DNA of 64,000 bases. Origin: Sulfuriflexus mobilis. GTDB lineage: Bacteria; Pseudomonadota; Gammaproteobacteria; AKS1. This document shows, piece after piece, positions 1 through 64,000 of this stretch. The notes under the pieces were generated by a model. It did not search any database, was not told the DNA's origin, and was given only the letters and a program-made list of their open reading frames with translations. Location of the stretch: NCBI RefSeq assembly GCF_003967195.1, contig NZ_AP018725.1, positions 1,426,001-1,490,000 on the forward strand, given 5' to 3'. Every line of letters begins with the position of its first letter. Position 1 is the stretch's first letter. Both the position numbers and the translations under genes were made by a program.

Positions 1-118
1 ATAGCCCGGACATGGAATCTCCGATCATCTAAGCCCCTTAGCAGTGGGTGATTTTTGCTTGCCAGCCATGGCGGATTGGAGTAAATAGTCAGCCCTAGTG
101 TGCAGACATGAAGAGTAG
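1..118. other. left-edge sequence, no complete gene
   Basis: Positions 1-118 hold no complete gene. A short open frame runs in from the left edge and ends at a TAA near position 32 (last residues SPDMESPII), so it could be the tail of an upstream plus-strand gene, but nine residues cannot be identified. The rest is the leader of the LysR gene. Confidence 0.3.
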
Positions 119-985
119 GTGGCCTTGAGCGTTGACATTGATTTATTAAAGACCTTTCTGGAAGTCAACCGGACTCGTCATTTCGGTAGGGCTTCAGAAA
201 ACCTGTTTGTCACCCAGTCGACGGTCAGTTCCCGTATCAAGCTTCTTGAAGAGGCCGTTGGCACCGCACTGTTTACGCGTACCCGCAATGACATTCAACT
301 GACGGCGGCAGGCCAACGCCTGATCAGGCATGCAGAAAGTATGATCACGATCTGGAACCAGGCGCGACAGCAAATAGCCGTTGATGACGAAGACAAGATC
401 CCCCTTACTATCGCCGGTATGCCCAGTCTCTGGGATATTGCCTTACAGGGCTGGTTGCACAAGTTATATGCCGAATATCGGCAGCTTGCACTGAGCGCGG
501 AGGCGATCAGTAATGAGATGGTTAATCGTCGTCTCATGGAAGGTACTCTGGATATTGCCTTTACCTTTGATCCGGTAGTCTTAACGGGCATACAGAGTGT
601 CGAGATCATGCACATCCCGCTGGTGATGGTCTCAACCAGGCCCGATCTGGATCTGCAGGCAGCTGTCAGGCGTGACTATGTACTCGTCGATTGGGGCACA
701 ACCTTTGCCGGCATTCATGCCCGTAACTTTAGCGACATGTCGACCCCATCATTGCGCACGGGTCTCGGGCGGCTGGCGCTGGACTTTATCCTTGAGTGTG
801 GAGGGACGGCCTATCTGGCGGAGCCGATGGTCGATGTGCATATTCGGCAAGGTCATTTACACAAGGTGGTGGATGCCCCGGTGATTGAAAGGCCAGCCTA
901 TGCCTGTTTCCCTGAGGCTTCAGAAAAACAGGCATTGGTCATGAAGCTATTGGCGGATTTTACAGCCAGCCACTCGCCCTCATAA
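119..985 (+). CDS. hdfR: LysR-family transcriptional regulator, HdfR-like
   Basis: This is a 288-residue LysR-type regulator, the usual length for the family. The N-terminal winged helix-turn-helix occupies about residues 8-66, with the run DLLKTFLEVNRTRHFGRASE followed by an S-T-V-S-S-R-I-K recognition helix, which is the pattern I know from HdfR. The remainder is the periplasmic-binding-protein-like effector domain. The frame opens at a GTG (119); a TTG at 125 is an equally good start, since family members begin close to the DLLKTF motif. In enterobacteria HdfR affects flagellar master-operon expression, but no flagellar genes lie here, so the target is unknown. The stop abuts the convergent small gene at 980-1150. 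The HdfR subtype is an inference from the N-terminal motif; LysR family membership is secure. Confidence 0.85.
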   Translation: MALSVDIDLLKTFLEVNRTRHFGRASENLFVTQSTVSSRIKLLEEAVGTALFTRTRNDIQLTAAGQRLIRHAESMITIWNQARQQIAVDDEDKIPLTIAGMPSLWDIALQGWLHKLYAEYRQLALSAEAISNEMVNRRLMEGTLDIAFTFDPVVLTGIQSVEIMHIPLVMVSTRPDLDLQAAVRRDYVLVDWGTTFAGIHARNFSDMSTPSLRTGLGRLALDFILECGGTAYLAEPMVDVHIRQGHLHKVVDAPVIERPAYACFPEASEKQALVMKLLADFTASHSPS

Positions 986-1150
986 AAAGTCATCGAGTGC
1001 CAGGCGCAGGCGTTTCGCCTCGAGCAGGTCCTCTATCTTCCGGCGTATTTCCAGGCTACTGTGACTGGAGTGGTCTTTCTCATCGATATCCGTATTTATC
1101 TCGGTGTCGGTTACCGAATCATCCTCATCAAAATCATTGAGCTTGGCCAT
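980..1150 (-). CDS. small conserved acidic protein, PA3496-family-like
   Basis: This 56-residue reading frame was read directly from the minus strand (start codon 1148-1150, TGA at 980-982). The N-terminal half is very acidic (DFDEDD, TDTEINTDIDEKD). The C-terminal half is a basic/hydrophobic helix, LEIRRKIEDLLEAKRLRLAL, followed by DDF-L. That layout, acidic N-terminus then R-R-K-I-E-x-L-x-E-x-K-R-L then a DDF end, matches the small PA3496 family of pseudomonads and relatives, sometimes labelled a putative envelope-integrity protein. No function can be read from the sequence. The gene is convergent with the LysR gene and overlaps its end by six bases. There is no signal peptide, so it is likely cytoplasmic. 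Confidence 0.7.
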   Translation of the reverse strand: MAKLNDFDEDDSVTDTEINTDIDEKDHSSHSSLEIRRKIEDLLEAKRLRLALDDFL

Positions 1151-1411
1151 AGGACTTTTACCTCGCTATCTCTCAGTTAAGGGTTTACGTGCATGGCATT
1201 GTCGTTAATCTGGACCGGATAACAAATTAAGTTATCGATGTTCACAATCGAAATTTTCAATTAATTCCAGTCGGTAAGAGAATTTGCTTTTTCAATCGTA
1301 CGGCGCAGATTTTTTTGTTATACAAGGACACCTCTATATCCTAAGTTCCTTGTGGCGGTATTTGGCCGCCATACTTTACCCAGCCGCGGGCGGGATATAG
1401 AGGAGAAGGAA

Positions 1412-1615
1412 ATGAAATTACAGGTGGCATTATTGACAGCGGCATTGGTCTTATCCGGGCCGTTAGCCGCAGAAGAACAGGCAGAGGGCAGTAATGCCGA
1501 ACAATTGGCGGCATGCACCCAGCTGGCAGAAGAAAATGGCTTGCAGGGCGAAGACCTGCAAAGCTTTATGTCTGAATGTGTTACCGCAGACAGCCGCAAG
1601 GAAAGCGACGCCTGA
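1412..1615 (+). CDS. small exported protein of unknown function
   Basis: The start at 1412 was chosen over an upstream in-frame ATG (1352) because it is preceded by a strong ribosome site (GGAGAAGG) and opens a clean signal peptide: MKLQ, a hydrophobic stretch ALLTAALVLSG, then a likely cleavage after PLAA. The mature part is only about 47 residues, acidic, with two cysteines (AACTQL and SECVTA) that could form one disulfide. I do not recognise the family. It sits alone between the PA3496-like gene and nagZ. A 200-base AT-rich stretch upstream probably carries its promoter, and an 11-bp perfect hairpin follows 12 bases after the stop. A periplasmic location is inferred from the signal peptide. 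Confidence 0.65.
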   Translation: MKLQVALLTAALVLSGPLAAEEQAEGSNAEQLAACTQLAEENGLQGEDLQSFMSECVTADSRKESDA

Positions 1616-1627
1616 TAGCACGCCGGT

Positions 1628-1654
1628 ACCGCCGTAGCGTCCTGCTACGGCGGT
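1628..1654. terminator. perfect 11-bp hairpin, possible transcription terminator
   Basis: ACCGCCGTAGC and its exact reverse complement flank a five-base loop just after the small exported gene. The stem is strong, but neither strand carries a T-run after it, so it could equally act as an mRNA-stabilising 3' hairpin. Confidence 0.45.
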
Positions 1655-1736
1655 CCCACCACCCCTCAACAGGTATAGAACTTGTTAAAAACCTACATTC
1701 TATGTTTTCATGCACACAATGCATGGAGACGTATAG

Positions 1737-2783
1737 ATGTCGCTTGGCCCCCTGATGATAGATATTGCCGGTCTGGAGCTCGATACCCAGGACCGTAATC
1801 TATTAAAACACCCACTGGTTGGTGGTGTGATCCTGTTTGCACGCAATTTTGCGTCGACTGAACAGGTCAGTGAACTCGTCCGTAGCATCCATGCACTGCG
1901 CGAGACCCCCTTGCTGGTTGCCGTGGATCAGGAGGGCGGTCGTGTACAGCGTTTCCGTGAAGGTTTTACCCGCCTGCCACCGGTTGCCGACCTGGGAGAG
2001 TGTTATGACAAGGATGCCCGGCATGCCCGGGAGCTGGCGAAATATACGGGCTGGCTGAATGCCGCCGAGTTGCGCAGTGTCGGCATCGACCTGTCTTTTG
2101 CCCCGGTGCTCGACCTCAACTATGGCGTCAGTGGCGTCATCGGCGATCGTGCCTTTCACCGTGACCCGCAAATTGTCGCCGAACTGGCGCGCGCCTACAT
2201 GCAGGGCATGGACGAGGCGGGTATGGCCGCCGTCGGTAAACATTTTCCGGGGCATGGCGCGATTGAGGCCGATTCGCACGAGGTGATCAGTATTGATAAA
2301 CGTCGTTATGCGGATATCCGCGTCGACGACATGCTGCCGTTTGAGCGCATGATCCATTATGGCCTGCCGGCGGTCATGGTCGCCCATATTGTTTACCCGG
2401 CCTGTGATGATCAGGCCGCGGGGTTTTCGCGTTTCTGGTTACAGGATGTCCTGCGCGGTGAGCTGGAATTCAAGGGGGCGATCTTCAGTGACGACCTGTC
2501 CATGAAGGGGGCGGCCGTGGTTGGCAACGTGGTGGACCGGGCGCGTGCCGCGCTGGGTGCCGGCTGCGATATGGTCCTGGTCTGCAATGACCGCCCGGCG
2601 GCGATGCAGGCGCTTGATGAGCTGAATATGCAGGTAAAACCGGCCTCAAACGCGCGGCTACTGGCCCTACAGGGAAGACCGGGTTTTCCGCCTGAGACCT
2701 TGCGCAGCCAGGCCAAATGGCATAATGCGGCACGTGCCGTAGAAAGTTATAGCCTGAAAGAGACCCTTGACCTCGATATGTAG
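1737..2783 (+). CDS. nagZ: beta-N-acetylhexosaminidase NagZ (GH3)
   Basis: NagZ removes N-acetylglucosamine from GlcNAc-anhydroMurNAc muropeptides in the cytoplasm during peptidoglycan recycling. At 348 residues it has the single-domain length of proteobacterial NagZ. The GH3 signature VGKHFPGHG-x-x-x-x-DSH near residues 163-180 carries the His/Asp pair that acts as general acid/base in this family, and the GAIFSDDLSMKGA stretch near 243-255 carries the catalytic aspartate. The N-terminal half also has the substrate-pocket motif VDQEGGRVQRF. There is no signal peptide, as expected for a cytoplasmic enzyme. The ATG at 1737 follows a 120-base leader. nagZ close to methylthioinosine phosphorylase and mfd is a layout I recall from Pseudomonas. 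Confidence 0.95.
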   Translation: MSLGPLMIDIAGLELDTQDRNLLKHPLVGGVILFARNFASTEQVSELVRSIHALRETPLLVAVDQEGGRVQRFREGFTRLPPVADLGECYDKDARHARELAKYTGWLNAAELRSVGIDLSFAPVLDLNYGVSGVIGDRAFHRDPQIVAELARAYMQGMDEAGMAAVGKHFPGHGAIEADSHEVISIDKRRYADIRVDDMLPFERMIHYGLPAVMVAHIVYPACDDQAAGFSRFWLQDVLRGELEFKGAIFSDDLSMKGAAVVGNVVDRARAALGAGCDMVLVCNDRPAAMQALDELNMQVKPASNARLLALQGRPGFPPETLRSQAKWHNAARAVESYSLKETLDLDM

Positions 2784-2836
2784 TGCTTGTGGTACAATTT
2801 TGCCCTGATAAATTTTATAGGTTGTGAGTTTAGGGC

Positions 2837-3937
2837 ATGGAATTAGAAAGTCTGTTACAACTCGTCCCTCGCTTTGGTGGTGATAATGCCTGGATCTACC
2901 AGGTATTTATCGTCGTCTTCACGGTATTACTGCTCAATTTTATTACCATGCGCGTATTACTGCGCATCGAGAAGCGCCTGGAGCGCACCAAAAGCCCGTG
3001 GGACGATGCCCTCATCTGTGCGCTGCGCCGCCCACTGAAGCTGTTGATCTGGGTACTCGGCCTGTGGCTGGCCGGGCGGATCACGAAGGGCGTCACGGAT
3101 GCCGAGATATTCGGATTACTTGACCCCTTACGCGATGTCGGCATCATTGTCGCCATTACCTGGTTTTTTAATCGATTCATCTCCGGGGCGGAAAAAAACA
3201 TCCTCGCCCAGAGCGAGGCGGCCGGGCGGGCCATCGACGTAACAACGGCGCATGCAATTAGCCGCCTGTTGCGTATCTCGGTCTATATCACGGCGTCACT
3301 GGTGGCCCTGCAAACACTGGGTTTCAGTATCTCCGGGGTGCTGGCCTTCGGCGGTATCGGTGGTATCGCAGTGGGTTTTGCCGCCAAGGACCTGCTCGCC
3401 AACTTCTTTGGTGGGCTGATGATCTTCCTCGACCGGCCGTTTTCGGTCGGTGACTGGGTTCGTTCCCCGGACAAGCAGATCGAGGGCACGGTGGAGAAAA
3501 TCGGCTGGCGCCTCACCTGTATCCGCACCTTTGATAAACGGCCCCTGTATGTGCCCAACTCGGTGTTTATGACGATCGCGCTGGAAAACCCCTCACGCAT
3601 GTCACACCGTCGTATCTACGAGACGTTTAGTATTCGTTATGCCGATATTGGCAAGATGGACGAGATCACCACCGCAGTAAAAGACATGTTGGTACAGCAC
3701 CCGGATATCGATTCATCACAAACCCTGATGGTGAACTTCAACGCCTGTGCAGCCTCATCGATCGATTTTTTTGTGTATACCTTTACCCATACGACGGTGT
3801 GGACGGAGTTTCACGAGATCAAACACGATGTGTTATTAAAGATTAATGACATTGTGGTCAGTCACGGTGCAGAAATGGCCTTCCCGACGTCCACCCTGCA
3901 TATCCCTGAGCCGGTGACTGTGCAGTCATCCGCTTGA
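2837..3937 (+). CDS. small-conductance mechanosensitive channel, MscS family
   Basis: This 366-residue inner-membrane protein has several N-terminal transmembrane segments (about residues 20-45, 65-85 and 95-115). They are followed by the MscS pore helix and beta domain: ISGVLAFGGIGGIAVGFAAK, then DLLANFFGGLMIFLDRPFSVGDWV. The glycine/alanine-rich pore helix and the FxVGDW motif are diagnostic. The C-terminal cytoplasmic domain follows from about residue 215. Such channels open on membrane tension and release solutes during osmotic down-shock. The gene stands between nagZ and the purine-salvage genes, 53 bases after nagZ and 36 before the next gene, so one transcript is possible. Which MscS subtype it belongs to cannot be decided by eye. 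Confidence 0.92.
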   Translation: MELESLLQLVPRFGGDNAWIYQVFIVVFTVLLLNFITMRVLLRIEKRLERTKSPWDDALICALRRPLKLLIWVLGLWLAGRITKGVTDAEIFGLLDPLRDVGIIVAITWFFNRFISGAEKNILAQSEAAGRAIDVTTAHAISRLLRISVYITASLVALQTLGFSISGVLAFGGIGGIAVGFAAKDLLANFFGGLMIFLDRPFSVGDWVRSPDKQIEGTVEKIGWRLTCIRTFDKRPLYVPNSVFMTIALENPSRMSHRRIYETFSIRYADIGKMDEITTAVKDMLVQHPDIDSSQTLMVNFNACAASSIDFFVYTFTHTTVWTEFHEIKHDVLLKINDIVVSHGAEMAFPTSTLHIPEPVTVQSSA

Positions 3938-3973
3938 AGCACCCGCCGGACCCATTTTCAGATCGGAGAGACT

Positions 3974-4243
3974 ATGAGTGACGAAGAAGAAAGCATTGAA
4001 CTGCGTGTCATGCGCGCCATGAAGACCACCCTGATGGGTGTCATCAAGGACACCACCTCGCAGCCGGGACAAAAGCACCCCTTGTCGGATGCTACCATCG
4101 AAGATATTCGCCAGTGCCTGGGGCTTATTGCGGCAAGGGAACAGACTTTGACCGGTGACCCGGGCAATCACCGCCCCAAGTATGTCGATGAGCCCGATGA
4201 CAAGGTCGTGGTTTCCCTGAAAACGCCTAAAAAGAAAGACTGA
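3974..4243 (+). CDS. conserved hypothetical protein, 89 aa
   Basis: This 89-residue soluble, charged protein lies ten bases upstream of the phosphoribosyltransferase gene. It starts at an ATG behind GGAGAG. Visible features are an acidic N-terminus (MSDEEESIELRV), a likely helical middle containing LSDATIEDIRQCLGLIAAREQ, and a lysine-rich tail (KTPKKKD). No signal peptide, membrane segment or catalytic motif is visible, and I do not recognise a named family. Its tight spacing to the next two genes suggests co-transcription with purine salvage, but that does not establish a role. Codon use and GC content match the core neighbours, so it is a resident rather than an acquired gene. Confidence 0.75.
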   Translation: MSDEEESIELRVMRAMKTTLMGVIKDTTSQPGQKHPLSDATIEDIRQCLGLIAAREQTLTGDPGNHRPKYVDEPDDKVVVSLKTPKKKD

Positions 4244-4253
4244 GGTAAAGGTA

Positions 4254-4808
4254 ATGTCGCCCGTAACGACTGCTGAGGTTGAGGCCGTGCTTGAGCAGGC
4301 TGATGTCCTGCATAGCGAGGCCGAGGTAGAGGCGGCGCTTGACCGTATGGCGGCAGAGATCACCGCCAGCCTGGCCGGCAAGAACCCCTTGTTACTTTGT
4401 ACCATGATTGGCGGCATCGTCACGGCCGGCAAACTGTTAACACGCCTGCATTTCCCGCTGGGCATCGACTACATCCATGCCAGTCGCTATCGAGGTGAGA
4501 CGCGGGGCGCCGAGCTGCACTGGATTGCACGTCCAAGCGAGTCCGTCGCCGGGCGTGAGGTGCTGATCATTGATGACATCTTTGATGAAGGCTTGACGTT
4601 GAAGGCCTTGATTGAAGATTGCCGGCAGGCAGGTGCCACGGCGGTGCATACCGCCGTACTGGTGGAAAAACAATGCGACAAACGCTGCCCGCTTGAGGTG
4701 GATTTTCTTGGTCTGCACGTCGAAGACCGCTACGTGTTCGGTTATGGCATGGACTACAAGGGATACCTGCGCAATGCCAATGGCATCTATGCCGTTAAAG
4801 AGGGTTAG
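4254..4808 (+). CDS. hpt: hypoxanthine-guanine phosphoribosyltransferase
   Basis: This 184-residue type-I phosphoribosyltransferase converts hypoxanthine or guanine plus PRPP to IMP or GMP. The PRPP loop VLIIDDIFDEGLTL (about residues 102-115) contains the two adjacent acidic residues and the flexible Thr/Leu end. An upstream segment GGIVTAGKLLTRL and the KQCDKRCPLEVDF region resemble the hypoxanthine-guanine subgroup of proteobacteria. The next gene starts five bases after the stop and makes hypoxanthine from methylthioinosine, so the pair forms a logical salvage unit: the phosphorylase releases hypoxanthine and this enzyme recaptures it. The exact base preference is inferred. Confidence in the phosphoribosyltransferase fold is high. 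Confidence 0.88.
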   Translation: MSPVTTAEVEAVLEQADVLHSEAEVEAALDRMAAEITASLAGKNPLLLCTMIGGIVTAGKLLTRLHFPLGIDYIHASRYRGETRGAELHWIARPSESVAGREVLIIDDIFDEGLTLKALIEDCRQAGATAVHTAVLVEKQCDKRCPLEVDFLGLHVEDRYVFGYGMDYKGYLRNANGIYAVKEG

Positions 4809-4813
4809 GGTTT

Positions 4814-5554
4814 ATGTCTGAGATTGCAATCATTGGTGGCACGGGGCTGACCACGCTGGACAGCCTGGAGATCATCCGTCGTGAAATGATCCAGACCCCG
4901 TACGGTGAACCCTCCGGCCCTGTCACCCATGGGGTCTTGTCTGGTCGTGAAGTCGTGTTCCTGGCCCGGCATGGTTACGGCCATACCATCGCCCCGCACC
5001 AGGTCAATTACCGCGCCAACCTCTGGGCACTGAAGGACATCGGTGTGGAAAAGGTGATCGCGATTGCCGCCGTCGGCGGTATCCGTGCGGACCTGGTGCC
5101 AGGGCGACTGGCCTTTCCGGATCAGATTATCGATTACACCTGGTCACGGGATAATACCTTTTTTGAAGATGGTGGTAACGGGGTGACACATATCGACTTT
5201 ACCTGGCCGTATTGTGAAGAGCTGCGCCAGCAACTGATCCAGGCGGCGGCCAGTGCAGGCATCGATGCCTCGGATAAGGCCACCTATGCGGCCACACAGG
5301 GACCGCGCCTGGAGACGGCGGCAGAGGTTGACCGTCTTCAGAGAGATGGTTGTGACATCGTCGGTATGACAGGGATGCCGGAGGCGGCCCTGGCCCGCGA
5401 ACTTGAGCTTTGTTATGCGACCTGTGCGGTGGTCGCCAACGCGGCCGCCGGGCGGGGTGAGGGCGAGATCTCGCTGCAAGAGATTGAGCACAATCTGGTC
5501 AGTGGCATGAGCCAGGTCGGGCGAATACTCGAAGCCGTCATGCCGTTAATCTAG
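4814..5554 (+). CDS. mtnP: S-methyl-5'-thioinosine phosphorylase (MTAP/PNP family)
   Basis: This 246-residue member of the purine nucleoside/MTA phosphorylase family shows the N-terminal phosphate-site segment IGGTGL, the RHGYGHTIAPHQVNYRANL block and the substrate-pocket motif DIVGMTGMPEAALARE. The H-x-N-Y-R-A-N pattern and the short length match the methylthioinosine-specific subgroup of pseudomonads, which acts after deamination of methylthioadenosine from polyamine or homoserine-lactone synthesis. Preference for methylthioinosine over methylthioadenosine is inferred from subgroup and context, because the upstream hpt would use the hypoxanthine released. It is the last core gene before the first accessory block; in Pseudomonas the next genes would be a csiV-like gene and mfd. 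Confidence 0.85.
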   Translation: MSEIAIIGGTGLTTLDSLEIIRREMIQTPYGEPSGPVTHGVLSGREVVFLARHGYGHTIAPHQVNYRANLWALKDIGVEKVIAIAAVGGIRADLVPGRLAFPDQIIDYTWSRDNTFFEDGGNGVTHIDFTWPYCEELRQQLIQAAASAGIDASDKATYAATQGPRLETAAEVDRLQRDGCDIVGMTGMPEAALARELELCYATCAVVANAAAGRGEGEISLQEIEHNLVSGMSQVGRILEAVMPLI

Positions 5555-5591
5555 CGGAAGTTACTGACTGCTCTATAGTCGTATCTCGTCC

Positions 5592-5670
5592 ATGAGCGGT
5601 CATTCATTGTGAATTCAAGTGTACTGACCCCTTGATTGGGTATCTCGGCTAATAGCGGATGTTCATGTTT
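5592..5670 (-). repeat. decayed fragments of the cassette repeat
   Basis: Two short pieces resembling the outer arm of the 85-90 bp repeat appear here (ATGAGCGGTCATTCA near 5592 and TAATAGCGGATGTTCATG near 5651), with an ACTGACCCC motif between them. They look like remnants at the left boundary of block 1. Confidence 0.4.
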
Positions 5671-5687
5671 TTACTCTGACCCCAAAT

Positions 5688-5763
5688 ATCGACTCCAGCC
5701 GCTCATAGCATTCTAGCCGATTCTAACCTAGTTATGTCGCCTGTCGGCCATTAGCGGTCATTT
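5688..5763 (-). repeat. cassette repeat, copy 1 (outer arm replaced by REP motif)
   Basis: This copy has the core ATTCTAGCCGATTCTAACC and the TCGGCCATTAGCGGTCAT arm. The opposite outer arm is missing; the sequence instead runs into CTCTGACCCC. It begins directly at the stop codon of the following minus-strand gene (5762-5983). Confidence 0.75.
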
Positions 5764-5983
5764 ATATTCGTTCATCTAAAGGGTTAGATATTTCCCACTT
5801 GTTACAAATATCTGCTATTTGCTTGATGGTTTCATCGCTGACAGGTTCTCTTAATTGCAAATGAAGGTTTATGCCTTTCCCTGTTACTTTTTCATAATCA
5901 GGCAATGAATACAGACAATTAAAGAAAACTTCTTCACCTTCTTTATCGCAAAAGCTCGGTCCTTCGATAACAACTTCCATCAT
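5762..5983 (-). CDS. hypothetical protein, 73 aa
   Basis: This small, acidic, soluble protein of 73 residues begins with a double ATG. No signal peptide or membrane segment is seen. The sequence includes two cysteines (PSFCDKEG and FFNCLYS) and a C-terminal helix-like segment DETIKQIADICNKWEI. I do not recognise the family. The stop codon lies exactly at the edge of cassette repeat copy 1, so the repeat serves as its 3' end. Like the other genes in the block it is AT-rich compared with mtnP. Its status as a real gene rests on orientation, position and codon-like composition. Confidence 0.5.
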   Translation of the reverse strand: MMEVVIEGPSFCDKEGEEVFFNCLYSLPDYEKVTGKGINLHLQLREPVSDETIKQIADICNKWEISNPLDERI

Positions 5984-6002
5984 TATTTTTATACCTCATG
6001 TC

Positions 6003-6080
6003 TGAATTCGGCCAGAAGCGGTCGGTCAACAAGCTTTCATAAGACAGATGTATTCCATAAGTAGCGGACATTCAATCTAT
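6003..6080 (-). repeat. two decayed pieces of the cassette repeat
   Basis: The stretch carries GGCCAGAAGCGGTCGGTC near 6010 and AAGTAGCGGACATTCAA near 6058, each matching one arm of the repeat without its core. Downstream, near 6103-6120, is CGTGGTCTGTCCCC, another REP-type motif. These may be what is left of two deleted copies. Confidence 0.4.
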
Positions 6081-6242
6081 ATCCATCAATCATGGTTATT
6101 CGTGGTCTGTCCCCTATTGTCCTCCACCACTTAACCTAAATTCTCATGTGTCCACTTAAGGCTAATTATTGAGAGTACCAGTTGTCAGATTGTGTTGAAA
6201 CCTATTAGTCATTTTGTCGAATTAAGTTTAAGCTAATACAAC

Positions 6243-7148
6243 TTATCTGGCCTCAAAGTATTCTTTGTCGGATGGATGTTCTTTTCCATATAAAGCCAAA
6301 TATGGGCGTAGGCGCTTTTGGGTGTTCTCACGGAGTTCTTTAATAATACAACCTGTGGAATCATCACCTACTCTAGAGTTTAAAGAAATAGCAAAATAGT
6401 ACATCATATCGTAACACCAGCTAAGTATATGCATGCTTTCAGTTAAGCTTCTTTCTTTCAAGTTAGGCTGATTAGATTGAAACCCTGGCGAAAAGGCTAT
6501 TCTACTGAGGTCACCATGTTGCCAACTAGAATAACTTCTATATCTCACATCGTAGAAATATGCCCAAATATCCCCAGCTTCTTGTGCCCGTTTTAATAAG
6601 GTAGGCCACTTAGGCATGGCTGCGATATCGACACCAAGCCACTCAGAGATATTGGCTTTTTGAATATCTATTGGATCAATAACTGCATTATATTCTGCCT
6701 CTGCTGCACTTGCTATATTTTCATTGCTATGGGACATCCATTTGATTCTTTCGTCATTTAACTTTATTTCTTCTTTGAAGCTTCTAATCCAAAAAGATGC
6801 TAAACGTAAGTCGCTTTTGTCATCAATTATATAAAGACAATTTACTATGGTTTCATATATCCCTCGACAGATAGCAGCTAAATCTGCATGAGATGCGTGA
6901 GTATACTTTCTGTGTAAAAAAACAACATGGGCCGAGCTAATTAAAGAACGTTCAACTAAATAAGAAACGGCCATTCTAAGATTCTGGCTTCTACCGTATG
7001 CGGCATTTTCATTAAGTTTCACTATTTGGTTTTGTAGTTGAGATTGCCCATTTCCTAACAAACTATTTATTGATTGGACAATCCTAGGTGTTGAAGGAAT
7101 TTTCCTCCCACGCTTATTTCTTGTTCGTTTTCTTTGATTTCTTGTCAT
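6243..7148 (-). CDS. hypothetical protein, possibly DUF5677-like
   Basis: This reading frame of 301 residues (324 if begun at 7217) has a basic N-terminus, MTRNQRKRTRNKRGRK, then a long, mostly helical soluble domain. Segments such as ADLAAICRGIYETIVNCLYII and HILSWCYDMMYYFAISLN resemble the helical DUF5677-type proteins found in defence islands, but I hold that match at low confidence. I prefer the ATG at 7148 because 7150-7244 upstream looks like a decayed attC: a perfect TCCTAAC box after the neighbouring gene, and an ATTAGGC box near the start. The gene lies downstream of the PD-(D/E)XK gene in the same direction. If 7217 is used the gap is only 29 bases and the two could be a functional pair. 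Confidence 0.6.
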   Translation of the reverse strand: MTRNQRKRTRNKRGRKIPSTPRIVQSINSLLGNGQSQLQNQIVKLNENAAYGRSQNLRMAVSYLVERSLISSAHVVFLHRKYTHASHADLAAICRGIYETIVNCLYIIDDKSDLRLASFWIRSFKEEIKLNDERIKWMSHSNENIASAAEAEYNAVIDPIDIQKANISEWLGVDIAAMPKWPTLLKRAQEAGDIWAYFYDVRYRSYSSWQHGDLSRIAFSPGFQSNQPNLKERSLTESMHILSWCYDMMYYFAISLNSRVGDDSTGCIIKELRENTQKRLRPYLALYGKEHPSDKEYFEAR

Positions 7149-7149
7149 C

Positions 7150-7244
7150 TCTGATATTAATGGTGTGCCTAATGATTTAAATAAGGAAATTTCACGAAGT
7201 GGCCACCCAAGCCTCATCAGTCCAAGTGCAGTGATTTGTTAGGA
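7150..7244 (-). other. decayed attC-like site between two cassette genes
   Basis: On the minus strand a perfect R''-type box TCCTAAC (7238-7244) follows the stop of the nuclease-like gene and continues as AAATCACTGCACTTGGAC, a typical attC left half. A degenerate R'-type box ATTAGGC lies about 65 bases on. The inner arms no longer pair well, so the site is probably inactive. Confidence 0.4.
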
Positions 7245-7246
7245 GT

Positions 7247-8128
7247 TTATACTACTTCAAATGCTTTTTTCAATTTATGAAAAAGATGCCACCGTCTTTG
7301 CCCTTCATGTGCGTAAATTGAATGGATCGAAGAAAATCGAGTCGATGGTTCATTTTCTTCTAAGTGTGCAGTTGGAACTATTGCCTGTATCCACACTGAA
7401 ATCAGTTTTTTGTCTTTTGCGAAAATTTCCGATGTATCGTGTTCTCTGTCAAATTGCACTAGTTGGGCTCTAATGCCATCTCTTGCAACAAGGGTATTAA
7501 CTCCTGTCGCTATTCCTTGCTCAGGGTGAATGACTCTGCTTACATCCAAGACAACCAACCCATAAGCAGGTCTTTTAGAAACTTTGTATCTGGCTTTGAG
7601 TTGACTTGCTGCCTCCTTTGCTCTCTTGGTTACTTGCTTAGGTGAATTGAGACGCTTGCATTCAACAAATACAGGATGTCCCGCCACATCTACTACCAAA
7701 TCGGACAAGCCAGCAAAATTAATATCGAAACCCGACTGCAAAAAATAAGAACCTATTCTTAATTCTAACTGAATATTTCTTGCTCGAGTATTGGCGGATT
7801 CATTTTTAGAAAATGTTGGCCCTCCAAGTGCTTCTTTTAATAATTCAAGAAATCCTTCTGGCTCTTTCACTTTTAACCCTCTATAGATCCAGCTCCATTC
7901 GTCCATTTCCCTCATTATCAAAAGTAAATTATCTTGGACCTCCTTTTTAGTGCATTTGTCAGCTAAAAATTTTTCATAAAATTTTACATATTCACCGAGC
8001 CGTGTTTGAGCTGCTTTAAAGCCTTTTGACTCAAGGTATTCTATCAACTGATTTGCATTTTTCAGTTTATCAGAAAACGGCTCGGTAGTTTTTCCTCCAG
8101 GGGATTCACCATAAGGAATACGTTTCAT
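7247..8128 (-). CDS. PD-(D/E)XK nuclease-like protein
   Basis: This 293-residue soluble protein has a helical N-terminal half and a C-terminal domain with the restriction-endonuclease-fold pattern. It shows RNIQLELRIGSYFLQSGF with E122, then LSDLVVDV with D143, then the beta-strand HPVFVECKRL carrying E156-x-K158, then a basic helix. E...D-x(12)-E-x-K is the classic metal-binding layout of this superfamily. No methylase or helicase partner is present, so it is not a standard restriction system. The 3' end is marked by an attC R''-type box, and the next gene in the same direction encodes a possible DUF5677-like protein. A role in nucleic-acid cleavage or defence is inferred only. It could also be a degraded cassette enzyme. 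Confidence 0.65.
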   Translation of the reverse strand: MKRIPYGESPGGKTTEPFSDKLKNANQLIEYLESKGFKAAQTRLGEYVKFYEKFLADKCTKKEVQDNLLLIMREMDEWSWIYRGLKVKEPEGFLELLKEALGGPTFSKNESANTRARNIQLELRIGSYFLQSGFDINFAGLSDLVVDVAGHPVFVECKRLNSPKQVTKRAKEAASQLKARYKVSKRPAYGLVVLDVSRVIHPEQGIATGVNTLVARDGIRAQLVQFDREHDTSEIFAKDKKLISVWIQAIVPTAHLEENEPSTRFSSIHSIYAHEGQRRWHLFHKLKKAFEVV

Positions 8129-8233
8129 CTATGCCCCCCATTAAATTAATATTAATCAAAAGTTTATGGGTGAATTACATGAATAGCAAATCGGGACCCA
8201 GTAATGCAGAATGCAAAGAAATTTAGGGTAATG

Positions 8234-8324
8234 AATGGCCGCTATGGGTCGGCTCCAGCCAGTCAATCCATTCTAACCGATTCTTGCCTGGTTATGTCGC
8301 CGATCGGCCATAAGCAGACATTCA
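8234..8324 (-). repeat. cassette repeat, copy 2 (near full length)
   Basis: This near-complete copy reads GCCGCTATGGGTCGGCTCC at one end, the core CGATTCTTGCCTGGTTATGT, then CGCCGATCGGCCATAAGC and AGACATTCA. The outer arms pair imperfectly. It lies between the nuclease-like gene and the next membrane-protein gene. Confidence 0.85.
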
Positions 8325-8409
8325 ATTTATTTGTTCTTGTTGATTATTTTATGTGTATTGACCCCTCTGTTCATTTAATTCTAACTCCCTCATTAGTCTA
8401 TATATCTTA

Positions 8410-9093
8410 TTATTCTTTTTCATCTCTTTTTCTTATCTCTCGTATATATGCACCAACACCTCGTGCATCAAAAATTTCCATTCTATGAATTTCATCCTCA
8501 TTAAAATCATCAACGTTCTTTAGGTAATTTTCTCTATCTTCATTCCACTTCATAAATCTATATATCACTGCAATAGAGGACTCATGTATAGGTGCTCTAC
8601 TACTATCACTCCAATGATATAATGCGCCTTTCTCGTAAAAATATTCTTTATTACTTGCAGGTCTATCATTACTATCAAAACTTAAAAGATCAGAAAATTG
8701 CACTCTCCAATACTCAATATATTCATCAATACTTATTTTATGACTTTCCTCTGTAATCTTTTTACTCATTGCTTCTGCTGCTAGAAGTCGTCTAGCAGAC
8801 GTAAGCCATACACGACGATTATTTACAGGGTAATTAGTGCTTTCATCAATTATCAGCGCATTATAGGCAAGTTGATATAACTCTTTGGCTTGTTCAAGAT
8901 AAACTTCTGATTTTCTCCATTCGAATTCAGCCTTAAACTTCTTAATTGCAACGCCCAAGCCAATCACTATCGCAAATAAGGTACATAAACCAATCCAATC
9001 GATATTGCTATTATTTAACAATGTTACTTGATCTGTTATTTTTGCTAATAATAATTCGATAGATTCAAGAATACTTGTTTGTTTATTTTCCAT
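8410..9093 (-). CDS. single-pass membrane protein of unknown function
   Basis: The ATG at 9093 was preferred to an upstream TTG (9102). It gives 227 residues: a short N-terminal helix, one transmembrane segment near residues 32-50 (DWIGLCTLFAIVIGLGVAI), then a basic stretch KKFKAEFEWRKSE and a helical cytoplasmic domain with conserved-looking WRVQFSDLL and YHWSDSSRAP segments. One N-terminal membrane anchor plus a helical cytoplasmic domain is common among cassette and abortive-infection proteins, but I cannot assign a family. Repeat copies lie on both sides (8234-8324 downstream, 9133-9221 upstream), which makes the gene a single repeat-bounded unit. Confidence 0.6.
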   Translation of the reverse strand: MENKQTSILESIELLLAKITDQVTLLNNSNIDWIGLCTLFAIVIGLGVAIKKFKAEFEWRKSEVYLEQAKELYQLAYNALIIDESTNYPVNNRRVWLTSARRLLAAEAMSKKITEESHKISIDEYIEYWRVQFSDLLSFDSNDRPASNKEYFYEKGALYHWSDSSRAPIHESSIAVIYRFMKWNEDRENYLKNVDDFNEDEIHRMEIFDARGVGAYIREIRKRDEKE

Positions 9094-9132
9094 GATACTC
9101 AACTTTTTCCATTGTTTTGAGTTCAGTACTCT

Positions 9133-9221
9133 ATGTCCGGTTTGGGTCGTCTCCAGCCGCTTATTTCATTCTAGCCGATTATTCCTGGATATGTCGCCGA
9201 TCGGCCAATAGCGGACGTTCA
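9133..9221 (-). repeat. cassette repeat, copy 3
   Basis: This full-length copy starts ATGTCCGGTTTGGGTCG and ends CCAATAGCGGACGTTCA. On the minus strand its first three bases are the TGA stop codon of the next gene (9219-9674), so the repeat supplies that stop. Confidence 0.85.
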
Positions 9222-9674
9222 CTTGCTTGACTTAAACAATTTAACCATGGCCTTAAATTCTGAATAAGTGATTTCTTTATTATTTTTGTATTCCTCGCGT
9301 TCTTCATCTGTAAGTTCTTCGTCATAAGCTAACAATCCTTCAGCAGTTGATACCCAATATTCGTAAGCCTTATTTTTGCCGACATCTGTGGCTAGAAAGT
9401 AAATTAAGATAATCGCTATCCCTGTGATTATTGGATTCCATTCACTTATTATGGCGGCCGCAATAAATATAAAAAAACCGATCCATCGTACCATCGAATA
9501 TAACAGTGGCCCATTTTTTAACCAGAAAGGAGGTAACGCAGATAACTGATGGATAAGTTCTAATAACTTTCTTTGTGTATAGAAGGCTTGTAATTTCCAA
9601 GGTATGACTGCAAGCAAAATAGTAACTACATCGTTAATTCCAATGTTACTTACTATGGTGTCGACAAGTGACAT
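9219..9674 (-). CDS. membrane protein of unknown function, 151 aa
   Basis: This 151-residue protein has two or three transmembrane segments: about residues 12-27 (DVVTILLAVIPWKLQAF) and 60-95, where MVRWIGFFIFIAAAIIS and ITGIAIILIYFLA lie close together. The C-terminal tail is acidic and charged (DEELTDEEREEYKNN). I do not recognise the family. The stop codon is the TGA that opens cassette repeat copy 3, and copy 4 lies upstream of the start, so this is another one-gene unit. It is AT-rich like its neighbours. Confidence 0.6.
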   Translation of the reverse strand: MSLVDTIVSNIGINDVVTILLAVIPWKLQAFYTQRKLLELIHQLSALPPFWLKNGPLLYSMVRWIGFFIFIAAAIISEWNPIITGIAIILIYFLATDVGKNKAYEYWVSTAEGLLAYDEELTDEEREEYKNNKEITYSEFKAMVKLFKSSK

Positions 9675-9757
9675 TTTTTATCCTTATCTTTGGATATTTT
9701 ATAGCGTTACTATTAAAGATTAATATTAATTATAGTGCCAAAAATTACTAGTTACGA

Positions 9758-9846
9758 ATATCCGTTTTTGGTCGGCTCCAGCCGTTCATTTCATTCTAGC
9801 CGATTCTTGCTTGGTTATGTCACCGATCGGCCAGTAGCGGTCGTCC
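9758..9846 (-). repeat. cassette repeat, copy 4
   Basis: This full-length copy contains TCCGTTTTTGGTCGGCTCC, the core ATTCTAGCCGATTCTTGC and CGATCGGCCAGTAGCGGTCG. It is followed at once by a REP-type motif GGGTACTGACCCC (9856-9868). Confidence 0.85.
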
Positions 9847-10100
9847 AGAAAAGGGTACTGACCCCTTATTTCTCTGACCACTTTTTTCTGTTGATACTTT
9901 GAGGATGATATCCTGGTCTCACACGAGGGGCTTGACTCTCGTTTCATCAAGTGAGTGCTTCCGTCTTCTTCGATCAGTTGTTTCATGCCTACAAGCAGCA
10001 ACGGCAGTTGGAACTATTGTGGTAGTCGTTATTCGTCCGGTGCGTTCTGCACCGGACATTCCTCCTATACTGAATGATGGTTAAACAAATAGTTTTGTTT
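9847..10100. other. gene-free stretch with REP motif and hairpin
   Basis: This 254-base stretch holds a GGGTACTGACCCC motif and a perfect 9-bp stem, GTCCGGTGC with GCACCGGAC around a five-base loop (10035-10057). The only open frames are short and run into repeat copy 4. I see no credible gene. The hairpin lies 44 bases past the stop of the exported-protein gene but has no T-run. Confidence 0.45.
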
Positions 10101-10655
10101 TTAAGCATCCTTGCCTTGACAAGACCCTTTTGGAAGATTTCCCCAACTACCTCCACCAGTTTTACCGTTCATCGATATTGTTCCCGCCGTGTTTGACGGG
10201 TCATTTTTATCGAAATCGTGACCTCGACAACTAATAGTTGGATATTGTGATGGATTGGAAGTACAGCCAGCATCTGGGGTTACATACCAATACATGCCAT
10301 TGTCTCCTGAATGAGGTATATCTACACGCCATTTTACTGTACACGATCCTTTATTGGTTACAAGCTTCCAATTGCAGGTGAAATCTAAACCAGTACTAGT
10401 ACCTGATGTACCTGTACCTGACATAGTAAGATATGAATCTTCTCCTGATTTTCCTGATGTATAGTTACAGGAGCATTTCTGATTATCTGCACCACATCCT
10501 GAGTTAACTTGCTGAAGATGTGCTTTAGTAGAAGAATCAATACCCATAGCATTGAGCACTGTTATTTTACTAGAAAACTTAAAGTCGTCGTCACTGTAAA
10601 CAAAGTTTGAAACTAAAAGTAACATGGAAAAAAAACTTATAACAATCCGTTTCAT
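10101..10655 (-). CDS. exported cysteine-containing protein of unknown function
   Basis: The start at 10655 is chosen because it follows a good ribosome site (AAAGGAGC) and gives a textbook signal peptide: MKR, then IVISFFSMLLLVSNFVYS, cleaved before DDDFKF. The mature protein is about 165 residues, rich in Ser, Thr, Gly and Asn, and carries several cysteines (SGCGADNQKCSCNY, FTCNW, GSCTVKW, AGCTSN, ISCRG, GSCQG). That many paired cysteines suggests a disulfide-stabilised secreted or periplasmic protein. No family is recognised. It is separated from the next gene by an unusually long leader with two inverted repeats, so it probably has its own promoter. Confidence 0.65.
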   Translation of the reverse strand: MKRIVISFFSMLLLVSNFVYSDDDFKFSSKITVLNAMGIDSSTKAHLQQVNSGCGADNQKCSCNYTSGKSGEDSYLTMSGTGTSGTSTGLDFTCNWKLVTNKGSCTVKWRVDIPHSGDNGMYWYVTPDAGCTSNPSQYPTISCRGHDFDKNDPSNTAGTISMNGKTGGGSWGNLPKGSCQGKDA

Positions 10656-11011
10656 TTTAAATTGCTCCTTTTTGACAGTATTAAAGGCGCGCATTTGAAA
10701 AAAATTCTTCACAATATGTTTGCCTCAGAACGTATATTATTTACATGAGGCAGTGTTACATAGATGTGACTTTTCCCACATCTGAGCTGAAATGAATAAA
10801 TGGGTTCAGAGCACAGATATTGCTAATAATTGGAGAGTAATGTGTTTATGACCCAAATAATTCTTTGATGGGCTGCTGGCTGAGAAATTCACGCTCGCGC
10901 ACCAGGTGGGGGCGAAAAGAATAGGGCAAACTGCGCAGAGCTTATTATCCGCTCGTTTTAGCGATAGTGTTTACATTCAATACCTATTCTATATTGGCAT
11001 CTCCAAAGAAT
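10656..11011. other. long leader of the exported-protein gene with inverted repeats
   Basis: No gene is visible. There is a TGCCTCA / TGAGGCA pair (near 10720 and 10745) and an AGATGTG / CACATCT hairpin (10762-10768 with 10777-10783). Further on is a degenerate GGGTTCAGAGCACAG...TGACCC REP-like hairpin (near 10802-10854). The first two could be operator-like sites for the exported-protein gene. Confidence 0.35.
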
Positions 11012-11016
11012 AAAGA

Positions 11017-11131
11017 GGTCAGTACCCTTTTTTCAATGACTGCTTCGGGTCGTTTCCCGCCAGAAATTCCATTCTAGCCGATTCTTGCCCGGTTTTGTCG
11101 CTGATCGGCCAGTCAAAAAAGGGTACTGACC
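11017..11131. repeat. cassette repeat copy 5 nested inside 17-bp inverted REP arms
   Basis: GGTCAGTACCCTTTTTT (11017-11033) and its exact reverse complement (11115-11131) enclose a cassette-repeat core (ATTCCATTCTAGCCGATTC, GTCGCTGATCGGCCAG). The repeat's own outer arms are shortened. The structure is a compound element about 115 bp long, just downstream of the 11149-12030 gene. Confidence 0.8.
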
Positions 11132-11148
11132 CCTTTTATTATTTATTC

Positions 11149-12030
11149 CTATTTGAGTCTAAGAAGACTTACTATAGCTGAAAAGTTCATTCCAGTTATT
11201 GGGGCTATTAAACGACCTCTTAAGCCACCAGTAGTGCTGTTCATTATTCCGTAATTGTTTTTGTATGCTTCAATATATTGATTTAGTTTTTCTTCATCTA
11301 TTTGTTGAATGAAAATTTCTTGTTTATTTTCAGTGGTAACGTTTATAAGTGGCGCAGGAAACCACATGGTAGCTGCAATATTATTGAATGCTTCCGTCGC
11401 TTTTTCTAGTTGTTCTAATGCGCCCCAAGTTGAAGCCAAGATTATGCTATAGCGACCTATAAAACGGTGAACTTCAATAGATTTTGCTCTTAATATCTCT
11501 CTTTTTTGCAGAAACTTGTTAGTTTCACCAAGTATATTGTACATATGAAAGTCAATTGAGTTTTGATCTGTGTTCTCATTAATCTCCGATGATACTTTGA
11601 GGCAATACTTAGCATAAATTTCTATATCAGTAGTTACTCTCGAAACCTCATTGAAGAATGCTTCTATATCAGACGCAACCTCTATTTTCATTTGAGATAT
11701 AAATTGTTTTCTTTGTTGAGCAGAGCCAATACTAAAAGCAATTAGAAACCCAACTATGGTTAATAATGAACTGGATACAGTTGTTTTATAATTTTCAGGT
11801 AGTTCATTTAGCCAAATTAATAGTTCATGAGCTGTATATGGCTGCCCAAGACCGATTGAAGGAGCTGAAAAATAAAGTATAAGTGATAAAACTAAAATAC
11901 CATATAATTTGCTTACAAGTGAATAAAGTAAATAACCTAAGACTACGAATAACTTAACGGCTTTTATTTTGATCTTGCTTGCTGTTTCTGGTTTTAGTAT
12001 CAATGTAAATCTCTTGTTATTGAATATCAT
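11149..12030 (-). CDS. membrane protein of unknown function, 293 aa
   Basis: This 293-residue protein has an N-terminal basic stretch, a transmembrane segment near residues 28-60 (probably one or two passes, VVLGYLLYSLV then GILVLSLILYFSA) and another at about 86-102 (SSLLTIVGFLIAFSIG). It is followed by QQRKQFISQMKIEVASDIEAF and a long helical, probably cytoplasmic domain. I do not recognise the family. The start codon lies seven bases beyond the R'-type box of an attC-like site (12038-12106), so the gene sits at the 5' edge of a cassette, as integron cassette genes do. Confidence 0.65.
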   Translation of the reverse strand: MIFNNKRFTLILKPETASKIKIKAVKLFVVLGYLLYSLVSKLYGILVLSLILYFSAPSIGLGQPYTAHELLIWLNELPENYKTTVSSSLLTIVGFLIAFSIGSAQQRKQFISQMKIEVASDIEAFFNEVSRVTTDIEIYAKYCLKVSSEINENTDQNSIDFHMYNILGETNKFLQKREILRAKSIEVHRFIGRYSIILASTWGALEQLEKATEAFNNIAATMWFPAPLINVTTENKQEIFIQQIDEEKLNQYIEAYKNNYGIMNSTTGGLRGRLIAPITGMNFSAIVSLLRLK

Positions 12031-12037
12031 TTTAATT

Positions 12038-12106
12038 GACTAACGATTAAGTTGCGGGGCGCAAGCGCGAAAGCGCGCAGCGTCCAACACGAACGCCGTA
12101 TTATGC
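12038..12106 (-). other. attC-like integron recombination site
   Basis: On the minus strand a GCATAAT box (R''-type, one base off GCATAAC) is followed by ACGGCGTTCGTGTTGGAC, a GC-rich self-pairing centre (GCTGCGCGC, TTTC loop, GCGCTTGCGC), then GCAACTTAATC and a GTTAGTC box (R'). The 69-base size and arm layout match chromosomal-integron attC sites. A second R''-like box, TCCTAAC, lies at 12131-12137 just past the stop of the preceding gene. Confidence 0.65.
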
Positions 12107-12131
12107 CACCTATTCCAGAGGTGTGACATAG

Positions 12132-12584
12132 TTAGGAACCACTCTCATCGGGCCTTTCTTCTTTCGGGAGATAGATATTCAGATTGATGCATATCTGCTG
12201 GTAACGGTTGAAATTATCAGTGCCTCGATCGAATTTAGATGCACGCAAACTATTGGAAAGACCTATCAGCAATCCTACAGCTTTTACAATATTGTCCCTG
12301 TGAGGGAGGCCGAACAGATGACGTACCAAATCATACTTAGGGATTAAATATGTTGCTGCGTTGAGGTCCGAAGATAGAGTCCTGAGTTTTTGTTTTGTTT
12401 CGGTTTCCCGATCTTCCCCCGTTACACCAGGATTAGAATAGATATCAGCGTAATAAACTAAAGCGTAGGAAATATCTGAAATTGTAGACCTAAAGCGATG
12501 CACCGGTTCGATAACCAATTTTAAAAATACCTGTCCAATCACAAATATCGCGACGCCAGAAAGGATTGTTAAAAAAATTTCCAT
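12132..12584 (-). CDS. single-pass membrane protein of unknown function, 150 aa
   Basis: This 150-residue protein has one N-terminal transmembrane helix (about residues 3-24, IFLTILSGVAIFVIGQVFLK), then a soluble helical domain with RFRSTISDISYALVYYADIY and RHLFGLPHRDNIVKAVGLL. Short single-anchor proteins of this shape are common in chromosomal integron cassettes, but I cannot give a family name. Its stop overlaps the outer R''-like box of the attC site, and a GGCGTTACAT sequence just ahead of its start resembles a decayed R' box, so both cassette edges may be visible. Confidence 0.6.
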   Translation of the reverse strand: MEIFLTILSGVAIFVIGQVFLKLVIEPVHRFRSTISDISYALVYYADIYSNPGVTGEDRETETKQKLRTLSSDLNAATYLIPKYDLVRHLFGLPHRDNIVKAVGLLIGLSNSLRASKFDRGTDNFNRYQQICINLNIYLPKEERPDESGS

Positions 12585-12650
12585 TGTATATGTAACGCCT
12601 ATAATTTAGAGAGTCTATAACATCCTTTTTTAAATAGTCTTTTTCCCAGA

Positions 12651-12735
12651 TGTCCGCTTCGGGTCGCCTCCAGCCGTTTGTTCTATTCTAGCTGATTTCT
12701 GCTTGGTTACTTCGCTGATCGGCCAAAAGCGGACA
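12651..12735 (-). repeat. cassette repeat, copy 6 (perfect 9-bp ends)
   Basis: This is the best-preserved ends of the family: TGTCCGCTT at 12651-12659 and the exact reverse complement AAGCGGACA at 12727-12735, 85 bp in all. Inside are GGGTCGCCTCCAGCCG, the core TTCTAGCTGATTTCTGC and CGCTGATCGGCC. It lies 31 bases past the stop of the next gene. Confidence 0.88.
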
Positions 12736-12766
12736 TTCCTAGGAGTAAATCACGAGCCGGAAATGA

Positions 12767-13063
12767 TTACTGGAGAGATCGAGTTTTGCTGATTCGGTCT
12801 ATATCCAACTCTTGCGAGTTCTTCTGACCATTTGGCTGAGTGACGATGACACGGATGGTCTTGAGACCACGTCCACTCGCGGCAGCTACGAGCGCTGAAA
12901 TTTTCTCCTGCATGTCGGACTCCTGCTTGTCGGTCCAAGGTTTTTCGTATTGGCTGGCAAGCTTCTTCGCGAGAGTGCTTGTCAGGACTTCAGTGAATGC
13001 CGGACCCAGATCAGCCGGGTCAACTTCCATCGAGTCTTCGGGGTTCTGAAATAAATCTTCCAT
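12767..13063 (-). CDS. hypothetical soluble protein, 98 aa
   Basis: The ATG at 13063 is preferred to the GTG at 13096, because the upstream part is made of cassette-repeat sequence. It gives a 98-residue acidic soluble protein: MEDLFQNPEDSMEVDPADLG, a helical middle (AFTEVLTSTLAKKLASQYEK), then SGRGLKTIRVIVTQPNGQ and a basic end. It is noticeably more GC-rich than its cassette neighbours, which points to a different source. The AAGAGG ribosome site lies at the edge of repeat copy 7 (CGACCCGAAGAGG), so the repeat contributes to its translation signal. No family is recognised. Confidence 0.6.
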   Translation of the reverse strand: MEDLFQNPEDSMEVDPADLGPAFTEVLTSTLAKKLASQYEKPWTDKQESDMQEKISALVAAASGRGLKTIRVIVTQPNGQKNSQELDIDRISKTRSLQ

Positions 13064-13074
13064 CGATAAGTACC

Positions 13075-13159
13075 TCTTCGGGTCGTTTTCTGTCACTCAT
13101 TTCATTGTAGTCGATTCTAACTTAGCTATGTCACTTGTCGGCCAGAAGCAGACGTTTCA
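13075..13159 (-). repeat. cassette repeat, copy 7
   Basis: This copy is diverged: CTTCGGGTCGTTTTCTGTC, ATTGTAGTCGATTCTAAC, CACTTGTCGGCCAGAAGC. It sits between two minus-strand genes. Its CGACCCGAAGAGG edge overlaps the ribosome site of the gene ending at 12767. Confidence 0.75.
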
Positions 13160-13193
13160 ATCGAGTCTGGCCTCCATTGATTCTTGCGGAGCT

Positions 13194-13847
13194 TTATTCA
13201 AGATCATGTTCAAGGTAGCTGTAAAATTGATATAACTTATCGTTTATTAATTCATTCTTATTTAATACTCGCGTTAATTTGTTAAATTCACTTTTATAAA
13301 ATCTTGGGAATGGTGATTTTTCTTTGAGTTCTTCCGTTAAGGTTTCGTATCTTTCTATATAAATCTGTAATTGTTCTAATTCTTTTATGATTGAATTAAT
13401 TGTCAGGTTCGCATCATGCCCTAGTCGTTTGTGATATGAAAAATATGTTGCTAGCATTTCGTTCTGGAGTACATCTTCTCCGCCTGAAATTGCTTTATCA
13501 AGGCTCACGGTCATATCGTCACTTAAAACTATTTGTTTTTCAATGGATGTTTTTATTCTTCTATGGAGTGATTCTATAATTTTATTTAAATCAGCTTTTT
13601 TAGATTCATTTTCAAAGTGTGTTATTGTCTTTTTAAGCTCTATTTTTTGAATTTTTATGGTGTGCAAAAGAGCTATTAATGCAAGAAATGCAATAAATGG
13701 ATTTAATACTCCGCCTATATAATCCCCGAACTGCCCCCATTTTTCTTGATTAGCAGCAATGGGGCCGGCAAAAATACTTAAATATGCAATTACAACAATT
13801 GAAGTCATAATAATTGCTGCGACTATTAAGACTTTACTCATCTTCAT
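13194..13847 (-). CDS. two-TM membrane protein, putative phage abortive infection (putAbiC-like)
   Basis: This 217-residue protein has two N-terminal transmembrane helices (about residues 5-27 and 44-64) joined by a short loop reading WGQFGDYIGGVLNP. They are followed by IALLHTIKIQKIELKKT and a long coiled-coil-like cytoplasmic domain. The W-G-x-F-G-D-x-I-G-G-x-L-N-P loop between two helices is the hallmark I know from the putAbiC family (putative phage abortive infection proteins) and from the membrane effectors of some retron systems. No reverse transcriptase or retron RNA lies next to it, so if it is defensive it acts alone or with an unlinked partner. The call rests on the motif; phage defence is inferred. 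Confidence 0.65.
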   Translation of the reverse strand: MKMSKVLIVAAIIMTSIVVIAYLSIFAGPIAANQEKWGQFGDYIGGVLNPFIAFLALIALLHTIKIQKIELKKTITHFENESKKADLNKIIESLHRRIKTSIEKQIVLSDDMTVSLDKAISGGEDVLQNEMLATYFSYHKRLGHDANLTINSIIKELEQLQIYIERYETLTEELKEKSPFPRFYKSEFNKLTRVLNKNELINDKLYQFYSYLEHDLE

Positions 13848-13902
13848 ATTATTTCTTCTCTCATAACATAAAGTTCTTTCATCGTCATTGTGAACCCTGG
13901 CT

Positions 13903-13929
13903 ATGACCGCTATGGGTCGGGAGCGGACG
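13903..13929 (-). repeat. cassette repeat, copy 8 (core deleted, arms only)
   Basis: The two outer arms are fused directly: ATGACCGCTATGGGTCGG followed at once by GAGCGGACGA. The ~60-base core is missing. This remnant marks the right boundary of block 1, 15 bases from the end of csiV. Confidence 0.65.
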
Positions 13930-13943
13930 AAATATTTTTTCCA

Positions 13944-14699
13944 TTACTGCCCTTCATGTTCAAAAGGCGTGATCAGGGCAATGATGCCGAAGTAGGGGTG
14001 GTCGATATAGTGGATTTCGGTGCTGCGCATGCGGCGTGATTCCTGCAGTCTGAAGTATTCGATAGTGGGGGCATCGATATTCTGCTGGGCAATCTGTTCA
14101 GCGAGATACACGTCCGGATTGTAATAAGTGATATCTGCCTCGAGGTGCAGGTAGCGCGAGAGGCTTAGGGTGATAGTGCCATCAAAGCGCCTTTTTGTCC
14201 CCGCACTATCGGCCTGTTCGAGGGGGTCGGGGAGGGTGTTTAACACCTGAGTCGGCCTGCTTGCCTGTACCTGTGTGATGTCCTGCATCAGGCCAGCATG
14301 CACATGCACGGCGCGTGACTCGGCCCGCTCTACGGTGGGTTGCCGCCAGGCAATATGCCCGAGGACACGGTACTGCCTGCTGTTTAGCAGTTTCTCGTCG
14401 AGATCGGTCATGGCAAACTCGGCCGGGTTGAGCAACTGAAAGGCACGCGGGTTGCCCTGGCGAACGACAGGCTGCAACGGCGGCGCCAGCTCTATGACCT
14501 CGGCGCCTGTCTGTTCGTCGGGCTTCAGCACGGGCCAGACCTCGCCGGTTGCTACAGGCTGGATGGGCTCGAAGACAATCAGTTCCACCTGGAACCAGCG
14601 TGGCGCATCCTTGGCCTGGGGGGCCGCATGCACGAGACTGACGGCAATGATGCCCAGCAGGCCGGTAAACAGGGTGTATGTCAGGGTTTTGATAGCCAT
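13944..14699 (-). CDS. csiV: CsiV family exported protein
   Basis: The start at 14699 was chosen because it opens a clear signal peptide (MAIKTLTYTLFTGLLGIIAV, then SLVHAAPQ) and lies seven bases after the mfd stop. The mature part begins APRWFQVELIVFEP, the typical start of the CsiV family. In Vibrio the family member is a periplasmic peptidoglycan-binding protein needed to activate the LpoA/PBP1A pair. The later RSTEIHYIDHPYFGIIALITPFE end is also characteristic. csiV next to mfd is a conserved gammaproteobacterial arrangement. Total length is 251 residues. That it binds peptidoglycan here is inherited from the family, not shown by the sequence. Confidence 0.82.
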   Translation of the reverse strand: MAIKTLTYTLFTGLLGIIAVSLVHAAPQAKDAPRWFQVELIVFEPIQPVATGEVWPVLKPDEQTGAEVIELAPPLQPVVRQGNPRAFQLLNPAEFAMTDLDEKLLNSRQYRVLGHIAWRQPTVERAESRAVHVHAGLMQDITQVQASRPTQVLNTLPDPLEQADSAGTKRRFDGTITLSLSRYLHLEADITYYNPDVYLAEQIAQQNIDAPTIEYFRLQESRRMRSTEIHYIDHPYFGIIALITPFEHEGQ

Positions 14700-14706
14700 G
14701 CGCTTA

Positions 14707-17700
14707 TTATGCCGCATCCTTGTCGACGAGGGTATCCAAAAGCGCTTCGAGCATATCGGCACGTTCCTCGTCTTCACTATCCTGGTTGATACGCAGGGTC
14801 TGCTTGCCATCAAATCGGTAGCGTTGGCTCTGTGTCTGGATCAGGGTAATGATTTTCATCGGGTCAATATTTGGTTCAGCCTCGAAGATCACACGTGCGC
14901 CATTCGGGCCGGCATCGATTTTTTTAATGCCCAGGGGTGTGGCCAGCAGCTTTAACTCGGTGACACGGAACAGGTTTTTCACCGGGGGCGGCAACAGGCC
15001 AAAACGATCGATCATTTCCACCTGCAGTTCGCGCAGGTCATCCTTGTCGCCGGCATTGGCGATACGCTTGTACATAATCAGGCGCAGGTGCACATCGGGC
15101 AGGTATTCATCCGGGATCAGCGCGGGCAGGCGCAGGCTGATCTCGGTACCGGCATGCAGGGGTTTGTCGAGTTCCGGTTGTTTGCCCGAGCGCAAGGCGG
15201 CAACCGCACGTTCCAGTAGTTCCGTGTACATGGAGAAACCGATCTCGTGGATCTGGCCACTTTGTTCATCGCCGAGCAATTCACCGGCACCACGGATCTC
15301 GAGGTCATGCGTGGCGAGCATAAAGCCGGTGCCGAGGTCTTCCATCGACTCGAGTGCCTCGAGGCGTTTCATCGCATCGGCTGTCATGGCACGACGCTCG
15401 GGGCGGATTAAATAGGCATAGGCACGGTGATGCGAACGGCCGACACGACCACGTAACTGATAAAGCTGGGCGAGTCCGAACTTGTCGGCACGGTTCATGA
15501 TGATGGTGTTGGCACTCGGGATATCGATGCCGGTTTCAATAATCGTCGTACACAGCAGCACGTTAAAGCGCTGGTGATAGAAGTCGAGCATGACCTGTTC
15601 CAGTTCACGTTCACGCATCTGGCCGTGGGCGATACGGATACTGGCCTCGGGCACGAGTTCGGCGAGTTGTTTCTGGATCTTCTCGATGCTCTTGACCTCA
15701 TTATGCAGGAAGTAGATCTGTCCACCGCGTTTGATCTCGCGCAGACAGGCCTCGCGTAACAGACCATCATCCCATTCGCGAACAAAGGTCTTGATCGACA
15801 GGCGGTTGGTCGGTGGTGTGGCGATCACGGAGAGGTCACGGATCTGTGACAGGGCCATATTCAGTGTGCGTGGTATCGGTGTGGCGGTCAGGGTCAGGAC
15901 ATCGACCTCGGCACGCAGGGCCTTGAACGTGTCTTTCTGGCGGACACCAAAGCGATGTTCCTCATCAATGATGACAAGGCCGAGGTTCTTGAACTTGATG
16001 TCACGCTGTAACAGCTTGTGTGTGCCGATAACGATATCGAGATGACCGCTGGCCAGCGAGGTGATGGAGTCGTTCAATTGCTTGCCGGAACGGAAACGTG
16101 ACAGCACCTCGATCTGCACCGGCCAGTCGGCAAAGCGGTCACGGAAGTTTTCGTAGTGTTGCTGTGCCAGCAAGGTAGTGGGCACCAGTACGGCCACCTG
16201 TTTGCCACCCTGGGTGGCGAGAAAGGCGGCGCGCATGGCGACCTCGGTCTTGCCGAAGCCGACATCACCACAGATCAACCTGTCCATGGGTTGTTCCCGC
16301 GTCATGTCATGAATGACATCATGGATCGCATTTTCCTGGTCAATGGTTTCCTCGAAGGGGAAACTGGCGGAAAAGGCCGTGTATTGCTCATCGGGCGCAG
16401 GGTAGGCGTGGCCCTTGCGTGCGGCACGGCGTGCATAGATATCCAGCAGTTCGGCGGCAACGTCACGGGCGCGTTCACTGGCCCTGCGCTTGGCCTTTGA
16501 CCAGGTCTCGGTACCAAGTTTATGCAGGGGCGCCTGTTCCGGGGCGCTACCCATATAACGACTGATTAGCTGCAGTGAGGATACCGGCACATAGAGTTTG
16601 TCATGGCCCGCATATTCGAGTGTCAGGAATTCCTGTTCGATACCGCCCATGTCAAGCGTTTGCAGGCCAAGGTAACGCCCCACACCATGTTCTTCATGCA
16701 CGACCGGGGACCCCTCATTGAGTTCGGTGAGGTTCCTGATAATTGCATCACTGTCTTGCCTGGCCTTGCGACGTCGGCGTGTCTGGCGAACCTGTTCACC
16801 GAACAACTGTGATTCACAAATCACCGCAATCGCGGGCGACTCCAGCATCAGTCCCTGTTCCAGCGGCGCGATGGTGATCGCCAGTGGGCTATCGCTGTCG
16901 AGGAAGCCTTGCCAGCCCGTGACCTGGCTGGGCCGTATGTTGTAGTGACCGAGGGTTTCCAGGATCAACTCCCGTCGCCCGGCAGATTCGGCCGCAAACA
17001 GGATACGGCCATCAAACTTGTCGATAAATCCACGCAGGGTGGCGGCCGGATCACTGGCGCGCGCATTCAGACTGAGTGAAACACTGGCGCTGGTGGCAAA
17101 GTTGGTGTGTGTCTCTGCCGTTTCGATCTCCACGTGATGCAGGTTTGCCGAGGGGAAACGATTAATGTCTGCGAGCAAGCTGTCTGCAGAGAGGAATAAT
17201 TGTTCCGGTTCAAGGATGGGGCGTTCCAGATCGTAACGTGCCGACTCGTAGCGGGCCTCTGCCTCTTCGTGGAATTGCTCGGCCGCAGTGGCAATATCAT
17301 CGACACAACAAAGCAAGCTGTTGTCGGGCAGGTAGTCGAACAGGCTGGCCATCTCGTCGAAAAACATCGGCAGGTAATACTCGATGCCTGCTGAGGCAAT
17401 GCCCTGGCTGACATCTCGATACAGGGGGACAGTGTTCGGGTTGATATCGAAGCGCTGGCGAAAACCCTGGCGGAAGCGTGTGATGCCGTCTTCATCCAGC
17501 GGGTATTCGCGCGCGGGTAATAAATGAATCGCCTCGACCTGGTCGAGAGAACGCTGTGTCTCGGGGTCGAAGTGGCGGATGGATTCGATTTCGTCATCGA
17601 ACAGGTCGATACGGTAGGGTGCCTTGCTGCCCATCGGGAACAGGTCAATAAGGCTGCCGCGTACGGCAAAATCCCCGTGGTCGAGAACCTGCGGCACGCA

Positions 17701-18180
17701 CAGGTAGCCGGATTGCTCGAGGCGGCCACGCAGGGCAGCGAGGTCAACCTTGTCACCGACATCAAACATGAGGCTGTGCTGTCCGACGTAACCGGGGGGC
17801 GTCAGGTGGTGCATGAGGGTCGCGACCGGCAGGATGACGATGCCGTGTTCAAGTGTCGGCAGGCGGTTCAGGGTCTCCAGGCGTTGCGAGATGATGTCCT
17901 GATGGGGGGAGAACACATCATAGGGCAGGGTCTCCCAGTCCGGGAAATGCATGACCGGGGTATCTTTTGCCTTGCTGAGAAAGACCTTTACGGCCTGTTC
18001 CAGCCGGCTGGCGGCCGGGGTGTCGGTGGTAATGGCGATCACCGGGCCATCATGGCGTTGCGCGGCCAGGGCCAGGGCCAGACCGGTGCTGCTGCCGTAG
18101 AGCCTGCCCCATTGTTGCCTTTCGCCGGCTGAACGGGGTGGGCGTATGTCAAGCAAACTGCGGTATTCGAAAGTATCCAT
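14707..18180 (-). CDS. mfd: transcription-repair coupling factor Mfd
   Basis: At 1157 residues this is full-length Mfd, which removes RNA polymerase stalled at DNA lesions and recruits UvrA. The N-terminal UvrB-like region is followed by the RNA-polymerase-interaction domain (GSPVVHEEHGVGRYLGLQ, near residue 490). Then come the RecG-like translocase motor with Walker A GDVGFGKTEVA, the DEEH box VIIDEEHRFGV, motif III TATPIPRT and motif VI QLRGRVGRS. The C-terminal autoinhibitory domain ends with the acidic tail EEERADMLEALLDTL. The start ATG is at 18180. csiV follows downstream after seven bases and is probably co-transcribed. The 97-base gap to the divergent TetR gene holds both promoters. 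Confidence 0.97.
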   Translation of the reverse strand: MDTFEYRSLLDIRPPRSAGERQQWGRLYGSSTGLALALAAQRHDGPVIAITTDTPAASRLEQAVKVFLSKAKDTPVMHFPDWETLPYDVFSPHQDIISQRLETLNRLPTLEHGIVILPVATLMHHLTPPGYVGQHSLMFDVGDKVDLAALRGRLEQSGYLCVPQVLDHGDFAVRGSLIDLFPMGSKAPYRIDLFDDEIESIRHFDPETQRSLDQVEAIHLLPAREYPLDEDGITRFRQGFRQRFDINPNTVPLYRDVSQGIASAGIEYYLPMFFDEMASLFDYLPDNSLLCCVDDIATAAEQFHEEAEARYESARYDLERPILEPEQLFLSADSLLADINRFPSANLHHVEIETAETHTNFATSASVSLSLNARASDPAATLRGFIDKFDGRILFAAESAGRRELILETLGHYNIRPSQVTGWQGFLDSDSPLAITIAPLEQGLMLESPAIAVICESQLFGEQVRQTRRRRKARQDSDAIIRNLTELNEGSPVVHEEHGVGRYLGLQTLDMGGIEQEFLTLEYAGHDKLYVPVSSLQLISRYMGSAPEQAPLHKLGTETWSKAKRRASERARDVAAELLDIYARRAARKGHAYPAPDEQYTAFSASFPFEETIDQENAIHDVIHDMTREQPMDRLICGDVGFGKTEVAMRAAFLATQGGKQVAVLVPTTLLAQQHYENFRDRFADWPVQIEVLSRFRSGKQLNDSITSLASGHLDIVIGTHKLLQRDIKFKNLGLVIIDEEHRFGVRQKDTFKALRAEVDVLTLTATPIPRTLNMALSQIRDLSVIATPPTNRLSIKTFVREWDDGLLREACLREIKRGGQIYFLHNEVKSIEKIQKQLAELVPEASIRIAHGQMRERELEQVMLDFYHQRFNVLLCTTIIETGIDIPSANTIIMNRADKFGLAQLYQLRGRVGRSHHRAYAYLIRPERRAMTADAMKRLEALESMEDLGTGFMLATHDLEIRGAGELLGDEQSGQIHEIGFSMYTELLERAVAALRSGKQPELDKPLHAGTEISLRLPALIPDEYLPDVHLRLIMYKRIANAGDKDDLRELQVEMIDRFGLLPPPVKNLFRVTELKLLATPLGIKKIDAGPNGARVIFEAEPNIDPMKIITLIQTQSQRYRFDGKQTLRINQDSEDEERADMLEALLDTLVDKDAA

Positions 18181-18240
18181 GCTTATAATGATTCTAGAAA
18201 AACGCTATAACTAACTGTAATAAAAGTAATATATCTAATC

Positions 18241-18281
18241 TTGACAAGGGGCAGTTATTACAAACATACTGGTCGGTATGT
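18241..18281 (+). promoter_or_regulatory. TetR-type operator overlapping promoter and start codon
   Basis: ACATAC and GTATGT form a perfect inverted repeat around TGGTCG (18264-18281), a typical TetR-family operator. It covers the ATG at 18278. A TTGACA box (18241-18246) lies 18 bases before CATACT, a fair -10 sequence inside the operator. Repressor binding would therefore block the gene's own promoter, and transcription would begin at or just before the start codon. Confidence 0.65.
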
Positions 18282-18883
18282 TAAAACCACGCCAGGCAGA
18301 CCTGACCCGTCACCAGCTCCTGCAGTCGGCCATGCACGAGATCCACCAGCATGGCTTTCAGGGTGCCAGCCTGTCTCGCATCCTCGACAACACGGGCCTG
18401 ACAAAGGGCGCATTGTACCATCACTTTCCCAACAAACTGGCACTCGGCTACGCCGTGGTGGACGAGTTGTTGGCCATGTACATGCAATCTGTATGGCTGG
18501 AGCCGCTGGCAAGCGGCGATGACCCGCTGCACGCCATCGAACAGGCCATAACCACGACCTGGACGGAGCACGGCCGGGAATTACTCCGCTTGGGTTGCCC
18601 GATAAACAACCTCTCGCAGGAGATGTCACCGCTGGACGAGGGCTTTCGTATTCGTATTGATAGCCTGTACGCGGCCTGGCAGCAGGCCCTGGAGCAGGGC
18701 TTACGGCGGGGACGGCAGGCCGGGCACCTGCGCAGTAATCTCGATATCCCGCAAACCGCGATATTTATCATGGCGGCCATCGAGGGCTGTTTCGGTCTGG
18801 CCAAGAACCGGCAGAGTGAGTCGGCCATGCAGGTCTGCTCGGCCGGTCTGTATGCTTACCTGCAAAGCCTGCGCGCAGAATAA
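18278..18883 (+). CDS. TetR/AcrR family transcriptional regulator
   Basis: This 201-residue regulator has an N-terminal helix-turn-helix at about residues 10-57: TRHQLLQSAMHEIHQHGFQGASL, then ILDNTGLTKGALYHHFPNK, the canonical recognition-helix pattern G-x-L-Y-x-H-F-x-x-K. The C-terminal ligand domain includes CPINNLSQEMSPLDEGFR, resembling the TetR_C_16/YcdC-like group. The start codon has no ribosome site upstream and lies inside the operator, so the mRNA may be leaderless. The next gene, an RND-type transporter, begins 33 bases after the stop, so autoregulated control of the transporter module is the obvious reading. The ligand is unknown. Confidence 0.88.
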   Translation: MLKPRQADLTRHQLLQSAMHEIHQHGFQGASLSRILDNTGLTKGALYHHFPNKLALGYAVVDELLAMYMQSVWLEPLASGDDPLHAIEQAITTTWTEHGRELLRLGCPINNLSQEMSPLDEGFRIRIDSLYAAWQQALEQGLRRGRQAGHLRSNLDIPQTAIFIMAAIEGCFGLAKNRQSESAMQVCSAGLYAYLQSLRAE

Positions 18884-18916
18884 AAATAATGCACGATAAC
18901 AAGAGGGAGTAAAGAG

Positions 18917-21244
18917 GTGATGAAGGAACGTTATAGCCAGTGGATATTGCAACACCGATTCGTTGTCATCGTCCTGGCCCTGCTCGCCGTAGCGGTGATG
19001 GCGAGCGGGGTACGCAACCTCTACTTTACAACCGACTATCGCGTTTTTTTCAGTAAGGAAAATCCGCAACTGAAGGCCTTTGAGGCCCTGCAGGATACCT
19101 ATAGCAAGAATGACAATATTCTCTTTGTTATCGCACCGAAGGATAAACAGGTCTTTGGTCGTGAAACACTGGCGGTGCTTGAAGAACTGACCGCAGCGGC
19201 CTGGCAGATCCCATACTCCAACCGCGTCGACTCGATCACAAATTTTCAGCATACCCGTGCCGAGGGCGACGACCTGGTCGTTGAAGACCTGGTTATGGAT
19301 GCCAGCCGACTCTCTGACGAGCAATTGCATTCGATTAAACGCATTGCACTGAATGAACCCTTGTTACTGGACCGCCTGATTTCACCAAGCGCCGAGGTCA
19401 CCGGGGTGAACGTGATCCTGCAATTGCCAGGCAAGGCCCAGCACCTCGAGGTACCCGAGGCCTCGCAGTTTGCCGCAGAGATCGCCGAGCGTTTGCGCAA
19501 GCAACATCCGGATATAGATATTTATATGACCGGCATGGTGACCATGAACAATGCCTTTTCGCAGGCCAGCCAGAAAGACATCAAGACCCTGATACCCTTT
19601 ATGTTCCTTGCGGTGATCGTGATATTGACGATCCTGCTGCGAAGTTTCTCGGCAATCTTTGTCACCGTCGTGGTGATTTTGCTTTCGATTATTTCGGCCA
19701 TGGGGCTCACCGGCTGGATCGGCATTGGCCTGTCACCGCCGACGACCTCGGCACCAACCATCATTCTGACCATCGCCGTGGCAAATTGTGTGCATATCCT
19801 CATGACCTTCCTACAGGTATTGCGGGGCTCGCATGACAAACGCCAGTCCATGCATGAAAGTTTGCGGGTCAACTTTCAACCGGTATTTCTGACCAGCCTG
19901 ACCACGACAATGGGCTTTATGTCGATGAACTTCAGTGATGCGCCACCGTTTCGCGACCTGGGTAATATCGTCGCGATGGGTGTGGTCGTGTCTTTTTTCC
20001 TCTCGGTGACCCTGTTACCCGCCTGCATGACCTTGTTGCCGGTGAGGCCCAGCAGACAGTCTGACCCGGGTCGGTGGATGAAAAACTTTGCCGAGTTTGT
20101 CATCGTGCAACGCAATCGCCTGGTAATTTTTATGCTGGCGCTGATTGTATTGCTGGTGGCCTTTATTCCGCGCAATGAACTTAATGATGAGTATGTAAAA
20201 TATTTCGACACCTCGATCGATTTTCGCCGTGACACCGACTTTGCCACGCAAAACCTCACCGGTATTTACATTATCGAATACTCTCTTTCGGCCGGTGAAA
20301 GCGGGGCGATTGCTGAACCGGAATACCTGCGCCGACTCGAGGCCTTTGCCAACTGGTACCGTCAGCAGGATGAGGTCCTGCATGTGAATGTGCTGACCGA
20401 TACCATGAAGCGGCTGAACAAGAACATGCATGCTGATGCAGAGGAATGGTATCGTCTGCCGGATGAAAGAACGTTGGCAGCACAATATCTGCTGCTGTAT
20501 GAATTGTCATTGCCATACGGGCTGGACCTGAACAACCAGATCAATGTCGACAAGTCAGCCACGCGTATGGTGGTGAGTTTGAAAAGCCTGTCAACGAACG
20601 AATTACTTGCCATCGAGAAACGCGCGCAGGACTGGATGACGGCCAACCTGCCAGCGGACATGCGTAGTGAGGGCGCCAGTTCCTCTATCATGTTTGCCTA
20701 TATCGGTGAGCGGAATATCCGCAGCATGTTACTGGGCACGACCGTAGCCCTGATCCTTATTTCGTTGGTACTCGTTATCGCCCTGAAATCGATCAAGATC
20801 GGCCTTATTAGTATGATCCCCAATCTGGTGCCGGCGGCCATGGCCTTCGGCCTGTGGGGGATACTGGTCGGCGAGGTTGGTCTGGCCCTGTCGGTGGTAA
20901 CCGGTATGACGCTGGGCATTGTGGTTGATGATACCGTACACTTTTTAAGCAAGTACCTGCGCGCACGTCGCGAGAATAATATGTCGCCAGAGGATGCCGT
21001 ACGTTTTGCCTTTGCCAATGTCGGCATGGCCCTGTGGGCGACCTCGGTGGCCCTGGTGGCGGGATTCCTGGTCCTGTCCTTATCGGCCTTCAAGCTGAAT
21101 TCCGGTATGGGCCTGTTAACCGCGATCACCATCAGCTTTGCTTTAATGGCAGATTTTTTGTTCCTGCCCCCCTTACTCATGAAACTCGAAGGAAAATCCC
21201 ATGCACAGGATATTCGTACTGCTGCTAAGCCTGGTTCTGTCTGA
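18917..21244 (+). CDS. RND/MMPL-family transporter
   Basis: This 775-residue inner-membrane protein follows the two-fold RND plan: one N-terminal helix (about 15-33), a periplasmic loop, five clustered helices (about 225-370), one more helix (about 405), a second loop and five more helices (about 600-765). Helix 4/10-type motifs TSAPTIILTIAVANCVHILM and GIVVDDTVHFLSKY carry the polar/acidic residues expected for proton coupling. Its size and the D-D-T-V-H-F motif place it with the MMPL/HpnN-like exporters rather than with AcrB-type drug pumps. It overlaps the following LolA-like gene by 44 bases. Lipid or lipoprotein transport is inferred from those neighbours. Confidence 0.85.
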   Translation: MMKERYSQWILQHRFVVIVLALLAVAVMASGVRNLYFTTDYRVFFSKENPQLKAFEALQDTYSKNDNILFVIAPKDKQVFGRETLAVLEELTAAAWQIPYSNRVDSITNFQHTRAEGDDLVVEDLVMDASRLSDEQLHSIKRIALNEPLLLDRLISPSAEVTGVNVILQLPGKAQHLEVPEASQFAAEIAERLRKQHPDIDIYMTGMVTMNNAFSQASQKDIKTLIPFMFLAVIVILTILLRSFSAIFVTVVVILLSIISAMGLTGWIGIGLSPPTTSAPTIILTIAVANCVHILMTFLQVLRGSHDKRQSMHESLRVNFQPVFLTSLTTTMGFMSMNFSDAPPFRDLGNIVAMGVVVSFFLSVTLLPACMTLLPVRPSRQSDPGRWMKNFAEFVIVQRNRLVIFMLALIVLLVAFIPRNELNDEYVKYFDTSIDFRRDTDFATQNLTGIYIIEYSLSAGESGAIAEPEYLRRLEAFANWYRQQDEVLHVNVLTDTMKRLNKNMHADAEEWYRLPDERTLAAQYLLLYELSLPYGLDLNNQINVDKSATRMVVSLKSLSTNELLAIEKRAQDWMTANLPADMRSEGASSSIMFAYIGERNIRSMLLGTTVALILISLVLVIALKSIKIGLISMIPNLVPAAMAFGLWGILVGEVGLALSVVTGMTLGIVVDDTVHFLSKYLRARRENNMSPEDAVRFAFANVGMALWATSVALVAGFLVLSLSAFKLNSGMGLLTAITISFALMADFLFLPPLLMKLEGKSHAQDIRTAAKPGSV

Positions 21245-21980
21245 ACTGGTTCTGGCTCAAACACCAGAGCAACAAGGACTTGAGATTGCGCAAGAGGGTG
21301 ACCGGCGTGACAGCGGCTTTGTTGACTCAAGGGCGGATCTGACCATGTTGTTAAAAAACCGGCATGGTGACGAAAGTCTGCGACATATTCGTATCCGCAC
21401 CCTGGAGGTGGAAGGCGATGGCGACAAGAGCATGTCGATCTTTGACAAACCCTTTGACGTCAAGGGGACGGCCTTTCTGTCTTATTCGCATAAGACAGGT
21501 TCAGACGATCAGTGGTTATATCTTCCTGCCCTGAAGCGTGTCAAACGTATAGCCTCGCGCAACAAGTCAGGTTCATTTATGGGTAGCGAGTTTGCCTATG
21601 AAGACATTTCTTCGCAGGAAGTGGAAAAATACACCTACAAATACCTGCGTGACGAGGCCTGTGGCGAGCGTGAATGTTTTGTTATTGAACGTTACCCGGT
21701 AGATGAATACTCGGGCTATACGCGACAAGTGGCCTGGATCGACAAGCAGGAATATCGTCCGGCCAAGATCATCTTCTATGACAGGAAGAATGCGCTCCTC
21801 AAGACCCTGGTCTATAACAATTATAACCAGTACCTTGGGCGTTACTGGCGTGCAGAAAAAATGTTCATGGAAAATCATCAAACCGGCAAAAGCACCTTGC
21901 TGACCTGGACGAATTATAAATTCGCCAATGCCTTTACGGATAGGGACTTTGATCGTAACAGCCTCAAGCGCGCACGCTAG
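21201..21980 (+). CDS. LolA-like outer membrane lipoprotein-sorting protein
   Basis: This 259-residue exported protein has a signal peptide, MHRIFVLLLSLVLSELVLAQ. The mature part contains DSGFVDSRADLTMLLKN, DDQWLYLPALKRVKRIASRNKSGSFMGSEFAYEDIS and QVAWIDKQEYRPAKIIFYDRK. That pattern (W-L-Y-L-P-x-x-K-R-V-x-R-I, then G-S-x-F-x-Y-x-D) is the signature I know from the LolA-like family often annotated as outer membrane lipoprotein-sorting protein and found next to MMPL transporters. It probably carries a hydrophobic substrate across the periplasm from the RND protein. Its start overlaps the transporter gene's end, so translation is coupled. The substrate is unknown. Confidence 0.82.
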   Translation: MHRIFVLLLSLVLSELVLAQTPEQQGLEIAQEGDRRDSGFVDSRADLTMLLKNRHGDESLRHIRIRTLEVEGDGDKSMSIFDKPFDVKGTAFLSYSHKTGSDDQWLYLPALKRVKRIASRNKSGSFMGSEFAYEDISSQEVEKYTYKYLRDEACGERECFVIERYPVDEYSGYTRQVAWIDKQEYRPAKIIFYDRKNALLKTLVYNNYNQYLGRYWRAEKMFMENHQTGKSTLLTWTNYKFANAFTDRDFDRNSLKRAR

Positions 21981-21990
21981 TCTAACCCGG

Positions 21991-23202
21991 ATGATTTCAA
22001 AAACATTTTCTTACTTGAGGTCGCTTGTACTGCTGGCCGTCTTTATTATGCCGGTCATGTCCCTGGCGAGCGAAGGGACATGGTCGGGAAATGTCGCGCT
22101 TGAGTGGCGTGATTTTCTGCAGTCTCCACTTGCGGGTGAACAGCAGGGCGACAGCATGTCGCTGTCTTTTCAGCCTGAGTATTATCGTCAGTGGAATAAT
22201 GGTCAGCAGGCCTTTCGCTTTACACCGTTTGTACGTATTGACGGCAAGGACCAGGAACGTTCACACCTTGATTTAAGAGAGTTGAGCTGGACCTATGTGA
22301 GCGAGGAATGGGAACTGCTTGCCGGTGTCAGCAAGGTTTACTGGGGGGTGGCGGAATCCCTGCACCTGGTCGACATTATCAACCAGACCGATCTGGTCGA
22401 GAATCCGGATGGTGAGGAAAAGCTTGGCCAGCCTATGATCAAGCTGACCCTGGTACGTGACTGGGGTGACCTCGATCTGTTTATCCTGCCCGGTTTCCGT
22501 GAGCGGACCTTCCCGGGCCGACGCGGTCGTCTGCGCACGCAAGTGCCTGCCTCAAACGGCGACGCTGACTATGCCTCGTCAGCTGGGCGGGAACACATCG
22601 ATGTCGCTGCCCGGTGGCGAAAGACTCTCGGTGACTGGGACATCGGTCTGTCGCATTTTTCGGGCACTGCCCGGCAACCACTGTTTCGTGAGGGTACTAA
22701 CAGTGCTGGGCGTAGCGTGCTGATCCCGGTTTACGACACCATCGATCAAACCGGTCTCGATGTGCAGGCCACCAAGGGCGACTGGTTGTGGAAGTTAGAG
22801 GCGATCTCACGTAGCGGCCAGGGTGAGCGCTTTAGTGCCGCTGTTGGCGGCTTTGAATATACCTTGTACGGCATCTTCGACAGTGGTGCCGACCTGGGGC
22901 TGTTGACCGAATATCTCTATGACGAACGCGGCAACGCCGCAACCACACCATTTGAAGATGATGTGTTTATCGGCGCCAGGCTGGCCATGAATGATGTTGC
23001 CAGTAGTGAACTGCTGGCAGGGGTGATCACGGACCTGAGTAATGGTTCGCAGGCTTATAACCTTGAGGCGAGTCGGCGTTTTGGCCAGCACTGGAAATTG
23101 AATCTGGAGGCGCGGCTGTTCTCAAATATTAATGCAAAAGATTTACTCGCTGCACAACGTAATGACGATTATGTACAACTGGAGCTGGCGTATTACTTTT
23201 AA
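21991..23202 (+). CDS. predicted outer-membrane beta-barrel protein
   Basis: The start at 21991 was chosen because it opens a signal peptide (MISKTFSYLRSLVLLAVFIM, then PVMSLASEG); frames further upstream run through the previous gene. The mature protein of about 375 residues alternates hydrophobic and polar residues, with many aromatic residues at strand ends. It ends LLAAQRNDDYVQLELAYYF, with the terminal phenylalanine typical of outer-membrane beta-barrels. The VYWGVAESLHLVDIINQTDL segment resembles DUF1302-type proteins. It follows the LolA-like gene after ten bases. Together with the RND transporter and the carrier it gives inner-membrane, periplasmic and outer-membrane parts of one pathway. 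The role is inferred from context. Confidence 0.72.
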   Translation: MISKTFSYLRSLVLLAVFIMPVMSLASEGTWSGNVALEWRDFLQSPLAGEQQGDSMSLSFQPEYYRQWNNGQQAFRFTPFVRIDGKDQERSHLDLRELSWTYVSEEWELLAGVSKVYWGVAESLHLVDIINQTDLVENPDGEEKLGQPMIKLTLVRDWGDLDLFILPGFRERTFPGRRGRLRTQVPASNGDADYASSAGREHIDVAARWRKTLGDWDIGLSHFSGTARQPLFREGTNSAGRSVLIPVYDTIDQTGLDVQATKGDWLWKLEAISRSGQGERFSAAVGGFEYTLYGIFDSGADLGLLTEYLYDERGNAATTPFEDDVFIGARLAMNDVASSELLAGVITDLSNGSQAYNLEASRRFGQHWKLNLEARLFSNINAKDLLAAQRNDDYVQLELAYYF

Positions 23203-23239
23203 AAAATAAAAAATATAGACAAGGTTCAGGGTTCGTTAT

Positions 23240-24349
23240 TTACCCTTCCCGCGCCCGTGCGCAACGTTTCAGATAGGCCTCGCGGGCAATCGCTATATCA
23301 TCAAGGAACGGCTTCAGTTCACTCAGCAGCAGTGCCTGCGGACCATCGACGAGGGCCTTTTCCGGGGCCGGGTGGAAGTCGGCGAGGACCATGTTGGCAC
23401 CGGCGATCACACCCTGTGCGGTGACATGCATGACATCAAGCAGGCCATCCGGTGCGCGATCCCGTGAACCAACGGAGTGTGAGGGGTCTATACACACGGG
23501 CATACGGGTCAGACGTTTCACCACCGGTACATGGGCAAAGTCGATAAAGTTACGGTGTGGGTCACCCATATTGGTCTTCATGCCGCGCAGGCCAAAGATC
23601 ACCTTATGATTACCCTCGCTGGCGAGATATTCAGCAGCGTTGAGGGATTCTTCGAGGGTAATGCCAAAGCCGCGCTTCAATAATACGGGGTGCACCTTTT
23701 GCCGGCCAACGCTTTTTAATAATTCAAAGTTTTGTGTATTGCGGGTGCCGATTTGCAACAGCACGCCGGTTGGCCGGCCGGTCTTTTCCAGGGCATTGTT
23801 GATCTCGTCGACATGGCTTTCATGTGTGATCTCCATGGCAATCACACGAATGCCATATTGACCGGCGAGTTCAAATACCCACGGCAGACAGTCTTTGCCA
23901 TGACCCTGGAAGGAATAAGGATTGGTGCGGGGTTTATAGGCACCCATACGCGTACACACCTGACCGTTTTCCTGCAAGGCGCGCATCATCTGTTCAACGT
24001 GTTCGGGGGTATCTACCGCACAAAGCCCGGCAAAAACGTTGAGGGTATCCTGGCCGAATTTCACGCCGTTGTATTCAAATGCGCTCGGGCGCTGTTCATC
24101 GGCATGTCGGCCGAGGATACGGTACTCCTCCGAGATGCGTACTACACGCTCGACGCAGGGCAGGCTGCTCATGTCATCTTCAGACAGGGCGAGGGTATTG
24201 CCGACGAGGTAGAGTTCGGTCAGGGTCTGCTCGGTGCCGTGCTCGTCGTGGACACGCACCTGGATATCGGGCAAGGCCTCGAGGTGTTGCAAGAGCAGGC
24301 GATAACTGTCGCTTTTTTTGTCGACGTTGGGGTGCAGGATCAGGATCAT
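23240..24349 (-). CDS. aroF: 3-deoxy-7-phosphoheptulonate (DAHP) synthase-like
   Basis: This 369-residue protein has the class-I-beta layout: an N-terminal ferredoxin-like domain (ILILHPNVDKKSDSYRLLL) followed by the TIM barrel. Motifs include GAYKPRTNPYSFQGHG, ILLKRG-type VLLKRGFG, and VCIDPSHSVGSRD with the metal-binding histidine. DAHP synthase condenses phosphoenolpyruvate and erythrose 4-phosphate, the first step of the shikimate pathway. Two motifs deviate from the consensus I know: the AGPCAVE motif reads AGLCAVD, and RGxRTYE reads RGMKTNMGDPHRN. It could therefore be a diverged paralogue or a related aldolase with another substrate. It ends convergently with the outer-membrane gene. 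Confidence 0.72.
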   Translation of the reverse strand: MILILHPNVDKKSDSYRLLLQHLEALPDIQVRVHDEHGTEQTLTELYLVGNTLALSEDDMSSLPCVERVVRISEEYRILGRHADEQRPSAFEYNGVKFGQDTLNVFAGLCAVDTPEHVEQMMRALQENGQVCTRMGAYKPRTNPYSFQGHGKDCLPWVFELAGQYGIRVIAMEITHESHVDEINNALEKTGRPTGVLLQIGTRNTQNFELLKSVGRQKVHPVLLKRGFGITLEESLNAAEYLASEGNHKVIFGLRGMKTNMGDPHRNFIDFAHVPVVKRLTRMPVCIDPSHSVGSRDRAPDGLLDVMHVTAQGVIAGANMVLADFHPAPEKALVDGPQALLLSELKPFLDDIAIAREAYLKRCARAREG

Positions 24350-24361
24350 GGTTTTTTTGTG

Positions 24362-24667
24362 TTATGGCTTTTGCATTTGATGGTGGACGGCCGAGTGTAT
24401 AACACGGTCATGCTCGAAGTGCACGGTATACTGCTCATAGACCCAGCGGGTAATAGGGGGCTCGCCAACCGGGGCCATTTTCTGCCGTGGACTGCCAAAC
24501 GCAGCTTCAACCTGTTGCATGGTCATGCCACGCCCGGGACGGGGGATGCCCGTAGTACTGTTGGCGGGCGCATCGATAATACTCAGGGTCTCGGCAGCAG
24601 CGAATGTCGGCAGGCCGCAGAGGACAGACAACAGCACTGGCAGGATAAAGGCCTTGTAGGTAGACAT
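24362..24667 (-). CDS. exported BamE-like small protein
   Basis: This 101-residue protein starts behind AAGGAGAAAG. It has a signal peptide (MSTYKAFILPVLLSVLCGLP, cleaved near TFAAAE) and then a single small domain: RGMTMQQVEAAFGSPRQKMAPVG, followed by TRWVYEQYTVHFEHDRVIHS. M-T-x-x-x-V-x-x-x-x-G-x-P followed by a W-x-Y beta-strand is the BamE/SmpA-type fold. It lacks the lipobox of true BamE, so it is probably a periplasmic relative. It lies 12 bases upstream of the DAHP synthase-like gene in the same direction. The 214-base gap to lolC upstream shows nothing beyond likely promoters. Confidence 0.65.
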   Translation of the reverse strand: MSTYKAFILPVLLSVLCGLPTFAAAETLSIIDAPANSTTGIPRPGRGMTMQQVEAAFGSPRQKMAPVGEPPITRWVYEQYTVHFEHDRVIHSAVHHQMQKP

Positions 24668-24881
24668 ATCTTTCTCCTTGTCTCTGTAGACTAAGTGACG
24701 CTGACTGATGTGCTTGCGGTCACTATAACATTGCCCCTGTGCCGGTAAAAGCCGGCGATGGGGCTCGTTATTGGATCAAAGCGCTCCTGCGGCCGTATGT
24801 CTGCGACCTGCGCCACATTATGCTGAAACACTATCGTAAACGTGAGGACAGGCTCAACGGCTTGTGGTTTAATATCGAGCT

Positions 24882-26132
24882 ATGTTCAGACCACTAGAAG
24901 CCTGCATTGGCCTGCGATATACCCGCGCACGCCGACGTAATCACTTTATCTCCTTTATTGCCCTGTTTTCGATCCTGGGTATCGCCCTGGGCGTGCTGGT
25001 TATGATCACGGTGTTATCGGTCATGAACGGTTTCCAGACCGAGGTACGCGAGCGTATCCTCGGTGCGGCCTCGCATATCACGATCAATGCTATTGATGGC
25101 ACCGGTCTGGACGACTGGCAGGCGGTCGTGGCGGCCTCGGCCAAACACCCTCGCGTGATTGGCACAGCACCCTTTGTGCGTACCGAGGGCATGCTCACGC
25201 ATGGCCAGTATGTCAGTGCGGCCTTTGTCCGCGGTATCGACCCGGCACTCGAGCCACAGGTCTCTGAATTACATAACAGCCTGTTGGTGGGGGATTTTAC
25301 CGAACTGACCCCGGGCGCCTTTAATATATATCTGGGCAAGTACCTGGCGCGCACGCTCGGTGTCTTCGTCGGTGACAAGGTGACCCTGGTCACACCACAG
25401 GCGGCCATCACCCCGGCGGGGATCCTGCCGCGCCTGAAACGTTTTACCGTTGTCGGAATCTTCGAGACCGGCCATAACCAGTATGACAATGGTCTGGCGG
25501 TGGTGCATATCAGTGATGCCGCGCGGCTGATGCGGCTCGGTGATAACGTCACCGGCGTGCGTATCAAGCTCGATGATATCTTCGCCGCACCGTTTGTCGG
25601 CGAGGAACTGGTGGCAAGCCTGCCCGGTGCCTACCGGGTCAGTGACTGGAGCAAGGTGCACGCCAACTTCTTCCGTGCGGTACAGATCGAAAAGCGCATG
25701 ATGTCGATTATCCTCACCTGCATCCTGCTCATCGCTGCCTTTAATATTGTTTCCATGATGGTGATGACGGTCACTGAAAAGCAAAGTGATATCGCCATCC
25801 TGCGCACGCTGGGGGCCTCACCGGCGAGGATTATGCGTATCTTTATCATTCAGGGCACGATCATCGGTATGTTCGGCGCCTTACTGGGTATTGCAGGGGG
25901 CGTTGGTGTTGCCCTGAACATCGATGTTATCGTGCCGGCCATTGAATCCATGCTCGGTACCAAGTTCCTGTCGCCGGATGTCTACCTGATTAGTGAACTG
26001 CCCTCTGAGCTTCAGTGGAATGATGTGGGGATTATCTCTGCCACCGCCTTTGTCATCACCTTACTGGCCACGCTGTACCCGGCCTGGCGTGCCGCCCGTG
26101 TCCAGCCTGCAGAGGCGCTGCGTTATGAGTGA
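24882..26132 (+). CDS. lolC: lipoprotein-releasing ABC transporter permease LolC/E
   Basis: This 416-residue inner-membrane permease of the Lol system releases outer-membrane-directed lipoproteins to the carrier LolA. The N-terminus, [31 protein letters not shown], is characteristic, with the first transmembrane helix at about 25-50. A large periplasmic domain follows, then three C-terminal helices (about 270-300, 320-350 and 375-405) with the FtsX-like segment [18 protein letters not shown]. Only one permease gene is present with one ATPase, so it may act as a homodimer, or serve as the LolF-type permease of bacteria with a single permease. It overlaps lolD by eight bases. Confidence 0.92.
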
Positions 26133-26802
26133 TTACATCATCGAGTGCCAGGGTCTGGTAAAGAGTTTTAGTGAGGGCAGATTGCACGTTGATGTATTAC
26201 GTGATGCCAGTCTGCATATCGGACGCGGTGAACGCGTCGCCATTATTGGCCGCTCCGGTGCCGGCAAGAGTACTCTGTTGCACCTGCTGGGAGGCCTGGA
26301 TATCCCGAGTGCCGGGCAAGTGCTTATCAATGGCAAGGATATGGCAAAGCTGAATGCCGCGCAGCGTGGCCAGTTGCGCAACCAGTACCTCGGCTTTGTT
26401 TACCAGTTTCATCACCTGTTGCCCGAGTTTACGGCAGTAGAAAATGTCGGCATGCCGCTGATGATCCGTGGTGATGACCCGGATAAGGCGATGCAGCAGG
26501 CTGCAGCGATGTTGCAACGCGTGGGTCTGGAACATCGCCTGCACCATAAGCCGGGTGAAATGTCTGGTGGTGAACGTCAGCGTGCCGCCGTGGCACGTGC
26601 CCTGGTGACACGGCCGGCGTGTGTGCTCGCCGATGAACCAACGGGTAACCTCGATACGCGCAATGCCGAGCAGGTGCATGAATTGATGCTGGAACTGAAT
26701 AAGGAGATCCGTACCAGCTTCGTGGTCGTCACGCATGACGAGACACTGGCGGCAAGAATGGATCGTGTACTGACCCTGGACGACGGTCAGTTACGAGAGT
26801 AG
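26125..26802 (+). CDS. lolD: lipoprotein-releasing ABC transporter ATPase LolD
   Basis: The ATG at 26125 overlaps the permease stop (ATGAGTGA) and gives 225 residues, the normal LolD length. The ABC motifs are complete: Walker [18 protein letters not shown]-loop [10 protein letters not shown], signature [15 protein letters not shown], Walker [13 protein letters not shown] and switch histidine [22 protein letters not shown] is the LolD-specific Q-loop context. It powers lipoprotein extraction with the permease encoded just upstream, and translational coupling through the overlap would match the subunit ratio. The GC content and codon use match the core genome. Confidence 0.95.
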
Positions 26803-26803
26803 A

Positions 26804-27334
26804 TCATATTTGCGGGGGCTTGTAGCGCCGCAGGTTTTTCTTTTTCAGTCGGTTGACGATGCTGAGTCGCCAGAGCAGGCGGATGCTCACATACCCCAGA
26901 AAAGAACTCACTACGCCCATGACAAAGCAGCCGAGCAGGAAGGGCTGCCAGATTATGTGCAGGCCGCTGCCGAGCCATTCAAAACTCAGTTCAAAATGAA
27001 ACTTCGTCTCGGGGATGCCGAGTATCCAGGTACCGAGCAGGTAGGCGAAGTAAAACAGTGGCGGCATGGTCAGGGGATTGGACACCCAGACCAGGGCAAC
27101 CGAGACCGGCAGATTGACACGCAGGAAGATGGCCAGGGCCGCGGCGAAGACCATCTGGAAGGGCACCGGCACCCAGGCAAAAAACAGGCCCACGGCAAAG
27201 GCACCGGCCACGGAGCGGCGATTCAGATGAAACAGGTTGGGGTCATGTAACAGGTTGCCGAATATCTGCAAATTTTTGTGTTTGCGGATCGCCTGGTGGT
27301 CGGGTATATAGCGCTGGATGAACTTCTTTAGCAT
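26804..27334 (-). CDS. DUF2062 membrane protein
   Basis: The start at 27334 was chosen because it gives the usual family N-terminus, MLKKFIQRYIPDHQAIRKHK. The 176-residue protein then shows RRSVAGAFAVGLFFAWVPVPFQMVFAAALAI and VALVWVSNPLTMPPLFYFAYLLG, the two conserved hairpins of DUF2062, followed by another transmembrane segment near 140-165 and a basic tail (RLKKKNLRRYK). The function of DUF2062 is unknown. It lies convergent with lolD, one base apart, and divergent from comEC, a position I recall from Pseudomonas genomes. Confidence 0.88.
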   Translation of the reverse strand: MLKKFIQRYIPDHQAIRKHKNLQIFGNLLHDPNLFHLNRRSVAGAFAVGLFFAWVPVPFQMVFAAALAIFLRVNLPVSVALVWVSNPLTMPPLFYFAYLLGTWILGIPETKFHFELSFEWLGSGLHIIWQPFLLGCFVMGVVSSFLGYVSIRLLWRLSIVNRLKKKNLRRYKPPQI

Positions 27335-27408
27335 TGCCGTAGTGGGTGTTAAGCTGATTCGAGTAGGGATATATAGAAACATTCTGCCCCCGCTGGCGAA
27401 GGAGTGCA

Positions 27409-29685
27409 ATGCGTTTAGGGACAATCGCATTTTTGCTCGGCATTCTTGCTGCGCAACAGTTAACGGACTTGCCTGACGGCAACAGTTGGTTTTTCGCCGG
27501 CTTTGCCCTCATCCTGCTGTGGTTCCTGCCATGGCCCTGGCGTCTGCCGCTGTTGACACTGGCCGGTTTTCTCTGGGCGCTGTTCTTCGCCGGCGTGCTC
27601 ATCGATGCGAGATTGCCTGCCGCCCTGGAAGGTGAGGTTATCCTTATCGAGGCCAGGGTCGTCAGCCTGCCGAAACCGACCCGGCATGGTACCCGCTTTG
27701 ATGTCGATACGCAGATCCTCGGTCGTCCTTACCGTTTGCGTTTGAATGATTATCAATCCCGCCAACACCCGCCGCATGCCGGTGAACGCTGGCGCCTGCT
27801 GGTCAAGTTAAAACAGCCACACGGGCTTATGAATCCCGGCGGCTTCGATTACGAGCGTTACCTGTTTCGCCACGGTATTGCCGCCACCGGTTATGTCCGC
27901 CAGGCAGAGGTCAATGAATACCTTTCAGCCCCCGGTTATGGCGATGCTATCCTCGTGGCCAGGGCCGGTCTATCGACGACGATCGAGCAGGCCCTGAGTG
28001 GCCAGGCCCACCAGGGTCTGGTGCGTGCCCTGGCCGTTGGCGACCGGCGAGGGATCGACGCGGCGCATTGGCAGGTGTTGCGGCGTACCGGCACCAGCCA
28101 CCTCATGGCCATTTCCGGTCTGCACATCGGCCTGGTGGCCGGAATGGTGTTCCTGTTCATCCGCGCAGTCTGCAGCCGGAGCACCTGGCTGTTGCTGCGC
28201 ATACCAGCGGTGATACCGGCCGCCGTCGCGGCGATGCTGGCGGCTATTGTCTATGCCATGCTCGCCGGTTTCTCGGTACCAACCCAGCGGGCCCTGATCA
28301 TGGTCTGTGTAATGATGCTGGCCATCATCTCTCGCCGCCAACTGGCGCCGTCCTCGGTGCTGGCCGTCGCCCTGTTGCTGGTGCTGCTCTTCGACCCGCT
28401 GGCGGTCCTCGATGCCGGTTTCTGGTTATCGTTCTCAGCCGTCGCCATCATTATGTATGTGATCTCGGCCCGCCTTGGCAGTGTATCGAAGTGGCTACAG
28501 TGGGGACGTATACAATGGCTGATCGCCGTGGGCATGTTGCCGTTAATGTTGATCCTGTTTCAGCAATTAAGCCTGGTTGCCCCGATTGCCAACTTGTTGG
28601 CCGTGCCCTGGGTGAGTTTTGTCACCGTCCCGGCGACCTTGCTCGGCAGTCTCAGCCTGTCATGGTGGCCTGACGCGGGTAACAGCCTGTTAGGGCTCGC
28701 CACCTGGAGCCTTGATGAACTCTGGCCGATACTCGAGGCCCTCGCCAGACAGCCACTGGCCAGTTGGGCCTCGCATCGTCCACAGGACTGGACCATCCTG
28801 CCTGCCGCGCTCGGTATGCTCTGGTTGTTGCTGCCGCGTGGCTGGCCGGCGCGGTGGCTGGGGGGCGTGTGCCTGTTACCCATGTTGTTATTGCCGAGGA
28901 CCGGGCCTGCCGAGGGGGAGTTAGCGTTGAGTCTGCTCGATGTCGGGCAGGGGCTGTCGGTGGTGTTGAGGACCGCCGGGCATGTGCTGGTTTACGACAC
29001 CGGTGCACGTTTCTCCGATAACTTTGATGCCGGCCAGGCCATTATTGTGCCGTTTTTACGATCAGAGGGCGTGACGCACATCGATACGCTACTGGTCAGT
29101 CACGGTGACAATGATCACCGCGGCGGGGCCGATAGCCTTTTACAGGCCTACCCGGTACGACGTATCCTCAGCGGCGCGCAGTCGTCCCGCTGGGGACATG
29201 CGCAGGCCGAGGCCTGCCGAGCCGGGCAGCACTGGCAATGGGATGGTGTGGACTTTGATATCCTGCATCCTGCGGCTGAGCTGCCCGGCAAGGCAAACAA
29301 CCGTTCCTGCGTGCTGCGTGTCAGTGTCGGCGATTATCATGTGTTATTACCCGGTGATATCGAAACCCTGGTAGAGACTCATCTGCAACAAGGTGGCCAG
29401 GACCTGCGTGCGCAAATACTGGTGGCCCCGCATCACGGTAGCAAGACCTCCTCGAGCCTGTCTTTCTTAAGGGCGGTTAAACCCGAGTGGGTATTGTTTG
29501 CCACCGGTTATCGCAATCGCTACGGTTTTCCCCACCCAGGCATCGTGCAGCGTTATCGTGCCGCCGGGACGCAGATGGGGGATACGGCCAAAAGCGGGGC
29601 GATCCAGCTGCAAATTGCCGCAGGCAGGCTGAAAAGCCAGCGCGGCTGGCGTCAACAGGCACGCCGATACTGGCACGCACAGTGA
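27409..29685 (+). CDS. comEC: DNA internalization protein ComEC/Rec2
   Basis: This 758-residue ComEC has three parts. The N-terminal OB-like periplasmic domain follows two short membrane helices. The competence domain comes next with HLMAISGLHIGLVAGMVF and many transmembrane segments (about 220-520). The C-terminal metallo-beta-lactamase-like domain has VSHGDNDHRGGADSL, LPGDIE and APHHGSKTSSS. The protein forms the inner-membrane channel for single-stranded DNA during natural transformation. The nuclease-like domain retains its metal-binding histidines and aspartates. Type IV pilus genes are not in this window, so competence cannot be concluded, but the uptake channel is intact. This could be relevant to acquisition of the accessory blocks. 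Confidence 0.93.
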   Translation: MRLGTIAFLLGILAAQQLTDLPDGNSWFFAGFALILLWFLPWPWRLPLLTLAGFLWALFFAGVLIDARLPAALEGEVILIEARVVSLPKPTRHGTRFDVDTQILGRPYRLRLNDYQSRQHPPHAGERWRLLVKLKQPHGLMNPGGFDYERYLFRHGIAATGYVRQAEVNEYLSAPGYGDAILVARAGLSTTIEQALSGQAHQGLVRALAVGDRRGIDAAHWQVLRRTGTSHLMAISGLHIGLVAGMVFLFIRAVCSRSTWLLLRIPAVIPAAVAAMLAAIVYAMLAGFSVPTQRALIMVCVMMLAIISRRQLAPSSVLAVALLLVLLFDPLAVLDAGFWLSFSAVAIIMYVISARLGSVSKWLQWGRIQWLIAVGMLPLMLILFQQLSLVAPIANLLAVPWVSFVTVPATLLGSLSLSWWPDAGNSLLGLATWSLDELWPILEALARQPLASWASHRPQDWTILPAALGMLWLLLPRGWPARWLGGVCLLPMLLLPRTGPAEGELALSLLDVGQGLSVVLRTAGHVLVYDTGARFSDNFDAGQAIIVPFLRSEGVTHIDTLLVSHGDNDHRGGADSLLQAYPVRRILSGAQSSRWGHAQAEACRAGQHWQWDGVDFDILHPAAELPGKANNRSCVLRVSVGDYHVLLPGDIETLVETHLQQGGQDLRAQILVAPHHGSKTSSSLSFLRAVKPEWVLFATGYRNRYGFPHPGIVQRYRAAGTQMGDTAKSGAIQLQIAAGRLKSQRGWRQQARRYWHAQ

Positions 29686-29794
29686 TGGTATTGTCGTGGG
29701 CATGTTGTACAATCGTCTCCTACTGTACGGCGGCGATTGGCCGTGAACGACTAAATTGATAGACTTATCAAAAACATAAAAAGGCTAAAAGACT

Positions 29795-30439
29795 GTGTTT
29801 GAACTCGTCAAGGCAGGCGGCTGGCTCATGCTGCCCATCATCTTATGTTCGGCCATTGCGTTAGCGATCATCGCCGAACGCTTCTGGAGCCTGCAACGTA
29901 AACGCATTACCCCGAAACATCTCGTGGCCCAGATCTGGCACTGGGCACGTAACAAACAACTCGATGAGGCCAAGATCCTGCAGCTGAGGAAGGGCTCACA
30001 ACTGGGTCGTATCATCGCCGCCGGCCTGGTCAACCGCCACCACCCGCGTGAGATCATGAAAGAGAGCATTGAGGATGCCGGACGTCACATCGTGCCGGAG
30101 CTTGAGCGATTCCTGAATACGCTGGGTACAATTGCCTCGATCACACCACTACTTGGTCTGCTCGGCACGGTGGTCGGTATGATCGATGTCTTTACTGCCA
30201 TTATCGAGCACGGTGTCGGCAATCCGGCGGAACTGGCTGACGGCATCTCCAAGGCCCTGATCACTACGGCAGCGGGTTTGTCCGTGGCTATTCCTGCGCT
30301 GATGTTTTATCGCTACTTCCGTGGCCGCGTCAATGAACTCGTCCTGACCATGGAGCAGGAGGCCCTGAAGTTGATTGAGGTCCTGCACGGTGAGCGTGAG
30401 GATGCGGACCTGGAAGAAGAGGAGAACGAACTGCAATGA
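29795..30439 (+). CDS. exbB: MotA/TolQ/ExbB proton channel family protein
   Basis: This 214-residue inner-membrane protein starts at GTG (29795). It has three transmembrane helices: about 8-25 (GWLMLPIILCSAIALAII), 110-135 with ITPLLGLLGTVVGMIDVF, and 150-175 with ALITTAAGLSVAIPALMFY. The T-P-L-L-G-L-L-G-T-V-x-G-M motif and the downstream TTAAGLxVAIPA motif are the proton-channel signature. It pairs with the ExbD gene, whose start overlaps its stop. In this chromosomal context (upstream of msbA and lpxK) such pairs are usually annotated as ExbB/TolQ-like; whether the pair energises TonB or another partner cannot be told. Confidence 0.92.
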   Translation: MFELVKAGGWLMLPIILCSAIALAIIAERFWSLQRKRITPKHLVAQIWHWARNKQLDEAKILQLRKGSQLGRIIAAGLVNRHHPREIMKESIEDAGRHIVPELERFLNTLGTIASITPLLGLLGTVVGMIDVFTAIIEHGVGNPAELADGISKALITTAAGLSVAIPALMFYRYFRGRVNELVLTMEQEALKLIEVLHGEREDADLEEEENELQ

Positions 30440-30858
30440 GACTGCGCCAGCAGGTCAGTGAAGACCCGGATGTCAATCTGACACCGCTGATCGATGTTGT
30501 CTTCCTGTTGTTGATCTTCTTTATGGTTTCGACGACCTTCAATAAGGAATCAGAGCTGAGTATCGACTTGCCCACCGCGACCGGCGAAGTAGCGAAGGAA
30601 CGCTCAGTGCAGATTGAAATATCCATCGATGCTGAAGGTCACTATGCGGTCAATAATGAGCAGCTGGTGAATGAACAACTGGCGACCCTGAAAAATGCGA
30701 TTATCAAGGTTGCCGGCGATGACCGTGAGCAACCACTGGTGATTAGTGCTGATGGCCGTGCCTCACATCAGTCTGTGGTTACTGCAATGAATGCGGCACG
30801 CCAGCTCGGCTTTTCTCACCTGACCTTTGCTACCAAGATTGCCCCGGAAGAAAATTAA
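30436..30858 (+). CDS. exbD: ExbD/TolR family biopolymer transport protein
   Basis: This 140-residue protein has a short cytoplasmic N-terminus (MRLRQQVSEDPDVNLTPLID), one transmembrane helix (VVFLLLIFFMVSTTF, about 21-36) and a periplasmic domain ending NAARQLGFSHLTFATKI. The conserved aspartate at the start of the helix (TPLID-V) is the proton-conducting residue of the family. Its ATG overlaps the exbB stop (ATGA), and msbA follows three bases after its own stop. It works in complex with the ExbB protein to transmit proton-motive force to a TonB-like partner across the periplasm. Confidence 0.92.
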   Translation: MRLRQQVSEDPDVNLTPLIDVVFLLLIFFMVSTTFNKESELSIDLPTATGEVAKERSVQIEISIDAEGHYAVNNEQLVNEQLATLKNAIIKVAGDDREQPLVISADGRASHQSVVTAMNAARQLGFSHLTFATKIAPEEN

Positions 30859-30861
30859 ACG

Positions 30862-32616
30862 ATGTCCAATGATGTAAAGAAGATAGGTGGCAAAGAGGCC
30901 TATCTGCGCCTGCTTAGTTTTGTATTGCCGCACTGGAAGATGTTTGTGATTTCTATCATCGGTATGGCCGCCTATGCCGCTACCGATGCTGCCGTTGCCT
31001 GGTTGATGAAACCGCTCCTGGATGAAGGTTTTATCGCCAACGACGTCAGTGTTATTCGTCTGATGGCACTGGGGCTGGTAGGGATCTTCCTGCTGAGAAT
31101 ATTCGTTGGTATTGTCTCGACGTATTGCATGAGTTGGGTAAGCAGGCGGGTGATAAAAGATCTGCGTTTAAAAATGTTTGAGCACATCCTGCACCTTCCT
31201 ACTGCGTATTATGATCAGTCTTCTACCGGCAATATACTCTCGAAACTGATCTTTGATGTCGAACAGGTATCACGCGCCTCAACCAATGTCGTAACCGTCT
31301 TGTTCCGAGAAGGATTGACTGCTATCGGCCTGCTGGCGCTGATGTTCTACCGTAGTTGGCAATTGACCCTGATCTTCCTGCTGGTCTCACCGCTGGTGGC
31401 CTGGTTGATCTCATTTGTGAGCAAAAAATTTCGCAAGACAAGTCAGCGTATCCAGCAGAGTGTTGGTGGCATCACGCATGTTTCCGAAGAGGTGATTGAA
31501 GGCCATCGTGTGGTCAAGACCTTTGGTGGGCAAACGGTCGAAGCCGCTTCATTTGAAAAGGAAAACGAGTACAACAGCAAGCAAAAACTTAAACTCGATG
31601 TTACCCGGGAACTGAGTGTCGGTGTTATCCAGTTCCTCGTTGCAATTGGTATCGCCGGGGTGATCCTGTTCACCACCTCAGAAGCCATGCGCGGCCAGGT
31701 CACCCCCGGTGATTTTGTGTCGATGTTGTTTGCACTGGTTATGCTGCAGCGTCCTATCAAGCGCCTGACCACAGTGAATTCCTACCTGCAAACCGGAATC
31801 GCCGCTGCACAGAGCGTCTTCAGTTTTCTTGATATCGACAAGGAAAAAGATAACGGTACGAAGTTGCTGCAAAAGGTGCAGGGCCGGGTCGAATATACAA
31901 ATGTCGGTTTCTCCTACGAGACCAGTGCCGGCAAGGTACTGGATAAGATCAACTTCGTCGCCGAGCCGGGTAAGACCATTGCCTTTGTCGGTCGTTCGGG
32001 GAGTGGCAAGTCTACCCTGGTGAACCTGCTGCCGCGTTTCTATGATGCCCTTGAAGGCAGTATTCGTATTGATGGCCAGGACATTAACGACATCCGACTC
32101 GATGACCTGCGTCGTCACATCGCGCTGGTCAGCCAGCACGTGACCCTGTTCAATGATACGGTGGCGAAGAATATCGCCTATGGCAGTCTTAGTGATGCCA
32201 GTGAGGAAGAGATTATGCGCGCGGCCGAAATGGCACATGCCCGGGAATTTATCGAAAAACTGCCGGATGGCCTGAATACCATGGTTGGTGAAAATGGGGT
32301 GTTATTGTCCGGTGGCCAGCGTCAACGCCTGGCGATCGCACGTGCCCTGTTGAAGAATGCGCCGATCCTGATCCTCGACGAGGCCACCTCGGCGCTGGAT
32401 ACCGAGTCTGAACGCTATATCCAGGCGGGTCTCGAGGAACTGGTGAAAAATCGTACCACACTGGTGATCGCCCACCGGTTGTCGACCATCGAAAATGCCG
32501 ACAGTATCATTGTCCTGCATGATGGTCAGATAATCGAACAGGGCACGCATAATGAACTACTGGCACAAGGTGGTCAGTATGCGGCCCTGCACAAGATGCA
32601 GTTCAGGGATGTCTAG
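30862..32616 (+). CDS. msbA: lipid A export ABC transporter MsbA
   Basis: This 584-residue fused half-transporter flips lipid A-core across the inner membrane. Six transmembrane helices lie within residues 1-320. The ABC domain follows with Walker A FVGRSGSGKSTLVNLLPRF (about 374-392), signature LSGGQRQRLAIARAL, Walker B ILILDEATSALD and switch VIAHRLSTIENAD. It starts three bases after exbD and is followed after two bases by lpxK. The msbA-lpxK pairing is the classic arrangement, and the next genes supply Kdo activation. Length, motifs and context all agree. Confidence 0.95.
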   Translation: MSNDVKKIGGKEAYLRLLSFVLPHWKMFVISIIGMAAYAATDAAVAWLMKPLLDEGFIANDVSVIRLMALGLVGIFLLRIFVGIVSTYCMSWVSRRVIKDLRLKMFEHILHLPTAYYDQSSTGNILSKLIFDVEQVSRASTNVVTVLFREGLTAIGLLALMFYRSWQLTLIFLLVSPLVAWLISFVSKKFRKTSQRIQQSVGGITHVSEEVIEGHRVVKTFGGQTVEAASFEKENEYNSKQKLKLDVTRELSVGVIQFLVAIGIAGVILFTTSEAMRGQVTPGDFVSMLFALVMLQRPIKRLTTVNSYLQTGIAAAQSVFSFLDIDKEKDNGTKLLQKVQGRVEYTNVGFSYETSAGKVLDKINFVAEPGKTIAFVGRSGSGKSTLVNLLPRFYDALEGSIRIDGQDINDIRLDDLRRHIALVSQHVTLFNDTVAKNIAYGSLSDASEEEIMRAAEMAHAREFIEKLPDGLNTMVGENGVLLSGGQRQRLAIARALLKNAPILILDEATSALDTESERYIQAGLEELVKNRTTLVIAHRLSTIENADSIIVLHDGQIIEQGTHNELLAQGGQYAALHKMQFRDV

Positions 32617-32618
32617 CC

Positions 32619-33665
32619 ATGTTGCGCAGTCTCCTCAACAGGCTCTTTAACCGTATCTGGTATAAGCAGAGCTGGCCGCGTTATGCCTTGATGCCCTTGA
32701 CCTGGTTTTACCAGGCCATGATCCGCCTGCGCCGCCATGCCTACGAACGTGGCTGGAAGCCGAGCAACAGATACCCGCTGCCGGTGATCGTGGTCGGTAA
32801 CATTACGGTTGGTGGCAGTGGCAAGACCCCACTGGTGATCTGGCTGGTTGATTTTCTGCGCAAGGCGGGTTTCAAACCGGCCATCATCAGTCGTGGCTAT
32901 CGTGGCAAGGCCAGCCAGTGGCCGCAACAGGTACGGGCCGACAGTGACCCGGTGGTGGTGGGTGATGAAGCCGTGTTACTGGCCCGACGTTGTCACTGCC
33001 CAATCGCTGTCGGACCGAATCGTAGTGCCTCGGTTGAGGCATTATTGCAACACACGGATTGTAATATCATCATTTCCGATGATGGTTTGCAGCATTATGC
33101 CCTGGAACGTGATATCGAGATCGCCGTGGTGGATAGCCTGCGTCGCTATGGCAATGGTTGCCTGTTACCCGCAGGGCCGTTGCGTGAGCCAATAGAACGT
33201 CTTAAAGACGTGGATTTTATCGTTAGCAACGGCATCGCTGAACGCGGTGAATATGCCATGAGTCTGCGCATGCATACGGCCTGTAACCTGGAAACCGGCG
33301 AAGTCCGCGAGTTGAAGACCTTTACGAATGGCACCGTGCATGCCATGGCAGGTATTGGCAACCCAAAACGTTTTTTCAGTGCTTTGCATCAGCAGGGGCT
33401 GAAACTCTATGAACATGCCTTTGCCGATCACCATGATTTCAAGGCTAAGGACCTGGCCTTCAACAACACCGCACCGGTACTCATGACCGAGAAAGATGCG
33501 GTAAAGTGTCAACGCTTCGCACACAGTCATTACTGGTATGTGCCGGTCGAGGCAGAATTAAACAAGCATTTTGGGCCACGCCTGTTGGCAGCGCTCGAAA
33601 GCAAGGCAGTCAAGTCTGCGGTAACCCCATCAGCCACGCATAGCAACACGGCTGGACAAGCATAA
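32619..33665 (+). CDS. lpxK: tetraacyldisaccharide 4'-kinase LpxK
   Basis: LpxK phosphorylates the 4' position of the lipid A disaccharide precursor at the inner membrane. The 348-residue protein has the family Walker A VVGNITVGGSGKTPLVIWL (about 58-76), the ISRGYRG motif that follows, VGDEAVLLARR, ISDDGLQHYAL, and the later FADHHDF and MTEKDAVKCQ segments, all conserved in LpxK. It starts two bases after msbA. The last 20 residues (KSAVTPSATHSNTAGQA) look like a non-conserved extension. Trm112 and kdsB follow in the same transcript. Confidence 0.95.
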   Translation: MLRSLLNRLFNRIWYKQSWPRYALMPLTWFYQAMIRLRRHAYERGWKPSNRYPLPVIVVGNITVGGSGKTPLVIWLVDFLRKAGFKPAIISRGYRGKASQWPQQVRADSDPVVVGDEAVLLARRCHCPIAVGPNRSASVEALLQHTDCNIIISDDGLQHYALERDIEIAVVDSLRRYGNGCLLPAGPLREPIERLKDVDFIVSNGIAERGEYAMSLRMHTACNLETGEVRELKTFTNGTVHAMAGIGNPKRFFSALHQQGLKLYEHAFADHHDFKAKDLAFNNTAPVLMTEKDAVKCQRFAHSHYWYVPVEAELNKHFGPRLLAALESKAVKSAVTPSATHSNTAGQA

Positions 33666-33677
33666 GCGAGAGTGATT

Positions 33678-33857
33678 ATGGACAAAAAATTGTTAGCGAT
33701 ACTGGTCTGTCCGGTCTGCAAGGGACCGCTGGTGTATGACAAGCCCAAGGCTGAGTTGATCTGCAAAGTGGATCGCCTGGCCTATCCAATCCGCGATGAC
33801 ATACCTGTGATGCTCGAGGAAGAAGCACGTCGACTGCCTGCCGACGAGGAAGTATAA
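33678..33857 (+). CDS. Trm112/YcaR family protein
   Basis: This 59-residue protein begins at the ATG at 33678 (a GTG six bases earlier is less likely). It reads [20 protein letters not shown], with one CPVC pair. The second pair of true zinc sites is reduced to a single cysteine (ICK), so zinc binding is doubtful, as in other proteobacterial members. It ends [15 protein letters not shown], the family's conserved C-terminal motif. Its role in bacteria is unknown, but it is almost always placed between lpxK and kdsB, as here. The kdsB start codon directly follows its stop. Confidence 0.9.
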
Positions 33858-34631
33858 GTGGATTTTCGAGTTATCATCCCGGCGCGTTATGCATCCCGGC
33901 GCCTGCCGGGAAAACCCCTGCTTGATATCGCCGGCAAGCCGATGCTACAGCATGTACACGAACGTGCCATGGAAAGCGGTGCCAGCCATGTTGTTATTGC
34001 CACTGATGATGAACGCATTAGTGATGCAGCAAAGGGTTTCGGTGCCGAGGTCGTCATGACCTCAAGCGAACACCACTCCGGCACCGACCGCCTGGCCGAG
34101 GCCGTGAGCTTGCTGGGTTGCAAGGCCGACGAGATCATCGTCAACCTGCAGGGCGATGAACCACTGATGCCGCCAGCCATTATCACCCAGGTTGCCAGGG
34201 ACCTGCATGAACATGCCGATGCCAGTGTTGCGACACTCTGTACCTCAATCCATACTGCCGAAGATGTCAGTAACCCTAATGTCGTCAAGGTCGTGTTCAG
34301 CAAAAAGGGCTACGCGCTGTATTTCAGCCGCGCACCGATCGCCTGGGAACGTGAGCACTTCCGGCTGTCCAGTTTCCGGCCCTCCGGGCACCATATACAC
34401 TACCGCCACATCGGCCTGTATGCCTACCGTGCCAACTTTCTCGGGCGTTACGTAACATGGCCGGTCTGTGATATTGAGGAAATGGAAGTGCTGGAACAAC
34501 TACGCGTGTTGTGGAATGATGAAAAAATCCACGTCAGTGAGGCCGCGGCGATTCCGCCACCGGGTGTGGATACCGAGGAGGAGAGGGTGCGCGTCGAACG
34601 CCTGATTAAGGAATTTCGGCACCCGTCATAA
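33858..34631 (+). CDS. kdsB: 3-deoxy-manno-octulosonate cytidylyltransferase KdsB
   Basis: KdsB activates Kdo with CTP to CMP-Kdo for lipopolysaccharide inner-core synthesis. The 257-residue protein starts with GTG directly after the Trm112 stop. The N-terminal nucleotide-binding motif is VIIPARYASRRLPGKPL, followed by VIATDDERI, MTSSEHHSGTDRLAEA and VNLQGDEPLMPP, which are all family signatures. YFSRAPIAWERE and RHIGLYAYRANFL near residues 155-190 complete the match. It closes the msbA-lpxK-trm112-kdsB envelope operon. Confidence 0.96.
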   Translation: MDFRVIIPARYASRRLPGKPLLDIAGKPMLQHVHERAMESGASHVVIATDDERISDAAKGFGAEVVMTSSEHHSGTDRLAEAVSLLGCKADEIIVNLQGDEPLMPPAIITQVARDLHEHADASVATLCTSIHTAEDVSNPNVVKVVFSKKGYALYFSRAPIAWEREHFRLSSFRPSGHHIHYRHIGLYAYRANFLGRYVTWPVCDIEEMEVLEQLRVLWNDEKIHVSEAAAIPPPGVDTEEERVRVERLIKEFRHPS

Positions 34632-34658
34632 GCTCACGAACAACAAGGAACGAGTGCC

Positions 34659-35195
34659 ATGCATCGATTAATAAGGATGTTTCTCACCAGTCTGTTTCTT
34701 TGCCTCAGCCTGGCCATACAGGCCGAGGAGGCCACGCAATCGGGCATGGACAATCAGCGCCTTGATGAGCTCATTCATCGAATAGATAAATCGGCGCAGG
34801 GCAAACCCGGTTACTGGGTGTTCGTGGTCGAGGGCCGCGAGGTCAGTGTCATTACCGATGCGCGTGCCGATCGCATGCGCATCATCATCCCGATCACGCC
34901 AACCAAGGACATTGACCGGGATCTGCTCTATCGCCTCATGCAGGCCAACTTTGATTCCGCGTTGGATGCGCGCTACTCCATCGCCAATGATATCCTCTGG
35001 GCGGCCTTCATCCATCCTTTGTCTGCCCTCGGTGACAAGGAGTTTTTATCAGGCCTAGGCCAAACTGTGAACCTGGCCCTGAGTTATGGTGATAGCTACA
35101 GTTCCGGCGCGCTGGTCTTTGGCGGCGGCGACAGTCAGGCGCTGCGCAGGCGGGAACTGATTGATAAGTTGCTGCGTGATGGTCTGACGATTTAA
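34659..35195 (+). CDS. exported protein of unknown function, 178 aa
   Basis: This 178-residue protein has a signal peptide (MHRLIRMFLTSLFLCLSLAI, then QAEEATQ) and a mature alpha/beta domain. Segments include QRLDELIHRIDKSAQGKPGYWVFVVEGREVSVITDARADRMRIII and RDLLYRLMQANFDSALDARYSIANDILWAAFIHPLSALGDKEF. The arrangement of a helix, a W-x-F strand and an 'L-x-x-L-M-x-A-N-F-x-x-A-x-D-A-R-Y' helix resembles small chaperone-like (CesT/YbjN-type) folds in outline, but I do not assign a family. It lies 28 bases after kdsB in the same direction. The C-terminal glycine-rich patch (SSGALVFGGGDSQ) is unusual. Confidence 0.65.
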   Translation: MHRLIRMFLTSLFLCLSLAIQAEEATQSGMDNQRLDELIHRIDKSAQGKPGYWVFVVEGREVSVITDARADRMRIIIPITPTKDIDRDLLYRLMQANFDSALDARYSIANDILWAAFIHPLSALGDKEFLSGLGQTVNLALSYGDSYSSGALVFGGGDSQALRRRELIDKLLRDGLTI

Positions 35196-35234
35196 TACGT
35201 CATTTTTTGAAACGTGATCTTCCAGTGTGCATGC

Positions 35235-35504
35235 TTAATCTTCGACTAATTCCAGGCACAAAAACTGCGGGTCAAATTCATCGCGGTTGCTATTTAATAC
35301 CGCGATGATCGTGGTTTGTGGCACACGCCGGTTGGCATGGCCGTGTTGATCGGACTGAATCGCCGGGTCGCGGTATTCGTGTTCGAGCACGATCGACAGG
35401 CTCTCCTCAATGACCTCGATAACACGGCAGACCTCTTCCTGGTGGATCACCTGCAGGCCAATCAGTCCGCGTAATTGTTCGATACTGATGTTTATTTTCG
35501 ACAT
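35235..35504 (-). CDS. conserved hypothetical protein, 89 aa
   Basis: This 89-residue, soluble, acidic protein (MSKINISIEQLRGLIGLQVI ... LVLE-type end) lies opposite the exported-protein gene. It seems to form a small beta domain (HQEEVCRVIEVIEESLSIVLEHE) followed by IQSDQHGHANRRVPQTTIIAVL. The core-like GC content and good codon use suggest a real gene, but no family is recognised and no catalytic motif is visible. It is convergent with the preceding gene and divergent from the phosphatase gene. Confidence 0.6.
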   Translation of the reverse strand: MSKINISIEQLRGLIGLQVIHQEEVCRVIEVIEESLSIVLEHEYRDPAIQSDQHGHANRRVPQTTIIAVLNSNRDEFDPQFLCLELVED

Positions 35505-35585
35505 AGTATTTTGCTATCCGGCTTGCGCGACCCTTATAATGTTCGTATTGGCCGGCTTCGGCAAGTACATTTCAGGGGCAATGAC

Positions 35586-36059
35586 ATGGTTAAGGTTCTA
35601 TTTGTCTGCATGGGCAATATTTGCCGCTCACCGACGGCACACGGCGTGTTTGAACACATGCTCAGGGAGCAGGGCCTGGTGGCGGCAATCGAGGTGGATT
35701 CCTGTGGCACGCATGCCTATCACATCGGCGAACCCCCGGATCGTCGCTCCCAGGAGGTCGCAGCGCTGCGCGGTATTGGTCTCGACCACCTACGGGCGCG
35801 GCGTGTGGAGATGAGCGACTTCGAGTATTTCGATTATATTCTTGCTATGGACAGGGATAATCTTTCCATACTTGCGTCCATGTGCCCCTCGCAGCATGCC
35901 GATAAACTCAGTCTGTTTCTCGATTTTGCGCCCTCGCGCAGCGAGAGTGAGGTGCCCGATCCGTATTACGGTGGCCCAAAGGGCTTTGACATTGTGCTGG
36001 ACATGATTGAGGTGGCCAGTCAGGGCCTGCTGGATGATATACGCCAGCGGCATTTGTAA
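35586..36059 (+). CDS. low-molecular-weight protein-tyrosine phosphatase
   Basis: The start at 35586 gives the standard family N-terminus, MVKVLFVCMGNICRSPTAHG, with the P-loop C-M-G-N-I-C-R-S carrying the nucleophile cysteine and arginine. The catalytic acid is in VPDPYYGG near residue 125. At 157 residues it has the exact family length. Such enzymes dephosphorylate protein tyrosine residues, often on exopolysaccharide kinases; no tyrosine kinase lies nearby. In Pseudomonas a homologue lies between kdsB and murB/rne. Here murB is absent and the bidirectional terminator and rne follow at once. Confidence 0.94.
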   Translation: MVKVLFVCMGNICRSPTAHGVFEHMLREQGLVAAIEVDSCGTHAYHIGEPPDRRSQEVAALRGIGLDHLRARRVEMSDFEYFDYILAMDRDNLSILASMCPSQHADKLSLFLDFAPSRSESEVPDPYYGGPKGFDIVLDMIEVASQGLLDDIRQRHL

Positions 36060-36118
36060 GTATATTAATTACTGATTGGGAACCAAATGGCCTACGCGAC
36101 ATAAGTACATCCATGTAC

Positions 36119-36149
36119 AAAAAAGCCCCGCACTGCGGGGCTTTTTTTT
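36119..36149. terminator. bidirectional Rho-independent terminator
   Basis: A GC-rich stem (AGCCCCGCA with TGCGGGGCT) is flanked by an A-run on the left and a run of eight T on the right, so it can terminate both the phosphatase transcript (plus) and rne (minus). The T-run overlaps the rne stop codon. Confidence 0.92.
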
Positions 36150-39078
36150 AGTTATCCCCCGACGATTCGTCAGCGGGTGGTGATGGTGGTCGCGTCTGCA
36201 CCTGTTGTAGTACCGGTGCCGGTTTGTCTTCCACCGGCTTCGATGCAGCCGGCTTGGCTGCCGGTGCCGGCGGTGTTTGCGGCTTAGTCTTCACCGGTTG
36301 CGGACTCGGTGCGGCAGGTACGGTTGCTTGTGGACGGGTCTGGACCTGTTGCAGCGCGGCCGGTTTATTTTCTACCGGCTTCGGTGCCACGGGTGCAGGG
36401 GCCGGCCTGTTCTCTACGGGCTTCGGCGTAGCAGGTACCGGTGCAGTCGGCTTGCTCTCAACGGGTCTCGGTGCGGCAGATACCGGTGCAGTTGGTTTGT
36501 TCTCTACGGGCTTCGGCGTAGCAGGTACCGGTGCAGTCGGTTTGCTCTCAACGGGTCTCGGTGCGGCCGGTTTGCTTTCTACAGGTTTCGCCGCAGCAGG
36601 TACCGGTGCAGTCGGTTTGCTTTCTACAGGTTTCGCCGCAGCAGGTACTGGTGCAGTCGGTTCGCTTTCTGCAGGTTTCGGCGCGGCAGGTACCGGTGCA
36701 GTCGGTTTGCTTTCTGCAGGTTTCGCCGCAGCAGGTACTGGTGCAGTCGGTTTGCTTTCTGCGGGCTTCGGCGCAGCAGGTACCGGTGCAGCCGGTTTGC
36801 TTTCTATGGGCTTCGGCGCAGCAGGTTTGTTTTCTGCGGGCGTGGGGCCTGACTTGGACTCAGTGACCGGTTTGGCTTCTACGGATTTTGATTCGGGCTT
36901 GTCTGTTGCCGCGGGGGCGGCTGTAGACTTACCTTCAGAGCCGGTGGACGGGCTGGCATCACCGTCAGCCTGGGCCTTATTGTCGCGCTGGTTACGACGA
37001 CGACCGCCACGACGGCCTCGACGTGAGCGGCCACGACCACTGCGTTCACCGCCTGGCTGTTGTTCACCGCCAGTTTCGGCCGTTTGCTGCATGGTGTCAT
37101 CACTGGCCTGGAGGGTTGTCTCATCGCTCGGTTTGTTCTGACGCTGACGAGTTTGTGGCGATTTCTTGCCGCGTTCCTGCTGAGGTGCGGCTGTTTTTTC
37201 GTCATCCTGTTTTTGCGGCGGGCGTTTGCGACGGGCCTGTTGAGCACCACGGCCAGTACGACGCGGTTCACTGCGGCCATTGCGACTGCCTCGGCGCGCT
37301 TCACCGCGAGCACCGCGATTGTCTGGTTGTTTCTTTTCTTCCTGAGCCGCCTCGGCCTCTGTGCCGCCACCGCCATTAAACATGCTACCGAACAGGCGCT
37401 TGATAAAGCCGCCCTCGGCCTTTGCCTTCGTTGGTGTCTCTGCTGCTTTGTCGGGGGCCGCCGGTGGTGGCGCATTGGGGACAATGGCCTTAACGGCTGC
37501 CTCTTCAACGATGCGTGGCTTGGTGTCAGAGACGATCACATCGGCCTGTCTGGTCTCGGCCGTGGCCAGGTCATAACTGGACTTTTTGAATTCCTCATTA
37601 TCGACATCCGTGTCACGCAGGCGCTGGATCTCAAAGCGCGGGGTTTCCATATTGGCATTCGGCACGATGGTAACGTTGATGCCGTGACGGTTTTCGATGG
37701 TGTGAATAATGGAGCGCTTTTCATTCAGCAGGAAGCTGCCGACATCAACCGGCACCTGGCAGATAATGCGTGAGCTCTTGTCCTTCATGGCCTCTTCTTC
37801 AATGATACGCAAGATCGACAGTGCCAGTGATTCCACACCACGGATGGTGCCCTGGCCACTACAACGTGGGCAGGTGATTTGACTCGACTCACCAAGCGAG
37901 GGGCGCAGACGCTGGCGCGACATCTCCAGTAGACCAAAGCGCGAGATACGGCCAACCTGGATACGGGCACGGTCCTGCTTGAGCGCCTCCTTCATACGGT
38001 TCTCGACTTCACGCTGGTTACGCGACTGCATCATGTCGATGAAGTCGATCACAACCAGGCCACCGAGGTCACGCAGGCGTAACTGGCGGGCGATTTCATC
38101 GGCCGCCTCGAGGTTGGTGTTCAATGCGGTGTCTTCGATGTTGCTGCCCTTGGTGGCGCGCGCCGAGTTGATGTCGATAGAGACAAGGGCCTCGGTGTGG
38201 TCGATGACGATCGAGCCACCGGAGGGCAGACTGACGTCACGCTGAAAGGCGGACTCGATCTGGGTCTCGATCTGGTAGCGACTGAACAGCGGGATGCTGT
38301 CATCGTAAAACTTGACCTTATTTATGTTATTCGGCATCACCAGCGAGATGAAGTCACGGGCCTTTTTGTAGACCTCCTCGTTGTCGATAAGGATCTCGGC
38401 GATGTCTTTGCGCAGGTAGTCGCGGATGGCGCGGATAATGACATTGCTTTCCTGGTAAACGAGGAAGGGCGCAGAGCGCTGGTTGGAGGCCTCTTCGATG
38501 GCGGTCCACAGCTGCAGCAGGTAATCGAGGTCCCACTGCAATTCTTCGTGGCTCTTGCCAACACCGGCGGTACGCACAATCAGGCCCATACCCTCCGGAA
38601 TGTCCAGGCCGGCCATGGCATCGCGGATCTCGCTGCGGTCTTCACCCTCAATGCGGCGAGAGACACCACCGGCACGAGGGTTATTTGGCATGAGTACCAG
38701 ATACCGCCCGGCGAGGCTGATGAAGGTGGTCAGTGCGGCGCCCTTGTTGCCACGCTCCTCCTTGTCGACCTGGACGACGATCTCCTGGCCTTCCTTGATG
38801 AGCTCAGAGATATTGGCGCGTTTGCCTGACTCAGGCTGGCCCTTGAAATAGGCGCGGGAGATCTCCTTCAGGGGCAAAAAGCCATGGCGGTCTGCACCAT
38901 AATTGACAAAGGCGGCCTCGAGGCTGGGCTCAACGCGGGTGATCTTGCCTTTGTAAATATTGGACTTTTTTTGTTCCTTGGCGGGGGTTTCAATGTCCAG
39001 GTCGTAAAGCGACTGGCCATCGACGAGTGCAACACGCAACTCCTCTTGCTGAGTCGCGTTGATAAGCATTCTCTTCAT
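36148..39078 (-). CDS. rne: ribonuclease E
   Basis: RNase E is the essential single-strand endoribonuclease that initiates mRNA decay and processes rRNA and tRNA. The start at 39078 gives [20 protein letters not shown], the standard N-terminus; the total is 976 residues. The catalytic half carries the S1 domain ([19 protein letters not shown]), the 5'-sensor region, the DNase-I-like domain with VVIDFIDMM and the zinc-link CPRCSGQG, so it is complete to about residue 510. The rest is a disordered scaffold: a basic, arginine-rich RNA-binding stretch, then a long Pro/Ala/Lys tract of 15-residue repeats ([15 protein letters not shown] type). The tract is much longer and more regular than in the family members I know. 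rluC is divergent. Confidence 0.96.
36425..36835 (-). repeat. 45-bp tandem repeats inside rne
   Basis: About nine imperfect copies of a 45-bp unit (plus strand GCAGGTACCGGTGCAGTCGG, then TTTGCTTTCTACAGGTTTCG, CCGCA) run in frame and encode 15-residue units of the type [15 protein letters not shown]. Adjacent units differ by only a few bases, a sign of recent slippage or unequal exchange. Confidence 0.9.
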
Positions 39079-39558
39079 TGTGTTGGTAATCCTGTTGTCA
39101 TGCACAAGCAAGGCAGCGATGTCACTGCACAGGATGATCAGGAGGAAAGCCGACTAGGTATATTTACTTAGACGGACTTTTGGTGCGAACACAACATCAT
39201 CGGTTTTCAGGCCGGTGGTATCTGGCGGGGCGGTGTCACTCGCTCTCCGCTGTAATGGTTTTTCCTGACCACTCCTTTGTTGCTTGAGCGGTTGATTAGA
39301 TCGGGCCGTGTCGTTTTAGCGAGCCGGCTTTGTTAATCACGATACCGTCCCTACAGGGTCCGGTATCATTTACGTCGCCTGATCGCACCACGCCAGGCCA
39401 CGCGCTAATTGTCTGTTGCAGTGGGCATCGGCGCGTCTCGCGCTGCCGGACCCATCGGCTTCAGTTATACCACCGACATTACGCCAGGTGGACACCTTTA
39501 ATATAACAGTGATACCCGACGGCATCAATCAATGACTTAAGCTGGTATCATCCCGCCC
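39079..39558. promoter_or_regulatory. long rne leader and divergent rne/rluC control region
   Basis: This gene-free region of about 480 bases lies between divergent rne and rluC. RNase E mRNAs of gammaproteobacteria have long structured leaders through which RNase E cleaves its own message, and this region has the right length and place. One clear hairpin is GATACCG paired with CGGTATC (about 39340-39369). I could not recognise the enterobacterial rne leader motifs by eye. Confidence 0.5.
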
Positions 39559-40536
39559 ATGAGCACAAACACCCCTGATACCTCCCCCGAGCAGCGTCCT
39601 GCCGTGCGTTTGGTCGATATTGAGCCCGAGCAGGCCGGGCAGCGCATTGATAACTTCCTGATTACCAAGCTAAAAGGGGTGCCAAAGAGCCGCATCTACC
39701 GCATCCTGCGCAAGGGTGAGGTGCGCGTCAACAAGGGCCGCATCAAACCGGAATATCGCCTCAAGGCCGGTGACCAGGTACGCATTCCCCCGATCCGAAT
39801 GGAGGAAAAGCCCGCCGTACCGACCCCGCCACAGGCCCAGATCGAGCGGCTCGAGGCGGCTATCCTCTTCGAGGACAAGGGCCTGATTATTATCAACAAG
39901 CCCAGCGGCCTGGCCGTGCACGGCGGCAGTGGTCTGAGTTTTGGCCTCATCGAGGTGCTGCGGGCCTCGCGACCCACGGCCCCGTATCTCGAACTGGTGC
40001 ACCGCCTTGACCGTGACACCTCCGGTCTGCTGCTGGTGGCGAAAAAGCGCAGCTACCTACGGTCCCTGCACGAACAACTGCGCGGTGACGGCGTGCGCAA
40101 ACATTACCGCGCCCTGTTATGCGGGCATTGGGACCGGGGCAAACACCACGAGAATGCCCCCCTGTATAAAAATACCCTGAGCTCGGGTGAGCGTATTGTG
40201 CGCGTTGATGAACGGGGCAAGACCGCGCATACCCTGTTCAAACCCATTAGTTGTTTCAAGGCCGCCAGCTACATGGAGGTTGAACTCTTCACCGGGCGGA
40301 CCCATCAAATACGCGTGCACGCCGCGCACGCCGGCCACCCGGTGGCCGGTGATGAAAAGTACGGCAATCAGGACTGTAATCGTGATTTGAAACGATACGG
40401 CCTGAAACGATTATTTTTGCATGCCTACCGACTCGAGTTTACCCACCCGGGAAGCGAGCAACCGATGGACGTGATTGCACCGCTCGACAACGCGTTGGGG
40501 GCGGTGCTGGATGCCCTCGAAGCAGGGCAGAGATGA
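39559..40536 (+). CDS. rluC: 23S rRNA pseudouridine synthase RluC
   Basis: This 325-residue member of the RluA family makes pseudouridines 955, 2504 and 2580 of 23S rRNA in the E. coli enzyme. An N-terminal S4 RNA-binding domain (QAGQRIDNFLITKLKGVPKS ... GEVRVNKGRIK) spans about residues 23-83. The catalytic domain follows with LELVHRLDRDTSGLLLVAKK, containing the active aspartate, and later TGRTHQIRVHAAHAGHPVAGDEKYG. The divergent position beside rne is the standard gammaproteobacterial layout, which supports RluC rather than RluD. The HAD phosphatase starts ten bases after the stop. Confidence 0.94.
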   Translation: MSTNTPDTSPEQRPAVRLVDIEPEQAGQRIDNFLITKLKGVPKSRIYRILRKGEVRVNKGRIKPEYRLKAGDQVRIPPIRMEEKPAVPTPPQAQIERLEAAILFEDKGLIIINKPSGLAVHGGSGLSFGLIEVLRASRPTAPYLELVHRLDRDTSGLLLVAKKRSYLRSLHEQLRGDGVRKHYRALLCGHWDRGKHHENAPLYKNTLSSGERIVRVDERGKTAHTLFKPISCFKAASYMEVELFTGRTHQIRVHAAHAGHPVAGDEKYGNQDCNRDLKRYGLKRLFLHAYRLEFTHPGSEQPMDVIAPLDNALGAVLDALEAGQR

Positions 40537-40546
40537 GAGCTTTATT

Positions 40547-41209
40547 ATGAAACCCGCATTTGAATTACTCGTGTTTGACTGGGATGGGACCTTGATGGAC
40601 TCGGTGGAGCATATCGCCACTTCGCTGGCCGCGGCCGCCATCGATACCGGTATGGAAGACCTGGGCCAGCAGCGTTACCGCGACATTATCGGCCTGGGCC
40701 TGAAAGAGGCCATGCAGGCACTCTACCCCGAGGCCGGCGAGGCAGAGACCCAGGCCCTCTGCGAGCGTTACCGTTATCACTATGTCGAGGTCAACCAGGT
40801 CAGGTCAGAGCTGTTTCACGGCGCCCTCGACATGCTGCATATTATGCGCGGCAAGGGCCTGAAACTCGCCGTCGCCACCGGCAAGGCCCGTGTCGGTCTG
40901 GAGCGGGTGTTTGCCGATACCGGTTACGGTGAACTGTTTCACGCCAGCCGTTGCTCGGACGAGTCAGGTTCAAAACCGCAGCCGCACATGCTGCATGAAC
41001 TCATGCAGGAGCTCAACGTCGAACCCGACAAGACCTTGATGATCGGCGATACCGAATACGATATGGCCATGGCACGCAATGCGGGCACGCATGGCCTGGC
41101 CGTCAGTTATGGTGTGCACGATTGCCAGCGCCTGCAACAACACGACCCGCTGGCCTGCCTGTCGAGCATGGAGGAACTGAGCGGCTGGTTGCATGCGCAC
41201 ACGGCCTGA
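40547..41209 (+). CDS. HAD-superfamily phosphatase (Gph-like)
   Basis: The ATG at 40547 follows the rluC stop by ten bases and gives 220 residues. The HAD motifs are complete: motif I FDWDGTLMDS (Asp nucleophile pair), motif II region LAVATGKARVGLE, motif III lysine SKPQP and motif IV MIGDTEYDMAMARNAG. The helical cap between about 20 and 85 is of the Gph/phosphoglycolate phosphatase type. It is usually annotated as a HAD-IA hydrolase beside rluC. The substrate, possibly phosphoglycolate or a nucleotide, is not determined. sppA follows after 64 bases. Confidence 0.9.
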   Translation: MKPAFELLVFDWDGTLMDSVEHIATSLAAAAIDTGMEDLGQQRYRDIIGLGLKEAMQALYPEAGEAETQALCERYRYHYVEVNQVRSELFHGALDMLHIMRGKGLKLAVATGKARVGLERVFADTGYGELFHASRCSDESGSKPQPHMLHELMQELNVEPDKTLMIGDTEYDMAMARNAGTHGLAVSYGVHDCQRLQQHDPLACLSSMEELSGWLHAHTA

Positions 41210-41273
41210 TTCCTGCTATGATTAAACAAAACAAAATGTATCAGCACAGAAAAAACAACACGGAAGCACGACT

Positions 41274-42224
41274 ATGACTGAGCCAAAAGACAACGAAAAC
41301 TGGGAACGCGAGACCATCAACAAACTTGCCTTCGCCGCGATCACCGAGCAACGCCGCGCACGCCGCTGGACCCTGGTCTTCCGGGGCCTGGTGCTGGTGT
41401 GGCTGTTCAGTTTTCTTGCCCTGGCCATCATAGGTGAGCAGGAAGCCAATCTTGAACTTGGCGCGCACACCGCACTTATCGAAATAAAGGGCGTCATTTC
41501 TGATGATGCCGAGGCCAGTGCCGACAATGTCGTCACCGCGCTGCGCAAGGCCTTCAAGAATAAACATGCCGCCGCGGTGATCCTGCGCATCAACAGCCCG
41601 GGTGGCAGCCCGGTGCAGTCCGGTTATATCAATGACGAGATCATTCGCCTTCGTAACAAATACCCGGACAAACCCCTTTACGCCGTGATCACGGATATCT
41701 GTGCCTCGGGGGGGTATTACATTGCCGCCGCCGCCGATCAGATCTATGCCGACAAGGCCAGCCTGGTCGGTTCCATCGGTGTCATCATGAACGGCTTTGG
41801 TTTCACCGGCACCATGGACAAGCTCGGGGTGGAACGACGTCTGCTGACGGCCGGTGAACACAAGGGTTTCCTTGACCCGTTCTCTCCGCTGAAGAAAGAG
41901 GAAGTCACGCATATCAAACAACAACTCGACAACCTGCACAGCCAGTTTATTGATGTGGTCAAGAATGGTCGTGGTGACCGCCTCGCCGATGACGAGAAAC
42001 TCTTCAGCGGTTATATCTGGTCGGGTGAAAAGAGTGTCGAGCTCGGCCTGGTCGATGCCCTCGGCAGCAGCAGTTACGTCGCCCGCGAGATCGTCGGTGA
42101 AGAGAAGCTTGTCGATTACACCGTACGTCCAAGCTTTGTCGACCGCTTTGCCGAGCGCATTGGTGCCTCGATGGGAAAAAGCATCAGCGCCACAGTGGGG
42201 CTTGAGTCGTTGCAGCTGAAATAA
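41274..42224 (+). CDS. sppA: S49 signal-peptide peptidase SppA-like
   Basis: This 316-residue membrane-anchored serine protease degrades released signal peptides. One transmembrane helix (about residues 35-57, VFRGLVLVWLFSFLALAI) is followed by the S49 domain: INSPGGSPVQSGYINDEI, the nucleophile motif DICASGGYYIAAAADQIYAD and the lysine region LTAGEHKGFLDPFSPL. It is the single-domain form, about half the length of E. coli SppA. It is the last core gene before accessory block 2; in Pseudomonas the following gene is maf, which here lies 12.8 kb away. Confidence 0.92.
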   Translation: MTEPKDNENWERETINKLAFAAITEQRRARRWTLVFRGLVLVWLFSFLALAIIGEQEANLELGAHTALIEIKGVISDDAEASADNVVTALRKAFKNKHAAAVILRINSPGGSPVQSGYINDEIIRLRNKYPDKPLYAVITDICASGGYYIAAAADQIYADKASLVGSIGVIMNGFGFTGTMDKLGVERRLLTAGEHKGFLDPFSPLKKEEVTHIKQQLDNLHSQFIDVVKNGRGDRLADDEKLFSGYIWSGEKSVELGLVDALGSSSYVAREIVGEEKLVDYTVRPSFVDRFAERIGASMGKSISATVGLESLQLK

Positions 42225-42292
42225 GTTGTAATCGTCCGGGCTTGATCTGACGGGGGAGTATGAATTGTAGGTCTGCTTTCGACCCAAAGCAG

Positions 42293-42346
42293 CCGGTCAC
42301 CACATTTCCGCAGTCGGCTGGTTGATGCCGGAAACGGCCATTTATG
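42293..42346. repeat. REP-like GCTTTCGACCCAAAGCAGCC element
   Basis: TCTGCTTTCGACCCAAAGCAG, followed by CCGGTCACCACATTTCCGCA and GCCGGAAACGGCCATTT, forms inverted segments resembling common gammaproteobacterial intergenic repeats. It differs from the cassette repeat, apart from a shared GACCCAAAGC arm. Confidence 0.45.
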
Positions 42347-42485
42347 AGATAGTGATTTTCTTGCAATTCACCGACATTATAGAGAGTATTATTAAAACAT
42401 TTGGCGGTATAACACATTATTTGTGCCCTCCGCATAACACTATAAACGTGCCAACCTCATAATAAACTGTTAGTAGGTAATAGTA

Positions 42486-42836
42486 ATGCTCTACTTTGTA
42501 ACATCAACGATCGTCGGAATAGCTCTGGCATTTGTGATCTTTGCAATGGCTTTTAATGGGAATACTAACTTTGCGGTTCCTTTGCTAGCCGAGGGAATAT
42601 TGATTAGCGCCATAACAGCACTAAGTGGTGATCGTAATAAACACTCTACATTGACAATATGTACTCCTGCGATATTGATGTGTTTACTTTTTGGCGGCCT
42701 CCTATCAATAGGTGGCAGCAATCCCTTAAATCGGGAATGGCTGTGGCTAGCTGCCGCTATTTTCATGGTGTGGCTAATTGCAAGTTTCATCGGTAGTAGA
42801 GTAAGAAATGTTTTAACTATATTGTTAGCCAAATAG
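42486..42836 (+). CDS. small multi-pass membrane protein, 116 aa
   Basis: This 116-residue hydrophobic protein has four likely transmembrane helices (about residues 4-24, 30-46, 59-76 and 86-105). A short polar loop, SGDRNKHSTL, divides the pairs. It has no recognised family. Upstream, GCATAAC (near 42434) and CTGTTAGTAGG (near 42468) resemble cassette-edge boxes. The stop is followed 12 bases later by an ACCTAAC box (42852-42858), the left half of an attC, so it is a typical single-gene cassette. Confidence 0.6.
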   Translation: MLYFVTSTIVGIALAFVIFAMAFNGNTNFAVPLLAEGILISAITALSGDRNKHSTLTICTPAILMCLLFGGLLSIGGSNPLNREWLWLAAAIFMVWLIASFIGSRVRNVLTILLAK

Positions 42837-42851
42837 TTTATTTGAATATCT

Positions 42852-42901
42852 ACCTAACAATGCACTCGTTCTGACGTTCACTGCGCCATGCCGCACAGCG
42901 T
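42852..42901 (+). other. left half of an attC site, interrupted
   Basis: ACCTAAC (42852-42858) runs on as AATGCACTCGTTCTGACG and a GC-rich partial palindrome (TGCGCC...GCACAGCG), as in attC left halves. The expected right half is displaced about 200 bases to GTTAGGC at 43094-43100. Between them lie cassette repeat copy 9 and a REP hairpin. Confidence 0.55.
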
Positions 42902-42910
42902 GTTCGTTTC

Positions 42911-42973
42911 TGAGTGACCGCTTCTGGCCGATCGGCGACATAACTAGGCAAGAATCGGCTAGAATGAAATGAA
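42911..42973 (+). repeat. cassette repeat, copy 9 (truncated by REP hairpin)
   Basis: TGAGTGACCGCTTCTGGCC, ATCGGCGACATAACTAGGC and AAGAATCGGCTAGAATGAAA match the family in the same orientation relative to its genes as in block 1. The second arm is replaced by the GGGGTCAGAG hairpin, as in copy 1. Confidence 0.85.
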
Positions 42974-43037
42974 TAATTGGGGTCAGAGCACAGTTTTCTC
43001 TAATATAAGCAACAACTGTGCTCTGACCCCATTTATT
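42971..43037. repeat. REP hairpin, copy A
   Basis: GGGGTCAGAGCACAGTT (42979-42995) pairs perfectly with AACTGTGCTCTGACCCC (43014-43030) around an 18-base loop. The 52-base core is identical to copy B at 43955-44006, and the flanking GAATAA/TTATT bases are shared. This is typical of REP elements moved by RAYT transposases, none of which is present here. Confidence 0.9.
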
Positions 43038-43111
43038 GATTAACGGACCTAAAAGGCCTAAAGCAAATGGTCGTTTTAAGCCCTCTAATTATAGTTAGGC
43101 GTAAAAAATAA

Positions 43112-43459
43112 ATGGCCCACAAAAAATTAATAATAAAGTATATATCCTGTATTTATTTGGTTCTTCTTTCTATGTGGCAGGGGTTCTTAGCTTGGGGCAC
43201 GAACCAATTTCTTATAATGTTTGAATCATTCGGTAAAGAAAACCTTACTACAGAAATACTATCATACTCCCAACCTCTAATTTGGGGGTTCATGCTCTCA
43301 ACATTATTTCTCTGTTATGACATTTACAAAAGAAAAAATGTACTCGTACTAAATACAGTAGTAATAGTTTTCACCATTACTATTGCAACAATTTTAATTC
43401 AATTCCATGTCTTTGTTGGTTCCTACATGACAACCTTTGAAATAGGTGAAGTAAAATGA
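43112..43459 (+). CDS. three-TM membrane protein, 115 aa
   Basis: This 115-residue protein begins MAHKKLIIKYISC and has three transmembrane helices (about residues 10-28, 52-68 and 77-98) and a short tail. It lies between a GTTAGGC box (43094-43100), 12 bases before its start, and the attC at 43467-43553, which begins eight bases after its stop, so both cassette edges are in place. The family is unknown. A fragment of a paralogue (MTNKKLLIIKYIACL) occurs 790 bases downstream at 43903. The gene is AT-rich. Confidence 0.68.
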   Translation: MAHKKLIIKYISCIYLVLLSMWQGFLAWGTNQFLIMFESFGKENLTTEILSYSQPLIWGFMLSTLFLCYDIYKRKNVLVLNTVVIVFTITIATILIQFHVFVGSYMTTFEIGEVK

Positions 43460-43466
43460 AAATTTC

Positions 43467-43553
43467 GCCTAACAACGAAATTAACATGGACAAAATACAG
43501 TACTGCTTGTTCCTCGCAAAACTGTATTTTTCCAGTTATTAAAAACGTTATGC
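43467..43553 (+). other. attC integron recombination site
   Basis: R'' GCCTAAC (43467-43473) and R' GTTATGC (43547-43553) bracket a hairpin whose arms GGACAAAATACAGT and ACTGTATTTTTCC pair with one unpaired C. Such an extrahelical base is what integrases use to choose the strand of attC. Total length is 87 bases. The start codon of the next gene lies inside the R' box. Confidence 0.85.
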
Positions 43554-43906
43554 ATAAAATTATTTTATTCTCCGCCCTTATAACATCTATATCCGCACTT
43601 GGCTGGGGACAAGAATTCTCCGATGATTTTAATAATCTACAAACTGACGCATCCAGAGACAAATCAGCCCTCTACAATAAATGTAAGGCTGAAATAAATC
43701 GAAAGCATTTTAGAGTGGAATTTGATAAGTGCATTAATAAGTGGGAATCAAATAATAAGCTTCACACAAATAAAAGAGCCTTGGCTGAAAAACATAGAGA
43801 GGAACTTCTAAACCAGGTCACTATCTGTAAACATCGAGCTATAAAAGCGGTCGAACAATCCAGGGAGGGTAAAAATACATACTTGCATTGCGAGATATAT
43901 AAATGA
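43550..43906 (+). CDS. exported protein of unknown function, 118 aa
   Basis: This 118-residue protein has a signal peptide (MHKIILFSALITSISALGWG, cleaved before QEFSDD). The mature part is hydrophilic, charged and helical, with four cysteines (NKCKAE, FDKCINKW, TICKHR, LHCEIYK) at spacings suggesting two disulfides, somewhat like the C-x-x-x-C type small periplasmic proteins. Its ATG overlaps the R' box of the preceding attC (GTTATGC), so the cassette edge encodes the first codon. The stop TGA overlaps the ATG of a truncated gene. The family is not recognised. Confidence 0.65.
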   Translation: MHKIILFSALITSISALGWGQEFSDDFNNLQTDASRDKSALYNKCKAEINRKHFRVEFDKCINKWESNNKLHTNKRALAEKHREELLNQVTICKHRAIKAVEQSREGKNTYLHCEIYK

Positions 43907-44028
43907 CTAACAAAAAACTATTAATAATAAAATATATCGCCTGTTTGAATAAGTGGGGTCAGAGCACAGTTTTCTCTAATATAAGCAACAACTGTGCTCT
44001 GACCCCATTTATTCAGTCATTAACGTAG
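43903..44028 (+). pseudogene. paralogue of the 43112 gene truncated by a REP hairpin
   Basis: An ATG overlapping the previous stop (ATGA) opens MTNKKLLIIKYIACL, closely matching the start of the 43112-43459 protein (MAHKKLIIKYISC), also at the DNA level. After 15 codons the similarity stops exactly where the GAATAA...GGGGTCAG element (43947) begins. The frame reads through the hairpin and stops at 44026-44028 after 41 codons. It looks like a membrane-protein gene disrupted by insertion of, or recombination at, the REP. Confidence 0.7.
43947..44014. repeat. REP hairpin, copy B (identical to copy A)
   Basis: The 52-base hairpin core at 43955-44006 is identical to that at 42979-43030. The element includes GAATAA at its left edge and TTATTC at its right, so its outer ends are also inverted. 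It abuts the truncated paralogue. Confidence 0.9.
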
Positions 44029-44034
44029 AAAACC

Positions 44035-44101
44035 GGGTCAGAGAGCAATTGTTTCTAATATAAGTGAGCTTGAATATTAGCGTTAATTCCTCTCTGACCC
44101 C
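44035..44101. repeat. REP hairpin, related copy C
   Basis: GGGTCAGAGAG pairs with CTCTCTGACCC around a longer loop that shares TTTCTAATATAAG with copies A and B. It is a diverged member of the same REP family, 29 bases after copy B. Confidence 0.75.
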
Positions 44102-44361
44102 ATTTAATTTTATGGCGCGGTTCGCCTCTTTGTGTGAAATCACACATCATTTTCTGCGATCGTGAAGTAGTCTGACTGTTGAGAAGGGGAAGGGTAAAGG
44201 CGACGTGGGCTACAGCATATAAAATAATCCCTCCATCCCCCCTTTATTTAAAGACTTGAGTTTTCAATAGGATAAGTTTCTTTGTGGTGTAAGAGTTTTT
44301 TGTTATGCTAATCAGCCTAACCAGAAGAACCTTTGACTGTAAATGAGAGGAATTTAGGACA
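44102..44361. other. gene-free leader ahead of the 44362 gene
   Basis: No credible reading frame lies here. TGTGTGAAATCACACA (near 44131) is an inverted TGTG/CACA pair resembling a CRP/FNR-family or MarR-type operator. GTTATGC and GCCTAAC boxes stand six bases apart near 44303-44322 but do not form an attC hairpin. An AGAGGAATTTAGG ribosome site precedes the next gene. Confidence 0.35.
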
Positions 44362-44775
44362 ATGAAAAAGCACATCATACCAACCATCGCTTTTGCTCTC
44401 TTCACAACATCAGCATATGGTCAATCAATGCAAGTTGGCTTCAGCAATGTGACTACCGTTGTTCCTGGTGGCGATATCAAAATCTGCAAGGCCCGTTATG
44501 GAACCGGCTATGTCACCAGCCCGCATAAAAACGGTGCCAAGATACATAAATCAAGTGACAAAGGCCATTTCATCCACATTACCAAGTCCAACGTTACCTT
44601 GCACCACGATGTCTATGTCATGGCGAACGAGTACAACATGAGCTACCCGGGTGATAAAGGGGAGATAACCGCTAAGGCATATGTCTATGCGACTGCCCTG
44701 GATAGGAAGAGTGGCTTTTCTGGCGTGTTTTCGGACGGGCAGTGTAAGGGCCAGCTCACCATCAGTGCCAAATAA
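44362..44775 (+). CDS. exported protein of unknown function, 137 aa
   Basis: This 137-residue protein has a signal peptide (MKKHIIPTIAFALFTTSAYG, cleaved before QSMQVG) and a mature part that looks all-beta: QVGFSNVTTVVPGGDIKICKARYGTGY, FIHITKSNVTLHHDVYVMANEY, EITAKAYVYATALDRKSGF, and a C-terminal SDGQCKGQLTISAK. Two cysteines may form a disulfide. It could be a lectin- or Ig-like secreted domain, but I do not recognise it. A 49-residue gene with a perfect ribosome site follows after 17 bases. Confidence 0.65.
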   Translation: MKKHIIPTIAFALFTTSAYGQSMQVGFSNVTTVVPGGDIKICKARYGTGYVTSPHKNGAKIHKSSDKGHFIHITKSNVTLHHDVYVMANEYNMSYPGDKGEITAKAYVYATALDRKSGFSGVFSDGQCKGQLTISAK

Positions 44776-44792
44776 TCTAGGAGGACAGCACC

Positions 44793-44942
44793 ATGGATAA
44801 AATACTTGATAAGTACTATGCGTTCCATCGCTATCAAATGGCAGAAAATCTAGCAAAGACTAATGTTAGAGTCTGCTATGTTCCAGCTCCAGAAAAAAAT
44901 ACTCGGCAAGGACTGCGAGCTTTAACACCATCAAAAGACTAA
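44793..44942 (+). CDS. small protein, 49 aa
   Basis: This 49-residue gene was read directly: ATG at 44793 behind a perfect AGGAGGA site, stop at 44940-44942. The protein is basic and soluble (MDKILDKYYAFHRYQMAENL, then AKTNVRVCYVPAPEKN and a basic tail RQGLRALTPSKD). It has one cysteine and no membrane segment. The strong ribosome site and close spacing to the exported-protein gene argue that it is translated. No homologue is known to me. Confidence 0.5.
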   Translation: MDKILDKYYAFHRYQMAENLAKTNVRVCYVPAPEKNTRQGLRALTPSKD

Positions 44943-45002
44943 TTTACTTTTCAGATGCAATCCCGTTGCGTCGGGGTGGCTTAGTACAAATAAGACTTAT
45001 AA

Positions 45003-45032
45003 GTGCCTTCTCGGTAGCTATCGAGAAGGCAC
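45003..45032. repeat. perfect 11-bp hairpin
   Basis: GTGCCTTCTCG and CGAGAAGGCAC flank an eight-base loop (GTAGCTAT), between the 49-residue gene and the next. There is no T-run, so it is not a standard terminator; it may stabilise or separate messages. Confidence 0.5.
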
Positions 45033-45055
45033 ATCGCTGAAAGTGTCATTTTGGG

Positions 45056-45418
45056 GTGGTTGCATTGAAAACTGCGCAGGAACATATTGATAGTCTTGAC
45101 TTGAGCGTAATAAAAGAAAAACTGACCATGCCCAACATAGCGGGTGGCTACGAATGGTCGGAACAGGAGGTAGAGCAAGCCATATCCGCCTATCGACAAT
45201 TTCTCAAAGAGGTCCTGAATTATAGAATGCAAGACCAGAATGCTCCTTCTGATATCGGTCCTGACCCGGATCCTGTGGTTGATATTGTGTGGCACACGCA
45301 TATCTTGTTCACCCAGAAATATCATGAGGACTGTGCGAACATTTTTGGCGAATACATACACCATATGCCCAGGGTGGATCCCATCCCGTCCGGGCAGCAT
45401 AACCCGATTGAGTCTTAA
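45056..45418 (+). CDS. glycine-rich-domain (GRDP)-like protein, 120 aa
   Basis: This 120-residue soluble protein starts at a GTG (45056). A helical N-terminus (YEWSEQEVEQAISAYRQFLKEVL) is followed by DPVVDIVWHTHILFTQKYHEDCANIFGEYIHHMPRVD. The D-x-x-W-H-T-H-x-L-x-x-x-x-Y-x-x-D-C-x-x-x-F-G-x-x-x-x-H pattern is the conserved core of the GRDP-like family (PF07173), known from plants, fungi and bacteria, where it may bind a metal through His, Asp and Cys. The biochemical role in bacteria is unknown. It lies 105 bases upstream of the aminotransferase gene. The assignment rests on the motif. Confidence 0.65.
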   Translation: MVALKTAQEHIDSLDLSVIKEKLTMPNIAGGYEWSEQEVEQAISAYRQFLKEVLNYRMQDQNAPSDIGPDPDPVVDIVWHTHILFTQKYHEDCANIFGEYIHHMPRVDPIPSGQHNPIES

Positions 45419-45523
45419 ACAGGCTTAAAAGGTTGTGAAGACAAGTAAGCCCTGGATCTAATATATATTGATGTCTAGCGAGTGTGCTAACAGAAGAGAT
45501 ACGTTAAGGAAACCAAACGGAAG

Positions 45524-46612
45524 ATGGCCTTCGACCTTGATCACTTTTTAGCGCATCATCGCCATGTGTTGCCTGGTGAGGATATTAACAAGCTATTTGC
45601 AACTCCCGAGCGTAACCGAACACTCATGGAGATGCCGGACAATCTACCGGATAACCTGCTCGAAATAATCCAGAACACTCTGGCAGAAGTTGAATTTAAC
45701 CGATACCCCAGAGCTGACGACATTGACCTGGAGAGCCAGATCGCGAACTGGTTAGAACTGCCAGTAGATTCTGCTGTGTTACTCGGCAATGGTGGGTTCC
45801 CACTTATCGAACAGGTGATGCAGTGCTACGGGGCTAATCGGCGGGTATTACTTCTCGATCCCGACTTCTTCATGTACCGGGTAGCCGCGAGTAAATATGA
45901 GGCGGTCGTGGAAAGCCATCGTCTGGAAAATGATTTTTCTATTGGACTGGAAAGGTTATTGGACAAGATCGATAAGTTGCAGCCGGAGCTGATCGTTCTC
46001 AGTAACCCACACAATCCCACTTCCAGGCTTTTTGATGTCAACACGATTAAGGCCATCCTGACGCATGCGCCTGGTCTTGTATTAATAGACGAAGTCTATA
46101 GCGCATTCGCAGATGTGCCGAACGCCTTGCTTCCATTGCTTGTGACACATCCAAACCTGTTGCTATTGCGTAGTTTCTCAAAGATTGGTGCTGCCGCAAT
46201 ACGGCTCGGGTTTCTGCTCGCCAACCAGGAAGTGATAGATATCTTGCGACACTGGCAAGTGCCGTTCCCGGTCAATACGCTGTCGATGATGATCGGTAGT
46301 CTAATCATCGAACACTACAATGAAATCAAGTCGAGTATCGAGCAGGTCGTTGACCAAAGGCGCTGGATGACGGAGCAGTTACGTCGCCACTCCGCCTTGA
46401 CGGTGTATGATAGCAGCACAAATTTTGTTGTATCACGACTGAATGAGCAGGATTCCAGGGGAGTTGTGGAGAAGCTGACACAACAAGGCGTACCTGCAAT
46501 TAGATATCAGGGAAACCCCCTACTTGAAAATTGTGTGCGGTTCATCATAGCAGATGCGAAAAATAACCAACTCACAACCAGCTGCGTGGCAAGTATTTGT
46601 TTGCAGGATTAA
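45524..46612 (+). CDS. class I/II aminotransferase, HisC-like
   Basis: This 362-residue fold-type-I PLP enzyme has the N-terminal half of histidinol-phosphate aminotransferases: NRYPRADDIDLESQIANWL, LGNGGFPLIEQVM, LLLDPDFFMYRVAA and VLSNPHNPTSRLFD. The aspartate of VLIDEVYSAF and the PLP lysine in LLRSFSKIGAAAIRLGFLLA follow, then the C-terminal NFVVSRL. S-F-S-K is close to the HisC T-x-S-K motif. It stands alone, far from any his operon, so the substrate could be another amino acid or amino-phosphate. It closes accessory block 2 and is less AT-rich than the cassettes. Confidence 0.85.
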   Translation: MAFDLDHFLAHHRHVLPGEDINKLFATPERNRTLMEMPDNLPDNLLEIIQNTLAEVEFNRYPRADDIDLESQIANWLELPVDSAVLLGNGGFPLIEQVMQCYGANRRVLLLDPDFFMYRVAASKYEAVVESHRLENDFSIGLERLLDKIDKLQPELIVLSNPHNPTSRLFDVNTIKAILTHAPGLVLIDEVYSAFADVPNALLPLLVTHPNLLLLRSFSKIGAAAIRLGFLLANQEVIDILRHWQVPFPVNTLSMMIGSLIIEHYNEIKSSIEQVVDQRRWMTEQLRRHSALTVYDSSTNFVVSRLNEQDSRGVVEKLTQQGVPAIRYQGNPLLENCVRFIIADAKNNQLTTSCVASICLQD

Positions 46613-46744
46613 TGAATATAGAATAAATGCAAAAAATCAAGGGTCAGAACACTTGAAATCACGATTTGTCTCCGCTCCCCCTTTTTTACCATTGCTAATA
46701 ATTGAATTGACGGCAACCAGTAAACCAATAGGGTCAGACTCGAT

Positions 46745-46833
46745 TGAACGTCCGGTTGTGGCCGATCGGCGACATAACCAGGCAGGAATCGGCTAGAATG
46801 GAATGAGCGGCTGGAGCCGACCCAAAGCGGCCT
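46745..46833 (+). repeat. cassette repeat, copy 10 (full length)
   Basis: This 89-bp copy is near consensus: TGAACGTCCGGTTGTGGCC, GATCGGCGACATAACCAGGC, AGGAATCGGCTAGAATGGAA, TGAGCGGCTGGAGCCGACCC and AAAGCGGCCTG. It lies just upstream of the nos promoter region, oriented like copy 9. Confidence 0.9.
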
Positions 46834-46892
46834 GTATATTGTAGAAAAAATGCGTTTTATGGCGCCTTCGCTGTCCTCCAGGTTCTTCTGAT

Positions 46893-46906
46893 TTGATGTA
46901 GATCAA
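46893..46906. promoter_or_regulatory. FNR/ANR/DNR-type box upstream of nosR
   Basis: TTGAT-GTAG-ATCAA is a perfect 14-bp palindrome matching the consensus of the FNR/CRP superfamily. It lies 259 bases before the nosR start and suggests activation of the nos operon by low oxygen or nitric oxide. Confidence 0.8.
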
Positions 46907-47165
46907 TGTAATTAATCCTTCATTAAGCTTATATTAATGACGTAAATCTATTTATAAATCTCAAGTGGGTTATAGATAGATTTATGTTCATGATTCTGTT
47001 GTACTTGGCAGAGATTGTATAAGTTGCTCATTTTGAAGATGAATAAGAGAAAGGTCCCCAGAAAGTACCGCAGTTAGAATATTCAGGGTTGTTTAATATT
47101 CCAGGTAATAAATATTTACAATTATAGAAAAACACATAATTAATCTTGGTATATGAAGGCTCAAG

Positions 47166-49313
47166 ATGACAAACTTTTTTTATAAGCCTCTACGGCGTAT
47201 GTTATCAGCTCCGGCGATTTTACCCTGCCTGTGTTTTATCATTTATCTGCTTTTTGTTCCCTTATCACTTAATGCTGCTCAAGCGTTACCGTGGAAAGTT
47301 ATTTTTCCTGATGCAACCCATATAGGCAAATTTGAAGGAACTCCACCGGCTGCAACAGTCTTTCATGGCGATAAGCCAGTGGGTTATCTCTTTCGTACAA
47401 AACAAATTGCACCGATCCCGGCCTATTCAGGTAAGCCGATGGATATGTTGGTGGGTATTGATCCGGAAGGTCGTATTATAGGTATTAGAGTCCTTGAGCA
47501 TCATGAACCCATACTACTGGTCGGTATTCCTGAATCAACACTGAATGAATTTGTCATGCAATATGTTGGCAAGCGGGTTGATGACCGAATAAAAGTGGGT
47601 GCAGGTAAGCGCTCGGGGTATGTCAATGTGGATGCGATTACCGGTGCGACAGTTACTGTAATTGTCATGAATGAAGCTATTCTCAGGTCGGCCCGTGAAG
47701 TAGCGATCAGTAAAGGTATTATTGCCGATACGCGTGCACTCGATCGTCCTGCTGCCAGAGTTCGTACAGAGTTGTTTGAAAGTACAAACTGGAAAGAGTT
47801 GACGGGTAATGGCGCAATTCGTCGTATGTTGTTAGTTCGTGAAGAAGTTGACGCGGCATTTAAAGGTACCGCTGCGGAGGATATTGACCTGGCTACCGCG
47901 GATGAAGCAAAAGAACCATTTATTGATCTGTTTTATGCCTATCTGAATGCGCCTACTATTGGCCGTAATCTGCTTGGTGAAAGTCAGTACAACTGGTTAA
48001 TGGCGGAACTCAAAACGGGTGAGCATGCGATTGCTTTACTGGCAAACGGCATCTATTCCTTTAAGGGATCAGGTTATGTTCGCGGCGGTATTTTTGATCG
48101 CATTCTACTGCGACAGAATGAACGTGATATATCATTTCGTGATATCGACTATCACCGCTTGAGTGATGTTTATGCTGAGGGTATGCCTGAGTTTTCGGAG
48201 ATGGCGATTTTTATTGTGCGCGAGCCTTACCAGTTTGATCCGGGGCGTGGTTGGGAACTTGATTTGCTGGTGAAAAAACAGACGGGGCCGCTGGATAGTG
48301 TGTTTTCAAGCTTTACTACTACTTATGAAATTCCGGAAGCCTATGTAGAGTTAGCCGAAGTCGATGCTGAATTAATAGCAGCCGAGCTCCCTATCTGGCG
48401 GCAAGTATGGCAGGAAAAAACGTTTGAAATTGCTTTTCTGGTTCTGGGACTGGCGGCGCTGACAATCATTATGACATTACAGGACTGGCTGGCTCATTTC
48501 CCGCGGTTGCTGAATAATTTACGCACCGGGTTTTTGGTGTACACACTGTTATATGTCGGCTGGTACTTGCTTGGTCAGTTATCGATAGTGAACGTGTTTA
48601 CTTTTTCCAGCTCGCTAACGAGCAAATTCAGATGGGATACTTTTTTAATTGATCCGACCATGTTTATTCTTTGGGTTTTTGTGGCGGCATCACTTTTATT
48701 GTGGGGGCGTGGTGTATATTGCGGTTGGCTTTGTCCTTTTGGTGCCTTGCAAAAACTAGTGAATCAGATAGCACGGTATTTTAATGTGGTGCAATTGCAG
48801 TTACCGCAGATCATACATGACCGCTTATGGGGAATTAAATACCTGATATTAATGGTGCTGTTTGCGATCTCTCTGGAATCGCTGGCAACAGCAGAGCGCT
48901 ATGCGGAAATTGAACCATTTAAAACTTCAATTACCTTGCGTTTTAATCGTGAATTACCTTTTGTTTTATATGCACTGGGGCTGGTTGTTGTCTCGGCCTT
49001 CAATTGTAAGTTTTATTGTAAATATATATGTCCGCTGGGCGCGGCGCTGGCGGTACCAGCAAAACTCAGTCTGGTTAACTGGTTAAGACGGCGTAAGGAA
49101 TGCGGCTCTCCTTGCCAGACCTGTGCTGTCGAATGTGAGATTCAGGCGATCAATGATCGAGGAGAAATACAAATTAATGAATGTCACTATTGTATGGATT
49201 GTCAGGTAACTTATTGGAATGAATATAAATGCCCGCCCTTGGTTGTACGCCGTAAAAAACATGAGAGGACCGGGCAGATAAAACAGGAACTGGGTGCCGA
49301 ATCAATTGACTAG
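47166..49313 (+). CDS. nosR: nitrous oxide reductase regulator/electron donor NosR
   Basis: NosR is an inner-membrane flavin and iron-sulfur protein needed for nosZ expression and electron supply to N2O reductase. The 715-residue protein has an N-terminal membrane segment (about 15-35) and a periplasmic FMN-binding domain with NVDAITGATVT; the threonine near 162 is the expected flavin attachment site. Membrane helices lie from about 415 to 640, containing CGWLCPFGALQKL and CKYICPLGAALAV (C-x-x-x-CP pairs). The cytoplasmic end has CGSPCQTCAVECEIQAI and CHYCMDC, which fit two [4Fe-4S] clusters. The gene leads a tight operon ahead of nosZ, 90 bases away. Confidence 0.95.
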   Translation: MTNFFYKPLRRMLSAPAILPCLCFIIYLLFVPLSLNAAQALPWKVIFPDATHIGKFEGTPPAATVFHGDKPVGYLFRTKQIAPIPAYSGKPMDMLVGIDPEGRIIGIRVLEHHEPILLVGIPESTLNEFVMQYVGKRVDDRIKVGAGKRSGYVNVDAITGATVTVIVMNEAILRSAREVAISKGIIADTRALDRPAARVRTELFESTNWKELTGNGAIRRMLLVREEVDAAFKGTAAEDIDLATADEAKEPFIDLFYAYLNAPTIGRNLLGESQYNWLMAELKTGEHAIALLANGIYSFKGSGYVRGGIFDRILLRQNERDISFRDIDYHRLSDVYAEGMPEFSEMAIFIVREPYQFDPGRGWELDLLVKKQTGPLDSVFSSFTTTYEIPEAYVELAEVDAELIAAELPIWRQVWQEKTFEIAFLVLGLAALTIIMTLQDWLAHFPRLLNNLRTGFLVYTLLYVGWYLLGQLSIVNVFTFSSSLTSKFRWDTFLIDPTMFILWVFVAASLLLWGRGVYCGWLCPFGALQKLVNQIARYFNVVQLQLPQIIHDRLWGIKYLILMVLFAISLESLATAERYAEIEPFKTSITLRFNRELPFVLYALGLVVVSAFNCKFYCKYICPLGAALAVPAKLSLVNWLRRRKECGSPCQTCAVECEIQAINDRGEIQINECHYCMDCQVTYWNEYKCPPLVVRRKKHERTGQIKQELGAESID

Positions 49314-49403
49314 ACAGTTATGAGTGGCTGAGATTGTCTATCATATGATGTAACAGTTATTCGATTTTATAAGGTGTGACTAATATCAAACAGGAGGTTT
49401 ATT

Positions 49404-51272
49404 ATGAGTAAAGAATCAGAAAAACAAGGTCTGACACGCCGTGAGTTTTTGAACGCTACGGCAATGGCAGGGGTTGCGGGCGTGAGTTTAGGTGGCGGTC
49501 TTATGGGAATGTCCCCTGCATTTGCGGCTAAATCAGCATCAGGAAATGCTACCGTCGGTCTGGGTGAGCTAGACGAATACTATGGCTTTTGGAGTGGTGG
49601 TCAGTCGGGGGAAGTTCGAATACTTGGATTGCCATCGATGCGTGAATTAATGCGTATTCCAGTATTCAATATGGACAGTGCAACGGGCTGGGGTATGAGC
49701 AACGAAAGTAAAGATGTCTTGGCAGGTGGTGGCGGACCATATTTTAATGGTGATGCACATCACCCACATATGAGCATGACAGATGGCCGTTATGACGGTA
49801 AATATGTGTTCATTAATGACAAGGCAAACACGCGTGTTGCGCGTATTCGTTGCGACATTATGAAAACGGATAAGATAACCAGTATTCCCAATGTTTCGGC
49901 GATTCATGGCTTGCGTGTTCAGAAAGCACCGTATACCAAGTATGTTTTCTGTAACGCCGAATTTCGTATACCGCATCCCAATGATGGTCGCGACCTGACG
50001 GACCCTTCAAAATACCGAACGATGTTTAGCGCTGTTAATGCCGAAACCATGGAAGTGGACTGGCAGGTCATCGTTGATGGCAACCTGGATAACACCGATG
50101 CAGATTACACAGGTAAATATGCCTGCTCAACCTGCTATAACTCGGAAGGTGGCGTCACTTTAGCGGAGTCTATCGCTAATGAGCGTGACTGGGCGGTGGT
50201 ATTCAACATCCCGAGGATTGAAAAGGCTATTGAAAAAGGAATGTTTACCACCTTGGGGGACTCCAAGGTGCCGGTAGTGGATGGCACTCACGGTTCAAAA
50301 TATACCCTGTATATTCCAGTTCCAAAAAGCCCTCATGGTTTGAACACCTCGCCAGATGGTAAATATTTTGTGGCTAATGGTAAATTGTCGCCAACAGTGA
50401 GCATAATTTCGATCAGTAAAATTGACGACTGGTTCGCAGGCAAACTTAAAGAACCACGAGATACAATAGTGGCAGAACCAGAGCTTGGTCTTGGGCCTCT
50501 GCATACGGCATTTGATGGTCGCGGCAATGCGTACACGACACTATTTATTGATAGTCAGATTGCCAAGTGGAATGTGGATGATGCCATTAAAGCCTATCAG
50601 GGTAAAAAGGTGAGCTACATTAAGCAAAAGCTGGACGTGCACTACCAGCCTGGCCACAATCACACCTCCATGGGCGAAACACGTGATGCAGATGGTAAGT
50701 GGCTTGTTGCCTTATGCAAGTTTTCAAAAGACAGGTTCTTGCCGGTTGGCCCATTACATCCTGAGAATGATCAGTTGATTGATATTTCCGGTGACGAGAT
50801 GAAGCTGGTGCATGATGGTCCAACATTTGCTGAGCCACATGATTGTATGATTGTACATCGCAGTAAAATGAAACCGTTAAAAATATGGAAGCGGGATGAC
50901 CCGTTCTTTGCCAACACTACCGCTATGGCTAAACGAGATGGTATTAATCTGACAACAGACAATAAGATTATTCGTAATGGTAAAAAAGTGCGTGTGTATA
51001 TGACGTCAATTGCCCCGAGCTTTGGCATCACAGACTTTAAAGTGAAAAAAGGTGATGAGGTAACGGTAGTCATTACTAACCTGGACATGATCGAGGATGT
51101 GACACACGGTTTCTGTGTGGTGAATCACGGTGTCAGTATTGAAATTGGCCCACAGCAAACGGCATCGGTAACTTTTGTTGCAAATCGACCGGGTGTTCAT
51201 TGGTATTACTGTAACTGGTTCTGCCATGCGCTGCACATGGAAATGCGTGGTCGTATGCTGGTGGAAGCGTAA
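49404..51272 (+). CDS. nosZ: nitrous oxide reductase NosZ (clade I, TAT-exported)
   Basis: NosZ is the periplasmic copper enzyme that reduces N2O to N2. The 622-residue protein starts behind AGGAGG and has a twin-arginine signal ([17 protein letters not shown]) with cleavage after AFA, which marks clade I. The seven-bladed propeller carries the CuZ histidine motifs [33 protein letters not shown] and HNHTSMGE. The C-terminal cupredoxin has the CuA site, [11 protein letters not shown] and [12 protein letters not shown] (C603, C607, H611, M614). All key ligands are present, so the enzyme should be active. Accessory genes nosDFYL follow at once. Confidence 0.97.
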
Positions 51273-51301
51273 CAGGTAACGGAAAAATATAAGGGGAGGG
51301 A

Positions 51302-52642
51302 TTGCCTCCCCTTTATTTAAAAATAATGACAATGCATTATCTAAACCAACCATTTTGGCTGCTTCTTTGTTGGTTGTTGACACATGCTTTTGGTGTGCAG
51401 GCTGCTGAATATCGTATATACGGTTCCACAAATAATATTCAGGCTCTCATCAACAACGCTGAAGCTGGAGATCGGCTTGTTTTTTCTGCGGGCCGATATC
51501 ACGTTAATCTGACAGTTAACAAATCATTGATCCTGACAGGTGATCCGGATGCCATACTGGATGGAGATAATACTGGTGATGTCATCCGCGTCCGCGCACC
51601 TAATGTCACTATTCAGGGGCTACGCATTGAAAATTCCGGCCATGATTTGACGGAAATGAATGCCGGTATTTTTGTTGAGTCTGTAGCAGAGAACATTACG
51701 ATTGAGAATAACAAATTTGATGGCAATGGTTTTGGCATATGGCTAAGGGGATGCAAATCACCAAAAGTGCTAAACAACCATGTTCATGGCGTACCTGAAG
51801 TTCGATCACAAGACCGTGGTAATGGTATTCATCTATCTTCTGTGTCTCAGGGGATTGTGAAAGGTAATGAGATTTGGGAAACGCGTGATGGTATCTATAT
51901 TGAAAGTAGCAATAACAATACACTCGAAGCCAATGTATTGCATGACCTTCGGTATGGTATTCATTATATGTATTCACACTCTAATCGGGTGATTGGCAAC
52001 CATAGCCGTAATACACGAACCGGCTTTGCGCTGATGCAGTCTAATCATTTGACCGTTCTTAATAATACCTCTGAACAAGATCGTAACTACGGAATTTTGT
52101 TAAATTTCATAACCTACAGCAAGATAGCGAACAATCGTATCATTGGAGTACAGGGTGGGGGCGGATATGCTACCGGTGGCGCCAGCATCCTGGGTGCGGA
52201 AGGCAAGGCAATATTTATTTATAACTCGCAGTTTAATGTTATTCATAACAACCTTTTTTCTTCCGGTGATATTGGCATTCATCTGACCGCAGGATCAGAA
52301 GATAATAAAATCTACGGCAACTCATTTAATGGTAATCGGGTACAGGTGAAATATGTAGCTAACAGGTCCCAGGACTGGGTGCATGAAGGCCGTGGTAATT
52401 ACTGGAGCGATTATTTGGGATGGGATTTAAATGCGGATGGTATCGGCGACAAACAATACGAACCCAATGATGCTGTTGATAAGCTGCTATGGAAATATCC
52501 GATGGCACGTGTACTTATGAACAGCCCGGCGGTGGAAACATTACGCTGGGTGCATGAAAAATTCCCGGTACTTAAATCACAGGGGGTTTACGATAGCGCA
52601 CCACTAATGCTTTCACCTCATAAAGAAGGGCTCAGTTTATGA
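51302..52642 (+). CDS. nosD: copper-cluster assembly protein NosD
   Basis: NosD is a periplasmic right-handed beta-helix protein needed, with NosFY, to build the CuZ site. The 446-residue protein has a signal peptide (about residues 1-28, ending FGVQAAE). Then come many CASH-type repeats: NVTIQGLRIENSGHD, NGFGIWLRGCKSPKVLNNH, RDGIYIESSNNNTLEANVL and RYGIHYMYSHSNRVIGNHS. The later SQDWVHEGRGNYWSDYLGWD segment is characteristic of NosD. It begins 29 bases after nosZ, and its stop overlaps the nosF start by four bases. Confidence 0.95.
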   Translation: MPPLYLKIMTMHYLNQPFWLLLCWLLTHAFGVQAAEYRIYGSTNNIQALINNAEAGDRLVFSAGRYHVNLTVNKSLILTGDPDAILDGDNTGDVIRVRAPNVTIQGLRIENSGHDLTEMNAGIFVESVAENITIENNKFDGNGFGIWLRGCKSPKVLNNHVHGVPEVRSQDRGNGIHLSSVSQGIVKGNEIWETRDGIYIESSNNNTLEANVLHDLRYGIHYMYSHSNRVIGNHSRNTRTGFALMQSNHLTVLNNTSEQDRNYGILLNFITYSKIANNRIIGVQGGGGYATGGASILGAEGKAIFIYNSQFNVIHNNLFSSGDIGIHLTAGSEDNKIYGNSFNGNRVQVKYVANRSQDWVHEGRGNYWSDYLGWDLNADGIGDKQYEPNDAVDKLLWKYPMARVLMNSPAVETLRWVHEKFPVLKSQGVYDSAPLMLSPHKEGLSL

Positions 52643-53565
52643 GTGCAGTAGTCATGCTTGATCACGTTCGAAAATCTTTTGGTCAGTTTAATGCGCTGGA
52701 TGATGTAAGTTTGAGTCTGCAGCAAGGGGAAATTCTTGGTTTACTTGGTCATAATGGGGCCGGAAAAACCACAACCATGAAACTTATTCTTGGGGTGCTT
52801 GGTGTTAGTAGTGGAACAGTCAGTTTATTCGGTGAATCACCTGTCGGAGCACAAGCCGATATACTGCGCAGGAGCATCGGTTATTTGCCAGAAAATGTCA
52901 GTTTTTATAGTCAGTTAACCGGTAAAGAGGTGCTGGAATATTTCGCAAAGCTTAAAGGTGTAACAGCTGGCGCAGCTATGGAGTTACTGGAACGTGTCGG
53001 TTTGAGTCATTCGGCACACCGACGTGTTAAAACTTATTCAAAAGGCATGCGGCAACGTCTCGGTCTGGCACAGGCATTACTCGGAAAGCCTAAGTTATTA
53101 CTGTTTGATGAGCCAACAGCCGGGCTGGATCCGGCTGCCACATTTGATTTTTATGAATCAATGGATGAATTACGCAAACAGGGAACTACCATATTATTAT
53201 CATCACATGTTCTACCGGGCATAGAAAAATACATCGATCGCGCAGTAATTTTGGGTGATGGTAAATTACTGGCATCAGGTTCGCTGGCTGAGTTAAGTCA
53301 CCGGGCACAATTACCAGTCACTGTACGCGCGAATGGGGATTGGCCTAATATTAATTGGCAACAGCAATTTCTTGACCATGAAGTGAGATTTAGTCACTTA
53401 AATGGTAAAAGCCTGCAATTAACCGCTCCACTTCATAGCAAAATGAAAGTCATGCGTATTTTATTGGCAGAACCCGCCGTGAAAGATATTGAGGTCGTTA
53501 TGCCTACGCTGGAAAATCTGTATTACTATTACTGTAAGCAGGTTGCACCGGAGAAGCAATTATGA
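52639..53565 (+). CDS. nosF: ABC transporter ATPase NosF
   Basis: This 308-residue ATPase is the motor of the NosFY-NosD complex. Its ABC motifs are Walker A LLGHNGAGKTTTMKL, signature YSKGMRQRLGLAQAL, Walker B LLLFDEPTAGLDPAA and switch LLSSHVL. The long C-terminal extension after residue 210 is typical of NosF. It overlaps nosD at its start and nosY at its end, so the three genes are translationally coupled. Energy from ATP is thought to drive transfer of a sulfur species for the CuZ cluster. Confidence 0.95.
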   Translation: MSAVVMLDHVRKSFGQFNALDDVSLSLQQGEILGLLGHNGAGKTTTMKLILGVLGVSSGTVSLFGESPVGAQADILRRSIGYLPENVSFYSQLTGKEVLEYFAKLKGVTAGAAMELLERVGLSHSAHRRVKTYSKGMRQRLGLAQALLGKPKLLLFDEPTAGLDPAATFDFYESMDELRKQGTTILLSSHVLPGIEKYIDRAVILGDGKLLASGSLAELSHRAQLPVTVRANGDWPNINWQQQFLDHEVRFSHLNGKSLQLTAPLHSKMKVMRILLAEPAVKDIEVVMPTLENLYYYYCKQVAPEKQL

Positions 53566-54395
53566 ATGCTATCTTAATTGTCGCCAACAAAGAATTTCGA
53601 GATGGCTTGCGTAACCGCTGGGTATTGTCCATTACACTGGTGTTTGCATTTCTCGCGATCGGCCTTGCCTATTTTGGTGCTTCTGCATCAGGGACAGTGG
53701 GGTTTACATCCCTGGCAACGACTATCATCAGCTTGTCCAGCCTGGCCATTTTTTTAATACCACTGATCGCTCTATTGCTGGCTTACGATTCGATAATTGG
53801 TGAAGATGAACAAGGTACGTTATTGTTGTTGCTGACATACCCGATGCGACGAAGCCAGTTACTGCTTGGTAAATTTATGGGGCACGCGGGTATTATGGGT
53901 GCATCGACTGTGCTGGGTTTTGGTGTTTCGGCAGTTTTAATAGGTATCCTGACGGACGAAATATTTTATTTGGAATTATGGCAGGCTTTTGGGGTGTTTA
54001 TCCTGACGACAACTTTACTGGGTTGGGTATTTATTGCCATGGCTTATGTAATCAGCTCCCTTGCTTCTGAAAAATCGCGTGCAGCGGGTATTTCTTTAAT
54101 ACTCTGGTTCTGGTTTGTGTTGATATTCGACTTGATACTGCTGGGTCAGCTGGTTTTAACCAAAGGTGCTAGTGGAAATGACTGGCTAGCATATTTATTA
54201 TTACTGAATCCGACGGATGTTTTTCGATTAGCTAACCTGGCGAGTTTTGAAGCTGCTCGTAATTATACTGGCCTGGCGCATATGACAGCATCGGGCTCGT
54301 CTTTTGATTCCCTAATGTTGACGGGTGTACTTGTTGCCTGGGTTATTGTGCCATTATTACTGGCACTGTGGCTGTTCAACCGTCGCCGTATTTAG
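53562..54395 (+). CDS. nosY: ABC transporter permease NosY
   Basis: This 277-residue inner-membrane permease has six transmembrane helices (about 20-40, 55-75, 100-125, 135-165, 170-190 and 250-270) and the NosY-specific YDSIIGEDEQGTLLLLLTYP segment just after the second helix. The N-terminal ANKEFRDGLRNRW is conserved. It forms the channel for NosF. The gene overlaps nosF by four bases, and nosL starts about 18 bases after its stop if the TTG is used. Confidence 0.95.
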   Translation: MNAILIVANKEFRDGLRNRWVLSITLVFAFLAIGLAYFGASASGTVGFTSLATTIISLSSLAIFLIPLIALLLAYDSIIGEDEQGTLLLLLTYPMRRSQLLLGKFMGHAGIMGASTVLGFGVSAVLIGILTDEIFYLELWQAFGVFILTTTLLGWVFIAMAYVISSLASEKSRAAGISLILWFWFVLIFDLILLGQLVLTKGASGNDWLAYLLLLNPTDVFRLANLASFEAARNYTGLAHMTASGSSFDSLMLTGVLVAWVIVPLLLALWLFNRRRI

Positions 54396-54412
54396 AACAA
54401 GAGCTTGCTGAC

Positions 54413-54964
54413 TTGAAATACTTTACAACAAGCATTGGGGTTGTCGCTGCTTTATTGGTAACAAGCATGATAGTGAGTGGTTGTGATAAAGCAGATCAAC
54501 CAGATTCTTCACAGGTATTAGAAAAAATTTCTGCGGGTGATGAATGTCATGTCTGCGGCATGGAAATAATAGGTTTTCCTGGGCCTAAGGCGCAAGCATT
54601 TGTGCGTCACCAAAATGCCCCATTAAAATTCTGCTCAACTATTGAATTGTTTGCATGGTTACTGCAGCCGGATACCAAGGCGATTCTACATTCAGCATAT
54701 GTACATGATATGGGTGCTGCAGGCTCGTGGGATAAACCCAGTGATGAACACTACGTAAATGCGCATCAAGCCTGGTATGTTGTCGGTCATAGTCGGTTAG
54801 GTGCTATGGGACTAACCTTGGCCAGTTTTCAGAAAAAACAGGATGCGGAGAATTTTATAGAACAATATGGTGGTCGTTTGCTTGATTTTAATGCCATTGA
54901 TCTAGAATTGCTAGCGGAACTAAGAATGCGGCACGCAGACGTAAATAATCAGAGGAAGCCTTAG
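54413..54964 (+). CDS. nosL: copper chaperone lipoprotein NosL
   Basis: NosL is an outer-membrane-type lipoprotein that delivers Cu(I) to NosZ. I chose the TTG at 54413 because it gives MKYFTTSIGVVAALLVTSMI, then VSGC, a full lipoprotein signal. The ATG at 54368 is in-frame but would put 15 polar residues ahead of it and overlaps nosY. The mature part contains DECHVCGMEIIGFPGPKAQAFV, the C-x-x-C-G-M copper motif, and later MGAAGSWDKP and SRLGAMGLTLASF. The predicted product is 183 residues. No nosX (apbE) gene follows, so flavin transfer to NosR must be supplied elsewhere. Confidence 0.93.
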   Translation: MKYFTTSIGVVAALLVTSMIVSGCDKADQPDSSQVLEKISAGDECHVCGMEIIGFPGPKAQAFVRHQNAPLKFCSTIELFAWLLQPDTKAILHSAYVHDMGAAGSWDKPSDEHYVNAHQAWYVVGHSRLGAMGLTLASFQKKQDAENFIEQYGGRLLDFNAIDLELLAELRMRHADVNNQRKP

Positions 54965-55058
54965 TTATAAGTTCTGCCAGCATGATTAAAGTTGTTTTGC
55001 TTTGTAATGAATCGCTTCTTTTGGCCGTAACCAGACTTTGGGCTCTGGAAAGGTATTT

Positions 55059-55655
55059 TTATAAAACCCGCACACCTTCATTTTCCAGCATACGCACCAG
55101 TCGGATCAGCGGCAAACCGATCAGCGTGTTCGGGTCTTCACCTTCGAGTCGTTCAAACAGGGCGATACCGAGTGCCTCGGACTTGAAGCTGCCGGCACAG
55201 TTGTAGGGCTGTTCACGTTGCAGGTAGTTTTCGATCTGTTCCCCTGTCAGTTCACGGAACACGACATCAAACGGCACGACTTCAGACTGTGCCTTGTCGG
55301 TGGCGCTGTTATACAGGCACAGGCCGGTGAGAAAGCGCACCGTCTTGCCTGAGGCGTTTTGTAACTGTTCGATGGCGCGTGCATGGGTGTGCGGTTTGCC
55401 GAGTATTTCACCCGCATTCACCGCAACCTGGTCGGAGCCGATGATTAGCGCATGGGGGAATTGTTTGGCTACGGCGCGGGCCTTGGCTTCGGCGAGGCGG
55501 GCGACGAGTTGCTCGGGGGGTTCGTTTGCCCTGGCGGATTCATCTACATCCGGCGCGGCGGTTTCGAATGGCAGGCCGAGTTTTTGCAGGATCTCGCGCC
55601 GAAACGGCGAGGTGGAACCGAGTACGAGTCTCGGTGCGGTGTTAGTTGTATTCAT
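55059..55655 (-). CDS. yceF: Maf-family nucleotide pyrophosphatase (YceF-like)
   Basis: This 198-residue Maf protein is a house-cleaning pyrophosphatase; the YceF branch prefers 7-methyl-GTP. Motifs are LVLGSTSPFRREILQKLGL, DVDESARANEPPEQLVARLAEAKA, IIGSDQVAVN with the catalytic aspartate, LGKPHTH and CAGSFKSEALGIALFERLEGED. The S-P-F-R-R and CAGSFKSE patterns favour YceF over the dTTP/UTP form. In E. coli and Pseudomonas the gene adjoins yceD-rpmF-plsX; here two carboxylase genes separate them. It lies convergent to nosL. Confidence 0.93.
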   Translation of the reverse strand: MNTTNTAPRLVLGSTSPFRREILQKLGLPFETAAPDVDESARANEPPEQLVARLAEAKARAVAKQFPHALIIGSDQVAVNAGEILGKPHTHARAIEQLQNASGKTVRFLTGLCLYNSATDKAQSEVVPFDVVFRELTGEQIENYLQREQPYNCAGSFKSEALGIALFERLEGEDPNTLIGLPLIRLVRMLENEGVRVL

Positions 55656-55704
55656 ACGGCGGTGTTATCTATTTCGTTGCTAAGTGAGTAAGTTCTTTGG
55701 CTGG

Positions 55705-57552
55705 TTATTCTATCTCGACCAGTGCCTCATCCGGGTTGACGCTGTCACCCTTGGCGACATGGACCGCGGCGATTGTACCCGATATCGGCGCCTGAATTTC
55801 GGTCTCCATCTTCATGGCCTCGGTGATGAGGATGGCATCACCGGCCTTGACCTCGCTGCCGACCTCAACCAGCACCTCAACAATCGTGCCCGGCATCGAG
55901 GTGGTGACATGCCCGGGGCTGGTCGCGCGGGGCCGTTTGCTGCCGCGTTGCGCGGTGGCGGGGACCTCGCTGCCGTTTTCCATGACCATCATCTCATCGA
56001 GTGTCTCAATGAGGATCTCTTCCTGCACGCCATCGACGGTGACATAGAAGGGCCGCTGGTTCTGGCCCTTGTGTCCGGCACCGGTGACCTTGATGTGATA
56101 ACTCTCGCCATGCAGGGTGGCATTGAATTCAATCGGGGCGGCATGCGGGCCGTCATCCTTGCGGCGTGGTGGCTCGAGTGGTTCCGGGACCAGGGCATCA
56201 TTGGCGCGTTGCTCCAGGAATTCACGACCGATCTCGGGGAACATGGCATAACTCAGCACATCTTCTTCGTTTTTGGCCAGTTCACCGATCTCATTGCGCA
56301 GGCTGTCCATTTCATCTTTGAGCAGGTCGGCGGGGCGGACATCAATGATCTCCTCACTGCCGATGGCCTGCAGGCGCACGGTTTGATTCAGCGTGCCGGG
56401 GGCCTTGCCGTAGCGCCCCTGCAGGTAGAGTTTGACCTCGTTGGTAATGGTCTTGTAACGCTCGCCGGTCATGACGTTCAGCACCGCCTGGGTGCCGACG
56501 ATTTGTGAGGTGGGCGTGACCAGTGGCGGGTAGCCCAGGTCTTCACGCACACGTGGGATCTCGTTAAGGACATCATTCATGCGGTCCAGTGCACCTTGTT
56601 CACGCAGTTGCGATGAGAGGTTGGAGATCATGCCGCCGGGGACCTGGTTGACCTGCACGCGTGTGTCCAGGCCAGTCATTTCGGATTCGAACTGGTGATA
56701 GGTGCTGCGCACCTCCTTGAAGTAAAAACCAATCTCCTGCAGCAGCTCGAGGTCCATGCCGGTGTCGAACTCGGTGTCACGCAGGGCGGCGACCATGGTC
56801 TCGGTCGGGGCATGACTGGCGCCGCCCGAGAAGGTCGATATGGCCGTGTCGATATGTCGGCAGCCATGCACGATGGCGGCGAGGTGATTCATGCTCGACA
56901 TGCCGGCGGTGTCGTGCGAGTGCAGGTGCATGGGGATGTCGAGTGCCTCGGTGAGTTTCTCGGTGAGTTCGGCGACGACCAGTGGTGTTAACAGGCCGGC
57001 CATGTCTTTTATCGCCACACTATCGCAGCCCATCGACTCGAGTTCCTTGGCCTGGCTGACAAACTGGTTGAGGCTATGTGCCGGGCTGATGGTGTAACAG
57101 ATCGTCCCCTGGGCATGTTTGCCGGTCTTTTTAACCGCCTCGATGGAGGTGTGCAGGTTGCGCAGGTCATTCATGGCATCAAAGATACGGAATACATCAA
57201 TGCCGTTTTCGGCACTGCGCTCGACAAAGGCACGCACCACGTCATCTGAGTAATGGCGATAGCCCAGCAGGTTTTGTCCGCGCAACAGCATTTGCAGACG
57301 TGTGTTGGGCAGCGCTTCGCGAAGTTTGCGTAAACGTTCCCACGGGTCTTCTTTTAGAAAACGCAGGCAGGCATCGTAGGTGGCACCACCCCAGACCTCC
57401 AGCGACCAGTAACCGGCGCGGTCAAGGCGTTCACAAATCGGCAGCATGTCTTCGGTGCGCATGCGTGTGGCGATAAGTGACTGGTGGGCGTCGCGTAAAA
57501 TGGTGTCGGTAATATGGACTCTGCTCATGCTCTGACTCTTGTTGTTATACAC
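55705..57552 (-). CDS. pycB: pyruvate carboxylase subunit B / oxaloacetate decarboxylase alpha
   Basis: This 615-residue protein has the pyruvate carboxyltransferase TIM barrel at residues 1-280 (DTILRDAHQSLIATRMRTEDML, the metal-binding HSHDTAGMSS and IDTAISTFSGGASHAPTE). Then come a PYC/OADA-type domain and a C-terminal biotinyl domain with the ILITEAMKMETEIQAPISG motif, where biotin is attached to the lysine of EAMKMET. It pairs with the biotin carboxylase gene, overlapping its end by eight bases. The pair fits a two-subunit (PycAB-type) pyruvate carboxylase that makes oxaloacetate. The membrane beta subunit of sodium pumps is absent, which argues against decarboxylase. Confidence 0.9.
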   Translation of the reverse strand: MYNNKSQSMSRVHITDTILRDAHQSLIATRMRTEDMLPICERLDRAGYWSLEVWGGATYDACLRFLKEDPWERLRKLREALPNTRLQMLLRGQNLLGYRHYSDDVVRAFVERSAENGIDVFRIFDAMNDLRNLHTSIEAVKKTGKHAQGTICYTISPAHSLNQFVSQAKELESMGCDSVAIKDMAGLLTPLVVAELTEKLTEALDIPMHLHSHDTAGMSSMNHLAAIVHGCRHIDTAISTFSGGASHAPTETMVAALRDTEFDTGMDLELLQEIGFYFKEVRSTYHQFESEMTGLDTRVQVNQVPGGMISNLSSQLREQGALDRMNDVLNEIPRVREDLGYPPLVTPTSQIVGTQAVLNVMTGERYKTITNEVKLYLQGRYGKAPGTLNQTVRLQAIGSEEIIDVRPADLLKDEMDSLRNEIGELAKNEEDVLSYAMFPEIGREFLEQRANDALVPEPLEPPRRKDDGPHAAPIEFNATLHGESYHIKVTGAGHKGQNQRPFYVTVDGVQEEILIETLDEMMVMENGSEVPATAQRGSKRPRATSPGHVTTSMPGTIVEVLVEVGSEVKAGDAILITEAMKMETEIQAPISGTIAAVHVAKGDSVNPDEALVEIE

Positions 57553-58966
57553 CTAGGTGTGCCGCCACTGCCGCGGAAATGGCCACGGCCAGCTCGCGGG
57601 GTGGACGACGCACCGAGTAGTTAATCAGTTCCGGGTGTGACTCGACAAAACTCGTATCAAACTGGCCACTGCGGAAGTCCGGAGATTTGAGGATCTCCAG
57701 GTAATAGGGGATGGTGGTTTTCACCCCGTAGACGCCCATGTCGTTGAGGGCGCGGCTGCCGCGATCCAGGCAGTGTTCCCAGGTCAGTGCCCAGACAATG
57801 AGCTTGGCGCACATCGAATCGTAATAGGGTGGGATCTGGTAACCGGTGTAGATCGCCGCATCGGTACGCACGCCGGGACCCCCCGGGGCGAAATAACGGG
57901 TGATGCGACCGAAAGACGGCAGAAAATCATTTTGCGGGTCTTCGGCGTTAATACGCAACTGCATGGCAAAGCCGCGACGTTGTATGTCTTCCTGTTTGTA
58001 TGCCAGGGCCTGGCCGTCGGCAATGCGGATCTGCTCACGGACGATATCGACCCCGGTGATCTGTTCGCTGATGGTGTGTTCGACCTGCAGACGGGTGTTC
58101 ATCTCCATGAAATAACAGCTGTCATCCTTGGAGTCGATGAGAAACTCGACCGTGCCGGCATTCTCGTAACCGACCGATTTGGCGGCCTTCACGGCCAGGG
58201 TGCAAATGGTCTGCCGTTGTTCCTCGTTTAGCTGCGGGGAGGGGGCCAGTTCGATGAGTTTCTGGTGGCGGCGCTGAATCGAGCAGTCACGTTCAAACAG
58301 GTGGATGACATTGCCGTGGCTGTCGCCGAGGATTTGCACCTCGATATGGCGTGGATTAACCACACATTTCTCAATGAATACCTCGCCGGAGCCGAAGGCC
58401 TTGGTGACCTCGGAGATCACCCGGTCGTACTGTTTTGTCAGGTCGGCGGCGGACTCACAGCGGCGGATACCCCGGCCACCGCCGCCGGCACTGGCCTTGA
58501 TCATAACCGGGTAGCCGATTTCAGAGGCGACCTGCAGGGCCTCGTCAAGGTCGGCGAGGCTGCCCTCACTGCCCGGGGTAACGGGTATGCCGGCCTCGAT
58601 CATGAGCCGGCGGGCCTCGGTCTTGACCCCCATTTTGTGGATGACCTCGGAGGAGGGGCCAATAAATTTGACCCCGCGACGCGCACAAATCGCTGCAAGT
58701 TCCGGATTTTCCGAGAGAAAACCATAACCCGGGTGGAGGGCATCACAACCGGTGGCCACGGCCAGATTGACGATGCGGTGGGCGTTCAGATAGCCGGCAA
58801 TGCTGTCCGGGCCGATATTGTAGGCCTCGTCGGCCTTTTTGACGTGCAGCCCATGGCGGTCGGGATCGGCGTAGATGGCCACGGATTTGATGCCCATCTC
58901 GGCGCAGGCGCGTACGATGCGGACGGCGATTTCACCCCGGTTGGCAATGAGTATTTTTCTTATCAA
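57545..58966 (-). CDS. pycA: pyruvate carboxylase subunit A (biotin carboxylase)
   Basis: The start is uncertain. I use the TTG at 58966, which gives IRKILIANRGEIAVRIVRAC, the family N-terminus; ATGs at 59035 and 59050 would add a poor extension. The 473-residue protein has the ATP-grasp biotin carboxylase motifs: PGYGFLSENPELA, IKASAGGGGRGIR, EVQILGDSHGNV, ERDCSIQRRHQK and FMEMNTRLQVEH, followed by the C-terminal domain with LRINAEDP. It carboxylates biotin on PycB. It is divergent from yceD. A role as the biotin carboxylase of acetyl-CoA carboxylase is less likely, because PycB is next to it. Confidence 0.9.
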   Translation of the reverse strand: MIRKILIANRGEIAVRIVRACAEMGIKSVAIYADPDRHGLHVKKADEAYNIGPDSIAGYLNAHRIVNLAVATGCDALHPGYGFLSENPELAAICARRGVKFIGPSSEVIHKMGVKTEARRLMIEAGIPVTPGSEGSLADLDEALQVASEIGYPVMIKASAGGGGRGIRRCESAADLTKQYDRVISEVTKAFGSGEVFIEKCVVNPRHIEVQILGDSHGNVIHLFERDCSIQRRHQKLIELAPSPQLNEEQRQTICTLAVKAAKSVGYENAGTVEFLIDSKDDSCYFMEMNTRLQVEHTISEQITGVDIVREQIRIADGQALAYKQEDIQRRGFAMQLRINAEDPQNDFLPSFGRITRYFAPGGPGVRTDAAIYTGYQIPPYYDSMCAKLIVWALTWEHCLDRGSRALNDMGVYGVKTTIPYYLEILKSPDFRSGQFDTSFVESHPELINYSVRRPPRELAVAISAAVAAHLGV

Positions 58967-59157
58967 AAGCAAGGCCCCTGTGGCACGCCGGGATGCGTGA
59001 CCGTTGCTGGCCCATCCCTGCTGCAATTTGTCCATTGAACGGGAATCCACCCCATAAAGTCAAGTTGGCCCAATACGGGCAGCCGACACGGAACAGACGG
59101 ATTTTTGGGGATTTTTTCTTTGACAGGCGGGGTGTCGAGCTTTATTATGCGCGGCCT

Positions 59158-59724
59158 ATGAAAGACCGGTTGCCGGAGCATATCGAACCGCTGCGGTTAG
59201 CCCGTAGCGGGCGCGTATTGCAGGGGGTTTTGCCCCTGTCACGTATGGCGCGACTCATGGACAGCATCGATGCCGACACGGGCGGTGATGTCGAGGTGGA
59301 ATTGAGCTTCGCCATTAATGACCGTCACGTGCCTTGTGTGCGTGGTCATCTGCGTACCGCGGTGGGCCTGCAGTGTCAACGTTGCATGCAGGAGATGAGC
59401 TGGCCCGTCGACAACCAGTTTGAGTTGTTGATTGTCGAGTCGGAGGCCGAGGCCGAACAACTCGGTGAGGAGTGTGAGGTACTGTTGCTCGATGAACAGC
59501 TGATTTCACTCTCGGATCTGGTTGAAGACGAGATCCTGTTGAGTCTGCCGATTGTGCCGAAGCATCAGGCCGGTACTGCGTGTGCAGACAATGCCCGCAG
59601 TAGTGAGGCTGTTGAAGAGATTGCCGAACAGGCAGTGTCGCCGGCAGCAGGGACGGCAACAGAAAATCAGGCAAGGAAAAATCCTTTTGCCGTACTTGCG
59701 GAACTGAAGAACCGCAAGGATTAA
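59158..59724 (+). CDS. yceD: YceD (DUF177) family protein
   Basis: The ATG at 59158 is chosen because it gives the usual YceD N-terminus ([20 protein letters not shown]); the longer frame to 58993 overlaps the divergent gene. The 188-residue protein shows [36 protein letters not shown] with the paired cysteines, and [26 protein letters not shown], which are the DUF177 core. The YceD family is linked to 23S rRNA accumulation in plants and bacteria and is almost always next to rpmF, as here. The C-terminal region after about residue 140 is low-complexity and not conserved. Confidence 0.92.
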
Positions 59725-59759
59725 TTTTTTTACGAAGTAAGCGTACAGGAGCAAGAACC

Positions 59760-59939
59760 ATGGCCGTACAAAAGAACAAGATGACACCGTCAAAGCGTGG
59801 CATGCGTCGTTCACACGATTCATTGACCGCAACAACGCTGTCTATTGAACCTACTACTGGTGAAACACACCGTCGTCATAATGTGAGTGCGGACGGTTAT
59901 TACCGTGGCCGCAAGGTCGCACCTGGCAAGGACGACTAA
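59760..59939 (+). CDS. rpmF: 50S ribosomal protein L32
   Basis: This gene was read directly: 59 residues, ATG at 59760 behind a GGAGC site, stop at 59937-59939. It begins [20 protein letters not shown] and ends [18 protein letters not shown]. That is the standard proteobacterial L32 sequence without the zinc-binding cysteines. It lies 35 bases after yceD and 111 before plsX, in the conserved yceD-rpmF-plsX order. Confidence 0.97.
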
Positions 59940-60050
59940 TCAATTGCCGACTCGTTCGGCAAATTGGCCTTATAATACGTAGCACGGCTCAATGGGCCGT
60001 GTTGCGTTTTCAGGCAACTAAGCCCGTCATTACCGGGGAACATAATAACA

Positions 60051-61082
60051 GTGGGCAATCCCGTTACAATCTCATTGGATGCTATGGGCGGCGATCACGG
60101 ACCCTCCGTGGTTATTCCTGCCGCGCTTCAGGCGCTGGATGACAACCCCGACTTAAGTCTTATCCTCGTTGGTGATGAAGAAGTTCTTCATCAGCACCTG
60201 CAACAGTCCAAACGTGAACCTGGCGAACGTCTGCGTCTTCAACATGCCTCTCAGCAAGTGGATATGTGTGAATTGCCTTCACATGCCCTGCGTAACAAAA
60301 AAGACTCCTCCATGCGTGTGGCCATCAACCTGGTAAAAGAAGGCCAGGCGGATGCCTGTGTCAGTGCCGGTAATACCGGTGCGCTGATGGCGACGGCACG
60401 TTTTGTATTAAAGATGCTTTCTACGGTTGACCGTCCGGCGATTTGCGGCATTCTGCCGACGATAGGTGGGCATACACACATGCTGGACCTCGGCGCCAAT
60501 GTCGATGCCACAGCCGATAACCTCTTTGAATTCGCGGTGATGGGTTCGGTACTCGCCAGCGCCGTAGACAATATTGAAAACCCAAGTGTTGGCCTGCTGA
60601 ATATCGGTGAGGAAGAAATCAAGGGTAATGAACGCATCAAGGAGGCTTCACGTTTGTTGACGGCGAGCCAGCTAAACTACGTGGGTTATATTGAAGCGGA
60701 TGGTATTTATTCAGACAAGGCCAATGTTGTGGTCTGCGATGGCTTTAATGGCAATATTGCCCTGAAGGCCAGTGAAGGCGTGGCGAAGATGATTTCGCAC
60801 AAGATTCGTGAAGCGTTTAGCAAAAACATTCTCACCAAACTGGTAGCATTAGTCGCCATGCCGGTATTAAACAGCTTTCGCAAGACCATTGACCCACGCC
60901 GTTATAACGGCGCCAGCCTGCTTGGCTTGCAGGGTATCGTCATAAAGAGCCACGGTGGTGCCGATGTATTGGCGTTTAAAACGGCCATTAATACCGCCAT
61001 TGTCGAGGTGCACAATCGTGTGCCGGAAAGGATCAGTGAACAACTAGAGACTCTGTTATCAGGGCAACGGAATAACGATTGA
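60051..61082 (+). CDS. plsX: phosphate acyltransferase PlsX
   Basis: PlsX makes acyl-phosphate from acyl-ACP for phospholipid synthesis. The 343-residue protein starts at GTG (60051). Family motifs are [72 protein letters not shown] and the C-terminal [21 protein letters not shown]. All are intact. Its stop overlaps the fabH ATG, so translation is coupled. Confidence 0.96.
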
Positions 61083-62047
61083 TGTATTCGCGTATCAAGG
61101 GCACAGGCAGCTACTTACCGGAAAAAGTGCTGACCAATAAAGACCTGGAAAAAATGGTCGATACCACCGAGGCGTGGATCACTGAACGCACGGGTATCAA
61201 GGAACGTCATATCGCCGCCGATGGGCAGACCACCTGTGACCTTGCCGAGCAGGCCGCACATGCCGCCATGGATGCCGCCGGCGTGACGAAAGATGATATT
61301 GACCTGATTATTATTGCCACCACCACACCAGACCGCGTCTTCCCGAGTACCGCCTGCCTGCTGCAACAACGCCTTGATATTCACGGCTGTGCGGCCTTCG
61401 ATATACAGGCGGTATGTACCGGCTTTGTTTATGCACTGGGTGTGGCCGACAAATTTATAAAGAGTGGCAGCAATAAATGTGCCCTGGTGATCGGTGCCGA
61501 GACCATGTCACGCATCACCGACTGGAGTGATCGGGGCACTTGCATCCTGTTTGGTGATGGTGCCGGTGCGGTAGTGCTGGAAGCCAGTGATGAACCGGGC
61601 GTGTTATCCACGCACCTGCATGCCGATGGCCAGTATGAAGACCTGCTGACGGTTGATGGTGGTGTGTCATCGGATTACAGCAAGATCGAAAACGGTACCG
61701 CCTTCATGCGCATGAAGGGTAACGAGGTCTTCAAGATGGCCGTGAATACACTCGGTCGTATTGTTGATGAAACCCTGGCGGCAAATAATCTTAAAAAGTC
61801 CGATATCGACTGGCTGGTGCCACACCAGGCCAATATCCGCATTATTAATGCGACAGCGAAAAAACTGGGCATGAACAACGGTCATGTGGTTATCACAGTG
61901 GATAAACATGGCAACACCTCGGCGGCCTCGGTACCACTGGCGCTGGATGTCGCCGTACGCGATGGTCGGATTAAACGTGGTGAAACGATTTTACTGGAAG
62001 CCTTCGGTGGTGGATTCACCTGGGGTTCGGCACTGATTAAGTATTAA
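61082..62047 (+). CDS. fabH: beta-ketoacyl-ACP synthase III FabH
   Basis: FabH starts fatty-acid chains by condensing acetyl-CoA with malonyl-ACP. I use the ATG at 61082, overlapping the plsX stop, rather than the TTG three bases upstream; the product is 321 residues. The catalytic triad is present: cysteine in [15 protein letters not shown] (about residue 113), histidine in [12 protein letters not shown] and asparagine in [14 protein letters not shown]. The C-terminal [16 protein letters not shown] end is standard. It precedes fabD by 21 bases. Confidence 0.96.
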
Positions 62048-62068
62048 AGATTCAGGAATTCCTTACAC

Positions 62069-63001
62069 ATGTCATTTGCATTTATTTTTCCAGGTCAGGG
62101 CTCACAGAGTATCGGTATGTTGGCCGAACTGGCGACAAGCTTCCCTGTTGTAGAAGAAACCTTTGCCGAGGCATCGAAAGCACTCGGTTATGATTTATGG
62201 AAGCTTGTTCAAGAAGGCCCGGAGGAAGAGTTGAACAGTACCGACCGTACCCAGCCCGCCATGTTGACCGCCGGTGTGGCCTGTTGGCGTGTATGGCAAC
62301 AGCAGGGTGGAGCGATGCCTGCCATGTTGGCCGGCCACAGCCTGGGTGAATACACCGCGCTGGTCTGTGCCGGTGCCCTGTCGCTGGCCGATGCCGTTAC
62401 CTTAGTTGCTGATCGTGGCCGCTTCATGCAGGCTGCGGTGCCGGAGGGTGAGGGTGCCATGGCCGCGATCCTCGGGCTTGCCGACGAAGACGTGATCGCC
62501 GTCTGTGAAGCCGCTGCACAAGGTGATGTGTTATCGGCCGTGAACTTTAATTCACCGGGTCAGGTGGTGATCGCCGGTAGTGCGGCGGCGGTAGAACGTG
62601 CTGCACCGCTGGCCAAGGAACGCGGTGCCAAACGTGCCGTGATCCTGCCTGTGAGCGTACCATCACATTGTGCGCTGATGGCGCCTGCGGCAGTGAAACT
62701 GGCCGAACGTTTACGTACTATCGACTTTACCAGCCCATCCATCCCGGTCATCAATAACGCCGATGTTGATGCCCCAAGCGCGACGGATGCGATTTGCGCC
62801 GCGCTGGTCAAACAACTGGATCACCCGGTGCGTTGGGTCGAAACGATTAACAAGATGTCAGCCGAGGGTATTGATACCGTGATCGAGTGTGGTCCGGGCA
62901 AAGTGCTTACCGGTTTGAATAAACGTATTAATAAAGCCATGCAGGCATTGCCCGTGTTTGATGCTGAGTCATTAAACGCGGCTATCGATGCCACTAAATA
63001 A
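62069..63001 (+). CDS. fabD: malonyl-CoA:ACP transacylase FabD
   Basis: FabD transfers malonyl groups from CoA to ACP. The 310-residue protein has the N-terminal FPGQGSQSIGMLAEL, the nucleophile elbow LAGHSLGEYTALVCAG (serine near 92), VNFNSPGQVVIAG, and the catalytic histidine in SVPSHCALM. These are the complete MCAT motifs. It lies between fabH and fabG in the usual order. Confidence 0.96.
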   Translation: MSFAFIFPGQGSQSIGMLAELATSFPVVEETFAEASKALGYDLWKLVQEGPEEELNSTDRTQPAMLTAGVACWRVWQQQGGAMPAMLAGHSLGEYTALVCAGALSLADAVTLVADRGRFMQAAVPEGEGAMAAILGLADEDVIAVCEAAAQGDVLSAVNFNSPGQVVIAGSAAAVERAAPLAKERGAKRAVILPVSVPSHCALMAPAAVKLAERLRTIDFTSPSIPVINNADVDAPSATDAICAALVKQLDHPVRWVETINKMSAEGIDTVIECGPGKVLTGLNKRINKAMQALPVFDAESLNAAIDATK

Positions 63002-63019
63002 ACAATAAGGGAGCAGATT

Positions 63020-63763
63020 ATGTCTCTACAAGGTGAAATTGCACTCGTCACCGGTGCCAGTCGGGGTATCGGCATGAGTATCGTCCGCGACCTCGGTGCG
63101 CAGGGGGCGACCGTGATCGGCACCGCCACCTCTGAAAAGGGTGCGCAAGCGATTTCTGATTACCTGGCCGAGGCCGGTATAGCCGGTTCGGGTATGGCGC
63201 TGAATGTGACCGATGCGGATTCGGTTGATGCTACCCTGAAGGCGATTACTGATCAGTATGGTGTTGTATCTATTCTTGTGAATAATGCCGGCATTACCCG
63301 TGACAACCTGCTCATGCGCATGAAAGACGATGAGTGGAATGACATTATCAACACCAACCTGACCTCGATTTACCGCCTCTCCAAGGCCGTACTGCGACCG
63401 ATGATGAAGGCACGTAAGGGCCGCATTATCAGTATCGCCTCGGTGGTCGGGATCAGCGGTAATGCCGGGCAGACCAACTATGCGGCCGCCAAGGCCGGTG
63501 TGATCGGTTTTTCCAAGTCACTGGCCCGTGAGGTCGGTAGTCGTGGCATTACCGTTAACGTCGTTGCACCCGGTTTTATCGATACCGATATGACCCGCGA
63601 ACTGCCGGACGAGGTTAAAAACAGCCTGTTGAAGTCGATTCCGCTCGAACGCCTCGGCCAGCCGGAGGAGATCGCCGCCGCGGTCGGCTTCCTCGCCTCA
63701 CCCCTGGCCTCTTACATTACTGGTGAAACCATTAATGTAAATGGCGGCATGGTCATGGATTAA
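63020..63763 (+). CDS. fabG: 3-oxoacyl-ACP reductase FabG
   Basis: FabG is the NADPH-dependent ketoreductase of fatty-acid elongation. The 247-residue short-chain dehydrogenase has the cofactor motif VTGASRGIGMSIV, the LVNNAGITRDNLLMRM motif, the catalytic serine in SIASVVGISGNAG and the Tyr-x-x-x-Lys pair in TNYAAAKAGVIGF. The C-terminal ASYITGETINVNGGMVMD is the usual end. It starts behind AAGGGAG, 18 bases after fabD, and is followed by acpP. Confidence 0.97.
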   Translation: MSLQGEIALVTGASRGIGMSIVRDLGAQGATVIGTATSEKGAQAISDYLAEAGIAGSGMALNVTDADSVDATLKAITDQYGVVSILVNNAGITRDNLLMRMKDDEWNDIINTNLTSIYRLSKAVLRPMMKARKGRIISIASVVGISGNAGQTNYAAAKAGVIGFSKSLAREVGSRGITVNVVAPGFIDTDMTRELPDEVKNSLLKSIPLERLGQPEEIAAAVGFLASPLASYITGETINVNGGMVMD

Positions 63764-63888
63764 GCGATTTTAGGCCTAAAAACTGTATATTTATCATAAA
63801 ACTAGCAATTCTGGAATCTGTGTCGGGTTTTCACTACAATACGCACGCGGCACAGCAAAGCCAGATAATTTTAGAGGATTAGAGACTC

Positions 63889-64000
63889 ATGAGTACTATC
63901 GAAGAACGCGTAAAGAAGATTGTTGTAGAACAGCTTGGCGTTAAGGAAGAAGAAGTAACAAAAGAAGCATCGTTCGTTGATGATCTGGGCGCAGATTCAC
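63889..64000 (+). CDS. acpP: acyl carrier protein AcpP (partial, right edge)
   Basis: The first 37 codons of acpP are visible ([20 protein letters not shown], then [17 protein letters not shown]). They match the standard N-terminus of proteobacterial ACP and stop just before or at the D-S-L motif that carries the phosphopantetheine serine. The gene is cut by the window edge. The 125-base gap after fabG is normal for its separate promoter. Confidence 0.95.

Follow-up and report, generated by a model that had tools for sequence, protein, structure and literature searches.

An attC site with the apparent start codon of the next gene in its R' box, within a decayed cassette cluster of Sulfuriflexus mobilis

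The attC sites of integrons are bounded by two mutually pairing boxes, R'' (consensus RYYYAAC) and R' (consensus GTTRRRY), which enclose an L''/L' stem and a variable loop. The G and T bulges of the folded bottom strand are the extrahelical bases typical of attC, and the site is positioned just after the gene of its cassette. Clusters of attC sites that lack an integron-integrase are termed CALINs. Strand exchange by the integrase IntI takes place on the bottom strand, between bases 1 and 2 of R' (PMC12901181). In the compact cassettes of the Vibrio superintegron, open reading frames (ORFs) overlap attC (PMC11014356). A review of class 1 integrons puts the share of cassettes without proper initiation signals at about 20%; ORF-11 in attI1, or short ORFs within an attC, can provide for their translation by termination-reinitiation (PMC8876359). 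Position effects have been measured for aadB, a cassette poor in Shine-Dalgarno sequence (PMC8024014). The dependence of cassettes without a Shine-Dalgarno sequence on the upstream sequence and on position is already described (PMC8876359, PMC8024014).

We have analysed a stretch of 64,000 nucleotides of the S. mobilis genome, hereafter the window, in which an attC site occupies positions 43467-43553 of the forward strand. The boxes R'' (GCCTAAC, 43467-43473) and R' (GTTATGC, 43547-43553), with an imperfect inverted repeat between them, pair at six of seven positions, the single mismatch being due to T in place of R at base 5 of R'. The bottom strand, the folding of which had been proposed as a check in the initial annotation of the locus, folds at -16.2 kcal/mol (z = -3.9), and none of 200 dinucleotide shuffles was as stable. 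The stem had been described as having one unpaired base; it actually carries two single-base bulges, a G and a T on the 3' arm, and a 2x2 internal loop. The site thus shares with integron attC sites the R''/R' boxes, the L''/L' stem, the extrahelical G and T of the bottom strand, the variable loop (here a long one) and the position just after a cassette gene. It differs in being AT-rich (34% GC) and in the T at base 5 with its mismatched pair, a variant that is common in the sites that we collected.

Cassette arrays adjoining integron integrases (TIGR02249) in other genomes were the source of the attC sites for two covariance models, R1, made from an alignment of 25 short sites, and R2, in which R1 was enlarged with 143 matches. 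With filters off, both models match 43467-43553 end to end in the 64 kb of the window (R1, 15.0 bits, E = 0.23; R2, 19.0 bits, E = 0.017); rejection by a covariance search, which had been named beforehand as an outcome that would dispose of the site, did not occur. The site was missed under the default speed filters, and a scan against Rfam gave no match. The single-site score is modest (E of 0.017 to 0.23 per 64 kb), for which the context and sister sites compensate. The sequence aligns column by column, from end to end, with attC sites of 87 nt in three other genomes, and a DNA search found a sister site at 184,060-184,136 in the same genome, 75% identical over 84 nt, which sits among other attC sites within a cassette array. 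Because of this alignment and this sister we conclude that 43467-43553 is a genuine attC, as first annotated. A further match in the DNA search, 72% identical, is a site in another genus, and this 87-nt type of attC is recurrent. The exact pattern GCCTAAC..GTTATGC was found at two other places, with an allowed gap smaller than the 73-nt spacer of 43467-43553.

The site belongs to a cassette cluster that lies after sppA. In a genome of the same genus (L091) maf directly follows sppA, and in the window it is found about 12.8 kb further on; the stretch between the two genes is therefore extra DNA. It includes, on the forward strand, a cassette-like ORF for a hydrophobic protein of 116 amino acids (42486-42836), with no assigned family. 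The attC remnant of this gene (42852-42911) is matched by R2 at 25.4 bits (E = 0.00043). Its R' end has decayed (GTTTCT) and is replaced by a MITE-like repeat (GACCGCT..TGGCCGATCGGCGACATA...AGGCAAGAATCGGCTAGAATGAAATGA) at 42915-42972, which also occurs in cassette clusters at L070 1677-1724 and 3512-3569. A palindromic repeat, GGGGTCAGAGCACAG...CTGTGCTCTGACCCC, then occupies 42970-43040 (more narrowly, 42979-43030); the window holds a second copy at 43946-44015 (more narrowly, 43955-44006), and others are located at L010 4466-4517, at L076 1430-1497 and 3747-3813, and in L029. Several copies of this palindrome adjoin attC sites, and the one at L076 1430-1497 seems to lie inside an attC loop.

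An attI-like site ending in GTTAGGC is positioned at 43045-43103 (forward strand). It has TCTAATTATAGTT and a good deal more in common with the site adjoining intI no. 2 of the genome and with two further copies. Copies of this sequence are listed at L073 1068-1135 and, on the reverse strand, at L071 2220-2274 and L011 15904-15959, in addition to that in the window; besides its occurrence next to intI no. 2, it is found at a minimum of three places that lack an integrase, as though attI together with cassettes had been copied, or had been left behind without the integrase. Downstream of the attI-like site is the first cassette gene (43112-43459, forward strand), the owner of attC 43467-43553, which encodes a hydrophobic protein of 115 amino acids with no family and for which no relatives were found. 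It is followed by the gene of interest (43550-43906, forward strand), for a predicted exported protein of 118 amino acids. This gene overlaps by ATGA a truncated ORF on the same strand (43903-44028), the start of which, MTNKKLLIIKYIAC, is like the MAHKKLIIKYISC of the 115-residue protein, and into which the second palindromic repeat runs.

Two integron integrases are encoded in the 3.1-Mb genome, at 0.237 and 2.300 Mb, each more than 0.8 Mb from the cluster. About 30 attC matches (E of 0.1 or less) fall in about 15 separate places, mostly far from both integrase genes. These scattered matches span 179.6-2668.8 kb of the contig and include another in the window, at 12038-12106 on the reverse strand; attC sites are also present in two of three genomes of the same genus. 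At the locus itself two attC sites, 42852-42911 with its decayed R' and 43467-43553, lie close together without intI, which is the minimum number for a CALIN. The locus amounts to a small cassette cluster, decayed and without an integrase, which is CALIN-like in that its attC sites are far from any intI, and which has an attI-like site. A CALIN differs from it in lacking the attI-like sequence before one cassette gene and the repeats beside or within attC sites.

Bases 4-6 of the R' box are an ATG (43550-43552) and, in agreement with the initial annotation, this codon opens a frame of 118 codons beginning MHKIILFSALITSISALGWGQ... It is the sole ATG, GTG or TTG of the frame before codon 55, and none occurs in frame upstream, back to the stop at 43457. 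The frame stayed open in three of 20,000 dinucleotide shuffles; region-wise, with all six frames allowed, 29 of 2000 shuffles contained an open run of 117 codons or more. The frame is likely, though not certain, to be coding. A hydrophobic stretch (residues 4-16) directly after MHK resembles, by eye and by hydropathy, a secretory signal peptide, again as annotated, and its placement right behind the ATG argues for this codon as the start. No Shine-Dalgarno sequence is visible upstream of 43550, where the sequence is CCAGTTATTAAAAACGTT, and with none at the usual distance the gene falls among the TIR-deficient cassettes. Searches of 37 + 369 genomes, genome contigs, viral contigs and plasmids gave no relatives of the protein. 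Pfam gave no match, the predicted structure (mean pLDDT 51.6) is not interpretable and a promoter scan gave fewer matches than in shuffles. We also considered concealment of the start codon in an attC hairpin of the mRNA. The probability that the AUG is unpaired varies from 0.4 to 0.9 with the stretch folded, which does not support the idea.

It is conceivable that the attC is real and the ATG at 43550 unused, with the 118-codon frame either untranslated or started at a non-standard upstream codon. The lack of a Shine-Dalgarno sequence would suit this, as would the 30 open codons between the stop at 43457 and the ATG, a protein without relatives and the decay of the cluster. We nevertheless judge it unlikely, in view of how seldom shuffled sequence keeps the frame open, of the signal-peptide-like stretch right behind the ATG and of the want of any usual in-frame start upstream.

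Our preferred explanation, which we hold as a whole to be highly probable, is that of a decayed CALIN-like cluster in which the R' ATG is used through compaction, initiation occurs without a Shine-Dalgarno sequence and the cassette is truncated. The cluster after sppA would comprise the attI-like site, the 115-residue cassette together with the 87-nt attC that belongs to it, and a second cassette of which the 5' portion is left. GTTATGC, a common form of R', would be present in this attC by chance, and the compactness of cassettes would have led the 118-codon gene to adopt the ATG that it offers. Ribosomes may reach the ATG by direct initiation on an A/T-rich leader or by termination-reinitiation, in the latter case from the 115-codon gene and then from an 18-codon ORF within the attC. 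The downstream attC would have been lost in the present copy.

Since IntI acts between bases 1 and 2 of R', a cassette starting at the R' box of 43467-43553 has only TT before the ATG. The initial annotation had the start codon travelling at the edge of the cassette, and to this extent the geometry bears it out. The travelling itself is overstated: the R1 and R2 searches of the window detected no attC downstream of the 118-codon gene on the forward strand, and the gene is not a complete cassette with its own attC on the 3' side. Since no attC comes after it, and it runs into the truncated gene and the palindromic repeat, it is not an intact cassette; it is the front part of one, and the present copy is probably immobile. 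The missing attC might instead be too decayed for the model. An overlap of coding sequence with the recombination site is shared with the cassettes of the Vibrio superintegron; the difference is that here it is the beginning of one gene that coincides with part of the attC of the gene before. The case illustrates the extent of cassette compaction, in that as little as 2 nt may separate the cassette boundary from the start of a gene.

How often an R' box offers an ATG was surveyed in 303 attC sites, the S. mobilis genome included; these were found by the model itself, and the arrays are those of integrase-bearing genomes. Fifty of the sites (16.5%) have GTTATG as R'. From base 4 of R', the frame runs open for 60 codons or more in nine of the 50 GTTATG sites (18%) and in 56 of 252 others (22%), and a preference of the R' ATG for an open frame is not supported (Fisher p = 0.58). 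A further in-frame ATG follows within 3-8 codons in seven of the nine. The R' ATG therefore opens a long frame in about 3% of attC sites (9/303), and about 0.7% (2/303) appear to need it as a start; this is the base rate against which 43467-43553 is to be seen. Apart from the gene at 43550, the only such case is a gene in the same genome, at 482 kb (L072 8414-8905), which starts with the ATG in the R' box GTTATGG of an attC (L072 8319-8417) and encodes a signal-peptide-like protein of 163 amino acids, MVHSYYKSCITVLAILFALCADA...

These figures bear on the reading that a start codon in R' is selected, the 5' untranslated region coming from whichever cassette lies upstream and expression being set by array position; the last two points had been proposed in the initial annotation. 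The presence of only two cassette-side bases before the ATG, and of a second signal-peptide gene starting in an R' box of the same genome, would fit such an arrangement. We regard it as very improbable, however, given the frequencies of open frames, the nearby alternative ATG codons in seven of the nine open-frame GTTATG sites and the absence of an attC belonging to this copy of the gene. The frame is open no more often at GTTATG sites than at others, and the R' ATG is therefore not a selected start codon; there is no dedicated arrangement. A start in the R' box looks like an occasional by-product, to be expected where this R' variant is common and cassettes are compact, and not like a new mechanism. 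The earlier reading was right at the level of the sequence and over-interpreted the mechanism.

A more specific form of our preferred explanation is translational coupling. An ORF of 18 codons (MDKIQYCLFLAKLYFSSY) inside the attC, at 43486-43542 on the forward strand, would carry ribosomes through the hairpin and release them 7 nt before the R' ATG, in a manner that may be likened to ORF-11 of attI1 and to the attC-borne ORFs of class 1 integrons. The position and spacing of the ORF are in keeping with this, and the principle has been reviewed (PMC8876359). The ATGGAYAAA start of the ORF is kept at the same place in the 184-kb sister and in the site of another genus (L095), and the ORF of the sister ends directly before the ATG of the next gene. 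Conservation of ATGGAYAAA may, however, only mirror a conserved L'' box, and the 18-codon ORF itself is preceded by no Shine-Dalgarno sequence. Moreover, 51 of 242 sites have an ORF that spans the attC, where shuffles would predict 42, so that a general enrichment of such small ORFs is not supported. Coupling through this ORF fits known termination-reinitiation and is possible, not established; we would put it at well below an even chance, though ahead of the alternatives above. The likeness to the TIR-deficient class 1 cassettes, with their ORF-11/ORF-17 coupling, consists of the missing Shine-Dalgarno sequence and a short ORF that stops just before the start. Unlike theirs, the short ORF here is part of the preceding cassette's attC, and the coupling is putative, deduced from the position of the ORF.

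If coupling were shown, the attC would take an active part in the translation of cassettes, as well as hindering it. One may go further and suppose that this type of attC carries, in this lineage, a small ORF of its own (ATGGAYAAA..., present in three AT-rich sites), which traverses the hairpin and passes ribosomes on to the following start codon, even one within R', making the recombination site a portable module for translation initiation; we think this improbable. An attC-spanning ORF is present too in L072 8319-8417, where it stops just after the start of the gene. In the window, the stop codon of the 115-codon gene is in frame with the 118-codon gene, and no further stop interrupts this frame within the intervening attC (43457-43552), so that one stop codon alone parts the two proteins.
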